Assembly (NCBI GenBank): GCA_947642475.1
Contig: CANRSQ010000007.1
Span: 1 to 37,947 of the forward strand
Reading direction: 5' to 3'
Source: an uncultured Mycoplasmatota bacterium
GTDB lineage: Bacteria; Bacillota_I; Bacilli_A; RF39; UBA660
Length of the DNA stretch: 37,947 bases
Part shown: one piece after another, positions 1-37,947 of the stretch
Numbering within the stretch: the first letter of the stretch is position 1
How the letters are laid out: each line of letters begins with the position of its first letter
Position numbers and translations under genes: made by a program
The notes under the pieces: generated by a model
What the model saw: only the letters and a program-made list of their open reading frames with translations
What the model was told of the DNA's origin: nothing
Databases searched by the model: none

Positions 1-29
1 GATATATAGAAAAACTATATATCTTTTTC
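1..29 (+). terminator. Intrinsic terminator of an upstream gene outside the window
   Basis: A perfect 9-bp stem (GATATATAG / CTATATATC) with a five-A loop is followed by TTTTT. It would end transcription entering from the left, so the next gene depends on its own promoter. Confidence 0.75.
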
Positions 30-41
30 TATAAATTAAAA

Positions 42-70
42 TTGACAAACCCCATAAATTGTGTTAGAAT
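42..70 (+). promoter_or_regulatory. SigA-type promoter
   Basis: TTGACA (42-47), 17-bp spacer, TAGAAT (65-70). It lies just after a terminator and about 28 nt before the start codon of the pilin-like surface protein, which has a GGGGGA ribosome-binding site at 84-89. Confidence 0.8.
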
Positions 71-97
71 ACTAGACATTTATAGGGGGAATATTAT

Positions 98-1051
98 ATG
101 TACGAAGAAAATAATAGAGGATTTGTATTTGGAAATATCATTTTAAAACTATTAGTAGCAGTAATAGTTGTATTTCTTATTATTTGGTTATTTCCAACAA
201 AAGGTTATATCAATAACCAAATAGATAAAAAAATAGGTGTTTCTGAAAACCAAGTATTTACAAATAACTTAAACACAATGAAAGAAGCAGCTTTAGGGTA
301 TTATATAGGTAACCGTTTACCACAAACAAATAAAGCTGAAAAGATGACTTTAGAAGACATGATAGATAAAAATCTAATTACTGAGATTACTGATAATAAT
401 GGTAAATCATGTGATACAGAAAAATCTTATGTTGAAGTTACAAAAAATAAAGATGATTATAAATTAAAAGTAAACTTAACTTGTGGAAAAACAGAAAAGT
501 ATATTATTAGTTATTTTGGTAACTATGATTACTGTACAGGTGACGTTTGCGAAAAAAAAAAATTAACTGAAAACGATAGTACGCAAGAAGATGATAAAAC
601 AGTAGCTACTGCTAGTGAATGTGAATATTCAAAAGCAAGTAACGGTTACTGGACAAATTATGGTAACTGGTCAAATTGGACAACCGCAAAAATAAATAGT
701 TCAAATAGTAGACAAGTTCAAACAAAAACAGAAAGAGTTCAAATTGGAACAAAAACAGTTCAAAATGGAACTACCATTCAAAAACATACTCCAAAAAAAC
801 TAACGTATAGTAATGGAGCAGTTGTATACGAATGTGGTAGTGAGTACACCAACGCTGGAAGATATACATCTCCAAAATACTGTCTTAAAGCCGTTCCAAA
901 ATATGAACAAGCTCCAGTTTATAAAGATGTTACATATTATAAATATCGTGACCGTAAATATGTAAATAAAAATACTGATTATAAATGGAGTACATGTAAT
1001 AATAGTGAATTATTAAATAACGGATACATTCAAACCGGAAAAACAAGATAA
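98..1051 (+). CDS. Membrane-anchored, pilin-like surface protein with a W-rich repeat-like domain
   Basis: 317 residues. The N-terminus has a short polar head ending R-G-F at residues 7-9, then one hydrophobic helix (about 10-33), like a class III signal or pilin helix but without the usual Glu five residues after the cleavage point. Residues about 50-140 (N-x-M-K-E-A-A-L-x-Y-Y, then L-E-D-M-I-D-K-N-L-I) resemble the globular part of short prepilin-like proteins; compare the smaller protein at 25793. A Cys-containing region follows with W185, W191 and W194 and an S-x-S-R-Q-V-Q-T-K-T-E-R segment, a layout I associate with Firmicutes surface proteins that have thrombospondin-1-like W-x-x-W modules; Y-Y-K-Y-R-D-R near the end fits that type. 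Probably exported and cell-surface; function unknown. Monocistronic, between its own promoter and terminator. Confidence 0.7.
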   Translation: MYEENNRGFVFGNIILKLLVAVIVVFLIIWLFPTKGYINNQIDKKIGVSENQVFTNNLNTMKEAALGYYIGNRLPQTNKAEKMTLEDMIDKNLITEITDNNGKSCDTEKSYVEVTKNKDDYKLKVNLTCGKTEKYIISYFGNYDYCTGDVCEKKKLTENDSTQEDDKTVATASECEYSKASNGYWTNYGNWSNWTTAKINSSNSRQVQTKTERVQIGTKTVQNGTTIQKHTPKKLTYSNGAVVYECGSEYTNAGRYTSPKYCLKAVPKYEQAPVYKDVTYYKYRDRKYVNKNTDYKWSTCNNSELLNNGYIQTGKTR

Positions 1052-1076
1052 TACACCAAATAAGGTGTATTTTTTT
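1051..1076 (+). terminator. Intrinsic terminator
   Basis: Stem ATACACC / GGTGTAT with a six-base loop, followed by TTTTTT, starting at the stop codon of the surface protein. Confidence 0.85.
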
Positions 1077-1108
1077 GTAAACCAAACACTTAAAAATAAA
1101 ATAAACAT

Positions 1109-1138
1109 TTGACTTTAACTTACCGCATATGTTATTAT
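1109..1138 (+). promoter_or_regulatory. Promoter
   Basis: TTGACT (1109-1114) and TATTAT (1133-1138), 18-bp spacer, about 36 nt before the next start codon. Confidence 0.6.
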
Positions 1139-1174
1139 TGATATAGTAGGAAAATAGACAGAAGGTGAAGGCAT

Positions 1175-1588
1175 ATGGAAGAAAAATACATATTTGAATA
1201 CGACGATGAAAACAATTTTAAAAAGCTAGAAAGTGCTTTAAAAAAATATAATATGCTTGCATATAAAAAGTTATATTTTGAATATTATCCAACATTAAAA
1301 GGCGGAAAAATCATCGGTGAAAAAACAAAAACAGATGAAAACGGTGATTACTATGAAGTAAAATTACCAACCGATGCTTTATTTTCCAAAGTACACGGCG
1401 ATGCAAAACTTCATTATCGTGTAAATGAAGCAAATAAAACAATAACAATTTTAACACTAAGCCCAGAAGATATCCTAAGTGAAGGACATCAATCTGAATT
1501 AGTTACATATAAAGGTGTAATGGTGTCAAAAGAACACTCAGAAAAAGATATGTTTAAAATTAATTTATTAAATATGATACAAAAATAA
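1175..1588 (+). CDS. Hypothetical cytoplasmic protein, 137 aa
   Basis: I do not recognise the family. The protein is soluble, rich in charged and aromatic residues (an F-E-Y-D-D-E-N-N start and a K-K-L-Y-F-E-Y-Y segment near residues 31-38), with no signal peptide or membrane helix. GAAGGTGAAGG lies 5-15 nt before the ATG and supports this start. It stands alone between its own promoter and terminator; the neighbours give no functional clue. Confidence 0.7.
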   Translation: MEEKYIFEYDDENNFKKLESALKKYNMLAYKKLYFEYYPTLKGGKIIGEKTKTDENGDYYEVKLPTDALFSKVHGDAKLHYRVNEANKTITILTLSPEDILSEGHQSELVTYKGVMVSKEHSEKDMFKINLLNMIQK

Positions 1589-1616
1589 GGCACATCTAAT
1601 GTTCCTTATTTTATTT
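1584..1616 (+). terminator. Intrinsic terminator
   Basis: AATAAGG / CCTTATT with an inner ACAT / ATGT helix, followed by a weak T tract (TTATTT). It begins inside the last codon of the preceding gene. Confidence 0.6.
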
Positions 1617-1632
1617 AAGGGGGGAAAATACT

Positions 1633-2370
1633 ATGATAGAAGAACAACAATTCATAAAAAGAAATCAGAGAAAAGCTTATCAAAATAATGAACAATTAGT
1701 TTATGAAGTAAAAATACCAAACGCTGTAGAGGGTTTAGTACACTTTAATCCAAATACATATATTCTAACCCTTCCAAAAGAAACCAAGGAATGTACTTTA
1801 TCATTTGAAGATTCAATAGTTTATCTAAAAGGAAATAAAAAAGGTTCACTAAAACCATTAGATAAAATAAAAATCCTTTGCGAATGCATTATAATAGATT
1901 TAACAAACGGCGCTTACACAATCCCGCTACAAATAGAAGCCAAAAGCATTATTTTAAAAGGCGCTAATTATACAAAAAAGATTACTGATTTATATACCGT
2001 AGACCAAGAAAACGATTTGTATAGAGTAGTACTAAATAGTATTCTTGCCACCAATCATAGTCTAAGTATAAGAAAAAGTTTATTAAATTTAGGCACACAA
2101 CCATTAAATATAAATTGTAGTAATTTACATTTAGCAGACACAAGAATCATTTTACCATATAATGAAGCTAAAATTAATTGCCATACATTTAAAGGTGAGA
2201 ATAGCGAGCTCGATATCCAAAGAGAAAAATTAACATTATATTCCGATGCCACCGAGCTTAAAGATACAATAATTTCATCCGCAAAACCATCAGAAGTTGA
2301 ATTAGGAGAAACTCTTTTAAAAGGAAATAGTGAAGTTAATATCGAAACCGCTCCCAAAAGTATTAAATAA
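1633..2370 (+). CDS. Hypothetical protein, 245 aa, probably beta-rich
   Basis: No family recognised. There is a strong GGGGGG ribosome-binding site nine bases upstream. No signal peptide or membrane segment. Short alternating hydrophobic/polar stretches run through the protein (for example C-T-L-S-F-E-D-S-I-V-Y-L and L-N-I-N-C-S-N-L-H-L), suggesting many short beta strands, possibly a beta-solenoid; that is inference from composition only. There is no clear promoter of its own after the preceding terminator, so it may depend on readthrough. It ends in a strong terminator that directly precedes repeat cassette A. Confidence 0.65.
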   Translation: MIEEQQFIKRNQRKAYQNNEQLVYEVKIPNAVEGLVHFNPNTYILTLPKETKECTLSFEDSIVYLKGNKKGSLKPLDKIKILCECIIIDLTNGAYTIPLQIEAKSIILKGANYTKKITDLYTVDQENDLYRVVLNSILATNHSLSIRKSLLNLGTQPLNINCSNLHLADTRIILPYNEAKINCHTFKGENSELDIQREKLTLYSDATELKDTIISSAKPSEVELGETLLKGNSEVNIETAPKSIK

Positions 2371-2380
2371 TACTTTTTTT
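2356..2380 (+). terminator. Intrinsic terminator
   Basis: AAAAGTATT / AATACTTTT, loop AAAT, with further T's. The stop codon sits in the hairpin. Confidence 0.85.
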
Positions 2381-2473
2381 AATTACCAAATCTCCATTTC
2401 TGCATAAAAAAACACGCAAATTTTCTAAATCTGCACAAAAAAAATCCCCAAAAAAGGAATTTTGTAAAACCCA

Positions 2474-2502
2474 TTGACTAATAAAAAACATTAATATATA
2501 TT
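2474..2502 (+). promoter_or_regulatory. Promoter of cassette A peptide mRNA
   Basis: TTGACT (2474-2479), 17-bp spacer, TATATT (2497-2502). The predicted start near 2509 gives a leader of about 74 nt. Both boxes and the spacer length are identical in cassettes B and C. Immediately upstream are several A/T tracts spaced on average about one helical turn apart, which could bend DNA or act as an UP element. Confidence 0.85.
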
Positions 2503-2582
2503 AATACCCACGGAAACATTGTAACCGCTATTGGTGTCTACCTGTCTTTATTCGAAAGAATTCAAAGGGAGGTTATGTGCTT

Positions 2583-2660
2583 ATGTCAAAAAAGGATTGC
2601 TTAATCGCTTTATTGATTATAATCATAATTTTATTGATTCTATTTCCGAGAGGAATTTAG
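2583..2660 (+). CDS. 25-aa hydrophobic peptide, candidate type I toxin (cassette A)
   Basis: The ORF starts M-S-K-K-D-C-L-I and ends F-P-R-G-I. Nearly all residues between 7 and 21 are Leu, Ile or Ala, so it should form one short membrane helix. AAGGGAGG (2565-2572) lies ten bases before the ATG. An ATG at 2575 in another frame stops after nine codons and is not favoured. The N-terminal pattern M-x-K-K-D-x-L-I followed by a run of Ile is shared with the 27-aa peptides of cassettes B and C. Size and composition match membrane-acting type I toxins such as Fst, Ibs or TisB as classes, but the sequence is not one I recognise. Confidence 0.75.
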   Translation: MSKKDCLIALLIIIIILLILFPRGI

Positions 2661-2697
2661 TTCATAGGAGCTAAGGACCTTCAGGGGGTTAGGTCGT

Positions 2698-2794
2698 AAA
2701 AAAAGACATCTAGCTTAAAGCTAAACGTCAACCCAACTAGGGTAGACATTGATATGTTACAATGTTTCCCTTTTTTATGAGGAAATCCCTCATT
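2698..2794 (-). ncRNA. Predicted antisense RNA of cassette A (candidate antitoxin)
   Basis: On the minus strand, TTGAAA (2829-2824), a 17-bp spacer and TATATT (2806-2801) predict a start near 2794. The RNA would begin with a GAGG / CCTC hairpin, run through the complement of the + terminator region, and end at a wobble-containing 10-bp stem (2729-2705, loop TTTAA on that strand) followed by seven T's (2704-2698). At about 97 nt it is complementary to the 3' part of the peptide mRNA, as in 3'-overlapping type I pairs such as BsrG/SR4 or TxpA/RatA. Confidence 0.65.
2740..2776 (+). terminator. Terminator of cassette A peptide mRNA, also fold-back arm
   Basis: GGG-TAG-ACATTG pairs with CAATGT-TT-CCC around a small internal loop and is followed by TTTTTT. 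Its GGTAGACA (2741-2748) and GTTACAATGT (2756-2765) segments are also perfect complements of the leader segments 2535-2542 and 2516-2525, so the 3' end can form either the terminator hairpin or a 5'-3' closure. Confidence 0.75.
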
Positions 2795-2858
2795 AATTAA
2801 AATATACCATATATAAATAAATATTTCAACAAATTATTTATTATTTTTTCAAAAGTTA

Positions 2859-2887
2859 TTGCATAAAATATTGTAATATGTTATTAT
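2859..2887 (+). promoter_or_regulatory. tRNA promoter
   Basis: TTGCAT (2859-2864), 17-bp spacer, TATTAT (2882-2887), about 21 nt before the first tRNA. Confidence 0.7.
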
Positions 2888-2907
2888 ATAAAAGTCAGAT
2901 GTGTATT

Positions 2908-2984
2908 GGACCCTTAGCTCAGTTGGTTAGAGCATCCGGCTCATAACCGGACGGTCGATGGTTCGAGTCCATCAGGGTCCACCA
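2908..2984 (+). tRNA. tRNA with CAT anticodon (elongator Met or Ile2)
   Basis: Cloverleaf with acceptor GGACCCT / AGGGTCC, D-arm AGCTCAGTTGGTTAGAGC, anticodon stem TCCGG / CCGGA around CTCATAA, T-arm with GGTTCGAGTCC, and encoded CCA. The anticodon stem lacks the GGG:CCC pairs of initiator tRNA and base pair 1:72 is normal, so it is not the initiator. Elongator tRNA-Met and lysidine-modified tRNA-Ile2 cannot be separated with certainty by eye. Confidence 0.95.
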
Positions 2985-2992
2985 TTTATAAT

Positions 2993-3077
2993 GCGGGCGT
3001 GGCGAAATTGGTAGACGCACTAGACTTAGGATCTAGCGCCTTACGGCATGGGGGTTCAAGTCCCTTCGCCCGCACCA
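2993..3077 (+). tRNA. tRNA-Leu (TAG)
   Basis: Acceptor GCGGGCG / CGCCCGC, anticodon stem CTAGA / TCTAG with TAG in the loop, a long variable arm (class II tRNA), GGTTCAAGTCC T-arm and encoded CCA. It starts eight bases after the preceding tRNA, so the two are probably co-transcribed. Confidence 0.95.
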
Positions 3078-3088
3078 ATAAGAAATTC

Positions 3089-3111
3089 ACCGTTCAATAG
3101 AACGGTTTTTT
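3089..3111 (+). terminator. Terminator of the tRNA pair
   Basis: ACCGTTC / GAACGGT with loop AATA, followed by T's. Confidence 0.85.
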
Positions 3112-3142
3112 GTTTGTACAAAAATCGACCGTCCAATCACAA

Positions 3143-3171
3143 TAAAAAGAAAATCTATTTATTAGATTTTC
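3143..3171 (-). terminator. Terminator of the tandem-HTH gene
   Basis: On the minus strand GAAAATCTA / TAGATTTTC (loop ATAAA) is followed by TTTTTATT; it overlaps the gene's last codons. Confidence 0.75.
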
Positions 3172-3595
3172 CGCATATATAACTCATAGATACATTAAAT
3201 TCTTTACAGAAACTATAAAGATGGGAAGTAGAAATACAAACTAATCCTTTTTCATACCTCACGATGCAAGCCTGAGTAACCTTTAAAATATCCGCCACAT
3301 TCTCTTGTGATAAATTATTTAAATTTCGCACCATTTTCATGTTATTACCAAGAATTTTTAAATCAAGCCCACTATAAATAATTTTCATATTTTTATCATT
3401 AGTCAAACTTAAAACATAATCAATACTAACGTTAAAATAATCAGCATAAGCACATAAAAATCTCAAAGGAATCACATTAACGCCTAGCTCCCATAAAGAG
3501 TAGGTAGAACGATTAACCCCTAAAATTTCAGCCATCTGTTTTTGACTCATGTCATGATCTTCTCTAATATCTTTTATTCTTTTAAAATTAATCAT
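3155..3595 (-). CDS. Transcriptional regulator with two tandem XRE-type HTH domains
   Basis: 146 residues. Two Cro/CI-type helix-turn-helix domains lie in tandem: residues about 5-61 (M-S-Q-K-Q-M-A-E-I-L-G-V-N-R-S-T-Y-S-L-W-E, then a Y-F-N-V-S-I-D-Y-V end) and about 82-141 (L-S-Q-E-N-V-A-D-I-L-K-V-T-Q-A-C-I-V-R-Y-E, then F-N-V-S-M-S-Y-I-C-G). There is no ligand-binding or peptidase domain, so one chain may bind two half-sites. GGTGG precedes the ATG. It is divergent from the coiled-coil protein at 3723, which it may regulate, and sits between two tRNAs and that gene, a position often used by mobile or accessory regulators (inference). Confidence 0.85.
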   Translation of the reverse strand: MINFKRIKDIREDHDMSQKQMAEILGVNRSTYSLWELGVNVIPLRFLCAYADYFNVSIDYVLSLTNDKNMKIIYSGLDLKILGNNMKMVRNLNNLSQENVADILKVTQACIVRYEKGLVCISTSHLYSFCKEFNVSMSYICGKSNK

Positions 3596-3680
3596 ACTAC
3601 CACCTAGATTAATTTTCCCATTTAGGAGACAAAAATAAGCGAATTGCTACTTTCAGTTATTATTTTATGCTATTTTGTGT

Positions 3681-3686
3681 TATAAT
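3681..3686 (+). promoter_or_regulatory. -10 box of the coiled-coil gene
   Basis: TATAAT with no good -35 hexamer at 17 bp, as expected for an activator-dependent or weak promoter. It lies downstream of an in-frame ATG at 3675, which rules that codon out as the start if this promoter is used. Confidence 0.5.
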
Positions 3687-3722
3687 TTAAAGCAGAAGTA
3701 TGTTGTAAAGAAAGGAGTATGC

Positions 3723-4025
3723 ATGAAAAACAAAGGTAATAACCAAAATGAATGTAGCTTAGAAGAAAAAATTATCAATTTACAATTAGAAAATAAACTA
3801 CAAAAATCAAGCCTTTATTTAGAACATCTATATACAAAAATAAAATTTTATCAAAAACAAAAAGATATATTAACAGAAAACAAACCACTCAAGTTTCAAA
3901 AATTAAAGCTTAAAAGATATTACCAAAAAACAAAAGAATATGATGATATTATAAAAGAAACATATAAAAAAATAGAAGAGGAATTTAAAATAATTTACGA
4001 GCTAAACAAACAAATTAAAAATTAA
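3723..4025 (+). CDS. Small Lys/Glu-rich coiled-coil protein, 100 aa
   Basis: The start at 3723 (M-K-N-K-G-N) is chosen over the in-frame ATG 48 bases upstream because AAAGGAG (3711-3717) lies correctly before it and the -10 box lies between the two. The protein is almost entirely charged helix (for example L-E-E-K-I-I-N-L-Q-L-E-N-K-L and E-E-E-F-K-I-I-Y-E-L-N-K-Q-I), with no membrane segment. Function unknown. It may be the target of the divergent tandem-HTH regulator. Confidence 0.65.
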   Translation: MKNKGNNQNECSLEEKIINLQLENKLQKSSLYLEHLYTKIKFYQKQKDILTENKPLKFQKLKLKRYYQKTKEYDDIIKETYKKIEEEFKIIYELNKQIKN

Positions 4026-4033
4026 CTAAACAA

Positions 4034-4062
4034 TTCACATAAAACCCTTGATATGCTATAAT
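4034..4062 (+). promoter_or_regulatory. cysS promoter
   Basis: TTCACA (4034-4039), 17-bp spacer, TATAAT (4057-4062) with an upstream TG (extended -10). The leader is only about 17 nt, too short for a T-box. Confidence 0.75.
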
Positions 4063-4085
4063 GTATATAGGAAAAAGGTGATTAC

Positions 4086-5474
4086 ATGAAACTTTATAAT
4101 ACATTAACAAAAACAATAGAAGAATTTGTCCCACATAATCAAAACGAAGTAACCCTTTATACATGTGGACCAACCGTATATCACTTCGCTCATATCGGAA
4201 ATATGCGAAATTATATATCAGAAGACATATTAGAAAAATCATTAAACTATATAGGCTATAACGTAAAAAGATGTATGAATATAACCGATGTTGGACATTT
4301 AACCAGCGATTCAGATAGTGGCGATGATAAAATGTTAAAAGGTGCAAAAAGAGAACACACCACCGTTTTAGATATTGCTAAAAAATATACCGAAGCCTTC
4401 AAAGAAGATTGTAAAAAACTAAATATCAAATGGCCTGAAATAGTAGTTCCTGCCACATCATATATAAATGAATATATAAAAATGACAGAAAAACTACTAG
4501 AAAAAGGATACGCATATGAATCAAACGGAAATATATATTTTGATATCAGTAAATTAAACAATTACTACTCATTAATAAACAAAAATGATGAAATGGTAAT
4601 TGGTGCTAGGGAAGATGTTGAAAAAGACGAAAATAAAAAGAACCAAGGCGACTTCGTTTTATGGTTCACTAAATCAAAATTTGAAGATCAAGAATTAAAA
4701 TGGGATAGTCCATTCGGAACAGGATACCCAGGTTGGCATATAGAATGTTCCGCAATCGCTATCAATAATTTAGGAGAGTACCTAGACATTCATTGTGGTG
4801 GAGTAGATAATATCTTCCCACACCATACCAACGAAATTGCTCAATCAGAAAGTTATTTAGGGCATAAATGGTGTAATTATTGGTTCCACACTGAACACCT
4901 AAACGATAAAACAGGAAAAATGAGTAAATCCAAAGGTGATTTCTTAACCGTAGATAGCATAATAGAAAAAGGCTATAATCCCTTAGTATTTAGATATATG
5001 TGCTTAAGTTCTCATTATAGAAAACAATTACTTTTCGATTTCCACAATCTAGATAACATGAAAGATAGTTATAATAAATTATTAAATAAAATAAAAACCA
5101 TCAAAGAAGAAGGAAATTTAGAAGAACATCAAATAAAAGAATACCAAGATAAATTTAAAGCAGCCCTAGAAAACGATTTAAACACCGCACAAGCCCTAAC
5201 CGTATTATATGATGTATTAAAATCAGATTTAAATGGTAATAGTAAATTATATTTAATAAATGATTTTGATAAAGTCTTAAGCCTAGACCTTTTAAAAGAA
5301 GAAAAAATAGATAACAATCTAAAAACATATATCGAAAATAAAATACAAGAAAGAAATATTGCTAAACAAAATAAAGACTATGAAAAAGCCGACCAAATAA
5401 GAGAAGAACTTCAAAAACAAAATATAATACTTAAAGACACAAGAGAAGGAACAACATTTGAAATACAAAAATAA
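4086..5474 (+). CDS. cysS: Cysteinyl-tRNA synthetase
   Basis: 462 residues, normal length. Class I synthetase that charges tRNA-Cys. Visible signatures: L-Y-T-C-G-P-T-V-Y with zinc ligand C27, the HIGH-type motif H-I-G-N (36-39), W-H-I-E-C with second zinc ligand C221, the H-H-T-N-E segment after it, and K-M-S-K-S at 278-282. The C-terminal third is the helical anticodon-binding domain, ending in the conserved A-D-Q-I-R-E-E-L region. GGTGAT precedes the ATG. The last 17 bases overlap truB, so the two are translated from one mRNA. Confidence 0.97.
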   Translation: MKLYNTLTKTIEEFVPHNQNEVTLYTCGPTVYHFAHIGNMRNYISEDILEKSLNYIGYNVKRCMNITDVGHLTSDSDSGDDKMLKGAKREHTTVLDIAKKYTEAFKEDCKKLNIKWPEIVVPATSYINEYIKMTEKLLEKGYAYESNGNIYFDISKLNNYYSLINKNDEMVIGAREDVEKDENKKNQGDFVLWFTKSKFEDQELKWDSPFGTGYPGWHIECSAIAINNLGEYLDIHCGGVDNIFPHHTNEIAQSESYLGHKWCNYWFHTEHLNDKTGKMSKSKGDFLTVDSIIEKGYNPLVFRYMCLSSHYRKQLLFDFHNLDNMKDSYNKLLNKIKTIKEEGNLEEHQIKEYQDKFKAALENDLNTAQALTVLYDVLKSDLNGNSKLYLINDFDKVLSLDLLKEEKIDNNLKTYIENKIQERNIAKQNKDYEKADQIREELQKQNIILKDTREGTTFEIQK

Positions 5475-6336
5475 CATAAATGGAATAATTCCAATAAATA
5501 AACCAAAAGGAATCACCAGTAGAGACGTTGTAAATGAAGTTCAAAAACTATTAAATACCAAGGCAGGACATACTGGAACACTAGATCCAATGGCTGAAGG
5601 AGTATTAATAATTTGCCTAGGCAAAGCAACCAAATTAGTAGAAATATTAACTAGTACCGAAAAAGAATATATTGCCGAAGTAACTCTAGGATTAGAAACT
5701 GATACCTTGGATACCGAAGGTACAATCCTAAAAACAGAAAATATAAATATTACAAAACAAGAAATAGAAAATACACTAAAAAAATTCATAACCACATATC
5801 ATCAAGAAGTACCAAAATATTCGGCTGTCAAAGTAAAAGGGAAAAAACTATATGAATATGCAAGAAATAATGAAGAAGTAACTTTACCAAAAAAAGAAGT
5901 TACAATTTATGATTTAAAACTACTAGATTATAAACAAGAAAATAACAAAACAATTTTTCAAATATATACAAAAGTCTCAAAAGGAACATACATTAGAAGT
6001 TTAATCAGAGATATTGCCCATAGCCTAAACACTATAGGTATAATGAGTAAATTAACTAGAACAACCCAAGGAAAATTTAAATTAGAAGACACATATACAT
6101 TAAAAGACTTAGAAGAAAATAACTACAAAATAATAAACATAAAAGATGCTTTAGATATAAATATAGTAAAAGTCGATGATAAACTAAAACAAAAAATAAT
6201 CAATGGGCAAAAATTAAAACCCGATTATGATAAAGTCTTGTTCCTGGACAAAGAAAATAATGAACTAGCTATATACAAAAAAGAAAACAACGAATTAAAA
6301 ATGTGGAAAATGATATATGAAAGTAATCAAAACTAG
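5458..6336 (+). CDS. truB: tRNA pseudouridine(55) synthase
   Basis: 292 residues. Makes pseudouridine 55 in the tRNA T-loop. Signature G-T-L-D-P with catalytic D43 in H-T-G-T-L-D-P-M-A-E-G; also V-P-K-Y-S-A-V-K-V-K-G-K-K-L-Y-E-Y-A-R and a K-G-T-Y-I-R-S-L motif. The start is a TTG inside the cysS end, supported by AGAAGGA seven bases upstream; I see no better in-frame start before the conserved G-I-I-P-I-N-K-P-K-G. In many Firmicutes truB is followed by ribF, rpsO and pnp; here repeat cassette B, an IS and an unknown gene separate it from rpsO-pnp, and ribF is absent from the window. Confidence 0.95.
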   Translation: MKYKNNINGIIPINKPKGITSRDVVNEVQKLLNTKAGHTGTLDPMAEGVLIICLGKATKLVEILTSTEKEYIAEVTLGLETDTLDTEGTILKTENINITKQEIENTLKKFITTYHQEVPKYSAVKVKGKKLYEYARNNEEVTLPKKEVTIYDLKLLDYKQENNKTIFQIYTKVSKGTYIRSLIRDIAHSLNTIGIMSKLTRTTQGKFKLEDTYTLKDLEENNYKIINIKDALDINIVKVDDKLKQKIINGQKLKPDYDKVLFLDKENNELAIYKKENNELKMWKMIYESNQN

Positions 6337-6347
6337 ATTACTTTTTT
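6321..6347 (+). terminator. truB terminator
   Basis: AAGTAATC / GATTACTT with T's, spanning the stop codon. Confidence 0.85.
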
Positions 6348-6441
6348 AATTACCAAATTTCAATTTCTGCATAAAAAAAACACGCAAAATTCCCAAATCT
6401 GTACATAAAAAATTCCCAAAAAACGAATTTTGTAAAAACCA

Positions 6442-6470
6442 TTGACTAACTAAAACCATTAATATATATT
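6442..6470 (+). promoter_or_regulatory. Promoter of cassette B peptide mRNA
   Basis: TTGACT (6442-6447), 17-bp spacer, TATATT (6465-6470); conserved with cassettes A and C, including upstream A tracts. Confidence 0.85.
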
Positions 6471-6555
6471 AATACCCACGAAAACATTGTAACCGCTATT
6501 GGTGTCTACCTATTTATTTTGGGGGTTTTGGTCTCAAAATAGGAGGTTTGATATT

Positions 6556-6639
6556 ATGACAAAAAAAGATTTCCTAATCCTAGTATTGCTTATAATTATC
6601 ATTTTATTAGTTGCTCTTCTTTGGAAGAGTCTTAATTAA
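6556..6639 (+). CDS. 27-aa hydrophobic peptide, candidate type I toxin (cassette B)
   Basis: Starts M-T-K-K-D-F and ends L-W-K-S-L-N, with an uninterrupted hydrophobic core from residues 6 to 23. AGGAGG (6541-6546) lies nine bases upstream. A 7-bp stem (TATTTTG / CAAAATA, 6515-6540) abuts that ribosome-binding site and may limit access. The protein sequence is identical to the cassette C peptide, although the genes differ at synonymous positions (TTC CTA versus TTT TTA), so the peptide appears to be under purifying selection. Its cognate antisense promoter now lies beyond a 1.35-kb IS. Confidence 0.8.
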   Translation: MTKKDFLILVLLIIIILLVALLWKSLN

Positions 6640-6672
6640 TAGAGAAAGACACCCCAACTGAAGTGATACAAT

Positions 6673-6714
6673 AAAAGTAGACAAAGAGAAAAAACACTTT
6701 AGTCTACTTTTTTT
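6673..6714 (+). terminator. Hairpin at IS left end that shields against read-in
   Basis: AAAAGTAGAC (6673-6682) pairs with GTCTACTTTT (6702-6711), followed by more T's. It would terminate the cassette B peptide mRNA, which lacks its native terminator in cis after the insertion. Confidence 0.7.
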
Positions 6715-6742
6715 GATACAATATTTGTAAGAAGATGATATA

Positions 6743-7105
6743 ATGGGAAGACCAAAAGGTGGAAAAAATGTAATGAGAACACCTGAAGAAAAAGAAAAAA
6801 TTTTACTAGAGTATTTAATAAATCATAAACCGCTGACAGAAATAAGCAGTGAATACAATATAAATTTGCGATTATTAAAGAGATGGAAAAAGAAATATTT
6901 AGAGAATGGAATAGAAGGATTACAATCACTATCAGGAAAACAATCAAAAGGTAGACCTAAAAAAACATTAACTAGAGAAGAAGAATTAGAATTGAAAATA
7001 ATGAAGTTAGAAATTGAGAATGAACGATTAAAAAAAGGTTATATAGTGAAAGGAGATGGGGCTGCAAAGGAATACGTTACTACATTAGACAAGAATACGA
7101 AATAA
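6743..7105 (+). CDS. IS3-family transposase OrfA
   Basis: 120 residues. Starts M-G-R-P-K-G-G-K-N, followed by a helix-turn-helix (about 20-60: L-T-E-I-S-S-E-Y-N-I-N-L-R-L-L-K-R-W-K-K-K-Y), a basic linker, and a leucine-zipper-like helix (about 82-104). It binds the IS ends. Near its 3' end is the heptamer A-AAA-AAA followed by G (7030-7037), a classic -1 frameshift site. OrfB is in the -1 frame and open from 7024, so the expected active product is an OrfAB fusion. Confidence 0.9.
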   Translation: MGRPKGGKNVMRTPEEKEKILLEYLINHKPLTEISSEYNINLRLLKRWKKKYLENGIEGLQSLSGKQSKGRPKKTLTREEELELKIMKLEIENERLKKGYIVKGDGAAKEYVTTLDKNTK

Positions 7106-7113
7106 TTGATAAT

Positions 7114-7962
7114 TTGAAAAATAAATATTCGATAACTGAATTATGCAAAATAATGAAAGTAAGTAAATCAGGATATTATAAATGGAAATACAGGAAAGAT
7201 AATCCAAGCATTAAAGAAATATCTAGACAAACTGAAATTAATTTAATAAAAGAGGTTCATAAGGAACATCCATCTCATGGATATCGATGGATAAATTCTT
7301 TTATTAGAAACAAATATGGTGTATTTATGACAGATAATCATGTTCACCTATGCTGCAAGTATGAAAACATACGCTCACAAGGAAAACATTATCAATGGAA
7401 AAAACCAGGTGAAGAACAACAAAAATTTAATAATTTGGTATGGAATGGTTGGAAATATTTATCTAGACCGTTCGAGGTCATTGTTTCCGATATGACTTCA
7501 TTTTGGGTAAAAGGTACCTATTACGAATTAACTTTATATTTTGATGCATGGAATAAAGAGATTGTTGGTTATGGATTAGCTTCTAGGAAAGGAGCTATAT
7601 CATCATATTATGATGGCTTAAATCAAGTTCTTAATCGCATAAAAAAAGAACAAACTGAAGATTTGATTATTTTGCATACGGATCAAGGTTCAGTTTATTC
7701 GTCTGCGAGTTATAATAAACTCATTGAAGATTATAACATAGAACGTTCGATGAGTCGAGCTGGTACACCTACAGACAATCCAGTTAATGAATCATTAAAT
7801 GGCTGGATTAAGGAAGAATTAATGATTGATTTTAATTTAAAGAAATGTGATAATGTCCCAAAACTTATCGAAGAATATATTTATTATTACAATAATGAAA
7901 GACCATCATGCGCGTTAAATTATAAAACCCCAATTCAATATAAAATTGAATCAGGGTTTTAA
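7114..7962 (+). CDS. IS3-family transposase OrfB (DDE integrase domain)
   Basis: 282 residues if begun at the TTG at 7114, but the frame is open upstream from 7024 and gives the conserved R-Q-E-Y-E-I-I-D-N-L-K segment, so it is probably made as a fusion by -1 slippage at 7030-7036. After a small helical domain (S-G-Y-Y-K-W and H-G-Y-R-W-I) comes the rve catalytic core with D in V-S-D-M-T-S-F-W, D in H-T-D-Q-G-S-V-Y and E in N-E-S-L-N-G-W-I-K-E-E. All three catalytic residues are present. The ORF ends exactly at the start of the right inverted repeat. Confidence 0.93.
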   Translation: MKNKYSITELCKIMKVSKSGYYKWKYRKDNPSIKEISRQTEINLIKEVHKEHPSHGYRWINSFIRNKYGVFMTDNHVHLCCKYENIRSQGKHYQWKKPGEEQQKFNNLVWNGWKYLSRPFEVIVSDMTSFWVKGTYYELTLYFDAWNKEIVGYGLASRKGAISSYYDGLNQVLNRIKKEQTEDLIILHTDQGSVYSSASYNKLIEDYNIERSMSRAGTPTDNPVNESLNGWIKEELMIDFNLKKCDNVPKLIEEYIYYYNNERPSCALNYKTPIQYKIESGF

Positions 7963-8003
7963 AAGTGTTTTTTCTCTTTGTCTACTTTTATTGTATCACT
8001 TCA

Positions 8004-8088
8004 ACAGGAGTGTCTTCTCTATTCAACCAATAGGGTAGACATTGATATGTTACAATGTTTCCCTTTTTTATGAGGAATATTCCTCACT
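8004..8088 (-). ncRNA. Predicted antisense RNA of cassette B, now running into the IS
   Basis: Minus-strand promoter TTGTAT (8123-8118), 17-bp spacer, TATATT (8100-8095) predicts a start near 8088, beginning with the perfect palindrome GAGGAATATTCCTC. Only 85 nt remain before the IS right end, so the RNA would continue antisense to the end of orfB; its 3' end is unknown. The listed span covers the cassette-derived part only. Confidence 0.5.
8033..8069 (+). terminator. Orphaned terminator / fold-back arm of cassette B
   Basis: GGG...ACATTG pairs with CAATGT...CCC, followed by TTTTTT; identical to cassettes A and C. It is now separated from the cassette B peptide gene by the IS. Confidence 0.75.
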
Positions 8089-8128
8089 AAATATAATATA
8101 CCACATTCCCCAAAAATATACAATAGGT

Positions 8129-8157
8129 TTGACATTACCACCCAAAACCTATATAAT
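8129..8157 (+). promoter_or_regulatory. Strong promoter
   Basis: Consensus TTGACA (8129-8134), 17-bp spacer, consensus TATAAT (8152-8157). It lies back to back with the cassette B minus-strand promoter, only five bases apart at the -35 boxes. Confidence 0.9.
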
Positions 8158-8188
8158 ATCCCTCATAAACAAAAGGAAGGAATAATTT

Positions 8189-9004
8189 ATGACATTAGAA
8201 CAAAGAAAAAAAGATTTTGCCAAAAAAGTAGGGAACCTTACATTTAGTAGTGTAAGCGTAAAATTTAATGACGACGAAAATTGGCCAATAGATTATATCA
8301 GAATCGACGGAAAGACATACTCAAATCCTGAAAAAATAGGTGAAAAAATAATTAGATTTAGTAAAAACGTTAGACAAGCACTTGAAATGGGAAGAACATT
8401 AGATACAGTTGCCGATCATGGTGAACATATAGATCCATTTATTATTAAATATCATCCAGCATGGATAACCATAAGAGACCAATTTGGTTTTACTGAAAGA
8501 GAAGAAGGAGAAATCTTATGTAACTCTGAAGATTACAGTGAAACCTATGAAAATCATGTCAGAGATAGCTTTATCGCTTTAGGTATTCATGCACAGTACG
8601 ATCCAAAAGTAAAAAGAGATGCCCTTTTAAGTACCAAAGTATTTGATGAACTATTCCCAGAAGAAATAGTTGGAGAGTGCCTAAACGATAAAGAAAAAAA
8701 CCATCCAGATTTTGTAGCCTTTGTAGAAACATATATAATAAAAAATCGTATAGAGCAGTATCACCAGCAAAGAAATAGTGGCATAAACGAGAAAGATATT
8801 GAATATAGTTTTAGAGGAGTAAACTGGGTATTAGATGCCGATGGTTTCCCAATTATTACTATTGGAAGCGGAAATAATAAAAAAAGATACGACTTTAGAA
8901 ATCGTAAATCATTCGCAATGTTTTGGAAAAAAATAGCCGAAAAAAATCCAAAAAGTGAATTTGGTAAATCATTCAAAAAAGCACTTAAAAACAGGAGATA
9001 TTAA
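8189..9004 (+). CDS. Hypothetical protein, 271 aa
   Basis: I do not recognise the family. Soluble, no signal peptide or membrane helix. Notable segments: H-G-E-H-I-D-P-F near residue 76 and H-P-D-F-V-A-F-V-E-T-Y-I near 172, plus a basic C-terminus (F-K-K-A-L-K-N-R-R-Y). AAGGAAGG precedes the ATG, and the promoter is perfect consensus. It lies between truB and rpsO, where other Firmicutes commonly carry ribF, next to a repeat cassette and an IS; acquisition by transfer is plausible but not shown. Confidence 0.75.
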   Translation: MTLEQRKKDFAKKVGNLTFSSVSVKFNDDENWPIDYIRIDGKTYSNPEKIGEKIIRFSKNVRQALEMGRTLDTVADHGEHIDPFIIKYHPAWITIRDQFGFTEREEGEILCNSEDYSETYENHVRDSFIALGIHAQYDPKVKRDALLSTKVFDELFPEEIVGECLNDKEKNHPDFVAFVETYIIKNRIEQYHQQRNSGINEKDIEYSFRGVNWVLDADGFPIITIGSGNNKKRYDFRNRKSFAMFWKKIAEKNPKSEFGKSFKKALKNRRY

Positions 9005-9011
9005 TTTTTAC

Positions 9012-9040
9012 TTGCATTTTTCCCTAAAATAATGTATATT
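9012..9040 (+). promoter_or_regulatory. rpsO promoter
   Basis: TTGCAT (9012-9017), 17-bp spacer, TATATT (9035-9040) preceded by TG. Confidence 0.75.
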
Positions 9041-9046
9041 ATTAAT

Positions 9047-9115
9047 GTACTTATTACTTGGATTAAAAGAACTCCATCTTTTATTCTAGGTTGTAAGCGA
9101 ATATAATAAAAAAGG
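9047..9115 (+). promoter_or_regulatory. Structured rpsO leader, candidate S15 autoregulatory element
   Basis: Long leader hairpin: CTTGGA (9057-9062) pairs with TCTAGG (9085-9090) using two G-U pairs, one unpaired T on each side, then TAAAAGA / TCTTTTA (9064-9070 / 9077-9083), loop ACTCCA. The ribosome-binding site AAAGGAGGAAAG follows. Ribosomal protein S15 represses its own mRNA through leader structures in several bacteria; that this hairpin does so here is inference. Confidence 0.5.
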
Positions 9116-9125
9116 AGGAAAGAAA

Positions 9126-9395
9126 ATGGCATTAACAAAAGAACAAAAAGAAAAAATTGTTAAAAAATATGCTAGAGGTAAAAACGATACCGGTTCTGCA
9201 GAAGTTCAAATCGCAATTCTTACAGAAGAAATCAAAGAACTTACTGAACACTTAAAAGAACATAAGCATGACTTCCATTCAAGAAGAGGATTACTTAAAA
9301 AAGTTGGACACAGAAGAAGTTTGCTTAAATATTTAAAAGAAAAAGATGTTACAAGATATCGTGAACTTATCCAAAGCTTAGGCTTAAGAAAATAA
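9126..9395 (+). CDS. rpsO: 30S ribosomal protein S15
   Basis: 89 residues, the family's standard length. Signature segments [29 protein letters not shown] and [11 protein letters not shown]. Binds 16S rRNA in the platform. A strong AAAGGAGG site precedes it, and a structured leader suggests autoregulation. It is followed by pnp, the usual neighbour in bacteria. Confidence 0.98.
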
Positions 9396-9406
9396 TAGAA
9401 ATAGTA

Positions 9407-9434
9407 GGCACTCCTTTTTGAGTGTCTTTTATAT
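9407..9434 (+). terminator. Terminator/attenuator between rpsO and pnp
   Basis: GGCACTC / GAGTGTC (one G-U pair) followed by a short T run. I see no clear promoter for pnp after it, so partial readthrough is likely. Confidence 0.7.
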
Positions 9435-9452
9435 AATTAGGGAGATGTTATA

Positions 9453-11582
9453 ATGAAAAAAGTATTCGAATTAGATTTTAGAGGAAGAAAATTAATCGTC
9501 GAACATGGACAGCTTGCCAAACAAGCAACTGGATCAGTACTAGTAAGATATGGAGATACCGTAGTTCTTTCAGCCGCAGTCGTATCAAAAACAGCTAATT
9601 TACTATCAGATTTCTTTCCACTAATGGTACTATATCAAGAAAAACTATATTCAGTAGGTAAAATACCAGGTGGATTTATCAAAAGAGAAGGTAGGCCAAC
9701 AGAAAACGCTACACTAGCAGCAAGAATGATCGATAGACCAATGCGTCCACTATTCCCAGAAGATTTCAAAAATGAAGTTCAAATTGTAAACACAGTTTTA
9801 TCAGTAGATCCAAATAATTCACCAGAAATGACCGCATTATTTGGTTCATCACTTGCTACCTCAATCAGTAAAATCCCATTTAATGGACCAATTGCCAGTG
9901 TTAAAGTAGGTAGAGTAGACGGCCAGTTTATCATCAATCCAACCGTAGAACAAGCTGAACAATCAGATATCGATTTAACAATCGCTGGTACTAAAGACGC
10001 AATTAACATGGTAGAATCATCAGCCAAAGAAGTAAATGAAGAAGATATGTTAGAAGCCCTAATGTTTGGTCATGAGGCTATCAAAGAATTAGTAGCCTTC
10101 CAAGAAAAAATCATCGAAGAAATCGGTGAAGAAAAAATGGAATACGAAAAACTAGAAATAAGTAAAGAACTAAAAGAAGAAATCACTTCATTAATCGAAA
10201 AACCACTTGATGAAGCCTTAAGAATAAAAGATAAACTAGAAAAATATGGAAAAATAGACGAAATCAAAGAAAATCTATTAGAAAAATATAAAAAAGAAAA
10301 CGAAAACTTAAAAGATGACGAATTAAAAGAATTACTAACAAAAGTATCACTAGTATTTGAAGAAGTAAAATACCAAACATTTAGAAAAATAGTCGTAATC
10401 GAAAAACAACGTGCTGACGGCCGAAAAATGAACGAAATAAGACCACTGTCTACCGACATCGATATTTTACCAAGAACCCACGGTTCCGCATTATTCACAA
10501 GAGGAGAAACCCAAAGTTTATCAGTAACAACTTTAGGAGCCCTAGGTGAACATCAAATATTAGACGGACTAGATCTAGAATCTGAAAAAAGATTCATGTT
10601 ACATTATAACTTCCCACAATTTTCAGTAGGAGAAACAGGAAGATATGGAGCTCCTGGTAGAAGAGAAGTAGGACACGGAGCCTTAGGTGAAAAAGCTTTA
10701 TTACAAGTATTACCAACCGAAGAAGAATTCCCATACACAATAAGAGTAGTATCAGAAATATTAGAAAGTAATGGTTCATCATCACAAGCAAGTATTTGTG
10801 CTGGCTGTATGAGCCTAATGGCTGCCGGAGTTCCAATAAAAGCTCCAGTTGCCGGAATCGCCATGGGATTAATTACCGCTGGTGATGAATATACAATCCT
10901 AACCGACATCCAAGGATTAGAAGATCATCTAGGAGATATGGACTTCAAAGTAGCCGGGACTAAAAACGGAATATGCGCTCTTCAAATGGATATCAAAATA
11001 AACGGAATATCAAAACAAATCTTAAAAGAAGCCCTAGAGCAAGCCAAAGAAGCTAGACTTCAAATATTAGATGTAATTACAGATACCATCAAAGAACCAA
11101 GAAAAGAAGTAAGCCAGTATGCACCAAAAATGATGACCTTTATGATCAACCCAGACAAAATAAAAGACGTTATCGGAAAAGGTGGAGAAATGATTACCCA
11201 AATTATCTTAGAATGTAGTAATGTAAAAAGCGTTAACGAAATAGGCGCTGTAAAAGTAGACCTAGAAGAAGACGGAAAAGTCATCATCTATCACTCAGAT
11301 AAAAAAGTAATCGAAGATACCGCAAACCGTATAAAAGAAGTTGTCAAAGAAGTAGAACCAGATAAAATATATACTGGAAAAGTAGTTAAAGTAGAAGACT
11401 TCGGATGTTTTGTTGAACTTTGGCCAGGAACCGAAGGTTTAGTTCATGTATCACAATTAGACACAAAACGCGTAGAAAAACCATCAGACATTGTAAAAGT
11501 TGGCGATGAAATCCTAGTCAAATCATTAGGATATGATAAGAAAGGCAGATTAAACCTTTCAAGAAAGGAGGCCATTAAATAA
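9453..11582 (+). CDS. pnp: Polyribonucleotide nucleotidyltransferase (PNPase)
   Basis: 709 residues, normal length. Phosphorolytic 3'-5' exoribonuclease. Two RNase PH domains separated by a helical region (the Lys/Glu-rich stretch at about 220-300); the second contains R-A-D-G-R and [18 protein letters not shown] domain has G-K-G-G at 575-578, and a C-terminal S1 domain runs from about 640 ([17 protein letters not shown]). Its stop overlaps the next start (TAATG), with AAAGGAGG inside its 3' end, so the next gene is translationally coupled. Confidence 0.98.
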
Positions 11583-11965
11583 TGACTGATAAAGCCCTAC
11601 TAAAAGCTGCGGGTATAATTGCCATTGTATTCGGAATTATATGTTGCCTAACAATTATTGGACTTCTTTGGGGAATTCCATTAATTATAGGAGGCTATAA
11701 ATTTAATGAATATTCAATGCTAGAAGACGAAGAAGTATTAAATCATAAATCAGGTATTCTAGGATGGTCAATATTCTTTATTTTCTTCTCATTCATTTCA
11801 GGTATACTAGGACTTATATACTACTTTGGATTAAATAATATTAAGCCAGAAAAAGGAGACTTAACATATATCGAGGAATTAGAAAGATTAAAAAAACTAC
11901 TAGATGAAAAAGCCATCACAAAAGCCGAATATGACAAGAAAAAGAAAGAAATACTAGGTGAATAA
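11582..11965 (+). CDS. Membrane protein with C-terminal SHOCT domain
   Basis: 127 residues. Two hydrophobic regions (about 6-38 and 58-83) form two or three membrane helices. The C-terminal segment Y-I-E-E-L-E-R-L-K-K-L-L-D-E-K-A-I-T-K-A-E-Y-D-K-K-K-K-E-I-L has the SHOCT pattern (short helical oligomerisation domain). Its start overlaps the pnp stop by one base. The molecular role is unknown; coupling to pnp suggests co-expression only. Confidence 0.85.
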   Translation: MTDKALLKAAGIIAIVFGIICCLTIIGLLWGIPLIIGGYKFNEYSMLEDEEVLNHKSGILGWSIFFIFFSFISGILGLIYYFGLNNIKPEKGDLTYIEELERLKKLLDEKAITKAEYDKKKKEILGE

Positions 11966-11980
11966 ACATCTAGTATTTTT
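11950..11980 (+). terminator. Terminator of the rpsO-pnp-SHOCT unit
   Basis: AATACTAG / CTAGTATT, then T's. Confidence 0.75.
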
Positions 11981-11987
11981 AAAATTA

Positions 11988-12016
11988 TTGAATATTTAAA
12001 AGAATTAAGTTATAAT
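11988..12016 (+). promoter_or_regulatory. cls promoter
   Basis: TTGAAT (11988-11993), 17-bp spacer, TATAAT (12011-12016). Confidence 0.8.
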
Positions 12017-12037
12017 CTAAATTAGAGTGGTGATAAT

Positions 12038-13582
12038 ATGAAATATATAGGAAAACTATTTAATTTTTTAACCCATAGAGCTTTTATCGGAATAATACTA
12101 TTACTATCACAAGTATTACTTCTAATAACAATGGTGTGGCACTTCAATATTCAATTCATATATTTTTATATTATTAGTTACTTACTAGGTATTTTAGTCA
12201 CAATTTATATAATTAATAAAAATACAAATCCCGGTTATAAAATAGCGTGGATTATGGTTATATTAGTATTTCCAGTAATCGGAATAGTAATCTACGCCAT
12301 ATTTGGTGGAGTTCAATTAAGCAGTAGAGAAAAAAAGAAAATGGAAGAAATTTACTACCATCAATTAAAAAATATTTCCAAAGATGAAACAGCCAAAGAT
12401 GAATTAAAATACGAAAATATAACCGCCTATAATCAAGCCATGTATATAACAAAATATTCATTGTCACCAATTTGTAAAGATACCGAAACAAAATATTTTA
12501 AAATTGGCGAAGAATACTATGAAAAACTATTAACCGAACTAAAAAAAGCCAAAAGATATATTTTTATGGAATTCTTTATCGTTTCAGAAGGAAAAATGTG
12601 GGATAGTATCTTAGAAATTCTAAAACAAAAAGTAAAAGAAGGCGTTGAAGTAAGATTTATGTATGATGACCTAGGATGTATCATGACCCTTCCAAATCAT
12701 TATTATAATAAATTAGAAGAATACGGAATTAAAGCCTGTACATTTAATCGTTTCGTTCCAATACTAAGATCCAAATTCAATAATCGTGACCATCGAAAAA
12801 TAGTCATAATAGACGGTTATATAGCCTTTACAGGTGGGATTAACCTCGCCGACGAATACATAAACGAAATCGAAAAATACGGCCACTGGAAAGATAATGG
12901 AATCATGTTAAAAGGAAAAGCCGTGTGGAATATGACCATAATGTTTATGTCAATGTGGGACTTTGTAAGAGGTTCAAAATATAGCTATAAAAATTATAGG
13001 CCACTCCAAGAAGAATTAGAAAATATAAAATCAGACGGTTTTATAATCCCATATTGTGATAATCCATGGGATCACGAAGCAACAGGAGAAACAATATATC
13101 TAAACTTAATAAATAAAGCCAATAGATACATATACATAACAACCCCATATTTAATCATCGATAATGAAATGATGACAGCCTTGCAAGTAGCTGCCAAAAG
13201 CGGATTAGATGTAAAAATAATAACCCCAAGCATCCCCGATAAAAAAATGATCAATGAAGTAACCAAAGCATATTATGACGAATTAATAAAAAGTGGCGTT
13301 CAAATATATGAATACTTGCCTGGATTTATCCACGCCAAAACATTTATCGTCGATGATGAATATGCCACCGTCGGTACCATAAATCTCGATTATCGCAGTT
13401 TGTATCTCCATTTTGAAAACGGAGTCTGGCTATATCAATCAAGTACCATCAAAAGTATAAAACAAGATTTTTTAGAAACCCTAGAAAAATCAAAACAAAT
13501 ACATTTAGACAAGAAAAAGAAAGAAAGTAGACTACAAAAATTAAAAAAACACATATTAATGGCATTCGCCCCATTAATGTAA
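12038..13582 (+). CDS. cls: Cardiolipin synthase (phospholipase D superfamily)
   Basis: 514 residues, typical of Gram-positive Cls. Condenses two phosphatidylglycerols to cardiolipin at the membrane. Two to three N-terminal membrane helices (about 12-90) match the PLDc_N domain. Two catalytic HKD motifs are intact: H252-x-K254 with D259, followed by F-T-G-G-I-N-L-A-D-E-Y, and H432-x-K434 with D439, followed by V-G-T-I-N-L-D-Y-R-S. A GGTGAT ribosome-binding site precedes the ATG. The small lipoprotein gene follows 14 bp later. Confidence 0.96.
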   Translation: MKYIGKLFNFLTHRAFIGIILLLSQVLLLITMVWHFNIQFIYFYIISYLLGILVTIYIINKNTNPGYKIAWIMVILVFPVIGIVIYAIFGGVQLSSREKKKMEEIYYHQLKNISKDETAKDELKYENITAYNQAMYITKYSLSPICKDTETKYFKIGEEYYEKLLTELKKAKRYIFMEFFIVSEGKMWDSILEILKQKVKEGVEVRFMYDDLGCIMTLPNHYYNKLEEYGIKACTFNRFVPILRSKFNNRDHRKIVIIDGYIAFTGGINLADEYINEIEKYGHWKDNGIMLKGKAVWNMTIMFMSMWDFVRGSKYSYKNYRPLQEELENIKSDGFIIPYCDNPWDHEATGETIYLNLINKANRYIYITTPYLIIDNEMMTALQVAAKSGLDVKIITPSIPDKKMINEVTKAYYDELIKSGVQIYEYLPGFIHAKTFIVDDEYATVGTINLDYRSLYLHFENGVWLYQSSTIKSIKQDFLETLEKSKQIHLDKKKKESRLQKLKKHILMAFAPLM

Positions 13583-13596
13583 GAGGAGGAATAAAA

Positions 13597-13866
13597 ATGA
13601 AAAAAATATTTATTTTAATAGCGTTAATCGCAGTAACAACAGGATGTACAAAAGGAGAAGAATTCACTTGTACAGTAGATGGTAAAGAAGCGATATTCAC
13701 CTTAAAAAATGGAATCGTTACAAACTATACCTTAGATGGAGAAAAAGTAGACCAATCAACAATAGACGAAATCAACGGTGAACACTTCACAAGTGCAACC
13801 ACAAATGAAGAAGGCAAAGAAGCCTTAAATAGATATATGTTATCAGTAAATGGTAGCTGCAACTAA
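13597..13866 (+). CDS. Small secreted lipoprotein, 89 aa
   Basis: Lipoprotein signal peptide with lipobox V-T-T-G-C; the acylated Cys is residue 17. The mature part has F-T-C near the start and G-S-C-N at the end, which could form a disulfide, and an all-beta-looking short domain. AGAGGAGG precedes the ATG. It probably shares the cls transcript. Function unknown. Confidence 0.85.
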   Translation: MKKIFILIALIAVTTGCTKGEEFTCTVDGKEAIFTLKNGIVTNYTLDGEKVDQSTIDEINGEHFTSATTNEEGKEALNRYMLSVNGSCN

Positions 13867-13891
13867 AGCAAGGTATAACTTTGCTTTTTTT
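13865..13891 (+). terminator. Intrinsic terminator
   Basis: AAAGCAA / TTGCTTT followed by T's, at the end of the cls-lipoprotein unit. Confidence 0.85.
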
Positions 13892-13907
13892 AAAAATAAA
13901 TTTAGAC

Positions 13908-13936
13908 TTGACAAAGTAAAAAAAATAGTGTAAATT
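13908..13936 (+). promoter_or_regulatory. Promoter of the leader RNA / M20-GNAT operon
   Basis: TTGACA (13908-13913), 17-bp spacer, TAAATT (13931-13936). It is the only promoter I see for the M20 and GNAT genes, and a terminator lies between it and them. Confidence 0.75.
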
Positions 13937-13966
13937 ATGTAACAAGCCGAAGAAAGGGAGATTCAA

Positions 13967-14008
13967 ATGAAATTATTTCAAACAAACAATCGCAGACGCT
14001 TAAGTTAG
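13967..14008 (+). CDS. 13-codon upstream ORF (leader peptide)
   Basis: Encodes M-K-L-F-Q-T-N-N-R-R-R-L-S. AAAGGGAG (13953-13960) lies six bases before the ATG, as good as any ribosome-binding site in the window. The three consecutive Arg codons (CGC AGA CGC) fall on the P2 5' strand; CGC looks rare among the surrounding genes. An R-R-R run also fits the +x+ pattern known from macrolide-stalled leader peptides. Either Arg starvation or drug-induced stalling could be sensed; both are speculation. Confidence 0.6.
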   Translation: MKLFQTNNRRRLS

Positions 14009-14100
14009 TACTTGTCGGAAACGAAAAAAATTCGTGGATGCAAGTACTGTTTGTGTTGCTTGTATCTGCGAGGTAAATAATTTCATTCAAATAAATTATG

Positions 14101-14131
14101 AAACCTATGCATATACAAGCATAGGTTTTTA
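14101..14131 (+). terminator. Leader terminator upstream of the M20 gene
   Basis: AACCTATGC / GCATAGGTT followed by T's. It is 25 bp before the M20 start codon with no promoter in between. ATGAAA just before the stem can pair with TTTCAT of the P1 3' strand, a weak possible link between the two folds. Confidence 0.8.
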
Positions 14132-14155
14132 AATTATAAAACGAGGAGAATAAAT

Positions 14156-15229
14156 ATGGAAGATAAACAAAAAGAAATACTAGAAACACTAAAATATTTA
14201 ATCAATTGTCCAGGCGTATCAAAAGACACTAAAACAACCAATAAACTATTAGATGAAATAAAACAAAATATTCCACAACATTTATATACAAAAAAATATG
14301 AATTTGATGGCTTTGGATCATTAGTTATTTCAAACACCAAAGAAGAAGACTTCGACCTCGTCTTTTGTACACACATAGACGTTGTTCCATGTGAAGAATA
14401 CAAATACACCGAAGATGAAAAAAATGTTTATGGCCGTGGTTCATTTGACATGAAAGGACAAGTCGCTGTTTGTTTAACTTTATTTAAAGAATTACGGACA
14501 GATAAAAAAGTCGCACTGTTTATAACTAGTGATGAAGAAATTGCTGGTAACTGTGCCAAAAAGTTAGTTGATATTTATCCAAATATTAAATTAGCTATAA
14601 TCCCAGACGGTGGAAAAGACTTTAATTTAATAGAAGAAGAAAAAGGGCAACTACAAATAAAGCTATCAGTTAAAACTAAGACCACGCACGCTTCACAACC
14701 ATATAATGGCGTAAATGCAATTACTGCTTTATATGATTGTTACACAAAATTATTAGAGAAGTATCCATTACCTGAAAGCAGTAATGATTATAAAACATCT
14801 ATTGCTTTAGTTAAATTAGTAGGTGGAGATGCTTTAAATCAAATCCCAGGAGATGCCCAGATGTATTTAGACATCCGTCATACTTCAACCGATAAAAAAG
14901 AAGACTTTTTAAATCTTATCAAAGAAATAAACCCAGAAATAGAAATAGAAATTATGACCGCTGGAAATGCATTTGTTACTGATGTCAATAATCCAAATAT
15001 CAAAATGTATTTAGATATGTGTAAAGACGTTTTAGGATATATGCCAAAAATAGTTAAAACCGAAGCCACATCAGATGCAATTTATTTCTCTGATAAAAAC
15101 ATTCCGACAGCTTTAATGAATCCAATAGGTGATTACATGCACTGTCCGAATGAATATGTTAATAAAAAATCATTATTAGATCTATATAAAATTTATGAAA
15201 AAATATTGAAAGAAGGAATGATAAAATGA
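14156..15229 (+). CDS. M20-family metallopeptidase (ArgE/DapE/ACY1-type deacylase or dipeptidase)
   Basis: 357 residues. Zinc-dependent amidohydrolase fold. Visible metal and catalytic residues: T-H73-I-D75, G-R-G-S-F-D98-M-K-G, and D126-E127-E128; a dimerisation domain lies between (K-T-T-H-A-S-Q-P-Y-N-G-V-N-A). Family members deacylate acetyl-ornithine or succinyl-diaminopimelate, or cleave dipeptides; motifs alone do not choose. The Arg-rich upstream ORF would fit an arginine-related role such as ArgE, but that is only suggestive. It overlaps the GNAT gene by four bases (ATGA). Confidence 0.88.
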   Translation: MEDKQKEILETLKYLINCPGVSKDTKTTNKLLDEIKQNIPQHLYTKKYEFDGFGSLVISNTKEEDFDLVFCTHIDVVPCEEYKYTEDEKNVYGRGSFDMKGQVAVCLTLFKELRTDKKVALFITSDEEIAGNCAKKLVDIYPNIKLAIIPDGGKDFNLIEEEKGQLQIKLSVKTKTTHASQPYNGVNAITALYDCYTKLLEKYPLPESSNDYKTSIALVKLVGGDALNQIPGDAQMYLDIRHTSTDKKEDFLNLIKEINPEIEIEIMTAGNAFVTDVNNPNIKMYLDMCKDVLGYMPKIVKTEATSDAIYFSDKNIPTALMNPIGDYMHCPNEYVNKKSLLDLYKIYEKILKEGMIK

Positions 15230-15918
15230 TGAATGATTTATGGAAAATAGATACCGTTAAAAAAATTGATGAAAATGGAAATTATATTGGATATGTAAAA
15301 CCAGTTACTGAATTTGAAGATTTTTCAGATGTTATTGATGTATTTAAAGAACCACCATATGGTGAGCCATTAACAATGGAAGATAAAATAGAAGAATATA
15401 ATAGTTATATCGATCATGGACTTGCACTAGGTTACTATACACCAGAAGGCGAAATCATGGGCTACATTGGACTTTTAGAAGAAGTTGAAGATGAACATAA
15501 AGAATATTTCCACGAAAGTATTGATAGTTTAAAACCTCTATATGTATATGGAGTTGCCACTAAAAGTAAATTCCGTGGTCATGGCGTTGCTACAACTTTA
15601 ATCACTGCAACCCAAACTCACGCTATAAATGAAGGTACTGACTTCGTTTATTGCAGAATAAACCATAAAGACTCTATGTCTGAAGGAATCTTCCGTAATA
15701 CTGGATACGGCGACTTATATCAAAATGGCGAAGTAGTATTCCAAGATATTTCTGATCAAGCATTCAGAATAAGTGAAGAAACAGATCCAGAAGGTAACTT
15801 AAAAAGATTTTTAATCGTACCAATTACCGAATATGGAAAAGAATTCTTAACTTTAACTGGTTCAATCCCATCAGAAACTAAAACAGTATCTAATGAAAAA
15901 GTATTAATCAAAAAATAA
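15226..15918 (+). CDS. GNAT-family N-acetyltransferase
   Basis: 230 residues. The acetyl-CoA-binding motif A is Y-V-Y-G-V-A-T-K-S-K-F-R-G-H-G-V-A-T-T-L-I (near residues 105-125), followed by an N-x-x-D-S-M-S-E-G-I-F-R-N-T-G-Y-G segment typical of motif B. Substrate unknown. It starts inside the M20 stop; a second ATG at 15229 is an alternative. Pairing of an acetyltransferase with a deacylase in one operon suggests acetylated amino-acid metabolism (inference). Confidence 0.85.
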   Translation: MMNDLWKIDTVKKIDENGNYIGYVKPVTEFEDFSDVIDVFKEPPYGEPLTMEDKIEEYNSYIDHGLALGYYTPEGEIMGYIGLLEEVEDEHKEYFHESIDSLKPLYVYGVATKSKFRGHGVATTLITATQTHAINEGTDFVYCRINHKDSMSEGIFRNTGYGDLYQNGEVVFQDISDQAFRISEETDPEGNLKRFLIVPITEYGKEFLTLTGSIPSETKTVSNEKVLIKK

Positions 15919-15949
15919 ACAATTTAAAAAATCACTTAAATTGTTTTTT
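15918..15949 (+). terminator. Terminator of the M20-GNAT operon
   Basis: AACAATTTAA / TTAAATTGTT followed by T's. Confidence 0.85.
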
Positions 15950-15952
15950 AAT

Positions 15953-15980
15953 TTGACTTTTATATATAAAATACTATAAT
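15953..15980 (+). promoter_or_regulatory. Promoter of the AI-2E-type transporter
   Basis: TTGACT (15953-15958), 16-bp spacer, TATAAT (15975-15980). Confidence 0.75.
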
Positions 15981-16005
15981 AAACCATATATAAAGGAGGA
16001 ATATT

Positions 16006-17097
16006 ATGGCCAAAAATATAAATATAAAAGAATTAATTATTTTAATCTTTTCAATAGTTATATTCATATTTGCTATATTTAATTTTAATATAGTAATAAA
16101 CATATTTAGTTATATAATCGCAATATTATTCCCACTTTTTCTAGGATTATTAATAGCCTTTATCTTAAATATTCCAATGAAATTTGTTGAGAAACAATTA
16201 AATAAAAAATCAAAGAAAAGAAAAAAACTAAAAAGAATACTTTCGATTTTATTGTCATTTATCTTAATAATCGCCATAATATCATTACTATTACTAATAG
16301 TAATACCAGAAATATATGCTTTAATCAAAACATTAATCGCAAATATTCCTTTCTATGAAGCAAAAATAAACGAAATTATAAACGGATTAAAAGAACAATT
16401 TCCAAATATAAATTTAACTACACCAAAAAACGCTGACAAAACTATAAATGATATCATATTAGAAATGCCAAGCATTGTAAGTTTTTCATTACAAATTGCT
16501 AAAAGTGCTATTGGAGCTGTTGCCACATTGTTTTTAGCACTAATTCTAGCATTCAATATCCTAATGCATAAAGAAATGTTAAAAAAAGAATTTAATCAAA
16601 TATGTAATACATACCTAAAAAAAGAAACGGCCAACAAAGTAATACACATCACAAAATTATTTATAAAGAAATTTGAAAACTTCATCACACCAGTATATAT
16701 AGAAGCCATAATATTTGGAATAATCTGTTATATTGGTATGAAAATTATGCAAATACCTTATGCTGGCGAAATATCATGCCTAGTAGGTTTCACAGCTTTA
16801 ATCCCAGTTATTGGTGTTTATATAGGAATGATCATAGGAACATTATTAATAGTTCAGGCATCACCACTTATGGCAATAGTCTTTATAATCTTTATATTTA
16901 TTCTAAAAGAAATAGATTCAAATATAATATATCCAAAATTTGTTGGAGATGCTGTCGGTCTACCAAGTATATGGGTAATCGTTTCAGTTATGATAGGTGG
17001 TAGTATGTTTGGACTCCTAGGTATGCTTCTAGCAGTCCCAATAGGTTCAATAATCTATACACTAATAAAAGAAGACATAAAGAAAAAAAGTAAATAA
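16006..17097 (+). CDS. AI-2E family transporter (PerM/YdbI-like membrane protein)
   Basis: 363 residues. N-terminal paired helices (about 10-60), a basic loop, further helices, then the conserved C-terminal block (I-L-K-E-I-D-S-N-I-I-Y-P-K-F-V-G-D-A-V-G-L followed by G-G-S-M-F-G-L-L-G-M-L-L-A-V-P). The D-x-N-x-I-x-P-K-x-V-G motif is diagnostic. Family members have been linked to autoinducer-2 export or Na+/H+ antiport; the substrate here is unknown. AAAGGAGG precedes the ATG. Confidence 0.92.
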   Translation: MAKNINIKELIILIFSIVIFIFAIFNFNIVINIFSYIIAILFPLFLGLLIAFILNIPMKFVEKQLNKKSKKRKKLKRILSILLSFILIIAIISLLLLIVIPEIYALIKTLIANIPFYEAKINEIINGLKEQFPNINLTTPKNADKTINDIILEMPSIVSFSLQIAKSAIGAVATLFLALILAFNILMHKEMLKKEFNQICNTYLKKETANKVIHITKLFIKKFENFITPVYIEAIIFGIICYIGMKIMQIPYAGEISCLVGFTALIPVIGVYIGMIIGTLLIVQASPLMAIVFIIFIFILKEIDSNIIYPKFVGDAVGLPSIWVIVSVMIGGSMFGLLGMLLAVPIGSIIYTLIKEDIKKKSK

Positions 17098-17098
17098 T

Positions 17099-17117
17099 CT
17101 TGCCCTGCAAGGTTTTT
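17099..17117 (+). terminator. Intrinsic terminator
   Basis: CTTGC / GCAAG with a three-base loop, then GTTTTT. Confidence 0.75.
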
Positions 17118-17167
17118 CTTTTGTAAAATTTTAAAGAGCTAGGACATATACTTAACTGGTGATGCAA

Positions 17168-19072
17168 GTGTTCTTTAAAAATATCCACACTAGAATGAAA
17201 GTAGTATTAATAGTAATTATCTTTTTATTTATTTTAATTATTGGAAAAGTCTTTTATATTCAAGTAATCGATTACGATAAATTAAACGACTATGCCTCTA
17301 ACTTATGGAGTAGAAATCTTCCAGTAAAAGCTGATAGAGGAATAATATACGATAGAGATGGTGGCGTACTCGCCGATAATATAACCACAACCTCATTAGT
17401 TGTAATCCCAAACCAAATAAAAAACAAAGAAAAAACCGCAAAAAAACTAGCCGAAATACTAAATGTAAATTATGAAGCTATGTATAAACACGTAAGCAAA
17501 AAAACATCAATCGAAAGAGTTCACCCAGAAGGAAGAAGACTATCATATGAAGTAGCCGATGAAATTAGAAATCTAAAAATAGGCGGCGTTTATCTAGTAA
17601 AAGAATCCAAAAGATATTACGCCTTCGACACATATATGTCCCATACCTTAGGCTATGTTGGAATAGATAACCAAGGACTTAGTGGACTAGAACTCATGTA
17701 TGATAAATACCTAACCGGAAAAGATGGAGCCATAAAATACTTTAGTGACGCCAAAGGAAATAAACTAAGTTTAAGCGAAGTATACGAAAAACCACAAGAC
17801 GGCATGAACTTAACCCTAACAATCAATAAAGATATTCAGGCCTCAATAGAACGAGAACTAGATAACGCCGTAACAAAATATAAGCCCGATCGAACTATCG
17901 CCCTCGCCATGGATCCAAATAGTGGGGAAATATTAGGCATCTCCGCAAGGCCAAACTTTTCACCAAATAATTACCAAAAATATACAACCGAAGAAATAAA
18001 TAGAAATCTTCCAATATGGGCCACATATGAACCCGGAAGTACCTTCAAAATAATAACCTTAGCTGCCGCCTTAGAAGAAGGAAAAGTTGATCTTGAAAAA
18101 GATAAATACACCGACACAGGAAGTATCAAAGTAGAAAATGCCACCTTACACTGCTGGAAACATGGAGGACACGGAACCGAAACATTCCTAGAAGTCGTAG
18201 AAAACTCATGTAACCCCGGATTCGTCGTTCTCGGCCAACGATTAGGCAAAGAAAAATTATTTGATTATATCAAAAGATTCGGTTTTGGAAGTAAAACAGG
18301 AGTCGATTTAAATGGTGAAAGTAGTGGAATCTTATTTAACTTAAAAAAAGTAGGTCCCGTCGAACTAGCTACAACCGCTTTTGGTCAAGGAGTATCAGTG
18401 ACGCCAATTCAACAAGTAACCGCCGTATCAGCTGCTATCAACGGAGGAACGCTATATAAACCCTACATCGTAAAAAGTATCAATGAACCAGAAACTAATA
18501 CCGTAATCAAACAAACCAATAAAACCGTCGTAAGAAAAGTTATAAGTGAAGAAACAAGCAAAAAAGTAAGATATGCCCTAGAAAGTGTAGTATCAAACGG
18601 AACCGGAAGAACCGCCTATATTGATGGATATAGAGTAGGAGGGAAAACCGGAACTGCCCAAAAAGTAGAAAACGGTAGATACTTAGTAAATAACTACATT
18701 TTATCATTTATAGGATTCTTACCAGCCGATAATCCCCAAATAGTAGTTTATGTAGCCATCGATAATCCAAAAGGCGTAAATCAATTTGGAGGCGTTATCG
18801 CCGGACCTCCAGCCAAAGCCATATTAACCGATGCCATCAAAGCTCTAGATATCAAAAAACCAAGTGGTGGTATGGAAAAAGAATATCAATATACCGATAA
18901 AAAATATAAAGAAGTACCAGACGTAGTAGGAAAAACAAAACAAGAAGCCAATAAAGAACTAAAAGATTTTAAAGTAAAATATGATGGGACAGGAGACAAA
19001 ATAACCTATCAATCACCAGAAGCCGGTTCAAGAATCTATGAAGGTGAAACCGTAAGATTATTTACAAATTAA
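17168..19072 (+). CDS. Class B penicillin-binding protein with PASTA domain (FtsI/SpoVD/PBP2B type)
   Basis: 634 residues from the GTG at 17168; I prefer it over the GTG/ATG at 17159/17162 because GGTGAT, used as ribosome-binding site elsewhere here, sits just before it. One N-terminal membrane helix (about 10-35), then A-D-R-G-I-I-Y-D-R-D-G of the pedestal domain, then the transpeptidase with S291-T-F-K294, S347-C-N and K493-T-G. A C-terminal PASTA domain (about 577-634: V-P-D-V-V-G-K-T-K-Q-E-A) binds peptidoglycan or beta-lactams. Together with mraY and ftsW it forms the septal wall-synthesis set. No strong promoter seen in the short upstream gap. Confidence 0.95.
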   Translation: MFFKNIHTRMKVVLIVIIFLFILIIGKVFYIQVIDYDKLNDYASNLWSRNLPVKADRGIIYDRDGGVLADNITTTSLVVIPNQIKNKEKTAKKLAEILNVNYEAMYKHVSKKTSIERVHPEGRRLSYEVADEIRNLKIGGVYLVKESKRYYAFDTYMSHTLGYVGIDNQGLSGLELMYDKYLTGKDGAIKYFSDAKGNKLSLSEVYEKPQDGMNLTLTINKDIQASIERELDNAVTKYKPDRTIALAMDPNSGEILGISARPNFSPNNYQKYTTEEINRNLPIWATYEPGSTFKIITLAAALEEGKVDLEKDKYTDTGSIKVENATLHCWKHGGHGTETFLEVVENSCNPGFVVLGQRLGKEKLFDYIKRFGFGSKTGVDLNGESSGILFNLKKVGPVELATTAFGQGVSVTPIQQVTAVSAAINGGTLYKPYIVKSINEPETNTVIKQTNKTVVRKVISEETSKKVRYALESVVSNGTGRTAYIDGYRVGGKTGTAQKVENGRYLVNNYILSFIGFLPADNPQIVVYVAIDNPKGVNQFGGVIAGPPAKAILTDAIKALDIKKPSGGMEKEYQYTDKKYKEVPDVVGKTKQEANKELKDFKVKYDGTGDKITYQSPEAGSRIYEGETVRLFTN

Positions 19073-19085
19073 AGGAGGAATAACT

Positions 19086-20072
19086 ATGCTTATAAAAACA
19101 ATAATGGCAATGCTTATCGGTTTTACATTATCCTGCATTACAGCCCTAATCCTAATTCCATTCTTAAAAAAAATACACGCCGGACAAAACATCAGTATAT
19201 ATCTTCGAAAAAGCCATAGTAATAAACAAGGCACCCCAACCATGGGAGGACTTATATTTATAATCCCAACAATAGTAACAATTATAACATTAATTGCCCT
19301 AGATAAAATCCACTTCAGTTATACATTATTAATTATCCTCTTCACCTTAATCAGCTATACCATAATAGGCTTTATAGATGACTATCTAATAATAAAAAAA
19401 CATAATAATAAAGGACTCAGTCAAACATCAAAATTAGTCCTCCAAACAATAGTCGCCATCATATTTTTCTATTTATTTATGAAAGGCGGAAATGAACCAT
19501 TACTTTGGATTCATACTCTCCATATAAAATGGGATATTGGCTTTTTCTACGGCCTTTTTATCTTATTTGTCCTAGTAGCCGCCAGTAATGCCGTAAACCT
19601 AACCGATGGACTAGACGGCTTAGCCGCAGGACTATCACTTATATGCTTCACCACCTTTGGTATCATTAGTTGGCACACCGGTTGGCTTGACGGTTATGAA
19701 GATATCGCCATACTTTCATTTGTCCTTGTTGGCTCCTTATTTGGCTTCTTAATTTTTAATAAAAATCCCGCCAAAATATTTATGGGTGATACCGGTTCAC
19801 TTGCCCTAGGGGCAACTTTAGGCGCCTACGCTATCATGACCAGACACGAAGTACTCCTAATATTAATTGGCCTAGTCTTTGTTCTAGAAACCCTAAGCTG
19901 CATTATTCAAATAGTCTATTATAAACTAACCAAAAAAAGATTTTTCCCAATGACACCCATTCACCACACCTTTGAAAAACTAGGAATGAAAGAAACCACA
20001 ATCGTCAAAATATTCTGGTTTATCGGAATAATCAACAGTATAATTGCTCTAATATATGGAGTGATAATATGA
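19086..20072 (+). CDS. mraY: Phospho-N-acetylmuramoyl-pentapeptide-transferase
   Basis: 328 residues, about ten membrane helices. Makes lipid I from UDP-MurNAc-pentapeptide and undecaprenyl phosphate. Motifs: G-T-P-T-M-G-G near the N-terminus, D-D-Y-L-I-I-K-K-H-N-N-K-G-L with the Asp pair, N-A-V-N-L-T-D-G-L-D-G-L-A-A-G, F-M-G-D-T-G-S-L-A-L-G, and M-T-P-I-H-H-T-F-E. AAAGGAGG precedes the ATG. It overlaps ftsW by four bases. Confidence 0.97.
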   Translation: MLIKTIMAMLIGFTLSCITALILIPFLKKIHAGQNISIYLRKSHSNKQGTPTMGGLIFIIPTIVTIITLIALDKIHFSYTLLIILFTLISYTIIGFIDDYLIIKKHNNKGLSQTSKLVLQTIVAIIFFYLFMKGGNEPLLWIHTLHIKWDIGFFYGLFILFVLVAASNAVNLTDGLDGLAAGLSLICFTTFGIISWHTGWLDGYEDIAILSFVLVGSLFGFLIFNKNPAKIFMGDTGSLALGATLGAYAIMTRHEVLLILIGLVFVLETLSCIIQIVYYKLTKKRFFPMTPIHHTFEKLGMKETTIVKIFWFIGIINSIIALIYGVII

Positions 20073-21148
20073 AAAAAATGAATATAACCCTAGTAATAAC
20101 CGTCATAATACTATCATTATTTGGCTTAATGATGGTATACTCATCATCCTATGTTTGGGCCGAATATAAATTTGATGATCCATTTAAATACGTAAAAAAC
20201 CAAGGATTATTTCTAATAATAGGCCTAATTCTAATGTTTTTAGTTAGTAAAATAGACTTTGAAAAATACTATAAATATTCAAATAAAATATTTCTAGTAT
20301 GTTTTATCTTATTAATACTAGTCCTCTTCATAGGAACCGAAAGAAACGGAAGTAAAAGTTGGTTTGGAGTAGGGTCCTTTGGTATTCAGCCATCAGAATT
20401 TATGAAACTAGCCATGATAATCTTCACAAGTAAATATTTATATAATAATAGAAAAGATATAAACAATATCAAAAAAGGTGTTATCCCAATTTTACTTCTA
20501 ACCCTTTCAGTCTTCGCCTTAATAATGTTACAACCAGACTTTGGAACCGGATTAATACTAGTCATGGGGGTAATTGGACTACTATTTGTTGGTGGCGTCG
20601 ATATCAAATTTTTCCTAAAAGTAGGTTTAGCCGGAGTAGGCGGAATTGTCGCCCTCATACTAGCCGCACCATATCGATTAAAAAGAATATTATCATTTTT
20701 AAATCCTTGGGAAGACCCCTTAGGAAGTGGCTTTCAAATAATACAATCACTATACGCAATAGGCCCAGGTGGATTATTCGGCTTTGGATTAGGAGGTTCA
20801 AGACAAAAACACTTTTACTTACCAGAACCACAAACCGACTTTATCTTTTCAATAATCAGTGAAGAATTTGGGTTTCTAGGAGTTCTAATAGTTTCTAGCT
20901 TATTTATAACCATCATAGCCATAACCATTAAAATAGCCTTAAAGTGTGAAAACCTTTTCGGAAAATATTTAGCCTTTGGAATTATTTTCGAATTAGGTTT
21001 CCAAGCCTTACTTAACTTAATGGTTGTTGTTGGACTTATCCCAGTTACCGGAGTAACCCTTCCATTTTTATCCTATGGAGGCTCTAGTTTAATGATCACG
21101 CTAGTAAGTATCGGAATAATATTAAATGTATCAAGACATCAGAAATGA
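20069..21148 (+). CDS. ftsW: SEDS-family peptidoglycan glycosyltransferase FtsW
   Basis: 359 residues, about ten membrane helices. Motifs Q-P-D-F-G-T-G, P-L-G-S-G-F-Q-I-I-Q-S, G-P-G-G-L-F-G-F-G-L-G-G-S-R-Q-K, P-E-P-Q-T-D-F-I-F-S-I-I-S-E-E-F-G and Y-G-G-S-S are those of FtsW/RodA/SpoVE. Position after mraY and a class B PBP favours the division enzyme FtsW over RodA. murD and murG, often found beside mraY and ftsW, are not between or after them here. Confidence 0.93.
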   Translation: MKKMNITLVITVIILSLFGLMMVYSSSYVWAEYKFDDPFKYVKNQGLFLIIGLILMFLVSKIDFEKYYKYSNKIFLVCFILLILVLFIGTERNGSKSWFGVGSFGIQPSEFMKLAMIIFTSKYLYNNRKDINNIKKGVIPILLLTLSVFALIMLQPDFGTGLILVMGVIGLLFVGGVDIKFFLKVGLAGVGGIVALILAAPYRLKRILSFLNPWEDPLGSGFQIIQSLYAIGPGGLFGFGLGGSRQKHFYLPEPQTDFIFSIISEEFGFLGVLIVSSLFITIIAITIKIALKCENLFGKYLAFGIIFELGFQALLNLMVVVGLIPVTGVTLPFLSYGGSSLMITLVSIGIILNVSRHQK

Positions 21149-21156
21149 TGTTTTTT
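21136..21156 (+). terminator. Terminator of the PBP-mraY-ftsW operon
   Basis: ACATCA / TGATGT with a GAAA tetraloop and a T run; the stop codon lies in the stem. Confidence 0.85.
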
Positions 21157-21196
21157 AATACAAAAAAACAATATATAATTATAAAAATTAATATGG

Positions 21197-21202
21197 TATA
21201 AT
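21197..21202 (+). promoter_or_regulatory. Extended -10 promoter of the flavoprotein operon
   Basis: TGG-TATAAT with no clear -35, 20 bases before the start codon. Confidence 0.5.
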
Positions 21203-21221
21203 TATATAGAGGTGAAATCTT

Positions 21222-22421
21222 ATGAAAAAAGTAGTAATAATTGGTGGCGGAGCATCAGGACTAACCGCCGCCATCTACGACGCACAAGCAAATAACCAAG
21301 TTACAATTTTAGAAAGAAATAGTAGTGTAGGTAAAAAAATACTAATCACTGGTAATGGTAAATGTAACTACTTCAACCAAGATCAAGATATAAAACACTA
21401 TAACTCACAAAACAAAGATATATTAGAAAAAATAATAACTACCGAAAATTTAAATGAAGTCTTAAATCTGTTTGACAAAATCGGAATAGTTCCAAAAATA
21501 AAAAACGGGTACTATTATCCAAACTCAAACCAAGCAGTAAGCGTTAAAGCAGCGTTACTTTTGGAATGTAAATTATTAGGCGTAAACATAATTAACGATT
21601 ACTATGTAGAAAATATAAAAAAACAAAATAACGAATTTATCATCAATAACGAAATAAAAGCCGATAAAGTAATAATCGCTGCCGGTTCAAAAGCTGCACC
21701 AAAAACAGGATCAGATGGCAATGGATATAACCTAGTAAATTTTCTAGGACACAATATAATAAAACCATTACCCGCATTAGTACAATTAATTAGCGACGAA
21801 AAAGATTTAAAACTATGGGATAAAATAAGATGTGATGTAACAGTTTCCCTTATAGAAAATAATCAACTAATCAAACAAGAACACGGCGAAATTCAACTAA
21901 CCGATTATGGTGTTAGTGGAATATGTATATTTAACCTAAGTGGTGATGCCGCAAGAGGCCTAGATAATAATAAAAAAGAAGAAATAATCATTAATTTCCT
22001 ACCCGAAATAGAAGATTTTATAACCTTTATGAATCAAAGAAATAATAAAGTAAAAGGCCGTAATATAAGCCAATTGTTTGACGGACTATTAAACTATAAA
22101 CTTGCAGACTTCTTATTAAAAAAAGCCAAGATAAATAAAAATAAATCTTGGAATGAATTAACCCAAGAAGAAAAAGAAAAACTAAACCAAAAAGTATGTA
22201 ACTTTAAACTAAATATTATAAATACCAATTCTTTTGATAAAGCCCAAGTCTGTAGCGGAGGTGTGCCACTAACCGAAATAAATCCAACAACAATGGAATC
22301 ACTTAAAGAAAATAATTTATACATCACTGGAGAACTATTAGACGTTAATGGCGATTGCGGTGGCTATAATTTAACCTTTGCCTTTTTAACAGGAATGCTT
22401 GCTGGAAAGGATACTAAATGA
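21222..22421 (+). CDS. FAD/NAD(P)-binding flavoprotein, HI0933/YhiN (BaiN-like) family
   Basis: 399 residues. N-terminal Rossmann dinucleotide motif (V-V-I-I-G-G-G-A-S-G-L-T-A-A, glycines 8-13), then K-K-I-L-I-T-G-N-G-K-C-N, diagnostic for this family. The C-terminus has V-C-S-G-G-V-P-L-T-E-I and L-Y-I-T-G-E-L-L-D-V-N-G-D-C-G-G-Y-N. Predicted oxidoreductase; substrate unknown. GGTGA precedes the ATG, and the stop overlaps the next gene (ATGA), another flavoprotein. Confidence 0.92.
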   Translation: MKKVVIIGGGASGLTAAIYDAQANNQVTILERNSSVGKKILITGNGKCNYFNQDQDIKHYNSQNKDILEKIITTENLNEVLNLFDKIGIVPKIKNGYYYPNSNQAVSVKAALLLECKLLGVNIINDYYVENIKKQNNEFIINNEIKADKVIIAAGSKAAPKTGSDGNGYNLVNFLGHNIIKPLPALVQLISDEKDLKLWDKIRCDVTVSLIENNQLIKQEHGEIQLTDYGVSGICIFNLSGDAARGLDNNKKEEIIINFLPEIEDFITFMNQRNNKVKGRNISQLFDGLLNYKLADFLLKKAKINKNKSWNELTQEEKEKLNQKVCNFKLNIINTNSFDKAQVCSGGVPLTEINPTTMESLKENNLYITGELLDVNGDCGGYNLTFAFLTGMLAGKDTK

Positions 22422-23986
22422 TTAGAATAAGAAACATAAAAATAAACTATAATAACGACACCAAAAAACAACTAACAAAAAAAGTAGCCACAAAATTAAG
22501 AATAAAAGAAGAAGAGATTATAAATATCAAAATAAATAAAAAATCATTAGACGCTAGAAAAAAAGACAATTTATTGTATGTATATGAAGTAGATGTTAAA
22601 ACTTCAAACGAAGAAAAAATAATAAAAAAAGCAAATTCAAATGATATATTCAAAACACCAGTAGAAGAATATAGCTTTAAACCAAAAGGTACTAAACAAA
22701 TGAATAATAGACCTGTTATAGTAGGCAGTGGCCCAGCCGGACTATTCGCCGCCTATTTACTCGCCCAATATGGTTATAAACCAATAATCATAGAACGTGG
22801 TGAAAAAATAGAAAATCGAATCAATACCGTTAATAAATTTTGGAACGAAGGAATACTAAATCCAGAATCAAACGTTCAATTCGGAGAAGGAGGGGCTGGA
22901 ACATTTTCTGACGGAAAATTAAATACCTTAGTAAAAGATAAAAACTTTAGAATGAAAAAAGTATTTGAAACATTCGTCCAAAATGGCGCACCCCAAGAAA
23001 TACTATATATAAGTAAACCACATATTGGAACCGACATCTTAAGTACTGTTGTCAAAAACATTAGAACTAATATTATAAAAATGGGTGGGGAATTTAAATA
23101 TAATTGTAAACTAATAGATCTAATAATCGAAGAAAATAAACTTAAAGCTATAAAAACAAATAAAGAAATCATAGAAACAGATAACCTAATTTTAGCCATC
23201 GGTCATAGTGCCAGAGATACATTTGAAATGCTTTATAACAATAATATAAATATGCAAGCCAAACCATTTGCTGTCGGCATCAGGATTCAACATCCACAAA
23301 AACAAATAAATAAAAACCAATATGGAATAGAAAACTTAACCGCCGATTATAAACTAACAACTAACATAAATAAAAGAGGAGTTTATTCATTTTGTATGTG
23401 TCCTGGTGGTTATGTAGTAAATGCTTCGTCAGAACATAATAGACTAGCCATAAATGGAATGAGTTATCATAAAAGAGATAGTGAAAATGCTAATTCCGCA
23501 CTTATAGTCACCGTAAGCCCAAATGATTTTGGAAATCACCCATTAGATGGAATCAAATTCCAAAAAGCATTAGAAGAAAAAGCCTATAAAATAGGAGACG
23601 GTAAAATACCAGTTCAATTGTTTAAAGACTTTTGTGATAATAAAACATCAACAAGCTACGGTAAAATAAATCCAGTATTTAAAGGAAAATATCAATTTAG
23701 TAATCTAAACGATATTTTACCAGATTATATCAGCGACTCTTTAAAAGAAGCAATTAAAGAATTTGATAATAAAATAAAAAATTATGCTAACCCAGATGCT
23801 ATTTTAGCCGCCATCGAAAGTAGAACATCTTCACCAGTAAAAATAATTAGAGATGATACTTTCCAAAGTAATATCAAAGGTATTTATCCATGCGGTGAAG
23901 GTGCTGGCTATGCTGGCGGTATAACAACATCAGCAATGGATGGAATCAAGGTAGCTGAAGCTGTTATGAACACATTTAAAAATTAA
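22418..23986 (+). CDS. FAD-dependent dehydrogenase, COG2509-type
   Basis: 522 residues. A small N-terminal region (about 1-85, alternating strands and Lys-rich helices) precedes a Rossmann motif V-I-V-G-S-G-P-A-G-L-F-A-A (G-S-G-P-A-G near 103-108). V-Q-F-G-E-G-G-A-G-T-F-S-D-G-K-L and A-I-G-H-S-A-R-D-T-F are characteristic of this uncharacterised family, and the C-terminal Y-P-C-G-E-G-A-G-Y-A-G-G-I completes the FAD site. It is translationally coupled to the preceding flavoprotein. Physiological substrate unknown. Confidence 0.9.
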   Translation: MIRIRNIKINYNNDTKKQLTKKVATKLRIKEEEIINIKINKKSLDARKKDNLLYVYEVDVKTSNEEKIIKKANSNDIFKTPVEEYSFKPKGTKQMNNRPVIVGSGPAGLFAAYLLAQYGYKPIIIERGEKIENRINTVNKFWNEGILNPESNVQFGEGGAGTFSDGKLNTLVKDKNFRMKKVFETFVQNGAPQEILYISKPHIGTDILSTVVKNIRTNIIKMGGEFKYNCKLIDLIIEENKLKAIKTNKEIIETDNLILAIGHSARDTFEMLYNNNINMQAKPFAVGIRIQHPQKQINKNQYGIENLTADYKLTTNINKRGVYSFCMCPGGYVVNASSEHNRLAINGMSYHKRDSENANSALIVTVSPNDFGNHPLDGIKFQKALEEKAYKIGDGKIPVQLFKDFCDNKTSTSYGKINPVFKGKYQFSNLNDILPDYISDSLKEAIKEFDNKIKNYANPDAILAAIESRTSSPVKIIRDDTFQSNIKGIYPCGEGAGYAGGITTSAMDGIKVAEAVMNTFKN

Positions 23987-24013
23987 TTCTGTCTTAACAG
24001 AATTTCTTTTTTT
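23985..24013 (+). terminator. Terminator of the flavoprotein operon
   Basis: AATTCTGT / ACAGAATT with loop CTTA, then TCTTTTTTT. It directly abuts repeat cassette C. Confidence 0.85.
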
Positions 24014-24086
24014 GCATAAAAAAAACATGCAAATTTCCTAAATCTGCACATAAAAAATCCCCAAAAAAGGAATTTTGTAAAAACCA

Positions 24087-24115
24087 TTGACTAATAAAAA
24101 ACATTAATATATATT
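24087..24115 (+). promoter_or_regulatory. Promoter of cassette C peptide mRNA
   Basis: TTGACT (24087-24092), 17-bp spacer, TATATT (24110-24115). Start predicted near 24122, giving a leader of about 79 nt. A/T tracts centred at about 24021, 24033, 24041, 24054, 24065, 24073 and 24081 lie upstream. Confidence 0.85.
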
Positions 24116-24200
24116 AATACCCACGGAAATATTGTAACCGCTATCGGTGTCTGCCTATTTATTTTTGGGGTTTTGGTCTCAAAATAGGAGGCTTGATATT

Positions 24201-24284
24201 ATGACAAAAAAAGATTTTTTAATCCTAGTATTGCTTATAATTATCATTTTATTAGTTGCTCTTCTTTGGAAGAGTCTTAATTAA
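24201..24284 (+). CDS. 27-aa hydrophobic peptide, candidate type I toxin (cassette C)
   Basis: M-T-K-K-D-F start, Leu/Ile/Val core from residues 6 to 22, W-K-S-L-N end: one predicted membrane helix with a charged N-terminus. AGGAGG (24186-24191) lies nine bases upstream, directly after the 3' strand of a TATTTTT / CAAAATA leader stem. Protein-identical to the cassette B peptide. The expected role, by analogy with Fst-, Ibs- and BsrG-type peptides, is membrane depolarisation held off by an antisense RNA; no function is proven by sequence. Confidence 0.8.
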   Translation: MTKKDFLILVLLIIIILLVALLWKSLN

Positions 24285-24285
24285 T

Positions 24286-24321
24286 AGAGAAAGACACCCC
24301 CAGAACAGGAGTGTCTTCTCT
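24286..24321. other. Stem-loop between peptide gene and terminator
   Basis: AGAGAA-A-GACAC pairs with GTGTC-TTCTCT, one bulged A, plus inner C-G pairs. It has no T run on either strand (ATTAATTAAG follows on the minus strand), so termination of the antisense RNA here is uncertain. In cassette A the corresponding position holds a different hairpin with a seven-T run for the minus strand. Confidence 0.6.
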
Positions 24322-24333
24322 AACACAAACTTA

Positions 24334-24370
24334 GGGTAGACATTGATATGTTACAATGTTTCCCTTTTTT
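24334..24370 (+). terminator. Terminator / fold-back arm of cassette C
   Basis: GGG...ACATTG / CAATGT...CCC followed by TTTTTT, identical in all three cassettes. Confidence 0.75.
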
Positions 24371-24471
24371 ATGAGGAAATTTCCTCACTAAATATAATAT
24401 AACACATTCCCAAAAAATATTCAATTAGAAGAAATAAAAAACATTTTCTAGCTTTATTTTAAAAGGCATGA

Positions 24472-24477
24472 TATAAT
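24472..24477 (+). promoter_or_regulatory. Extended -10 promoter
   Basis: TGA-TATAAT without a clear -35, 18 bases before the start codon of the following membrane protein. Confidence 0.5.
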
Positions 24478-24495
24478 AAAAATAGGGTGATGTAA

Positions 24496-25722
24496 ATGAA
24501 AAATATTGTTAGAAAAACAATCAAAAAAGAAGCAAAAACAAAACCAAAAAAGAATCTAGCTATTGCATTACTTCTAATGACTTTAATAGCTTGCATAATT
24601 ATAGCTATCACATACTTTATAACCAATTTAATAGGTTATAACTATAACATTAAAGTAATAAATGATTTAATAATTGGAATTATACTAATTTTAATGTCAC
24701 CATTTGTTTTAGGTTTTGCTAAAATGTCTAAAGAAATATGCAATAATAAAGAAACAAATCCAAAAGAAATATTCGTTAATTTAAAAAATTTAAAATATAT
24801 TAAACTATTTACCATTCTTATACTAGGATTAATATTTATAACTTGGTTAATCGGACTAATTCCAGGAGTAGGAATATTTATAAATATGATAATTTTAATT
24901 TTCTATATTCCATTTATAATAATGATGCCATTTGTGTATTTAGAAAATCAAAGATTGCCAATTAAAGAAATAATATTTAAAACCGAAAACATCGTTTCTG
25001 GTAATAGAATTAAATTTTATGGATTATTAATAAGTTTTAGTTTATGGATCATTCTATCATTAGTAACACTAGGACTACTATCATTCTATGTAATACCATA
25101 TATCTATCTTTCATTCGCTTTACTTTATACACACTTTACATATGAGAGAGATTTTAAAAGAGAAAAATCTATAAGTGATGGAAATATAATATTAATCTTT
25201 ATAGGAATAATTATTTTACTTATCGCATTTCTTGCAATCAATATCCCCGGAAGCACAACTTGGTTTAAAGCTATTTTAACCGGTGAAATCGAACCAGAAA
25301 TAGGAGATACAAATTTATCATATGGTGGAGTTCAAATAACATTCGACGCCCCAAAAGAATATAAAGCAAATTTTGCGACTGATACATCAAAAACTTATAT
25401 AAACGACAAAAACCTAAACGTTCTTCAATATACAATTTATTTATCAGATGTTAGTAATGCCATTGAAATGGATAAAGAAATCGTAAATGAAATGCGTACT
25501 TCTGAAAACTATAAAAATGTTAAAGACGATACCTTCACCCTTAAAGTTAATGGTGAAAACATAAAATGCTATAAATATACAGCTACTAACGATGACAAAC
25601 AAACCAGCACAGTAACCGCATATTATCCTAAAGGAGACTTTATTGTCGCAGTAAGTTTATCAAACAACGATGGAAAAGAATTAAAAGAGGGCGACATCAA
25701 AGAATTTATAACTGTATACTAA
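24496..25722 (+). CDS. Multi-pass membrane protein with C-terminal extracytoplasmic domain
   Basis: 408 residues. A Lys-rich N-terminus is followed by hydrophobic segments at about 21-46, 55-76, 97-122, 124-148, 173-195, 196-215 and 232-252, then a soluble domain (about 255-408) with no further helix. The membrane half has the feel of DUF975-like integral membrane proteins; I am not certain. The soluble half reads as alternating beta strands (Y-G-G-V-Q-I-T-F-D-A-P-K-E-Y). Function unknown. Start supported by GGGTGATG. Confidence 0.75.
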   Translation: MKNIVRKTIKKEAKTKPKKNLAIALLLMTLIACIIIAITYFITNLIGYNYNIKVINDLIIGIILILMSPFVLGFAKMSKEICNNKETNPKEIFVNLKNLKYIKLFTILILGLIFITWLIGLIPGVGIFINMIILIFYIPFIIMMPFVYLENQRLPIKEIIFKTENIVSGNRIKFYGLLISFSLWIILSLVTLGLLSFYVIPYIYLSFALLYTHFTYERDFKREKSISDGNIILIFIGIIILLIAFLAINIPGSTTWFKAILTGEIEPEIGDTNLSYGGVQITFDAPKEYKANFATDTSKTYINDKNLNVLQYTIYLSDVSNAIEMDKEIVNEMRTSENYKNVKDDTFTLKVNGENIKCYKYTATNDDKQTSTVTAYYPKGDFIVAVSLSNNDGKELKEGDIKEFITVY

Positions 25723-25743
25723 AAGTGGTAACGCCACTTTTTT
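25722..25743 (+). terminator. Intrinsic terminator
   Basis: AAAGTGG / CCACTTT with loop TAACG, followed by T's. Confidence 0.85.
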
Positions 25744-25745
25744 CC

Positions 25746-25774
25746 TTGACTAAAAATTAAAGCTATCCTATAAT
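25746..25774 (+). promoter_or_regulatory. Promoter of the prepilin-SDR-ogt unit
   Basis: TTGACT (25746-25751), 17-bp spacer, TATAAT (25769-25774), directly after the preceding terminator. Confidence 0.85.
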
Positions 25775-25792
25775 TAATAATAGGTGAGAAAA

Positions 25793-26152
25793 ATGAAAAA
25801 TAAAGGATTTACATTAGTAGAATTGTTAGGCGTTATAGTTATACTAGGAATTATTGGTGTCCTTGTAACCCCATTAGTTATTAATCTAATAAATGGCGGA
25901 AAAGAAGACGTTAATAACATGCAAATAGAAGCTATAAAAAGAGCTGCAAAAAATTACACTAACGCCAATATATATTCAATGGATTGTACTGAAAATCCAT
26001 GCGATATAACCATAGGTAACTTAAAATCATCAGGATATTTAGAAGCAAAAGATTTAAAAAACGCTGCCACAGAAGATCCGATTTCCGATGATGACATAGT
26101 CAGAGTAATAAGAGAAAACGGTAAATATAAATACATATACCCAGTAGAATAA
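25793..26152 (+). CDS. Type IV prepilin-like / pseudopilin protein
   Basis: 119 residues from the ATG at 25793; the in-frame GTG at 25784 is part of the ribosome-binding site AGGTGAG. Canonical prepilin N-terminus M-K-N-K-G-F-T-L-V-E-L-L-G-V-I-V-I-L: cleavage after G5 and the Glu at +5 are present. A hydrophobic helix then a small C-terminal domain with two Cys (M-D-C-T-E-N-P-C). Such proteins are processed by a prepilin peptidase and assembled by an ATPase; neither gene is in this window, so it is an isolated pilin gene. Compare the larger protein at 98. Confidence 0.88.
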   Translation: MKNKGFTLVELLGVIVILGIIGVLVTPLVINLINGGKEDVNNMQIEAIKRAAKNYTNANIYSMDCTENPCDITIGNLKSSGYLEAKDLKNAATEDPISDDDIVRVIRENGKYKYIYPVE

Positions 26153-26170
26153 TAGAAAAGAGGAAATAAA

Positions 26171-26911
26171 ATGTTAGAAAATAAAGTAGCCATCGTCACT
26201 GGTGGAACAAGAGGAATAGGTTATGCTATCGTAAAGAAATTTTTAGAAAACAAAGCCAAAGTAGTTTTATTCGGCTCAAAAGAAGAATCAGTAATAAAAG
26301 CCATTAATAGTTTAAAAGAAGAAAATAAAGATTATGAAGTTAGTGGATATTTCCCAAACTTAACAAACGAAGAAGAAGTAAAAAAAGTATTTGAAGAAAT
26401 AAAAAACAAATACGGAAAAATTGATATATTAGTTAATAATGCTGGTGTATCATCTTCAACCCATTTAGAAGATTACACTATAGAAGAATATGAAAAAATA
26501 ACAAACTTGAACATAAAATCAGTATTTGTTTGTTCAAAAGAAATATTACCTTATTTAGAAGAAACAAAAGGAGTTATTCTAAATACAAGTTCAATGGTTA
26601 GTATATGTGGGCAACAATCAGGCGTAATGTATCCTGCAAGCAAGTTCGCCGTTAACGGTATTACCTTATCATTAGCTAGAGAACTTGCCCCAAAAGGCAT
26701 TAGAGTAAATGCCGTTGCCCCAGGAGTTACCGAAACGGATATGGTAAAAAAATTACCAAAAGAAATGATTGAACCACTAATAAAAACAATCCCATTAGGT
26801 AGAATTGGAAAACCAGAAGATATCGCCAATGCGTTTACCTTTCTAGCAAGTCCAATGGCAAGCTACATTACAGGAGTTGTTCTATCAGTAGATGGCCTAG
26901 CTAGAAACTAA
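26171..26911 (+). CDS. Short-chain dehydrogenase/reductase, FabG-like
   Basis: 246 residues. NADP-binding T-G-G-T-R-G-I-G, N-N-A-G-V near 90, catalytic S141 and Y154-P-A-S-K158, and the C-terminal A-S-Y-I-T-G-V-V-L-S-V-D-G. Length and motifs fit 3-oxoacyl-ACP reductase FabG, but the gene is not in a fatty-acid cluster, so another ketoreductase is possible. GAGGAAA precedes the ATG. Confidence 0.88.
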   Translation: MLENKVAIVTGGTRGIGYAIVKKFLENKAKVVLFGSKEESVIKAINSLKEENKDYEVSGYFPNLTNEEEVKKVFEEIKNKYGKIDILVNNAGVSSSTHLEDYTIEEYEKITNLNIKSVFVCSKEILPYLEETKGVILNTSSMVSICGQQSGVMYPASKFAVNGITLSLARELAPKGIRVNAVAPGVTETDMVKKLPKEMIEPLIKTIPLGRIGKPEDIANAFTFLASPMASYITGVVLSVDGLARN

Positions 26912-26912
26912 T

Positions 26913-27428
26913 ATGACTTATACATATAAAATAAAAACAAAATTAGGAACTATCACGCTTGCAAGTGATGGGACAAATTTAATAGGTCTGTGGTTAGATA
27001 CCCAAAAGCCAAATGTTAAAAAAGATGCAGCAAATAAACAATTGCCAATATTTATAGAAACAGAAAAATGGCTAGAAGAATATTTTAATCAAAAAACACC
27101 TAAATCAAACCCACCGCTAAAATTAGAAGGAACAAACTTTCAAAAAGATGTTTGGGAGATTCTAAAACAAATTCCATACGGAAAAACAACGACTTATGGT
27201 GATATCGCCAAAACCTTAGAAAAGAAATACCAAAGAAAAATGTCAGCCCAGGCAGTTGGCCGGGCAGTAGGTAAAAACCCAATATCAATCATCGTTCCTT
27301 GCCATAGAGTTGTAGGCAGTAATGGCAATTTAACAGGTTACGCTGGTGGCATAGATAAAAAAATAAAATTATTACAAATAGAACAAATTAATATGGATAA
27401 CTTATTTGTTCCTGATAAAAATGCATAA
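26913..27428 (+). CDS. ogt: Methylated-DNA--protein-cysteine methyltransferase
   Basis: 171 residues. Suicide repair of O6-alkylguanine. Active-site motif I-V-P-C-H-R-V-V with acceptor C130; also F-Q-K-D-V-W-E-I-L-K-Q-I-P-Y-G-K-T-T-T-Y and the A-V-G-R-A-V-G-K-N-P helix-turn-helix. The ATG is two bases after the SDR stop with no strong ribosome-binding site, so translation is probably coupled. Confidence 0.95.
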   Translation: MTYTYKIKTKLGTITLASDGTNLIGLWLDTQKPNVKKDAANKQLPIFIETEKWLEEYFNQKTPKSNPPLKLEGTNFQKDVWEILKQIPYGKTTTYGDIAKTLEKKYQRKMSAQAVGRAVGKNPISIIVPCHRVVGSNGNLTGYAGGIDKKIKLLQIEQINMDNLFVPDKNA

Positions 27429-27447
27429 TAAAATATTATGCATTTTC
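27420..27447 (+). terminator. Intrinsic terminator
   Basis: AATGCATAATA / TATTATGCATT with a three-base loop, then TTTCTC. Confidence 0.8.
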
Positions 27448-27478
27448 TCAATTTTGTTTTAAAATTTAAAAAAATCAG

Positions 27479-27507
27479 TTGTCACAACTTTACAAATGTG
27501 CTATAAT
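27479..27507 (+). promoter_or_regulatory. Promoter of the DUF1292 unit
   Basis: TTGTCA (27479-27484), 17-bp spacer, TATAAT (27502-27507). Confidence 0.8.
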
Positions 27508-27534
27508 GAACTTTAGAATAAGGAGGGCTGAAAA

Positions 27535-27795
27535 TTGAATAATAAGATTAATGTACTTAATGAAAATGGGGATGAAATAGAAGCTGAAGTATTACTATAT
27601 TTTAGTCTAGACAAAACAGGGAAAAATTATATTCTATATACATTTGGTGAGGTAGATGAAAATACAATGGAGACTGTTCATGCATCAATCCTTAACGAAA
27701 CAGAAGATGGTTATAAATTAGAAACAATGCCTGATGAAGATTGGGAAACAGTAAAAGAAGTTATGCGCGAAATTATTAGAAATGAGCAAAACTAA
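27535..27795 (+). CDS. DUF1292 family protein
   Basis: 86 residues, acidic. The pattern I-N-V-L-N-E-N-G-D-E-I-E-A-E-V-L-L-Y-F followed by K-N-Y-I-L-Y-T, then a long acidic C-terminal helix (E-D-W-E-T-V-K-E-V-M-R-E-I), matches DUF1292 proteins such as B. subtilis YrzB. It starts with TTG, supported by AAGGAGGG seven bases upstream. Role unknown. Its stop overlaps the next ATG (TAATG). Confidence 0.88.
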   Translation: MNNKINVLNENGDEIEAEVLLYFSLDKTGKNYILYTFGEVDENTMETVHASILNETEDGYKLETMPDEDWETVKEVMREIIRNEQN

Positions 27796-29480
27796 TGAAA
27801 TACTTATACAATAATAGTAAAGCTGTAAAAATAAATAATGAAATGCGTACTAACTTAAACTTTTATAACCAAAGAAATAATGAAATCACAAACTTAACAA
27901 ATGAAATTACTGGCTACCAAAAAGAATTAGATGAAAAAAATCACGAAATAGAAGCTTTAGAAACAGCTGCTAATAGTGAAGATAAAAAAGTGGCTAAAGA
28001 TGCAAATAAAAAAATCAAAGGATTACAAAAAGAAACAGATAAATTGATTTCACTTATCAAACAACAAGAAGATAGAAAATTAAAATTAGAAGAAAAACAA
28101 AATAGTGCCCATGTAGATGGCGTACAAAATAAAATTTTCCCTGAAAAAGAAGAAAATAATATTGTTGAAACTACTACAGAAGTTCCTGCTGCTATTGGAG
28201 AATACAAAGAAGAAGAATCATTTATTCCATTAGAACCAGAAATGAAAGTAGAAGAAAATACAAATAGTCTTTCAGAAGAAGACCTTGATGCAATTTGGAA
28301 TAAATTACACACTACTGAAGAAAGTAATGTTGAGGAGACTGAAATGAAAGAAGATATAGTAACTCCAGTTTATGACGAACCAAAAGCAATAGAACCAGTT
28401 TACGATGAAGCACCAGCCGTTAATATAGAAACACCAGTTTCAATTTTTGGCGAATCTGCAAATCTTAATCAAGAAGAAACACCAGAACCAATCATTGAAA
28501 CTACTCCAGAAATTAACGAAGTAGAAGAAAAAAATACTGAAATAGAATTACCAGAAACTGAAGAAGCAATAATTACTGAATTAGAAACACCAATTATAGA
28601 AGAAAAAGTCGAAGAAGAAATTCCTGTAGCTGAAGAAACACCAAGTATTATTGAGCCAACAGTAATTGCTGAAGAAGAAATTCCTGAAGAAGTTTCAGAA
28701 ATTGAACTATCACCATTAGAAACAGAAGAAATTATAGTTCCAGACAATGAAAGTCTTCAAGACAAAATTCACAATGAAATTGAAGAAGAATTCCCTAGAA
28801 TTGAAATTCCAGAACCAATGGAATCAGAAAGCAAACTACAAAGTATTTATGAAGAAATAGATGTTGAACCTAAATTGTTAGATAAATCAAAAACAAGAGA
28901 CTTAAAAAATCTAACACTATTTGTAGATTATAATGATTATACATTTACTTTCGCACAACAACATTATAATAAAGAAGCTTTAACCCCAGAAGAAATTGAA
29001 AAACTACAAACAATTAAAAGCTATTTAACAGAAGCAAACTTTAATACAAAAAGAACAATTCAATATAATAAAATTACTGCCGAAAACAAACGCCTTAATA
29101 GAAAAATAGTTACCCTTAGCAAAGAATTTACCAAAACAGTTGATAGATTATCAAAAGACTATGTTACAACTACTGACGAATTAACAAAACAAACAAATAA
29201 AGCTAAAGAACAAATCGAAATCGATAGAGTAGAGAAAGTACAAACTCAAAGATTGAATGATTCTTTAACTGATAATATCAAAGAACAAAACGATCATATT
29301 GATAATTTAACTGAAGAAAATAACAAACTAAAAGAAACAATTGAAGCTAGAGATAACAAAATAAAAGATTTACAAAATGAAATCAAAGATAAAGCAGAAA
29401 AAATAAAAGTATTTGAAGAAAAATTAAATACAGTACTTGGAATTGTTAAAGAAGTTAAAGGTGAAAAGAAATCAAAGTAA
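27795..29480 (+). CDS. Large acidic coiled-coil protein, 561 aa
   Basis: Three parts: an N-terminal coiled coil (about 28-105, heptad-like L/I spacing in Glu/Lys helix); a low-complexity Glu/Pro/Thr/Ile-rich region (about 115-340, with repeated E-E-x-P and E-T-P units such as E-E-E-I-P and I-I-E); and, after a short folded-looking segment (L-T-L-F-V-D-Y-N-D-Y-T-F-T-F-A-Q-Q-H-Y), a long C-terminal coiled coil (about 425-555). No signal peptide or membrane helix, so presumably a cytoplasmic scaffold. Family not recognised. It lacks a strong ribosome-binding site and is coupled to DUF1292. Confidence 0.8.
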   Translation: MKYLYNNSKAVKINNEMRTNLNFYNQRNNEITNLTNEITGYQKELDEKNHEIEALETAANSEDKKVAKDANKKIKGLQKETDKLISLIKQQEDRKLKLEEKQNSAHVDGVQNKIFPEKEENNIVETTTEVPAAIGEYKEEESFIPLEPEMKVEENTNSLSEEDLDAIWNKLHTTEESNVEETEMKEDIVTPVYDEPKAIEPVYDEAPAVNIETPVSIFGESANLNQEETPEPIIETTPEINEVEEKNTEIELPETEEAIITELETPIIEEKVEEEIPVAEETPSIIEPTVIAEEEIPEEVSEIELSPLETEEIIVPDNESLQDKIHNEIEEEFPRIEIPEPMESESKLQSIYEEIDVEPKLLDKSKTRDLKNLTLFVDYNDYTFTFAQQHYNKEALTPEEIEKLQTIKSYLTEANFNTKRTIQYNKITAENKRLNRKIVTLSKEFTKTVDRLSKDYVTTTDELTKQTNKAKEQIEIDRVEKVQTQRLNDSLTDNIKEQNDHIDNLTEENNKLKETIEARDNKIKDLQNEIKDKAEKIKVFEEKLNTVLGIVKEVKGEKKSK

Positions 29481-29500
29481 GGAAATTTCCTTGCTTTTTT
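29474..29500 (+). terminator. Intrinsic terminator
   Basis: AAAG-T-AAGG / CCTT-G-CTTT around AAATTT, followed by T's. Confidence 0.7.
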
Positions 29501-29520
29501 CTTTAGCTATATAGTATAAT
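29491..29520 (+). promoter_or_regulatory. Promoter of the NfeD-stomatin operon
   Basis: TTGCTT (29491-29496), 18-bp spacer, TATAAT (29515-29520); the -35 overlaps the preceding terminator. Confidence 0.6.
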
Positions 29521-29539
29521 TAAATTAGGAGGTAAATAT

Positions 29540-29971
29540 ATGGAACAATGGGGAATTTGGCTTATAATCATTGTCATATTAGCAATCTTAGAAGCCACAA
29601 CAATCAATTTAACAACAATATGGTTTGTCGCAAGTGCAATTGTCGCATTAATAGTTTCATTTTTTACAGATAATTACCTTATCCAATTTGGTGTATTTGT
29701 AATATTGGGTGTAATATTACTTGCTACAACAAGACCGCTATTGCAAAATCTATTAAAACACAAAAAAGAAGCTACCAACGCTGATAGAATTATCGGTATG
29801 CAAGGGATTGTAACTGAAAAAATTGCCAAAAATAAACCAGGCGAAGTAAAAGTAGACGGAAAACGTTGGACTGCAATTTCTGATAAAACAATCAAAGATG
29901 GTAGTACAATCACCGTATTAGAAATAAATGGGGTCAAACTAAAAGTAGAGAAAGTAGAGGAAGAAAAATGA
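29540..29971 (+). CDS. NfeD-like membrane protein
   Basis: 143 residues. Two to three N-terminal helices (about 6-70), then a small OB-fold domain (about 78-140: M-Q-G-I-V-T-E-K-I, G-E-V-K-V-D-G-K-R-W-T-A). Short-form NfeD proteins partner with stomatin/SPFH proteins in membrane microdomains; the next gene is exactly that and overlaps by four bases. Confidence 0.92.
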   Translation: MEQWGIWLIIIVILAILEATTINLTTIWFVASAIVALIVSFFTDNYLIQFGVFVILGVILLATTRPLLQNLLKHKKEATNADRIIGMQGIVTEKIAKNKPGEVKVDGKRWTAISDKTIKDGSTITVLEINGVKLKVEKVEEEK

Positions 29972-30858
29972 GTGTATTTTTAGTAATTTTAATATTAGTA
30001 ATTATTTTAGTAATCCCAAACGTAAAGATTGTCCCACAATCACAATGTTATATCATTGAAAGATTAGGATCATATTATGCAACTTGGAGTAATGGATTAC
30101 ATTTCAAAATTCCATTTGTTGATAGAGTTGCTGGAGTCGTAAGTTTAAAAGAAAAAGTAAAAGACTTTGATCCACAACCAGTTATAACAAAAGACAATGT
30201 AACAATGCAAATAGATACCGTAGTTTATTTTCAAATAACCGATCCAAAATTATATACTTATGGTGTAGAAAATCCAATCAGTGCAATTGAAAATCTAACC
30301 GCAACAACTCTAAGAAATATTATCGGAGAATTAGAACTAGACCAAACATTAACATCAAGGGATGTTATTAATACCAAAATGCGTTCAATCTTAGATGAAG
30401 CAACCGACCCATGGGGAATAAAAATAAACAGAGTAGAAGTAAAAAACATTCTTCCACCACGTGATATCCAAGACGCTATGGAAAAACAAATGCGTGCTGA
30501 ACGTGAACGTCGTGAAGCAATCTTAAAAGCCGAAGGAGAAAAGAAATCAAGTATCCTAATCGCTGAAGGAGAAAAACAAAGCGCAATTTTAAGAGCCGAA
30601 GCCGATAAAGAATCACAAATCAGAATCGCCGAAGGTGAAGCCGAAGCAATCCTAAAAATCAAACAAGCAGAAGCAGACAGTATTAAAATGATAAAAGAAG
30701 CCAAAGCTGATCAAAGCGTTTTAACCCTAAAGAGTTTTGAAGCTTTAGAAAAAATGGCCGACGGAAATTCAACTAAAATTATCGTTCCTTCTGATTTACA
30801 AAATTTGGCAACTTTAGGAACAACGCTAAAAGAAATGTTTAAAGAAGATAAAAAATAG
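29968..30858 (+). CDS. SPFH/band 7 (stomatin-like) protein
   Basis: 296 residues. One N-terminal membrane helix (about 3-18), the SPFH domain (V-P-Q-S-Q-C-Y-I-I-E-R-L-G-S-Y, D-P-Q-P-V-I-T-K-D-N-V, T-A-T-T-L-R-N-I-I-G-E-L-E-L-D), then a long charged coiled coil (about 165-255, with repeated A-E-G-E-K and I-L-x-A-E-G/A). Typical of prokaryotic stomatin or QmcA-like membrane organisers, with NfeD as partner. Confidence 0.95.
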   Translation: MSVFLVILILVIILVIPNVKIVPQSQCYIIERLGSYYATWSNGLHFKIPFVDRVAGVVSLKEKVKDFDPQPVITKDNVTMQIDTVVYFQITDPKLYTYGVENPISAIENLTATTLRNIIGELELDQTLTSRDVINTKMRSILDEATDPWGIKINRVEVKNILPPRDIQDAMEKQMRAERERREAILKAEGEKKSSILIAEGEKQSAILRAEADKESQIRIAEGEAEAILKIKQAEADSIKMIKEAKADQSVLTLKSFEALEKMADGNSTKIIVPSDLQNLATLGTTLKEMFKEDKK

Positions 30859-30878
30859 ACTTTTTGGTCTATTTTTTC
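30852..30878 (+). terminator. Terminator of the NfeD-stomatin operon
   Basis: AAAATAGAC / GTCTATTTT, then T's. Confidence 0.85.
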
Positions 30879-30888
30879 TTTACAATTA

Positions 30889-30917
30889 TTGATTTAAACC
30901 GCAAATGTATGTATAAT
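30889..30917 (+). promoter_or_regulatory. Promoter
   Basis: TTGATT (30889-30894), 17-bp spacer, TATAAT (30912-30917). Confidence 0.8.
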
Positions 30918-30951
30918 GTAAACAGAGATAAAAATATTGTAGGTGATTATT

Positions 30952-32289
30952 ATGAAAGAAACAGTAAATGATATGCCAAGCAATATGACAAAAATAGACT
31001 TTGATCTTATAAGGGGATGGATTAGCGAACATCTAAAAACACCCAATGAAATAGTTCATAGTGAAGGTCGTAATGTTATTGTCAGCACAGAACTAGGGCT
31101 TAAAGAATTTACAATTCCAAGACTATCAGAAGATAATAAAGTCGCATGGAAAAAATCATGGCTTGACGTTTATGATGCCTGTTTAGATGCTTTACAGTTA
31201 AAAGTAAATCGTATTTATTTAGCCGGAAAAAAAGAAGGATATATTATTCAAACATCACCAAATGAAGTTAGAGTTGGACTAACAATAATAAAAATAGCAG
31301 ATGATCATAATTCAGTTGCTTATGCACGTGCCCTAGAAAAAATCATTTCAACTTATAAAAAAATCAAAGAAGAAGAAGCTAAAAGAATAAATTCTTCTCC
31401 AATCAGTGTCAATCGTTCGACAATAAATATTGGCGCTTCGGATAAGGCCGTTGCTAATATGTATAAAGTTGGTAACGACATATCAACTGTAAAAGAAAAA
31501 GTAGTAACCCCAAAAGTAGAATTACCAAAACAAGAAACAATTTTAAAAACACCTTTAAAGCATGAAGAAGATAGAGTTAGTACAGTTAGAATGGCCATGC
31601 CAAAACCTATTGTAGAAGAAAGAAAACCAAAAGAGGAAAATTCTGACAAACGCCAAGTAATCATTCAAAAAATTCCTGATAATGTTTCTTTAGATAAAAA
31701 TGATTGTGAAATTTATAAAACCCAGCCGCTAGTAATCGCAAGCTGTGTCAGTGTTAAAAATGGTGATGGTGTCTTTAGAGATAATATCGATATACTTAGA
31801 GAAAATATTCCAAATATTTCTATCGGTTCATTTATTAGAGGAAAATCTACAAATACTGACCAAGCTGAAAAAGAAACAACAAGAATGCTAAAACTATTAA
31901 ATGAATGCCAAGTTTCAAAACTTGTAATCTATGAAATAAATAATGATTACATCGCAAACCACTTAAAGAAAAAAGATTGTATCGAAGAAATTATGGAAGC
32001 TGCTAATAATATATGCGCTGTATTAATGGAAGAAAAATATTATCCAATTTTATGTATGGATTTAGATACATATGAAAGCATTAAAACAGTACTTCCAGAA
32101 TATAAAGAAAAATATCCAATTATAAAATGTGTTACACCAAAACAAAAAGATATGGTTAGTAACAGTGATGATATTTTATATATGAACCCAAGCAGCGATA
32201 GTGATGCCGTTATGGTTTATGATGAAAACATGCAAACAAGTTTAAGAACAATCCCACAAAAAGAATCATATAGTAATCAAATTGCTTAA
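30952..32289 (+). CDS. Two-part protein with a divergent GH25-like C-terminal domain and no signal peptide
   Basis: 445 residues from the ATG at 30952; the in-frame GTG at 30943 lies in the ribosome-binding site AGGTGAT. The N-terminal domain (about 10-130) is unrecognised; a Lys/Pro/Glu linker (about 135-235) follows. The C-terminal part (about 255-400) reads like a lysozyme-like GH25 barrel: an I-A-S-C-V-S-V-K-N-G-D-G-V start, I-S-I-G-S-F-I-R-G-K-S-T-N-T-D-Q-A-E-K-E-T, and V-I-Y-E-I-N-N-D where GH25 has D-I-E. The catalytic acids appear absent and no export signal is visible. Remote resemblance only; a pseudo-enzyme is possible. Confidence 0.6.
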   Translation: MKETVNDMPSNMTKIDFDLIRGWISEHLKTPNEIVHSEGRNVIVSTELGLKEFTIPRLSEDNKVAWKKSWLDVYDACLDALQLKVNRIYLAGKKEGYIIQTSPNEVRVGLTIIKIADDHNSVAYARALEKIISTYKKIKEEEAKRINSSPISVNRSTINIGASDKAVANMYKVGNDISTVKEKVVTPKVELPKQETILKTPLKHEEDRVSTVRMAMPKPIVEERKPKEENSDKRQVIIQKIPDNVSLDKNDCEIYKTQPLVIASCVSVKNGDGVFRDNIDILRENIPNISIGSFIRGKSTNTDQAEKETTRMLKLLNECQVSKLVIYEINNDYIANHLKKKDCIEEIMEAANNICAVLMEEKYYPILCMDLDTYESIKTVLPEYKEKYPIIKCVTPKQKDMVSNSDDILYMNPSSDSDAVMVYDENMQTSLRTIPQKESYSNQIA

Positions 32290-32301
32290 TGATTCTTTTT
32301 T
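32261..32301 (+). terminator. Intrinsic terminator with long loop
   Basis: AAGAATCAT / ATGATTCTT with a 19-base loop, followed by T's; overlaps the gene's last codons. Confidence 0.65.
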
Positions 32302-32341
32302 CTTAAAAATATAGTATAATTAAATTAATGAGGTGAAGCAA

Positions 32342-34666
32342 ATGCTACAATTAAAAAACATCAAAAAAAGTTATAAAACTGGTTCCTTTACCCAACAAGC
32401 CCTAAAAGGAATTAATTTAGAATTTAGAGACAATGAATTTGTAGCCGTACTAGGACCATCAGGAAGCGGAAAAACAACACTATTAAATATCATAGGCGGC
32501 CTAGATAAATATACAAGTGGCGATCTAATAATAAATGGAAAATCAACCAAACACTTTAAAGAAAGTGAATGGGATGCCTACCGAAATAATTCAGTTGGAT
32601 TCATATTTCAAAGCTATAACCTAATTCCCCATATTTCAGTATTAGAAAACGTTGAAATGGGACTTATCCTAAGTGGGGTACCAGCTAAACAAAGAAAAGA
32701 AAAAGCCTTAAGTCTATTAAAAAAAGTCGGTTTAAAAGAACATAGCCATAAGAAACCAAGTCAACTTTCAGGTGGACAAATGCAAAGAGTCGCTATTGCC
32801 CGCGCCCTTGCTAACAATCCAGATATCATTTTAGCTGATGAACCAACAGGCGCCCTAGACTCAAAAACAAGTAAACAAATCATGGATTTAATTAACGAAA
32901 TAGCCAAAGAAAAATTAGTTATAATGGTAACCCATAATCCCGAATTAGCCAAACAATATTCAAATAGAATAGTTGAAATGAAAGATGGAGAAGTAATAAA
33001 CGATACAAATCCAATAAAAAAACAAGAAGAAGATAAAGAAAAATTCAAATTCAAAAAAACATCAATGAGTTTTTTAACCGCTCTAAAACTATCATTCAAT
33101 AATATCAAAACAAAGAAGGGAAGAACCGCCTTAACCGCCTTCGCCTCAAGTATAGGTATTATAGGAATCGCCCTTATCTTGTCACTATCAAATGGTTTTA
33201 ACATGGAAGTAGAAAACTTCGAACAAAATTCACTTGCCGGATCACCAATCATAATTGCTACCCAGTCAATGCAAATGGATGCCGAAACAATGAAAAAAAT
33301 GACAGGCGATACCGAACTAGAAAAATACCCAACTAAAAAAGAAATATATGTTCAAGATGATGCTATGGATAAAATGCTTCACAAAAATAAAATTACTAAA
33401 GACTATATAAATTATATAGAAAACATGGATATGACAAACGTTGCTGGATATTCATTTCAAAAAGGAACTGCCATCAACATGGTAATAAAAGATAAAGATA
33501 ACTATACATTAGCTGGTACAACAAGCAGTACAGATAATGGAATGAGTAATATGCAATTATGGACATTACTACCAACAAACCCAAATAAAGAAGACGGTGT
33601 AATAGAAGAAAATTATGATATTCTCGCAGGCACATTAGATAATGATAAACCTGGATTAATATTACAAGTTGATAGTCGTAATCAAATATCATCATCAGTC
33701 CTAAAACAATTAGGATTCACAGACAAAGATAAAGTAAGTTTTGAAGACATCATGAATAAAGAAATAAAAGTAATATTAAATGATGATTACTATCAAAAAG
33801 TAGGTGATAACTTTATTCCAAGTAGAGACTACGAAAATTTATATAATAACAAAAATAACATCACCGTTAACGTAGAAGCCATCATAAGAGGTAAAGAAGG
33901 AAAAGAAGTAGTCACCAATACAAGTGGACTTGCATATACAAATGGTTTAGTAAATCAAGTCATCGAAAAAAATAAAAATTCAGAAATAGTAAAAGCCCAA
34001 GAAACCAAAGACTACAATATTTTAAATCATCAAAAATTTGACGAAAATGATGACAGTACAAACACCAAAGAAATGATGATGGGATATTTAGGGGCTGACA
34101 TACTTCCTATGTCAATTTATATTTATCCAAAAGACTTCGACACCAAAGATGACATAATAAAATATTTAGATAAATACAATAAGGGAAAAGATGAAGCAGA
34201 TACTATCCAATACACCGATATGGCCGAAATGATTTCCTCACTAACTGGAAGTATTATGGACGCAATTACAATCGTCCTTATCGCATTTTCATCAATTTCA
34301 TTAATTGTATCCTCAATAATGATAGGTATTATAACTTACATTTCCGTTCTAGAGAGAACCAAAGAAATCGGAATATTAAGAGCCCTTGGAGCCAGAAAAA
34401 AAGACATCAAACGCGTATTCAATGCAGAAACATTTATAATAGGTCTTTTCTCAGGAGTACTTGGAATAACAATCGCATATTTACTAACAATCCCAACAAA
34501 CATAATTATTGAAAACCTTTCAGGACTTGCTAACGTCGCCAAATTAAATCCACTACATGCTATAATTTTAATTATTATCAGTATGGTTTTAACAATAATT
34601 GGTGGTGCAATTCCTGCTAGTATAGCTTCGAAAAAAGATCCTGTAGAAGCCTTAAGAACCGAATAA
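32342..34666 (+). CDS. ABC transporter, fused ATPase and MacB/FtsX-type permease
   Basis: 774 residues from the ATG at 32342; the GTG at 32333 is within the GAGGTGA ribosome-binding site. The ATPase domain (1 to about 225) has Walker A G38-P-S-G-S-G-K-T, signature L142-S-G-G-Q and Walker B I-I-L-A-D-E-P-T-G-A-L-D. One helix near 265-290, a large extracytoplasmic domain (about 290-635), then three helices with the FtsX-like L-E-R-T-K-E-I-G-I-L-R-A-L-G-A-R-K-K-D-I block (about 645-770). MacB-type mechanotransmission exporters handle peptides, lipoproteins or drugs. It stands alone, with no adaptor or two-component genes. TATAAT at 32315-32320 is the probable -10. Confidence 0.93.
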   Translation: MLQLKNIKKSYKTGSFTQQALKGINLEFRDNEFVAVLGPSGSGKTTLLNIIGGLDKYTSGDLIINGKSTKHFKESEWDAYRNNSVGFIFQSYNLIPHISVLENVEMGLILSGVPAKQRKEKALSLLKKVGLKEHSHKKPSQLSGGQMQRVAIARALANNPDIILADEPTGALDSKTSKQIMDLINEIAKEKLVIMVTHNPELAKQYSNRIVEMKDGEVINDTNPIKKQEEDKEKFKFKKTSMSFLTALKLSFNNIKTKKGRTALTAFASSIGIIGIALILSLSNGFNMEVENFEQNSLAGSPIIIATQSMQMDAETMKKMTGDTELEKYPTKKEIYVQDDAMDKMLHKNKITKDYINYIENMDMTNVAGYSFQKGTAINMVIKDKDNYTLAGTTSSTDNGMSNMQLWTLLPTNPNKEDGVIEENYDILAGTLDNDKPGLILQVDSRNQISSSVLKQLGFTDKDKVSFEDIMNKEIKVILNDDYYQKVGDNFIPSRDYENLYNNKNNITVNVEAIIRGKEGKEVVTNTSGLAYTNGLVNQVIEKNKNSEIVKAQETKDYNILNHQKFDENDDSTNTKEMMMGYLGADILPMSIYIYPKDFDTKDDIIKYLDKYNKGKDEADTIQYTDMAEMISSLTGSIMDAITIVLIAFSSISLIVSSIMIGIITYISVLERTKEIGILRALGARKKDIKRVFNAETFIIGLFSGVLGITIAYLLTIPTNIIIENLSGLANVAKLNPLHAIILIIISMVLTIIGGAIPASIASKKDPVEALRTE

Positions 34667-34672
34667 AATAAC

Positions 34673-34706
34673 AAAAAAGAATTAATTAAAAAATAATTCT
34701 TTTTTT
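34673..34706 (+). terminator. Intrinsic terminator
   Basis: AAAGAATTA / TAATTCTTT, then T's. Confidence 0.8.
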
Positions 34707-34708
34707 CA

Positions 34709-34737
34709 TTGACTAACATTTCCTATGGTGGTAAGAT
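34709..34737 (+). promoter_or_regulatory. msrAB promoter
   Basis: TTGACT (34709-34714), 17-bp spacer, TAAGAT (34732-34737). The leader is about 60 nt. Confidence 0.75.
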
Positions 34738-34803
34738 AGAAAACATTGATTAAAAAGTTATAGAATTTTAAAGATAATATCATAATAATAAGAGGTGATG
34801 CGA

Positions 34804-35688
34804 GTGAAAGATATATATTTAGCTGGCGGATGCTTTTGGGGAGTACAAAAATACTTTGACTTAGTCGATGGCATCATCGGTACCGAAGTAGGATACGCCA
34901 ACGGCAAAAGCAAGAATCCCACTTATCAATCAGTTTGTAAAGGAAGTGGACATGCAGAAACCGTCCATATAATTTATAATCCAGACATTATTAAACTAGA
35001 TAGACTCTTAGAATATTATTATGATATAATAGACCCAACAAGTTTTCATAAGCAAGGTGAAGACGAAGGAATTCAATATAGAACCGGCATTTATTACACA
35101 AATAAAAAAGACGTCGAATTAATCGTAAACTCCTTAGAAAACTTACAAAAAAAATACAAAAAAAAGATTGTTGTCGAAGTAGAAAAACTAAATAACTATA
35201 CAAGAGCAGAAAAGTATCATCAAAAATTTTTAAAAAATCATCCTTTTAGTTATTGCCATATTCCAAATCATAAATTTAGAGATGTAGTAAATAAAGATAT
35301 GGCCCATTATGTAACAAAAAATAAAGGAACAGAACCAGCCTTTAAAAATAAATACTATAATCATTTTAAAGAAGGCATATATGTTGATATTGATACAAAT
35401 GAACCACTGTTTTCATCAAAAGATAAATATCAAACAGAATGTGGCTGGCCAACATTTAGTCAACCAATAGAACCAAACAACATCGAAAAACACCAAGACT
35501 TAAGCCACTTCATGTTAAGAACCGAAGTAATATCAAAAACAAGCAAAAATCATCTAGGTCATGTATTTAATGATGGGCCGAAAGAATTAGGCGGTAAACG
35601 CTACTGCATCAATAGTGCTGCTCTAAAATTTATTCCCAAAGAACAAATGGAAAAACAAGGCTTCAAAGAGTATCTAAAATACTTATAA
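34804..35688 (+). CDS. msrAB: Bifunctional peptide methionine sulfoxide reductase MsrA/MsrB
   Basis: 294 residues from the GTG at 34804; AGAGGTGA just before it is the ribosome-binding site, so the GTG/ATG at 34795/34798 are not starts. The MsrA domain (1 to about 150) has the active site G-G-C10-F-W-G. The MsrB domain (about 165-294) has K-Y-Q-T-E-C-G-W-P-T-F, H-L-G-H-V-F-N-D-G-P and catalytic C268 in R-Y-C-I-N-S. The zinc-binding C-x-x-C of some MsrB proteins is missing, as in the zinc-free form. Reduces both diastereomers of oxidised methionine. The next gene follows 16 bp downstream. Confidence 0.96.
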   Translation: MKDIYLAGGCFWGVQKYFDLVDGIIGTEVGYANGKSKNPTYQSVCKGSGHAETVHIIYNPDIIKLDRLLEYYYDIIDPTSFHKQGEDEGIQYRTGIYYTNKKDVELIVNSLENLQKKYKKKIVVEVEKLNNYTRAEKYHQKFLKNHPFSYCHIPNHKFRDVVNKDMAHYVTKNKGTEPAFKNKYYNHFKEGIYVDIDTNEPLFSSKDKYQTECGWPTFSQPIEPNNIEKHQDLSHFMLRTEVISKTSKNHLGHVFNDGPKELGGKRYCINSAALKFIPKEQMEKQGFKEYLKYL

Positions 35689-35704
35689 TCAAAAGAGGTA
35701 AAAA

Positions 35705-36433
35705 ATGAAAGAAATTTTAACAATAGCGACATTTAATTTTCAAAATACATATCATCCATATCAAACATTAAAAGATAAATCAGATTGTTATACGTTCATA
35801 AAATTTATAATGGAAAATGATATTGATATATTAGGAACCCAAGAAACAACTTTAAGAAACCTAAAACTTTGCGAACCAATCCTCCAAGAATATGGCTATA
35901 AACTCTATGGATCAGGACGTTTCAAAAAATTAGGCACTATATATCCAATCAGTTTAGCCAACGAAACAAACTCAATTATATTTAAAAAAGGTTTAGGAAA
36001 AGGCGTAAGTACAACATCAATTCCATGGCTTGGTACAGCCTTTCCGAGAATAATTACAAGAGCCGATTTTGAAGATATAGTATTTCTAAATACACATTTA
36101 GATAATCTAAACCCTAAAGTAAAAATTAAACAACTAAAATTCATAAAGCAAATGATAAGATCATTAGTAAATGAAAATAAAAAAATAATTTTAACTGGCG
36201 ATTTCAACATGACCCTTAAAAATAAAAGCCTAAAAGAATTTATTCAAAGTCTAAGCCTGTTAGGAATAAAAAGAGTAGAAGCTAACGAAAACAGTTGTAG
36301 AGGAATTAACTTTGGCCCACTAGATCATATATTTATTCCAAATGATTTTGAAGTAGAAGAAATAAAACAACCAACCATTTCCATTAGTGATCATAAACCA
36401 ATAATCGTAAAAGTAAAAACCAATACAAAATAA
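35705..36433 (+). CDS. Endonuclease/exonuclease/phosphatase (EEP) family hydrolase
   Basis: 242 residues. Starts I-A-T-F-N-F-Q-N, then G-T-Q-E-T with the metal-binding Glu, N-T-H-L-D-N-L, L-T-G-D-F-N-M, G-P-L-D-H-I-F and S-D-H-K-P-I. All motifs of the Mg-dependent EEP fold are present; whether it acts on nucleic acid, a phospholipid or a small phosphate ester cannot be told. AAGAGGT precedes the ATG; probably co-transcribed with msrAB. Confidence 0.9.
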   Translation: MKEILTIATFNFQNTYHPYQTLKDKSDCYTFIKFIMENDIDILGTQETTLRNLKLCEPILQEYGYKLYGSGRFKKLGTIYPISLANETNSIIFKKGLGKGVSTTSIPWLGTAFPRIITRADFEDIVFLNTHLDNLNPKVKIKQLKFIKQMIRSLVNENKKIILTGDFNMTLKNKSLKEFIQSLSLLGIKRVEANENSCRGINFGPLDHIFIPNDFEVEEIKQPTISISDHKPIIVKVKTNTK

Positions 36434-36456
36434 CGAGGTATACCTGTGCATCTATT

Positions 36457-36482
36457 AAAGGTTTATTAAAAACCTTTTTTTT
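36457..36482 (+). terminator. Terminator of the msrAB-EEP operon
   Basis: AAAGGTTT / AAACCTTT and a T run. Confidence 0.85.
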
Positions 36483-36505
36483 GATAAAATAAAAGTGGTG
36501 ATAAT

Positions 36506-36985
36506 ATGGAAAATAAATTAAAAGAAATAGTAGAAATTTTAACCAATAATGAACAAACAATAAGTACAATGGAATCATGTACCGGTGGAGGTCTTGCTAA
36601 CGCAATAACAAATATAGAAGGCGCTAGTAACATACTTAAATTCAGTGCCATAACATATTCAAATGAATATAAAATAAAAATGGGCGTACCAAAAAAAACC
36701 ATTGATAAATACACAGTCTATAGTATAGAAGCAGCTAGAGAAATGGCTAAAAGTATAAGTGATTTTACAAATAGTGATTATGCGGTCGGAATAACAGGCA
36801 AACTAAATAAAGTAGATCCAAACAATTTAAACGGCAACGATAATGAAGTATTCGTAAGCATATATGAAAAACAAACAAAAAAACACTATGACAATAAAAT
36901 CATAGTAACCAAAGAAACAAGAAAAGAAAATAAAAATGAAGTAATTAATGAGATAGTAAATCAATTAATAACTATTATAAAATAA
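36506..36985 (+). CDS. CinA C-terminal domain protein (nicotinamide-nucleotide amidase-like)
   Basis: 159 residues. Stand-alone CinA-C/PncC domain: T-M-E-S-C-T-G-G-G-L-A-N-A-I-T with the conserved Ser, and Y-A-V-G-I-T-G-K. Family members deamidate NMN to NaMN. The usual G-P-G/GG segment after V-G-I-T-G is altered to G-K-L-N-K-V-D-P, so activity should be checked. GGTGAT precedes the ATG. Confidence 0.88.
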   Translation: MENKLKEIVEILTNNEQTISTMESCTGGGLANAITNIEGASNILKFSAITYSNEYKIKMGVPKKTIDKYTVYSIEAAREMAKSISDFTNSDYAVGITGKLNKVDPNNLNGNDNEVFVSIYEKQTKKHYDNKIIVTKETRKENKNEVINEIVNQLITIIK

Positions 36986-37007
36986 AGCTGTAACCTACAG
37001 CTTTATT
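36981..37007. terminator. Bidirectional terminator between convergent genes
   Basis: AATAAAGCTGTA / TACAGCTTTATT with a three-base loop; A/T-rich flanks serve both strands. Confidence 0.8.
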
Positions 37008-37477
37008 AAATTATACTCATAATCTAAATTCTTAATAAATTTAAACATATCATCCATAGAAATAAATAGAGTAGATGTATTATCATTAGGATGGAAAGTA
37101 ATCGTTTTTTCACCCAATAATTCTTCATCAATAAATATTTCAATATCATGTTCATCATTATTAATTAAACCAAATAAAGAAACCATACCAGGCACTAATC
37201 CTAGTTTATCCATTAACTGACTTTCACTTCCAAAATGTAGTCTATCATTAACAAGCTCACCAAGACTTTTTAAATCCAAACGTTTTTTGTCATCCATAAT
37301 TACTAAATAAAAACGTCTATCTTTTTTACCAGCTAAAAATAAAGTTTTAGATGGCACCCCATCTTTACCAGAAATAGCCAAGTCAGCTTCTTCCGTAGTC
37401 CATACAGCACCATGCTTAACCTCGTCAAATTTTATATCCATATCATTTAATAAATTGATAACTTTTTCCCTCTGCAC
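36995..37477 (-). CDS. YbaK/ProX-type aminoacyl-tRNA deacylase
   Basis: 160 residues from the GTG at 37477; GAGAGGTGA lies just upstream and makes the longer GTG start at 37507 unlikely. Trans-editing domain: H-G-A-V-W-T-T-E-E-A, G-V-P-S-K-T-L-F-L-A-G-K-K, Y-L-V-I-M-D-D-K-K-R-L-D-L-K, F-G-S-E-S-Q-L, G-L-V-P-G-M-V-S-L-F-G-L-I-N-N-D and F-H-P-N-D-N-T-S-T. The pattern is that of PrdX/ProXp-ala, which clears Ala-tRNA-Pro. A minus-strand TTGGAA-17-TATATT (37526-37498) is a possible promoter with a very short leader. Confidence 0.9.
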   Translation of the reverse strand: MQREKVINLLNDMDIKFDEVKHGAVWTTEEADLAISGKDGVPSKTLFLAGKKDRRFYLVIMDDKKRLDLKSLGELVNDRLHFGSESQLMDKLGLVPGMVSLFGLINNDEHDIEIFIDEELLGEKTITFHPNDNTSTLFISMDDMFKFIKNLDYEYNLIKL

Positions 37478-37575
37478 GCCAATCACCTCTCTTGACAAAT
37501 ATATCACAATAACCCGTTTTTTCCAAATAAATTTATTTTTTAATAAAAATATCTAGAAATTTATATATTTTGTGC

Positions 37576-37581
37576 TATAAT
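37576..37581 (+). promoter_or_regulatory. -10 box of tRNA-Lys
   Basis: TATAAT with TGTG just upstream and a poor -35, about 18 nt before the tRNA. Confidence 0.5.
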
Positions 37582-37598
37582 TAAATATGTAATGATTT

Positions 37599-37674
37599 GT
37601 CTCCTTAGCTCAGTTGGTAGAGCAACAGACTCTTAATCTGTGGGTCTAGGGTTCGAGCCCCTAAGGGGACACCA
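37599..37674 (+). tRNA. tRNA-Lys (CTT)
   Basis: Acceptor GTCTCCT / AGGGGAC (one G-U pair), D-arm AGCTCAGTTGGTAGAGC, anticodon stem ACAGA / TCTGT with loop CTCTTAA, GGGTTCGAGCCC T-arm, encoded CCA. Confidence 0.95.
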
Positions 37675-37684
37675 TTTAGAAAAC

Positions 37685-37710
37685 AAGTCCTTTGAATTCA
37701 AAGGACTTTT
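37685..37710 (+). terminator. tRNA-Lys terminator
   Basis: AAGTCCTTTG / CAAAGGACTT with loop AATT, followed by TT. Confidence 0.85.
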
Positions 37711-37745
37711 AATATACCACAAATACTACAATAAATTTTAATATA

Positions 37746-37851
37746 TACAAAATTCTCTTTTTTGTAGGGTAAAAACATACAGATTTGCCAAATTGTCTTA
37801 AGCAAATTTGGCATTTTTGTATGATAAAAGTGTGCAGATTTGGGAAATTTG
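37746..37851. repeat. Relic of the cassette upstream box, with a hairpin
   Basis: Minus-strand 37786-37746 reads AAATCTGTATGT, CCC, AAAAAA, GAATTTTGTA in the same order and spacing as the box upstream of the peptide promoters in cassettes A-C. A second half-match, GTGCAGATTTGGGAAATTTG, lies at 37832-37851 (the cassettes carry its reverse complement). Between them GCCAAATT / AATTTGGC (37787-37794 / 37805-37812), flanked by CATAC / GTATG, forms a hairpin. No peptide ORF or promoter follows on the minus strand. Confidence 0.5.
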
Positions 37852-37855
37852 TTAG

Positions 37856-37884
37856 TTGAATTTCAGTTATGTATAGTTTATATT
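37856..37884 (+). promoter_or_regulatory. Promoter of the partial gene at the window end
   Basis: TTGAAT (37856-37861), 17-bp spacer, TATATT (37879-37884). Confidence 0.75.
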
Positions 37885-37911
37885 ACCTTTTTAAAAGGAG
37901 GTGAAATAACT

Positions 37912-37947
37912 ATGGCTAAGAAATTTTATAAAGCTAGTAATGATAGT
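37912..37947 (+). CDS. Start of a gene cut by the window end
   Basis: The ATG at 37912 follows AAAGGAGG and opens M-A-K-K-F-Y-K-A-S-N-D-S. Only 12 codons are visible, too few to name the product. Confidence 0.7.
   Translation, partial: MAKKFYKASNDS

Follow-up and report, generated by a model that had tools for sequence, protein, structure and literature searches.

An operon encoding an M20 metallo-deacylase and a GNAT acetyltransferase in an uncultured Mycoplasmatota bacterium (RF39; UBA660), a gut bacterium with a small genome, is very probably preceded by a his-type ribosome-mediated transcription attenuator that senses the supply of arginyl-tRNA. The operon lies in a window of 37,947 nt, the whole stretch of DNA that was analysed (assembly GCA_947642475.1, contig CANRSQ010000007.1). 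A preliminary description of this DNA had suggested an attenuator reading the position of the ribosome through a short ORF coding for R-R-R, and that suggestion is now supported by homologues, by synonymous Arg codons, by covariation in competing helices and by simulated folding. The attenuator model draws on sequence, conservation, covariation, the matching of leader codons to downstream genes and switching in silico, from which we infer ribosome stalling and readthrough in the cell.

A candidate attenuator leader ahead of the M20-GNAT operon

The features of the leader and of the operon are the following (window coordinates, strand, description).

13908..13936, +, predicted operon promoter, TTGACA-17-TAAATT, 10/12 consensus match
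13951..13961, +, ribosome-binding site of the leader ORF, AGAAAGGGAGA, seen in the sequence, with a comparable purine-rich site in homologues
13965..13978, +, 5' strand of helix P1, covering the start codon, with its 3' strand at 14075-14087; homologues show both one-sided and two-sided changes
13967..14008, +, predicted leader ORF of 13 codons, MKLFQTNNRRRLS; stop UAG at 14006-14008; RRR in 16/16 distinct Arg leaders
13990..13996, +, segment A, the Arg-codon strand; predicted to pair with D (14065-14071) as helix P2 when the ribosome is absent
13991..13999, +, sensing codons CGC AGA CGC (Arg 9 to 11), 18-23 nt upstream of CTTG in segment B
14008..14014, +, segment B, GUACUUG, 5' strand of helix P3, starting at the leader stop codon; pairs with C
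14036..14048, +, segment C, GGAUGCAAGUACU; partner of B or of D
14057..14073, +, segment D, the antiterminator strand, UGCUUGUAUCUGCGAGG, also the 3' strand of P2; assigned by D:E duplex energy
14101..14130, +, terminator hairpin E:F with U tract; arms 14101-14110 and 14119-14128
14104..14121, +, segment E, CCUAUGCAUAUACAAGCA, terminator 5' strand and loop; partner of D
14156..15229, +, M20 metallo-deacylase, ArgE/DapE-like (PF01546)
15226..15918, +, GNAT acetyltransferase (PF00583), overlapping the M20 gene by 4 nt

The preliminary description had placed a promoter upstream of the leader, a very good ribosome-binding site ahead of the short ORF and an R-R-R run within it, and all three are present. 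The TTGACA of the promoter-like pair is found at the equivalent site in homologues of the genus; the ribosome-binding site is strong; and RRR is encoded in all homologues of the genus. Judging from the sequences, a short leader ORF with its start, stop and ribosome-binding site is conserved in homologues. A second promoter was sought between the terminator and the M20 gene, where the preliminary description would have taken one as evidence against its own proposal, and none was found; the M20 start codon lies only about 26 nt past the terminator, which leaves no room and makes a separate promoter there unlikely. The gene 3' of the operon has its own promoter-like site at 15953 (11/12).

Seven other genomes of the genus carry homologues of the leader DNA. 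Each homologue precedes the same M20 gene, and the predicted peptides include, besides MKLFQTNNRRRLS of the window, MKLFQVNVNNRRRFS, MKLFQMNNRRRCQ, MKLLQINNRRRCR, MKLFLVNNRRRCS and MKIFMTNIIRRRRCHKHLRKR. The Arg codons vary between CGC, CGT, CGA and AGA, Arg itself being kept. An alignment of homologues, which the preliminary description had proposed as a check, thus revealed R-R-R kept through synonymous codons, together with covariation (see below). The leader and the M20 gene occur in the identical 8 of 44 genomes of the genus and therefore travel as one module.

Competing helices in the leader RNA

The folding energy of the whole leader is -54.3 kcal/mol, whereas shuffled sequences average -32.2 (z = -6.2), and none of 200 dinucleotide shuffles was as good; the nested part folded alone gave z = -3.4. 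The nested helices P1 to P4 of the preliminary description are all present, with the correction that P2 comprises 7+2 pairs in the predicted fold and not 6, and the strong terminator said to end the leader is found as a hairpin at 14101-14128. Two points had to be revised. The alternative to the terminator, previously regarded as a weak pairing, is the D:E duplex of UGCUUGUAUCUGCGAGG with CCUAUGCAUAUACAAGCA, which has 16 pairs and an energy of -19.8 kcal/mol; D:E and the terminator E:F share the stretch 14104-14121 and are mutually exclusive. A further helix, C:D, in which GGAUGCAAG (14036-14044) pairs with CUUGUAUCU (14058-14066), had been overlooked. In simulated folding, C:D sequesters the antiterminator strand while a ribosome is at the stop codon.

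RNAalifold, applied to the homologues of the genus, recovered P1, P2, P3 and the terminator, with nine pairs in which both sides had changed; two-sided changes affect four pairs of the terminator in the genus set. The competing helices also covary. Two-sided changes were observed at 3 of the 7 pairs of B:C among the 93 leaders of the wider family described below, and at 4 of the 8 pairs of C:D. For C:D, the arms of the same locus scored 7.78, compared with a mean of 7.42 and a maximum of 7.56 for exchanged arms, the own arms being better in 500/500 trials. Averaged over 35 loci, D:E reached -15.8 with the own D segment and -6.6 with a shuffled one. P1 covering the start codon is seen in the Arg class of leaders.

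The same scaffold carries His, Arg or Cys codons

A covariance model (R1) was built from eight Arg leaders only and run on 385 genomes of the order. It returned more Arg leaders and, unasked, His-rich leaders such as MFKLVINKFNHHNSLHLLIRH, whose downstream genes include hisS (histidyl-tRNA synthetase) and hisG. The set was enlarged with a core model (R2) and an exact-pattern scan of GTDB species genomes, giving 93 distinct leaders: 76 His, 16 Arg and 1 Cys. One locus parsed automatically as an Arg leader (L174) had been given a wrong start codon, and the true ORF there is a His leader. When R2 was run on genomes sampled class-wide and phylum-wide, matches beyond the window's family were chance matches only, mostly inside genes.

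His leaders precede hisS (24 cases), hisG (5), a histidine racemase gene (2) and one clade of M20 genes (6), as well as a GNAT-like gene (8), a peptidase-looking gene without Pfam match (7) and a gene for a small unknown protein (22). Of the 16 Arg leaders, 14 precede a single M20 clade that is not the one found behind His leaders; members of the two clades are on average 27% alike, and the figures inside the clades are 57% and 66%. The distribution of his genes and of the Arg-leader M20 clade between leader classes gives a Fisher P = 6e-12, a value not corrected for relatedness. The tRNA-ligase genes found downstream agree with the leader codons: hisS follows His leaders, a cysS fragment follows the Cys-Cys leader MLLYRNTCCMKSMHLSL (L185; one case), and the Arg leader MKNIINLIRRRYK (L059/L203; one case) heads an operon composed of a B3/4-domain gene, a small gene and argS (TIGR00456, 356 bits for a cut-off of 262). 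In every class, about 20 nt separate the first sensing codon from segment B downstream of it (18-23 nt for Arg, mostly 20 for His, 20 for Cys).

The small protein that comes first behind 22 His leaders (L171, L172, L143, L127 and others) has about 82 aa (KGIVFSNDIKRILNG...) and no Pfam match. As hisS sits a few genes further on in several of its loci, these are probably histidine-related operons. The racemase genes behind the His leaders L124 and L135 encode relatives of histidine racemase (NF052224, CntK; below the cut-off over the 70 residues scanned for L135). At L113 (G422:C28), where the leader has no segment D, the hisS gene behind a His leader is seemingly split by another reading frame that looks HTH/transposase-like by eye. 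Two related leaders before M20-like genes, L111 (MKKMIINNTWRHIGNTYTDQI) and L116 (MRKTIINNAWHHMGNTYTYR), have few or no repeats of the key codons and could be either degenerate His leaders or sensors of something else. Behind the Arg leader of L045 (MKIFMTTIIRRRRLRRHLRTR), at L204 (G403:C1), are three consecutive genes of about 300 aa, the first without Pfam match. Finally, a weak relative of the scaffold, L115 (G249:C1, 2955-3060, minus strand; E = 0.0024), encodes the peptide MYTNKTIMYTC ahead of an ABC-F gene and may either sense a drug or resemble the scaffold by chance.

Predicted switching by ribosome position

In the simulations, the RNA 3' of the ribosome was folded with the A site set on each leader codon in turn. 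The terminator of the window leader has a predicted probability of 0.98 without a ribosome. With the ribosome at Arg 9 the value is 0.22 and at Arg 10 it is 0.21, returning to 0.97 from Arg 11 as far as the stop codon. When the ribosome edge was varied from +9 to +15, at least one Arg codon stayed low, and the probability was 0.99 from Leu 12 on. Values were also low to middling with the ribosome at codons 5 to 8, so that the switch marks a stretch including the Arg codons and not the Arg codons alone.

With equilibrium folding, the dip spans the Arg or His codons in most of 35 loci; several of them (L004, L067, L049, L056) show no dip and keep the terminator at every ribosome position. Since equilibrium folding under-reports the switch in several loci, RNA truncated before the complete terminator was folded as well. 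In 30 of the 35 loci, D:E at the first two sensing codons then exceeded its level at the stop, and in 33 of them its level without a ribosome. Because the loci are related, P values overstate independence. The window leader itself keeps D:E in nearly all states of the truncated RNA, the ribosome-free one included, so timing must matter there. Shuffling of D abolished the drop in terminator probability, from 0.48 to 0.01 in the Arg class and from 0.23 to -0.03 in the His class. In silico, a ribosome on the sensing codons is thus predicted to favour readthrough and a ribosome on the stop codon to favour termination.

Some His leaders are predicted to read through without a ribosome, both at equilibrium and with truncated RNA. 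The A:D helix is strong in the Arg class (mean -12.4 kcal/mol) and slight in the His class (-5.2), so that termination is expected of a folded Arg leader that is not being translated, and readthrough of some His leaders.

Operon genes and host metabolism

The M20 protein falls below every curated NCBIfam cut-off, its best subfamily being TIGR01910. By eye, an acetyltransferase-like ORF follows the M20 gene in most Arg loci, as the GNAT gene does in the window. No argH was found in the genome (assembly 91% complete), and argG appears only as a sub-threshold partial match; the organism therefore probably cannot make arginine from citrulline. The simplest reading is that the M20 enzyme would release arginine from some acylated or peptide form of it, and we give roughly equal weight to its helping and its not helping to supply arginine. 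In the window itself, the Arg codons can be tied to the function of the M20-GNAT genes only indirectly. Eleven T-box matches lie elsewhere in the genome, so the attenuator family works beside T-boxes.

An Rfam search with the window and the homologues returned no family at threshold. It gave no match to a stand-alone RNA such as 6S, a match that the preliminary description had named as speaking against an attenuator, and the T-box covariance model (RF00230) had no match in the leader. Matches to the trpB motif and to L10 were weak and were judged to reflect chance or analogy.

Elsewhere in the window (6743-7962), two frames between a truB-like gene and rpsO resemble, by eye, an IS3-type transposase pair.

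Discussion

In the enteric his attenuator, segments A to F form alternative structures, with B:C and D:E giving readthrough and C:D and E:F giving termination. The leader described here has the same chain of B:C, C:D, D:E and E:F pairings, a run of regulatory codons in the leader peptide and a stop-codon ribosome placed to mask B; it differs in its Arg codons and its genes, and has no known sequence relation to the enteric system. When arginyl-tRNA is scarce, a ribosome would wait at Arg codons 9 and 10 and cover segment A, leaving B free; B would pair with C, D would become available for E, no terminator would form and the M20-GNAT operon would be transcribed. When arginyl-tRNA is plentiful, the ribosome would reach the stop codon and mask B, so that C:D and E:F would form and transcription would end. 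The fold would act on the terminator through the long antiterminator D:E, as the folding models suggest. In the absence of a ribosome, the Arg-codon strand would hold D (P1/P2), with termination and a closed start codon; here A pairs with D around B:C, whereas A pairs with B in the enteric attenuator.

The operon might serve defence and not supply. An ArgRS-inhibiting or arginine-like compound would raise uncharged tRNA-Arg and open the attenuator, and the M20 and GNAT enzymes would then destroy or acetylate the compound. It deserves to be taken seriously, since a His leader (L060) too is followed by an M20 gene and an acetyltransferase-like ORF. Peptidase-acetyltransferase combinations are among the known self-immunity pairs, which the operon recalls, and the module is accessory (8/44 genomes). 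However, the loss of argG and argH also fits plain arginine scavenging, and a regulon including hisS, hisG and argS points to supply and charging; we consider defence possible, if on the whole unlikely.

In both cases the signal would be tRNA-Arg. A macrolide-inducible R-X-R drug sensor of the tlrB type appears improbable. To our knowledge, M20 and GNAT genes are not macrolide resistance genes, and no ribosome-protecting or rRNA-modifying resistance gene lies downstream. R-R-R does fit the R/K-X-R/K stalling motif, and the weak scaffold relative L115 sits before an ABC-F gene. The tlrB leader peptide, MIIQFIRYR, works by R-X-R (PMC6851288), and ketolides are described as favouring Arg/Lys-X-Arg/Lys (PMC8298421). 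The tlrB/yxjB leader of Bacillus subtilis likewise controls termination through a short R-X-R leader peptide; unlike the present leaders, which precede M20-GNAT and tRNA-ligase genes, it senses tylosin, has a resistance gene downstream and includes an extra translational step (PMC6851288). Charged tRNA-Arg is most likely the signal sensed, rather than a drug, because the codons on the same scaffold agree with the genes behind it: His for hisS and hisG, Cys for cysS and Arg for the operon containing argS.

A riboswitch or protein-binding leader with an incidental ORF is highly improbable. One such candidate would be a relative of the trpB motif (RF04312), an orphan RNA that likewise has an antiterminator in its P1 (PMC11109978) and gave a weak full-length match (30.5 bits, E = 0.013 on 261 nt). 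That score is far under the family's gathering score (59), not one of the 10 homologues that were tested attains even E = 1, and the ORF, the key codons and the codon spacing are conserved. The two leaders are alike in having the right shoulder of a hairpin as antiterminator, followed by a terminator, ahead of amino-acid genes, and the authors of the trpB study leave a classic attenuator open for that motif (PMC11109978).

In Bacillus, His leader peptides have been predicted ahead of hisZ and of a hisS paralogue (Naville and Gautheret 2010, PMC2965389). Like the His class described here, these are leader-peptide attenuators of Firmicutes ahead of hisS-type genes; no Arg or Cys version is reported among them, and in the sampled genomes of the class and phylum R2 found no true relative outside the window's family. 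In a literature search that covered few subscription journals, we found no Arg-codon attenuator of argS or M20 genes and no earlier report of the Arg-codon and Cys-codon versions. Attenuation of this type is a known class of mechanism. What appears to be new is the RNA family, together with its Arg and Cys versions and the fixed slot at which codons are exchanged.

For most such amino-acid sensing, the elements known from Firmicutes are T-boxes, and descriptions of leader-peptide attenuators usually deal with a single operon. We lean towards the reading that the scaffold has spread within one bacterial family as an exchangeable sensor beside T-boxes, by a swap of codons (His, Arg, Cys, perhaps others) at a fixed slot that places unrelated genes under a chosen charged tRNA, and that its Arg version controls an accessory M20-GNAT module, scavenging or inhibitor-destroying, in genome-reduced arginine auxotrophs. 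The homologous family keeps its RNA frame, while the amino acid sensed would change with the downstream gene. It offers a clean test, namely whether or not a three-codon swap retargets a natural attenuator. The sensing codons would also serve as a label predicting which amino acid is served by uncharacterised genes, such as the M20 clades, the acetyltransferases and the small proteins, and such a label may be useful in uncultured gut bacteria, where genetics is hard.

Follow-up and report, generated by a model that had tools for sequence, protein, structure and literature searches.

Multi-copy peptide cassettes with a helix-closed mRNA and a predicted 3' antisense RNA: a candidate type I toxin-antitoxin family of uncultured gut Bacilli

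The DNA analyzed here is a stretch of 37,947 nt from an uncultured Mycoplasmatota bacterium (contig CANRSQ010000007.1 of assembly GCA_947642475.1), which is referred to below as the window. It carries copies A, B and C of a short cassette, each with a peptide ORF placed between a leader and a 3' arm that are complementary to one another. Cassette C, whose mRNA presumably starts near 24122, is laid out as follows.

24087-24115, plus strand: sense promoter (-35 TTGACT at 24087-24092, 17-nt spacer, -10 TATATT at 24110-24115)
24125-24155, plus strand: 5' fold-back arm (outer GGAAATATTGTAAC at 24125-24138, CGC bulge at 24139-24141, inner TATCGGTGTCTGCC at 24142-24155)
24186-24192, plus strand: Shine-Dalgarno (SD) sequence AGGAGG followed by C; its GGC can pair with leader GCC (24153-24155)
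24201-24284, plus strand: peptide ORF, MTKKDFLILVLLIIIILLVALLWKSLN
24286-24321, no strand assigned: post-stop hairpin, on the minus strand the likely terminator of an antisense RNA
24335-24363, plus strand: 3' fold-back arm (inner GGTAGACATTGATA at 24335-24348, outer GTTACAATGTTTCC at 24350-24363)
24365-24370, plus strand: T6 run adjoining the 3' arm, the likely mRNA 3' end
24396-24424, minus strand: antisense promoter (-35 TTGAAT at 24424-24419, 17 nt, extended -10 TGT-TATATT at 24401-24396)
24285-24389, minus strand: predicted antisense RNA of about 105 nt with three hairpins (fold z = -5.6)

The features of cassette A are these.

2474-2502, plus strand: sense promoter, TTGACT-17-TATATT
2512-2542, plus strand: 5' arm (outer 2512-2525, bulge 2526-2528, inner 2529-2542)
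2567-2573, plus strand: SD sequence GGGAGG followed by T; its GGT can pair with leader ACC
2583-2660, plus strand: peptide ORF, MSKKDCLIALLIIIIILLILFPRGI
2698-2729, minus strand: antisense terminator (in the minus-strand sequence, a stem-loop and then T7)
2741-2769, plus strand: 3' arm (inner 2741-2754, outer 2756-2769)
2801-2829, minus strand: antisense promoter, TTGAAA-17-TGG TATATT

In cassette C, the two arms form a 28-bp helix composed of 14 bp, a 3-nt CGC bulge and another 14 bp, which is wider than a preliminary description of this DNA had stated, and the same 28-bp fold-back with a 3-nt bulge is found in A. The arm pairs previously given for A (2516-2525 with 2756-2765 and 2535-2542 with 2741-2748) are correct in their letters and coordinates, as are the C arms ATATTGTAAC (24129-24138) and TGTCTGCC (24148-24155), in which two leader changes yield the pairs U24130.G24358 and G24153.U24337. 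C carries a third leader change as well, T to C at 24145, and all three relative to A (C-G to U.G, A-U to G.U and U.G to C-G) leave the pairing intact. The helix closes both ends of the predicted C mRNA fold (24119-24370; -81.3 kcal/mol, z = -6.4), a stability that was equaled in 0 of 200 shuffles. The sequence GTTACAATGT is present five times in the window, compared with 0.08 expected occurrences.

Cassette B has the same components, distributed around an insertion sequence.

6442-6658, plus strand: 5' part of the cassette (promoter, leader arm, peptide ORF at 6556-6639 and half of the post-stop hairpin)
6659-8003, plus strand: IS3-like insertion sequence with 24-bp terminal inverted repeats TGAAGTGATACAATAAAAGTAGAC and HTH and rve transposase ORFs
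8034-8062, plus strand: 3' arm, cut off from the leader by the insertion
8095-8123, minus strand: antisense promoter, TTGTAT-17-TGG TATATT

The arms of B had been described as exact complements. Their letters stand, but the insertion places leader and 3' arm about 1.5 kb apart, and one A.C mismatch lies near the helix end. Since it is split at 6659-8003, B is a broken copy and contributes weak evidence. The insertion sits between the ORF and the 3' arm, and promoter, SD and ORF are retained. With its own antisense target and 3' arm displaced, B may rely upon antisense RNA from near-identical copies, or it may be silent.

The cassettes in the window belong to a larger family, of which we examined approximately 190 members from uncultured gut Bacilli. 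The host genome (1.1 Mb in 73 contigs) encodes nine: eight clear copies and, on contig C21, one more that belongs to a second sequence type. DNA matches were obtained in 27 of 36 genomes of the genus, the window's own included, several of them with tandem copies. A search pattern of an SD followed by M-x-KKDFL matched at least 116 further contigs, nearly all from uncultured Bacilli or Mollicutes and mostly from gut samples; Candidatus Onthousia and Candidatus Coprosoma are among the matches listed. In an even sample of the class, the strict pattern was found in 9 of 395 genomes, 8 of which belong to the window's own family. Tandem cassettes lie roughly 350-450 bp apart in rows of two or three and have similar, non-identical peptides and arms (L091, L093 and L094 in one array on one contig; L127 and L128; L084 and L087). 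An A-rich stretch, TTTCTGCATAAAAAAACACGCAAATTT..AAATCTGCACAAAAAA, is located upstream of cassettes (2398-2470, 6365-6438 and 24010-24083 in the window; also listed at L012, L013, L016, L017 and L019-L022), and part of it also stands alone as a dispersed repeat, often at contig ends. Contig C11 of the same genome carries another kind of cassette that shares this shape (L010, approximately 1530-1840). Its leader GAGGCGG..CTAGGTAAAACCTCC is able to base-pair with GGAGGTTTGGCCTAG..CCGCCTC on the 3' side, and a possible TTG-start peptide, MEYLIILVVILVLLRDTPSKK, lies out of frame with an overlapping ATG ORF that has its own SD, an arrangement that recalls mok/hok. An apparent remnant of this kind on contig C19 (L011, approximately 1400-1480) consists solely of a promoter and GAGGT...ACCTC. 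No relative of the cassettes was found in viral, phage or plasmid collections; the sole viral-contig match was discarded as an unrelated 60-aa ORF. An Rfam search returned only tRNAs at the gathering score and nothing credible up to E = 1. Our literature search recovered no paper describing this family, which may nevertheless already be listed in T1TAdb.

The helix is supported by the coevolution of its arms. Among 48 non-redundant cassettes, cognate arms paired with a mean of -39.3 kcal/mol compared with -26.9 kcal/mol for swapped arms, and none of 20,000 permutations was as good. A second set of 69 cassettes from the pattern scan, which overlaps the first by a few members, gave -38.0 versus -28.8 kcal/mol. 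When 34 members of the window's sequence type were aligned, 97.0% of pair cells were kept paired, changes occurred on both sides in 13 of 35 pairs, and there were 88 doubly changed cells, whereas shuffles gave 24.5 and slid versions no more than 18; the stem of the post-stop hairpin covaries in this alignment as well. The second sequence type has quite different arms (for example, GGAATGTTCGATAGTTGGGTGG with CCGCCCAACATTGCAGTATTGAACGTTCC) and carries its internal loop on the opposite side. The predicted probability of the fold-back helix was 0.91, a value to be read as an average, since the arm finder takes a neighboring helix in some rows. With two mostly-GU columns left out, there are 68 GU pairs and 10 AC pairs. 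This bias puts the helix in the sense mRNA, because a helix in a minus-strand RNA would produce the reverse. The preliminary description had argued for an mRNA helix over a DNA-level repeat and had proposed a covariation test over many homologous cassettes; the arm swaps, pair counts and GU bias all agree with it, and the covariation came out strongly and was found again in further genomes. As far as sequence can tell, the leader-3' arm helix is real, resides in the sense RNA and is under selection. One could otherwise regard the arms as a DNA-level inverted repeat that bounds a small mobile element and plays no role in RNA, as might be suggested by the dispersal of the cassette in multiple copies. 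Coevolution of the arms, with internal loops, and the excess of GU over AC rule this out, and the repeated unit also reaches past the arms to the promoter and ORF; we give this view next to no credence.

All but a few cassettes encode a hydrophobic M-x-KKDFLI peptide of about 18-32 aa. Among the pattern matches listed, 122 of 126 have an ORF of no more than 45 aa, and most of these are hydrophobic M-x-KKDFLI peptides. Across 132 distinct ORFs, F6, L7 and I8 are nearly invariant and changes are concentrated in third codon positions, a pattern indicating that the peptide is under codon-level selection; the KKD was itself the basis on which these ORFs were chosen, and its conservation thus reflects selection of the set. 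Searches with five peptides identified no Pfam or NCBIfam family above cut-off, while one peptide exhibited a weak, sub-threshold resemblance to Prli42 (E = 0.049; 13.4 bits versus a cut-off of 27.5). This resemblance, together with a conserved KKDFLI head suggestive of a specific partner, would suit a regulatory or structural membrane peptide under antisense control rather than a toxin. We consider such a role unlikely, as small size, hydrophobicity, tandem and dispersed copies, an antisense RNA and mRNA closure constitute the usual package of a type I toxin. A strong SD preceding a short hydrophobic ORF, as expected of type I toxin-antitoxin systems, is likewise present.

The second half of such a system, an antisense gene overlapping the mRNA, is predicted from sequence signals only. 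The minus strand has a promoter of the sigma-A type shortly beyond the 3' arm, with an extended -10 and a 17-nt spacer. The strict motif TT[GT]-17-TGnTAnnnT is present on this strand in 67 of 93 non-redundant cassettes, compared with 2.3 expected and with 8 when the plus strand of that stretch is scanned, and it is missing in the remaining 26. The distance from this promoter to the 3' arm is mostly about 10 or 31-36 nt. Between the 3' arm and the antisense -10, some cassettes have and others wholly lack a block of approximately 21-25 nt that comprises the T-run and the 5' hairpin of the antisense RNA, and its presence moves the spacing from 10 to 31-36 nt (L069, L070, L076 and L095 are among the cassettes concerned). 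At the other end, a minus-strand terminator 3' of the stop codon is found in 92 of 96 cassettes, compared with 11.6 expected; the post-stop hairpin can be assigned this function because an A-rich run precedes it on the plus strand. Together, promoter and terminator would delimit the antisense RNA of about 105 nt predicted in C. This gene was absent from the preliminary description, and its inclusion likely changes the regulatory logic of the cassette.

How the helix might affect translation is suggested by the last three bases of the leader arm, RCC, which can pair with GGY at the SD as well as with the 3' arm. Across 68 non-redundant cassettes, a leader A is invariably accompanied by T at the SD and likewise at the 3' arm (13:0 each), whereas leader G occurs with C or T (Fisher p = 4e-6 and 1e-6 at the two partner sites, statistics that ignore phylogeny). 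The covariation of RCC with its two possible partners, the 3' arm and the GGY next to the SD, suggests a switch; weighing against this reading, the G-with-T combination would fit either partner. In folding predictions, the cost of opening the SD is 4.5-4.7 kcal/mol when the helix is present and 6.0-6.8 kcal/mol when it is absent. Blocking the 3' arm makes opening costlier by about 2 kcal/mol, with the SD harder to open in 72 of 96 cassettes and easier in 7. With the geometry held fixed, blocking the arm costs 1.5 kcal/mol, whereas a control block costs 0.6 and substitution of a foreign 3' arm 1.1. In cassette A, the effect of the block is negligible (+0.3 kcal/mol). The predicted effect of the switch is modest, since both states leave the SD largely paired (unpaired 0.27 versus 0.17, again read only as averages).

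These predictions bear directly upon the comparison with hok that had been drawn for this fold-back. If the cassettes functioned like hok or AapA, the closed mRNA would be an inert stable form, 3' trimming would activate it, and the antisense RNA would neutralize trimmed or new mRNA. The 5'-3' geometry is indeed that of hok, AapA1 and AapA3, where 3' truncation activates; the AapA3 mRNA is inert when closed by its long-distance helix (PMC6733600). The closed cassette mRNA is, in addition, very stable, and a local hairpin also holds the SD. Direct hiding of the SD by the fold-back is not supported by the folds, in which the SD is slightly easier to open with the fold-back than without it, and removal of the 3' arm is predicted to tighten the SD even when judged against the control block. 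Furthermore, the antisense RNA covers the 3' UTR, so trimming would take away part of its target. Inhibition of the hok type is the main rival, and we rate it as somewhat improbable. The helix could also serve mainly to protect the mRNA ends from exonucleases, or as a long-range terminator before a T-run, with translation control as a secondary matter. In many cassettes the helix adjoins a T-run of at least 5, whereas a subset (e.g. L069 and L076) keeps the helix without one, and the covariation of RCC with GGY at the SD would be left unexplained; we regard this as an improbable alternative. The related claim that the 3' arm doubles as a terminator is correct only in part, as the arm's local hairpin is clear in A without being a general feature (mean z = -0.95), and several cassettes have no T-run.

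The reading we favor, and consider probable, is that the cassette is a chromosomal, multi-copy type I toxin-antitoxin-like module with a helix-closed mRNA and a 3' antisense RNA. The sense promoter would produce the mRNA of a short membrane peptide, likely a toxin, and this mRNA would close on itself through the leader-3' arm helix, the step for which coevolution provides the evidence. Transcription from the minus-strand promoter past the 3' arm would stop at the post-stop hairpin and give an antisense RNA (about 105 nt in C) with full complementarity to the 3' UTR of the mRNA. Since this RNA is the complement of the 3' arm, its 5' part has leader-like sequence, making it a competitor of the mRNA leader for pairing with the arm. 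From covariation and folding we suggest, with low confidence, that the long-distance helix may capture the leader RCC and loosen the SD, and that antisense RNA taking the 3' arm might leave the leader to strengthen the masking of the SD. Stated generally, the antitoxin RNA may mimic the leader, with the freed leader folding onto the SD and stopping translation; the helix would then signal the absence of antitoxin, the reverse of hok and AapA, a possibility that we advance with reserve. There is precedent in bsrG, in which SR4 binding at the mRNA 3' end lengthens the stem at the RBS and increases its sequestration (PMC4147584). The mRNA/antisense duplex could also be a substrate of RNase III, by analogy with TxpA, YonT and BsrG, and YonT/SR6 offers a precedent for duplex degradation (PMC5848175).

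If this reading is correct, the cassettes represent an apparently undescribed type I toxin-antitoxin family in small-genome, uncultured gut Bacilli, reaching about a dozen copies in a genome as well as tandem arrays, encoded by genes so short that annotation skips them. They also furnish a large natural covariation set for 5'-3' mRNA closure, which is known from few systems, and offer a reading of such closure other than as an off-state, one that can be tested.

Several known systems share parts of this design. The par/Fst modules of Gram-positive plasmids similarly have convergent promoters and a small hydrophobic peptide. Their shared repeats are direct and give complementary RNAs, whereas those of the cassettes are inverted, making leader and antisense RNA alike, so that they compete for one arm. 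Like hok/Sok, the cassettes encode an mRNA whose 3' end is folded back onto the leader; the position of the antisense RNA differs, and homology to Hok is not established, as the peptides have no Pfam match. The fold-back of the hok mRNA is conserved by covariation as well, according to Gultyaev et al. 1997 as cited in PMC6733600. The antisense RNAs of the AapA/IsoA systems overlap the 5' region of the toxin mRNA, whereas the predicted promoter and terminator in the cassettes bracket the 3' UTR only. Coevolution and folding otherwise point to the same long-distance 5'-3' interaction in the full-length mRNA, and the cassettes further resemble AapA1 and AapA3 of Helicobacter in having a short peptide mRNA, local SD-masking hairpins, a cis antisense RNA (predicted here) and several copies per genome (PMC6733600). 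They differ in that their helix is predicted to loosen the SD and not to sequester it, and no database link was found for the peptide. With bsrG/SR4, txpA/RatA and yonT/SR6 of Bacillus subtilis, the cassettes share a convergent antisense RNA over the 3' end of a small membrane-peptide mRNA (PMC4147584, PMC5848175), as judged from promoter and terminator signals. They are distinct in the conserved leader-3' arm helix, which shares an arm with the antisense target, in peptides that have no family match, and in not having been found on phages or plasmids. Membership in hok, AapA/IsoA or TxpA/BsrG/YonT is thus not established, since each shares one feature with the cassettes (closure for hok and AapA/IsoA, the 3' antisense RNA for TxpA/BsrG/YonT) and departs in another, be it peptide relation, antisense position or SD masking. 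The best reading of these parallels is that the cassettes represent a new type I toxin-antitoxin family, one that would combine a long-distance helix like that of hok and AapA with a 3' antisense RNA like that of TxpA and BsrG.
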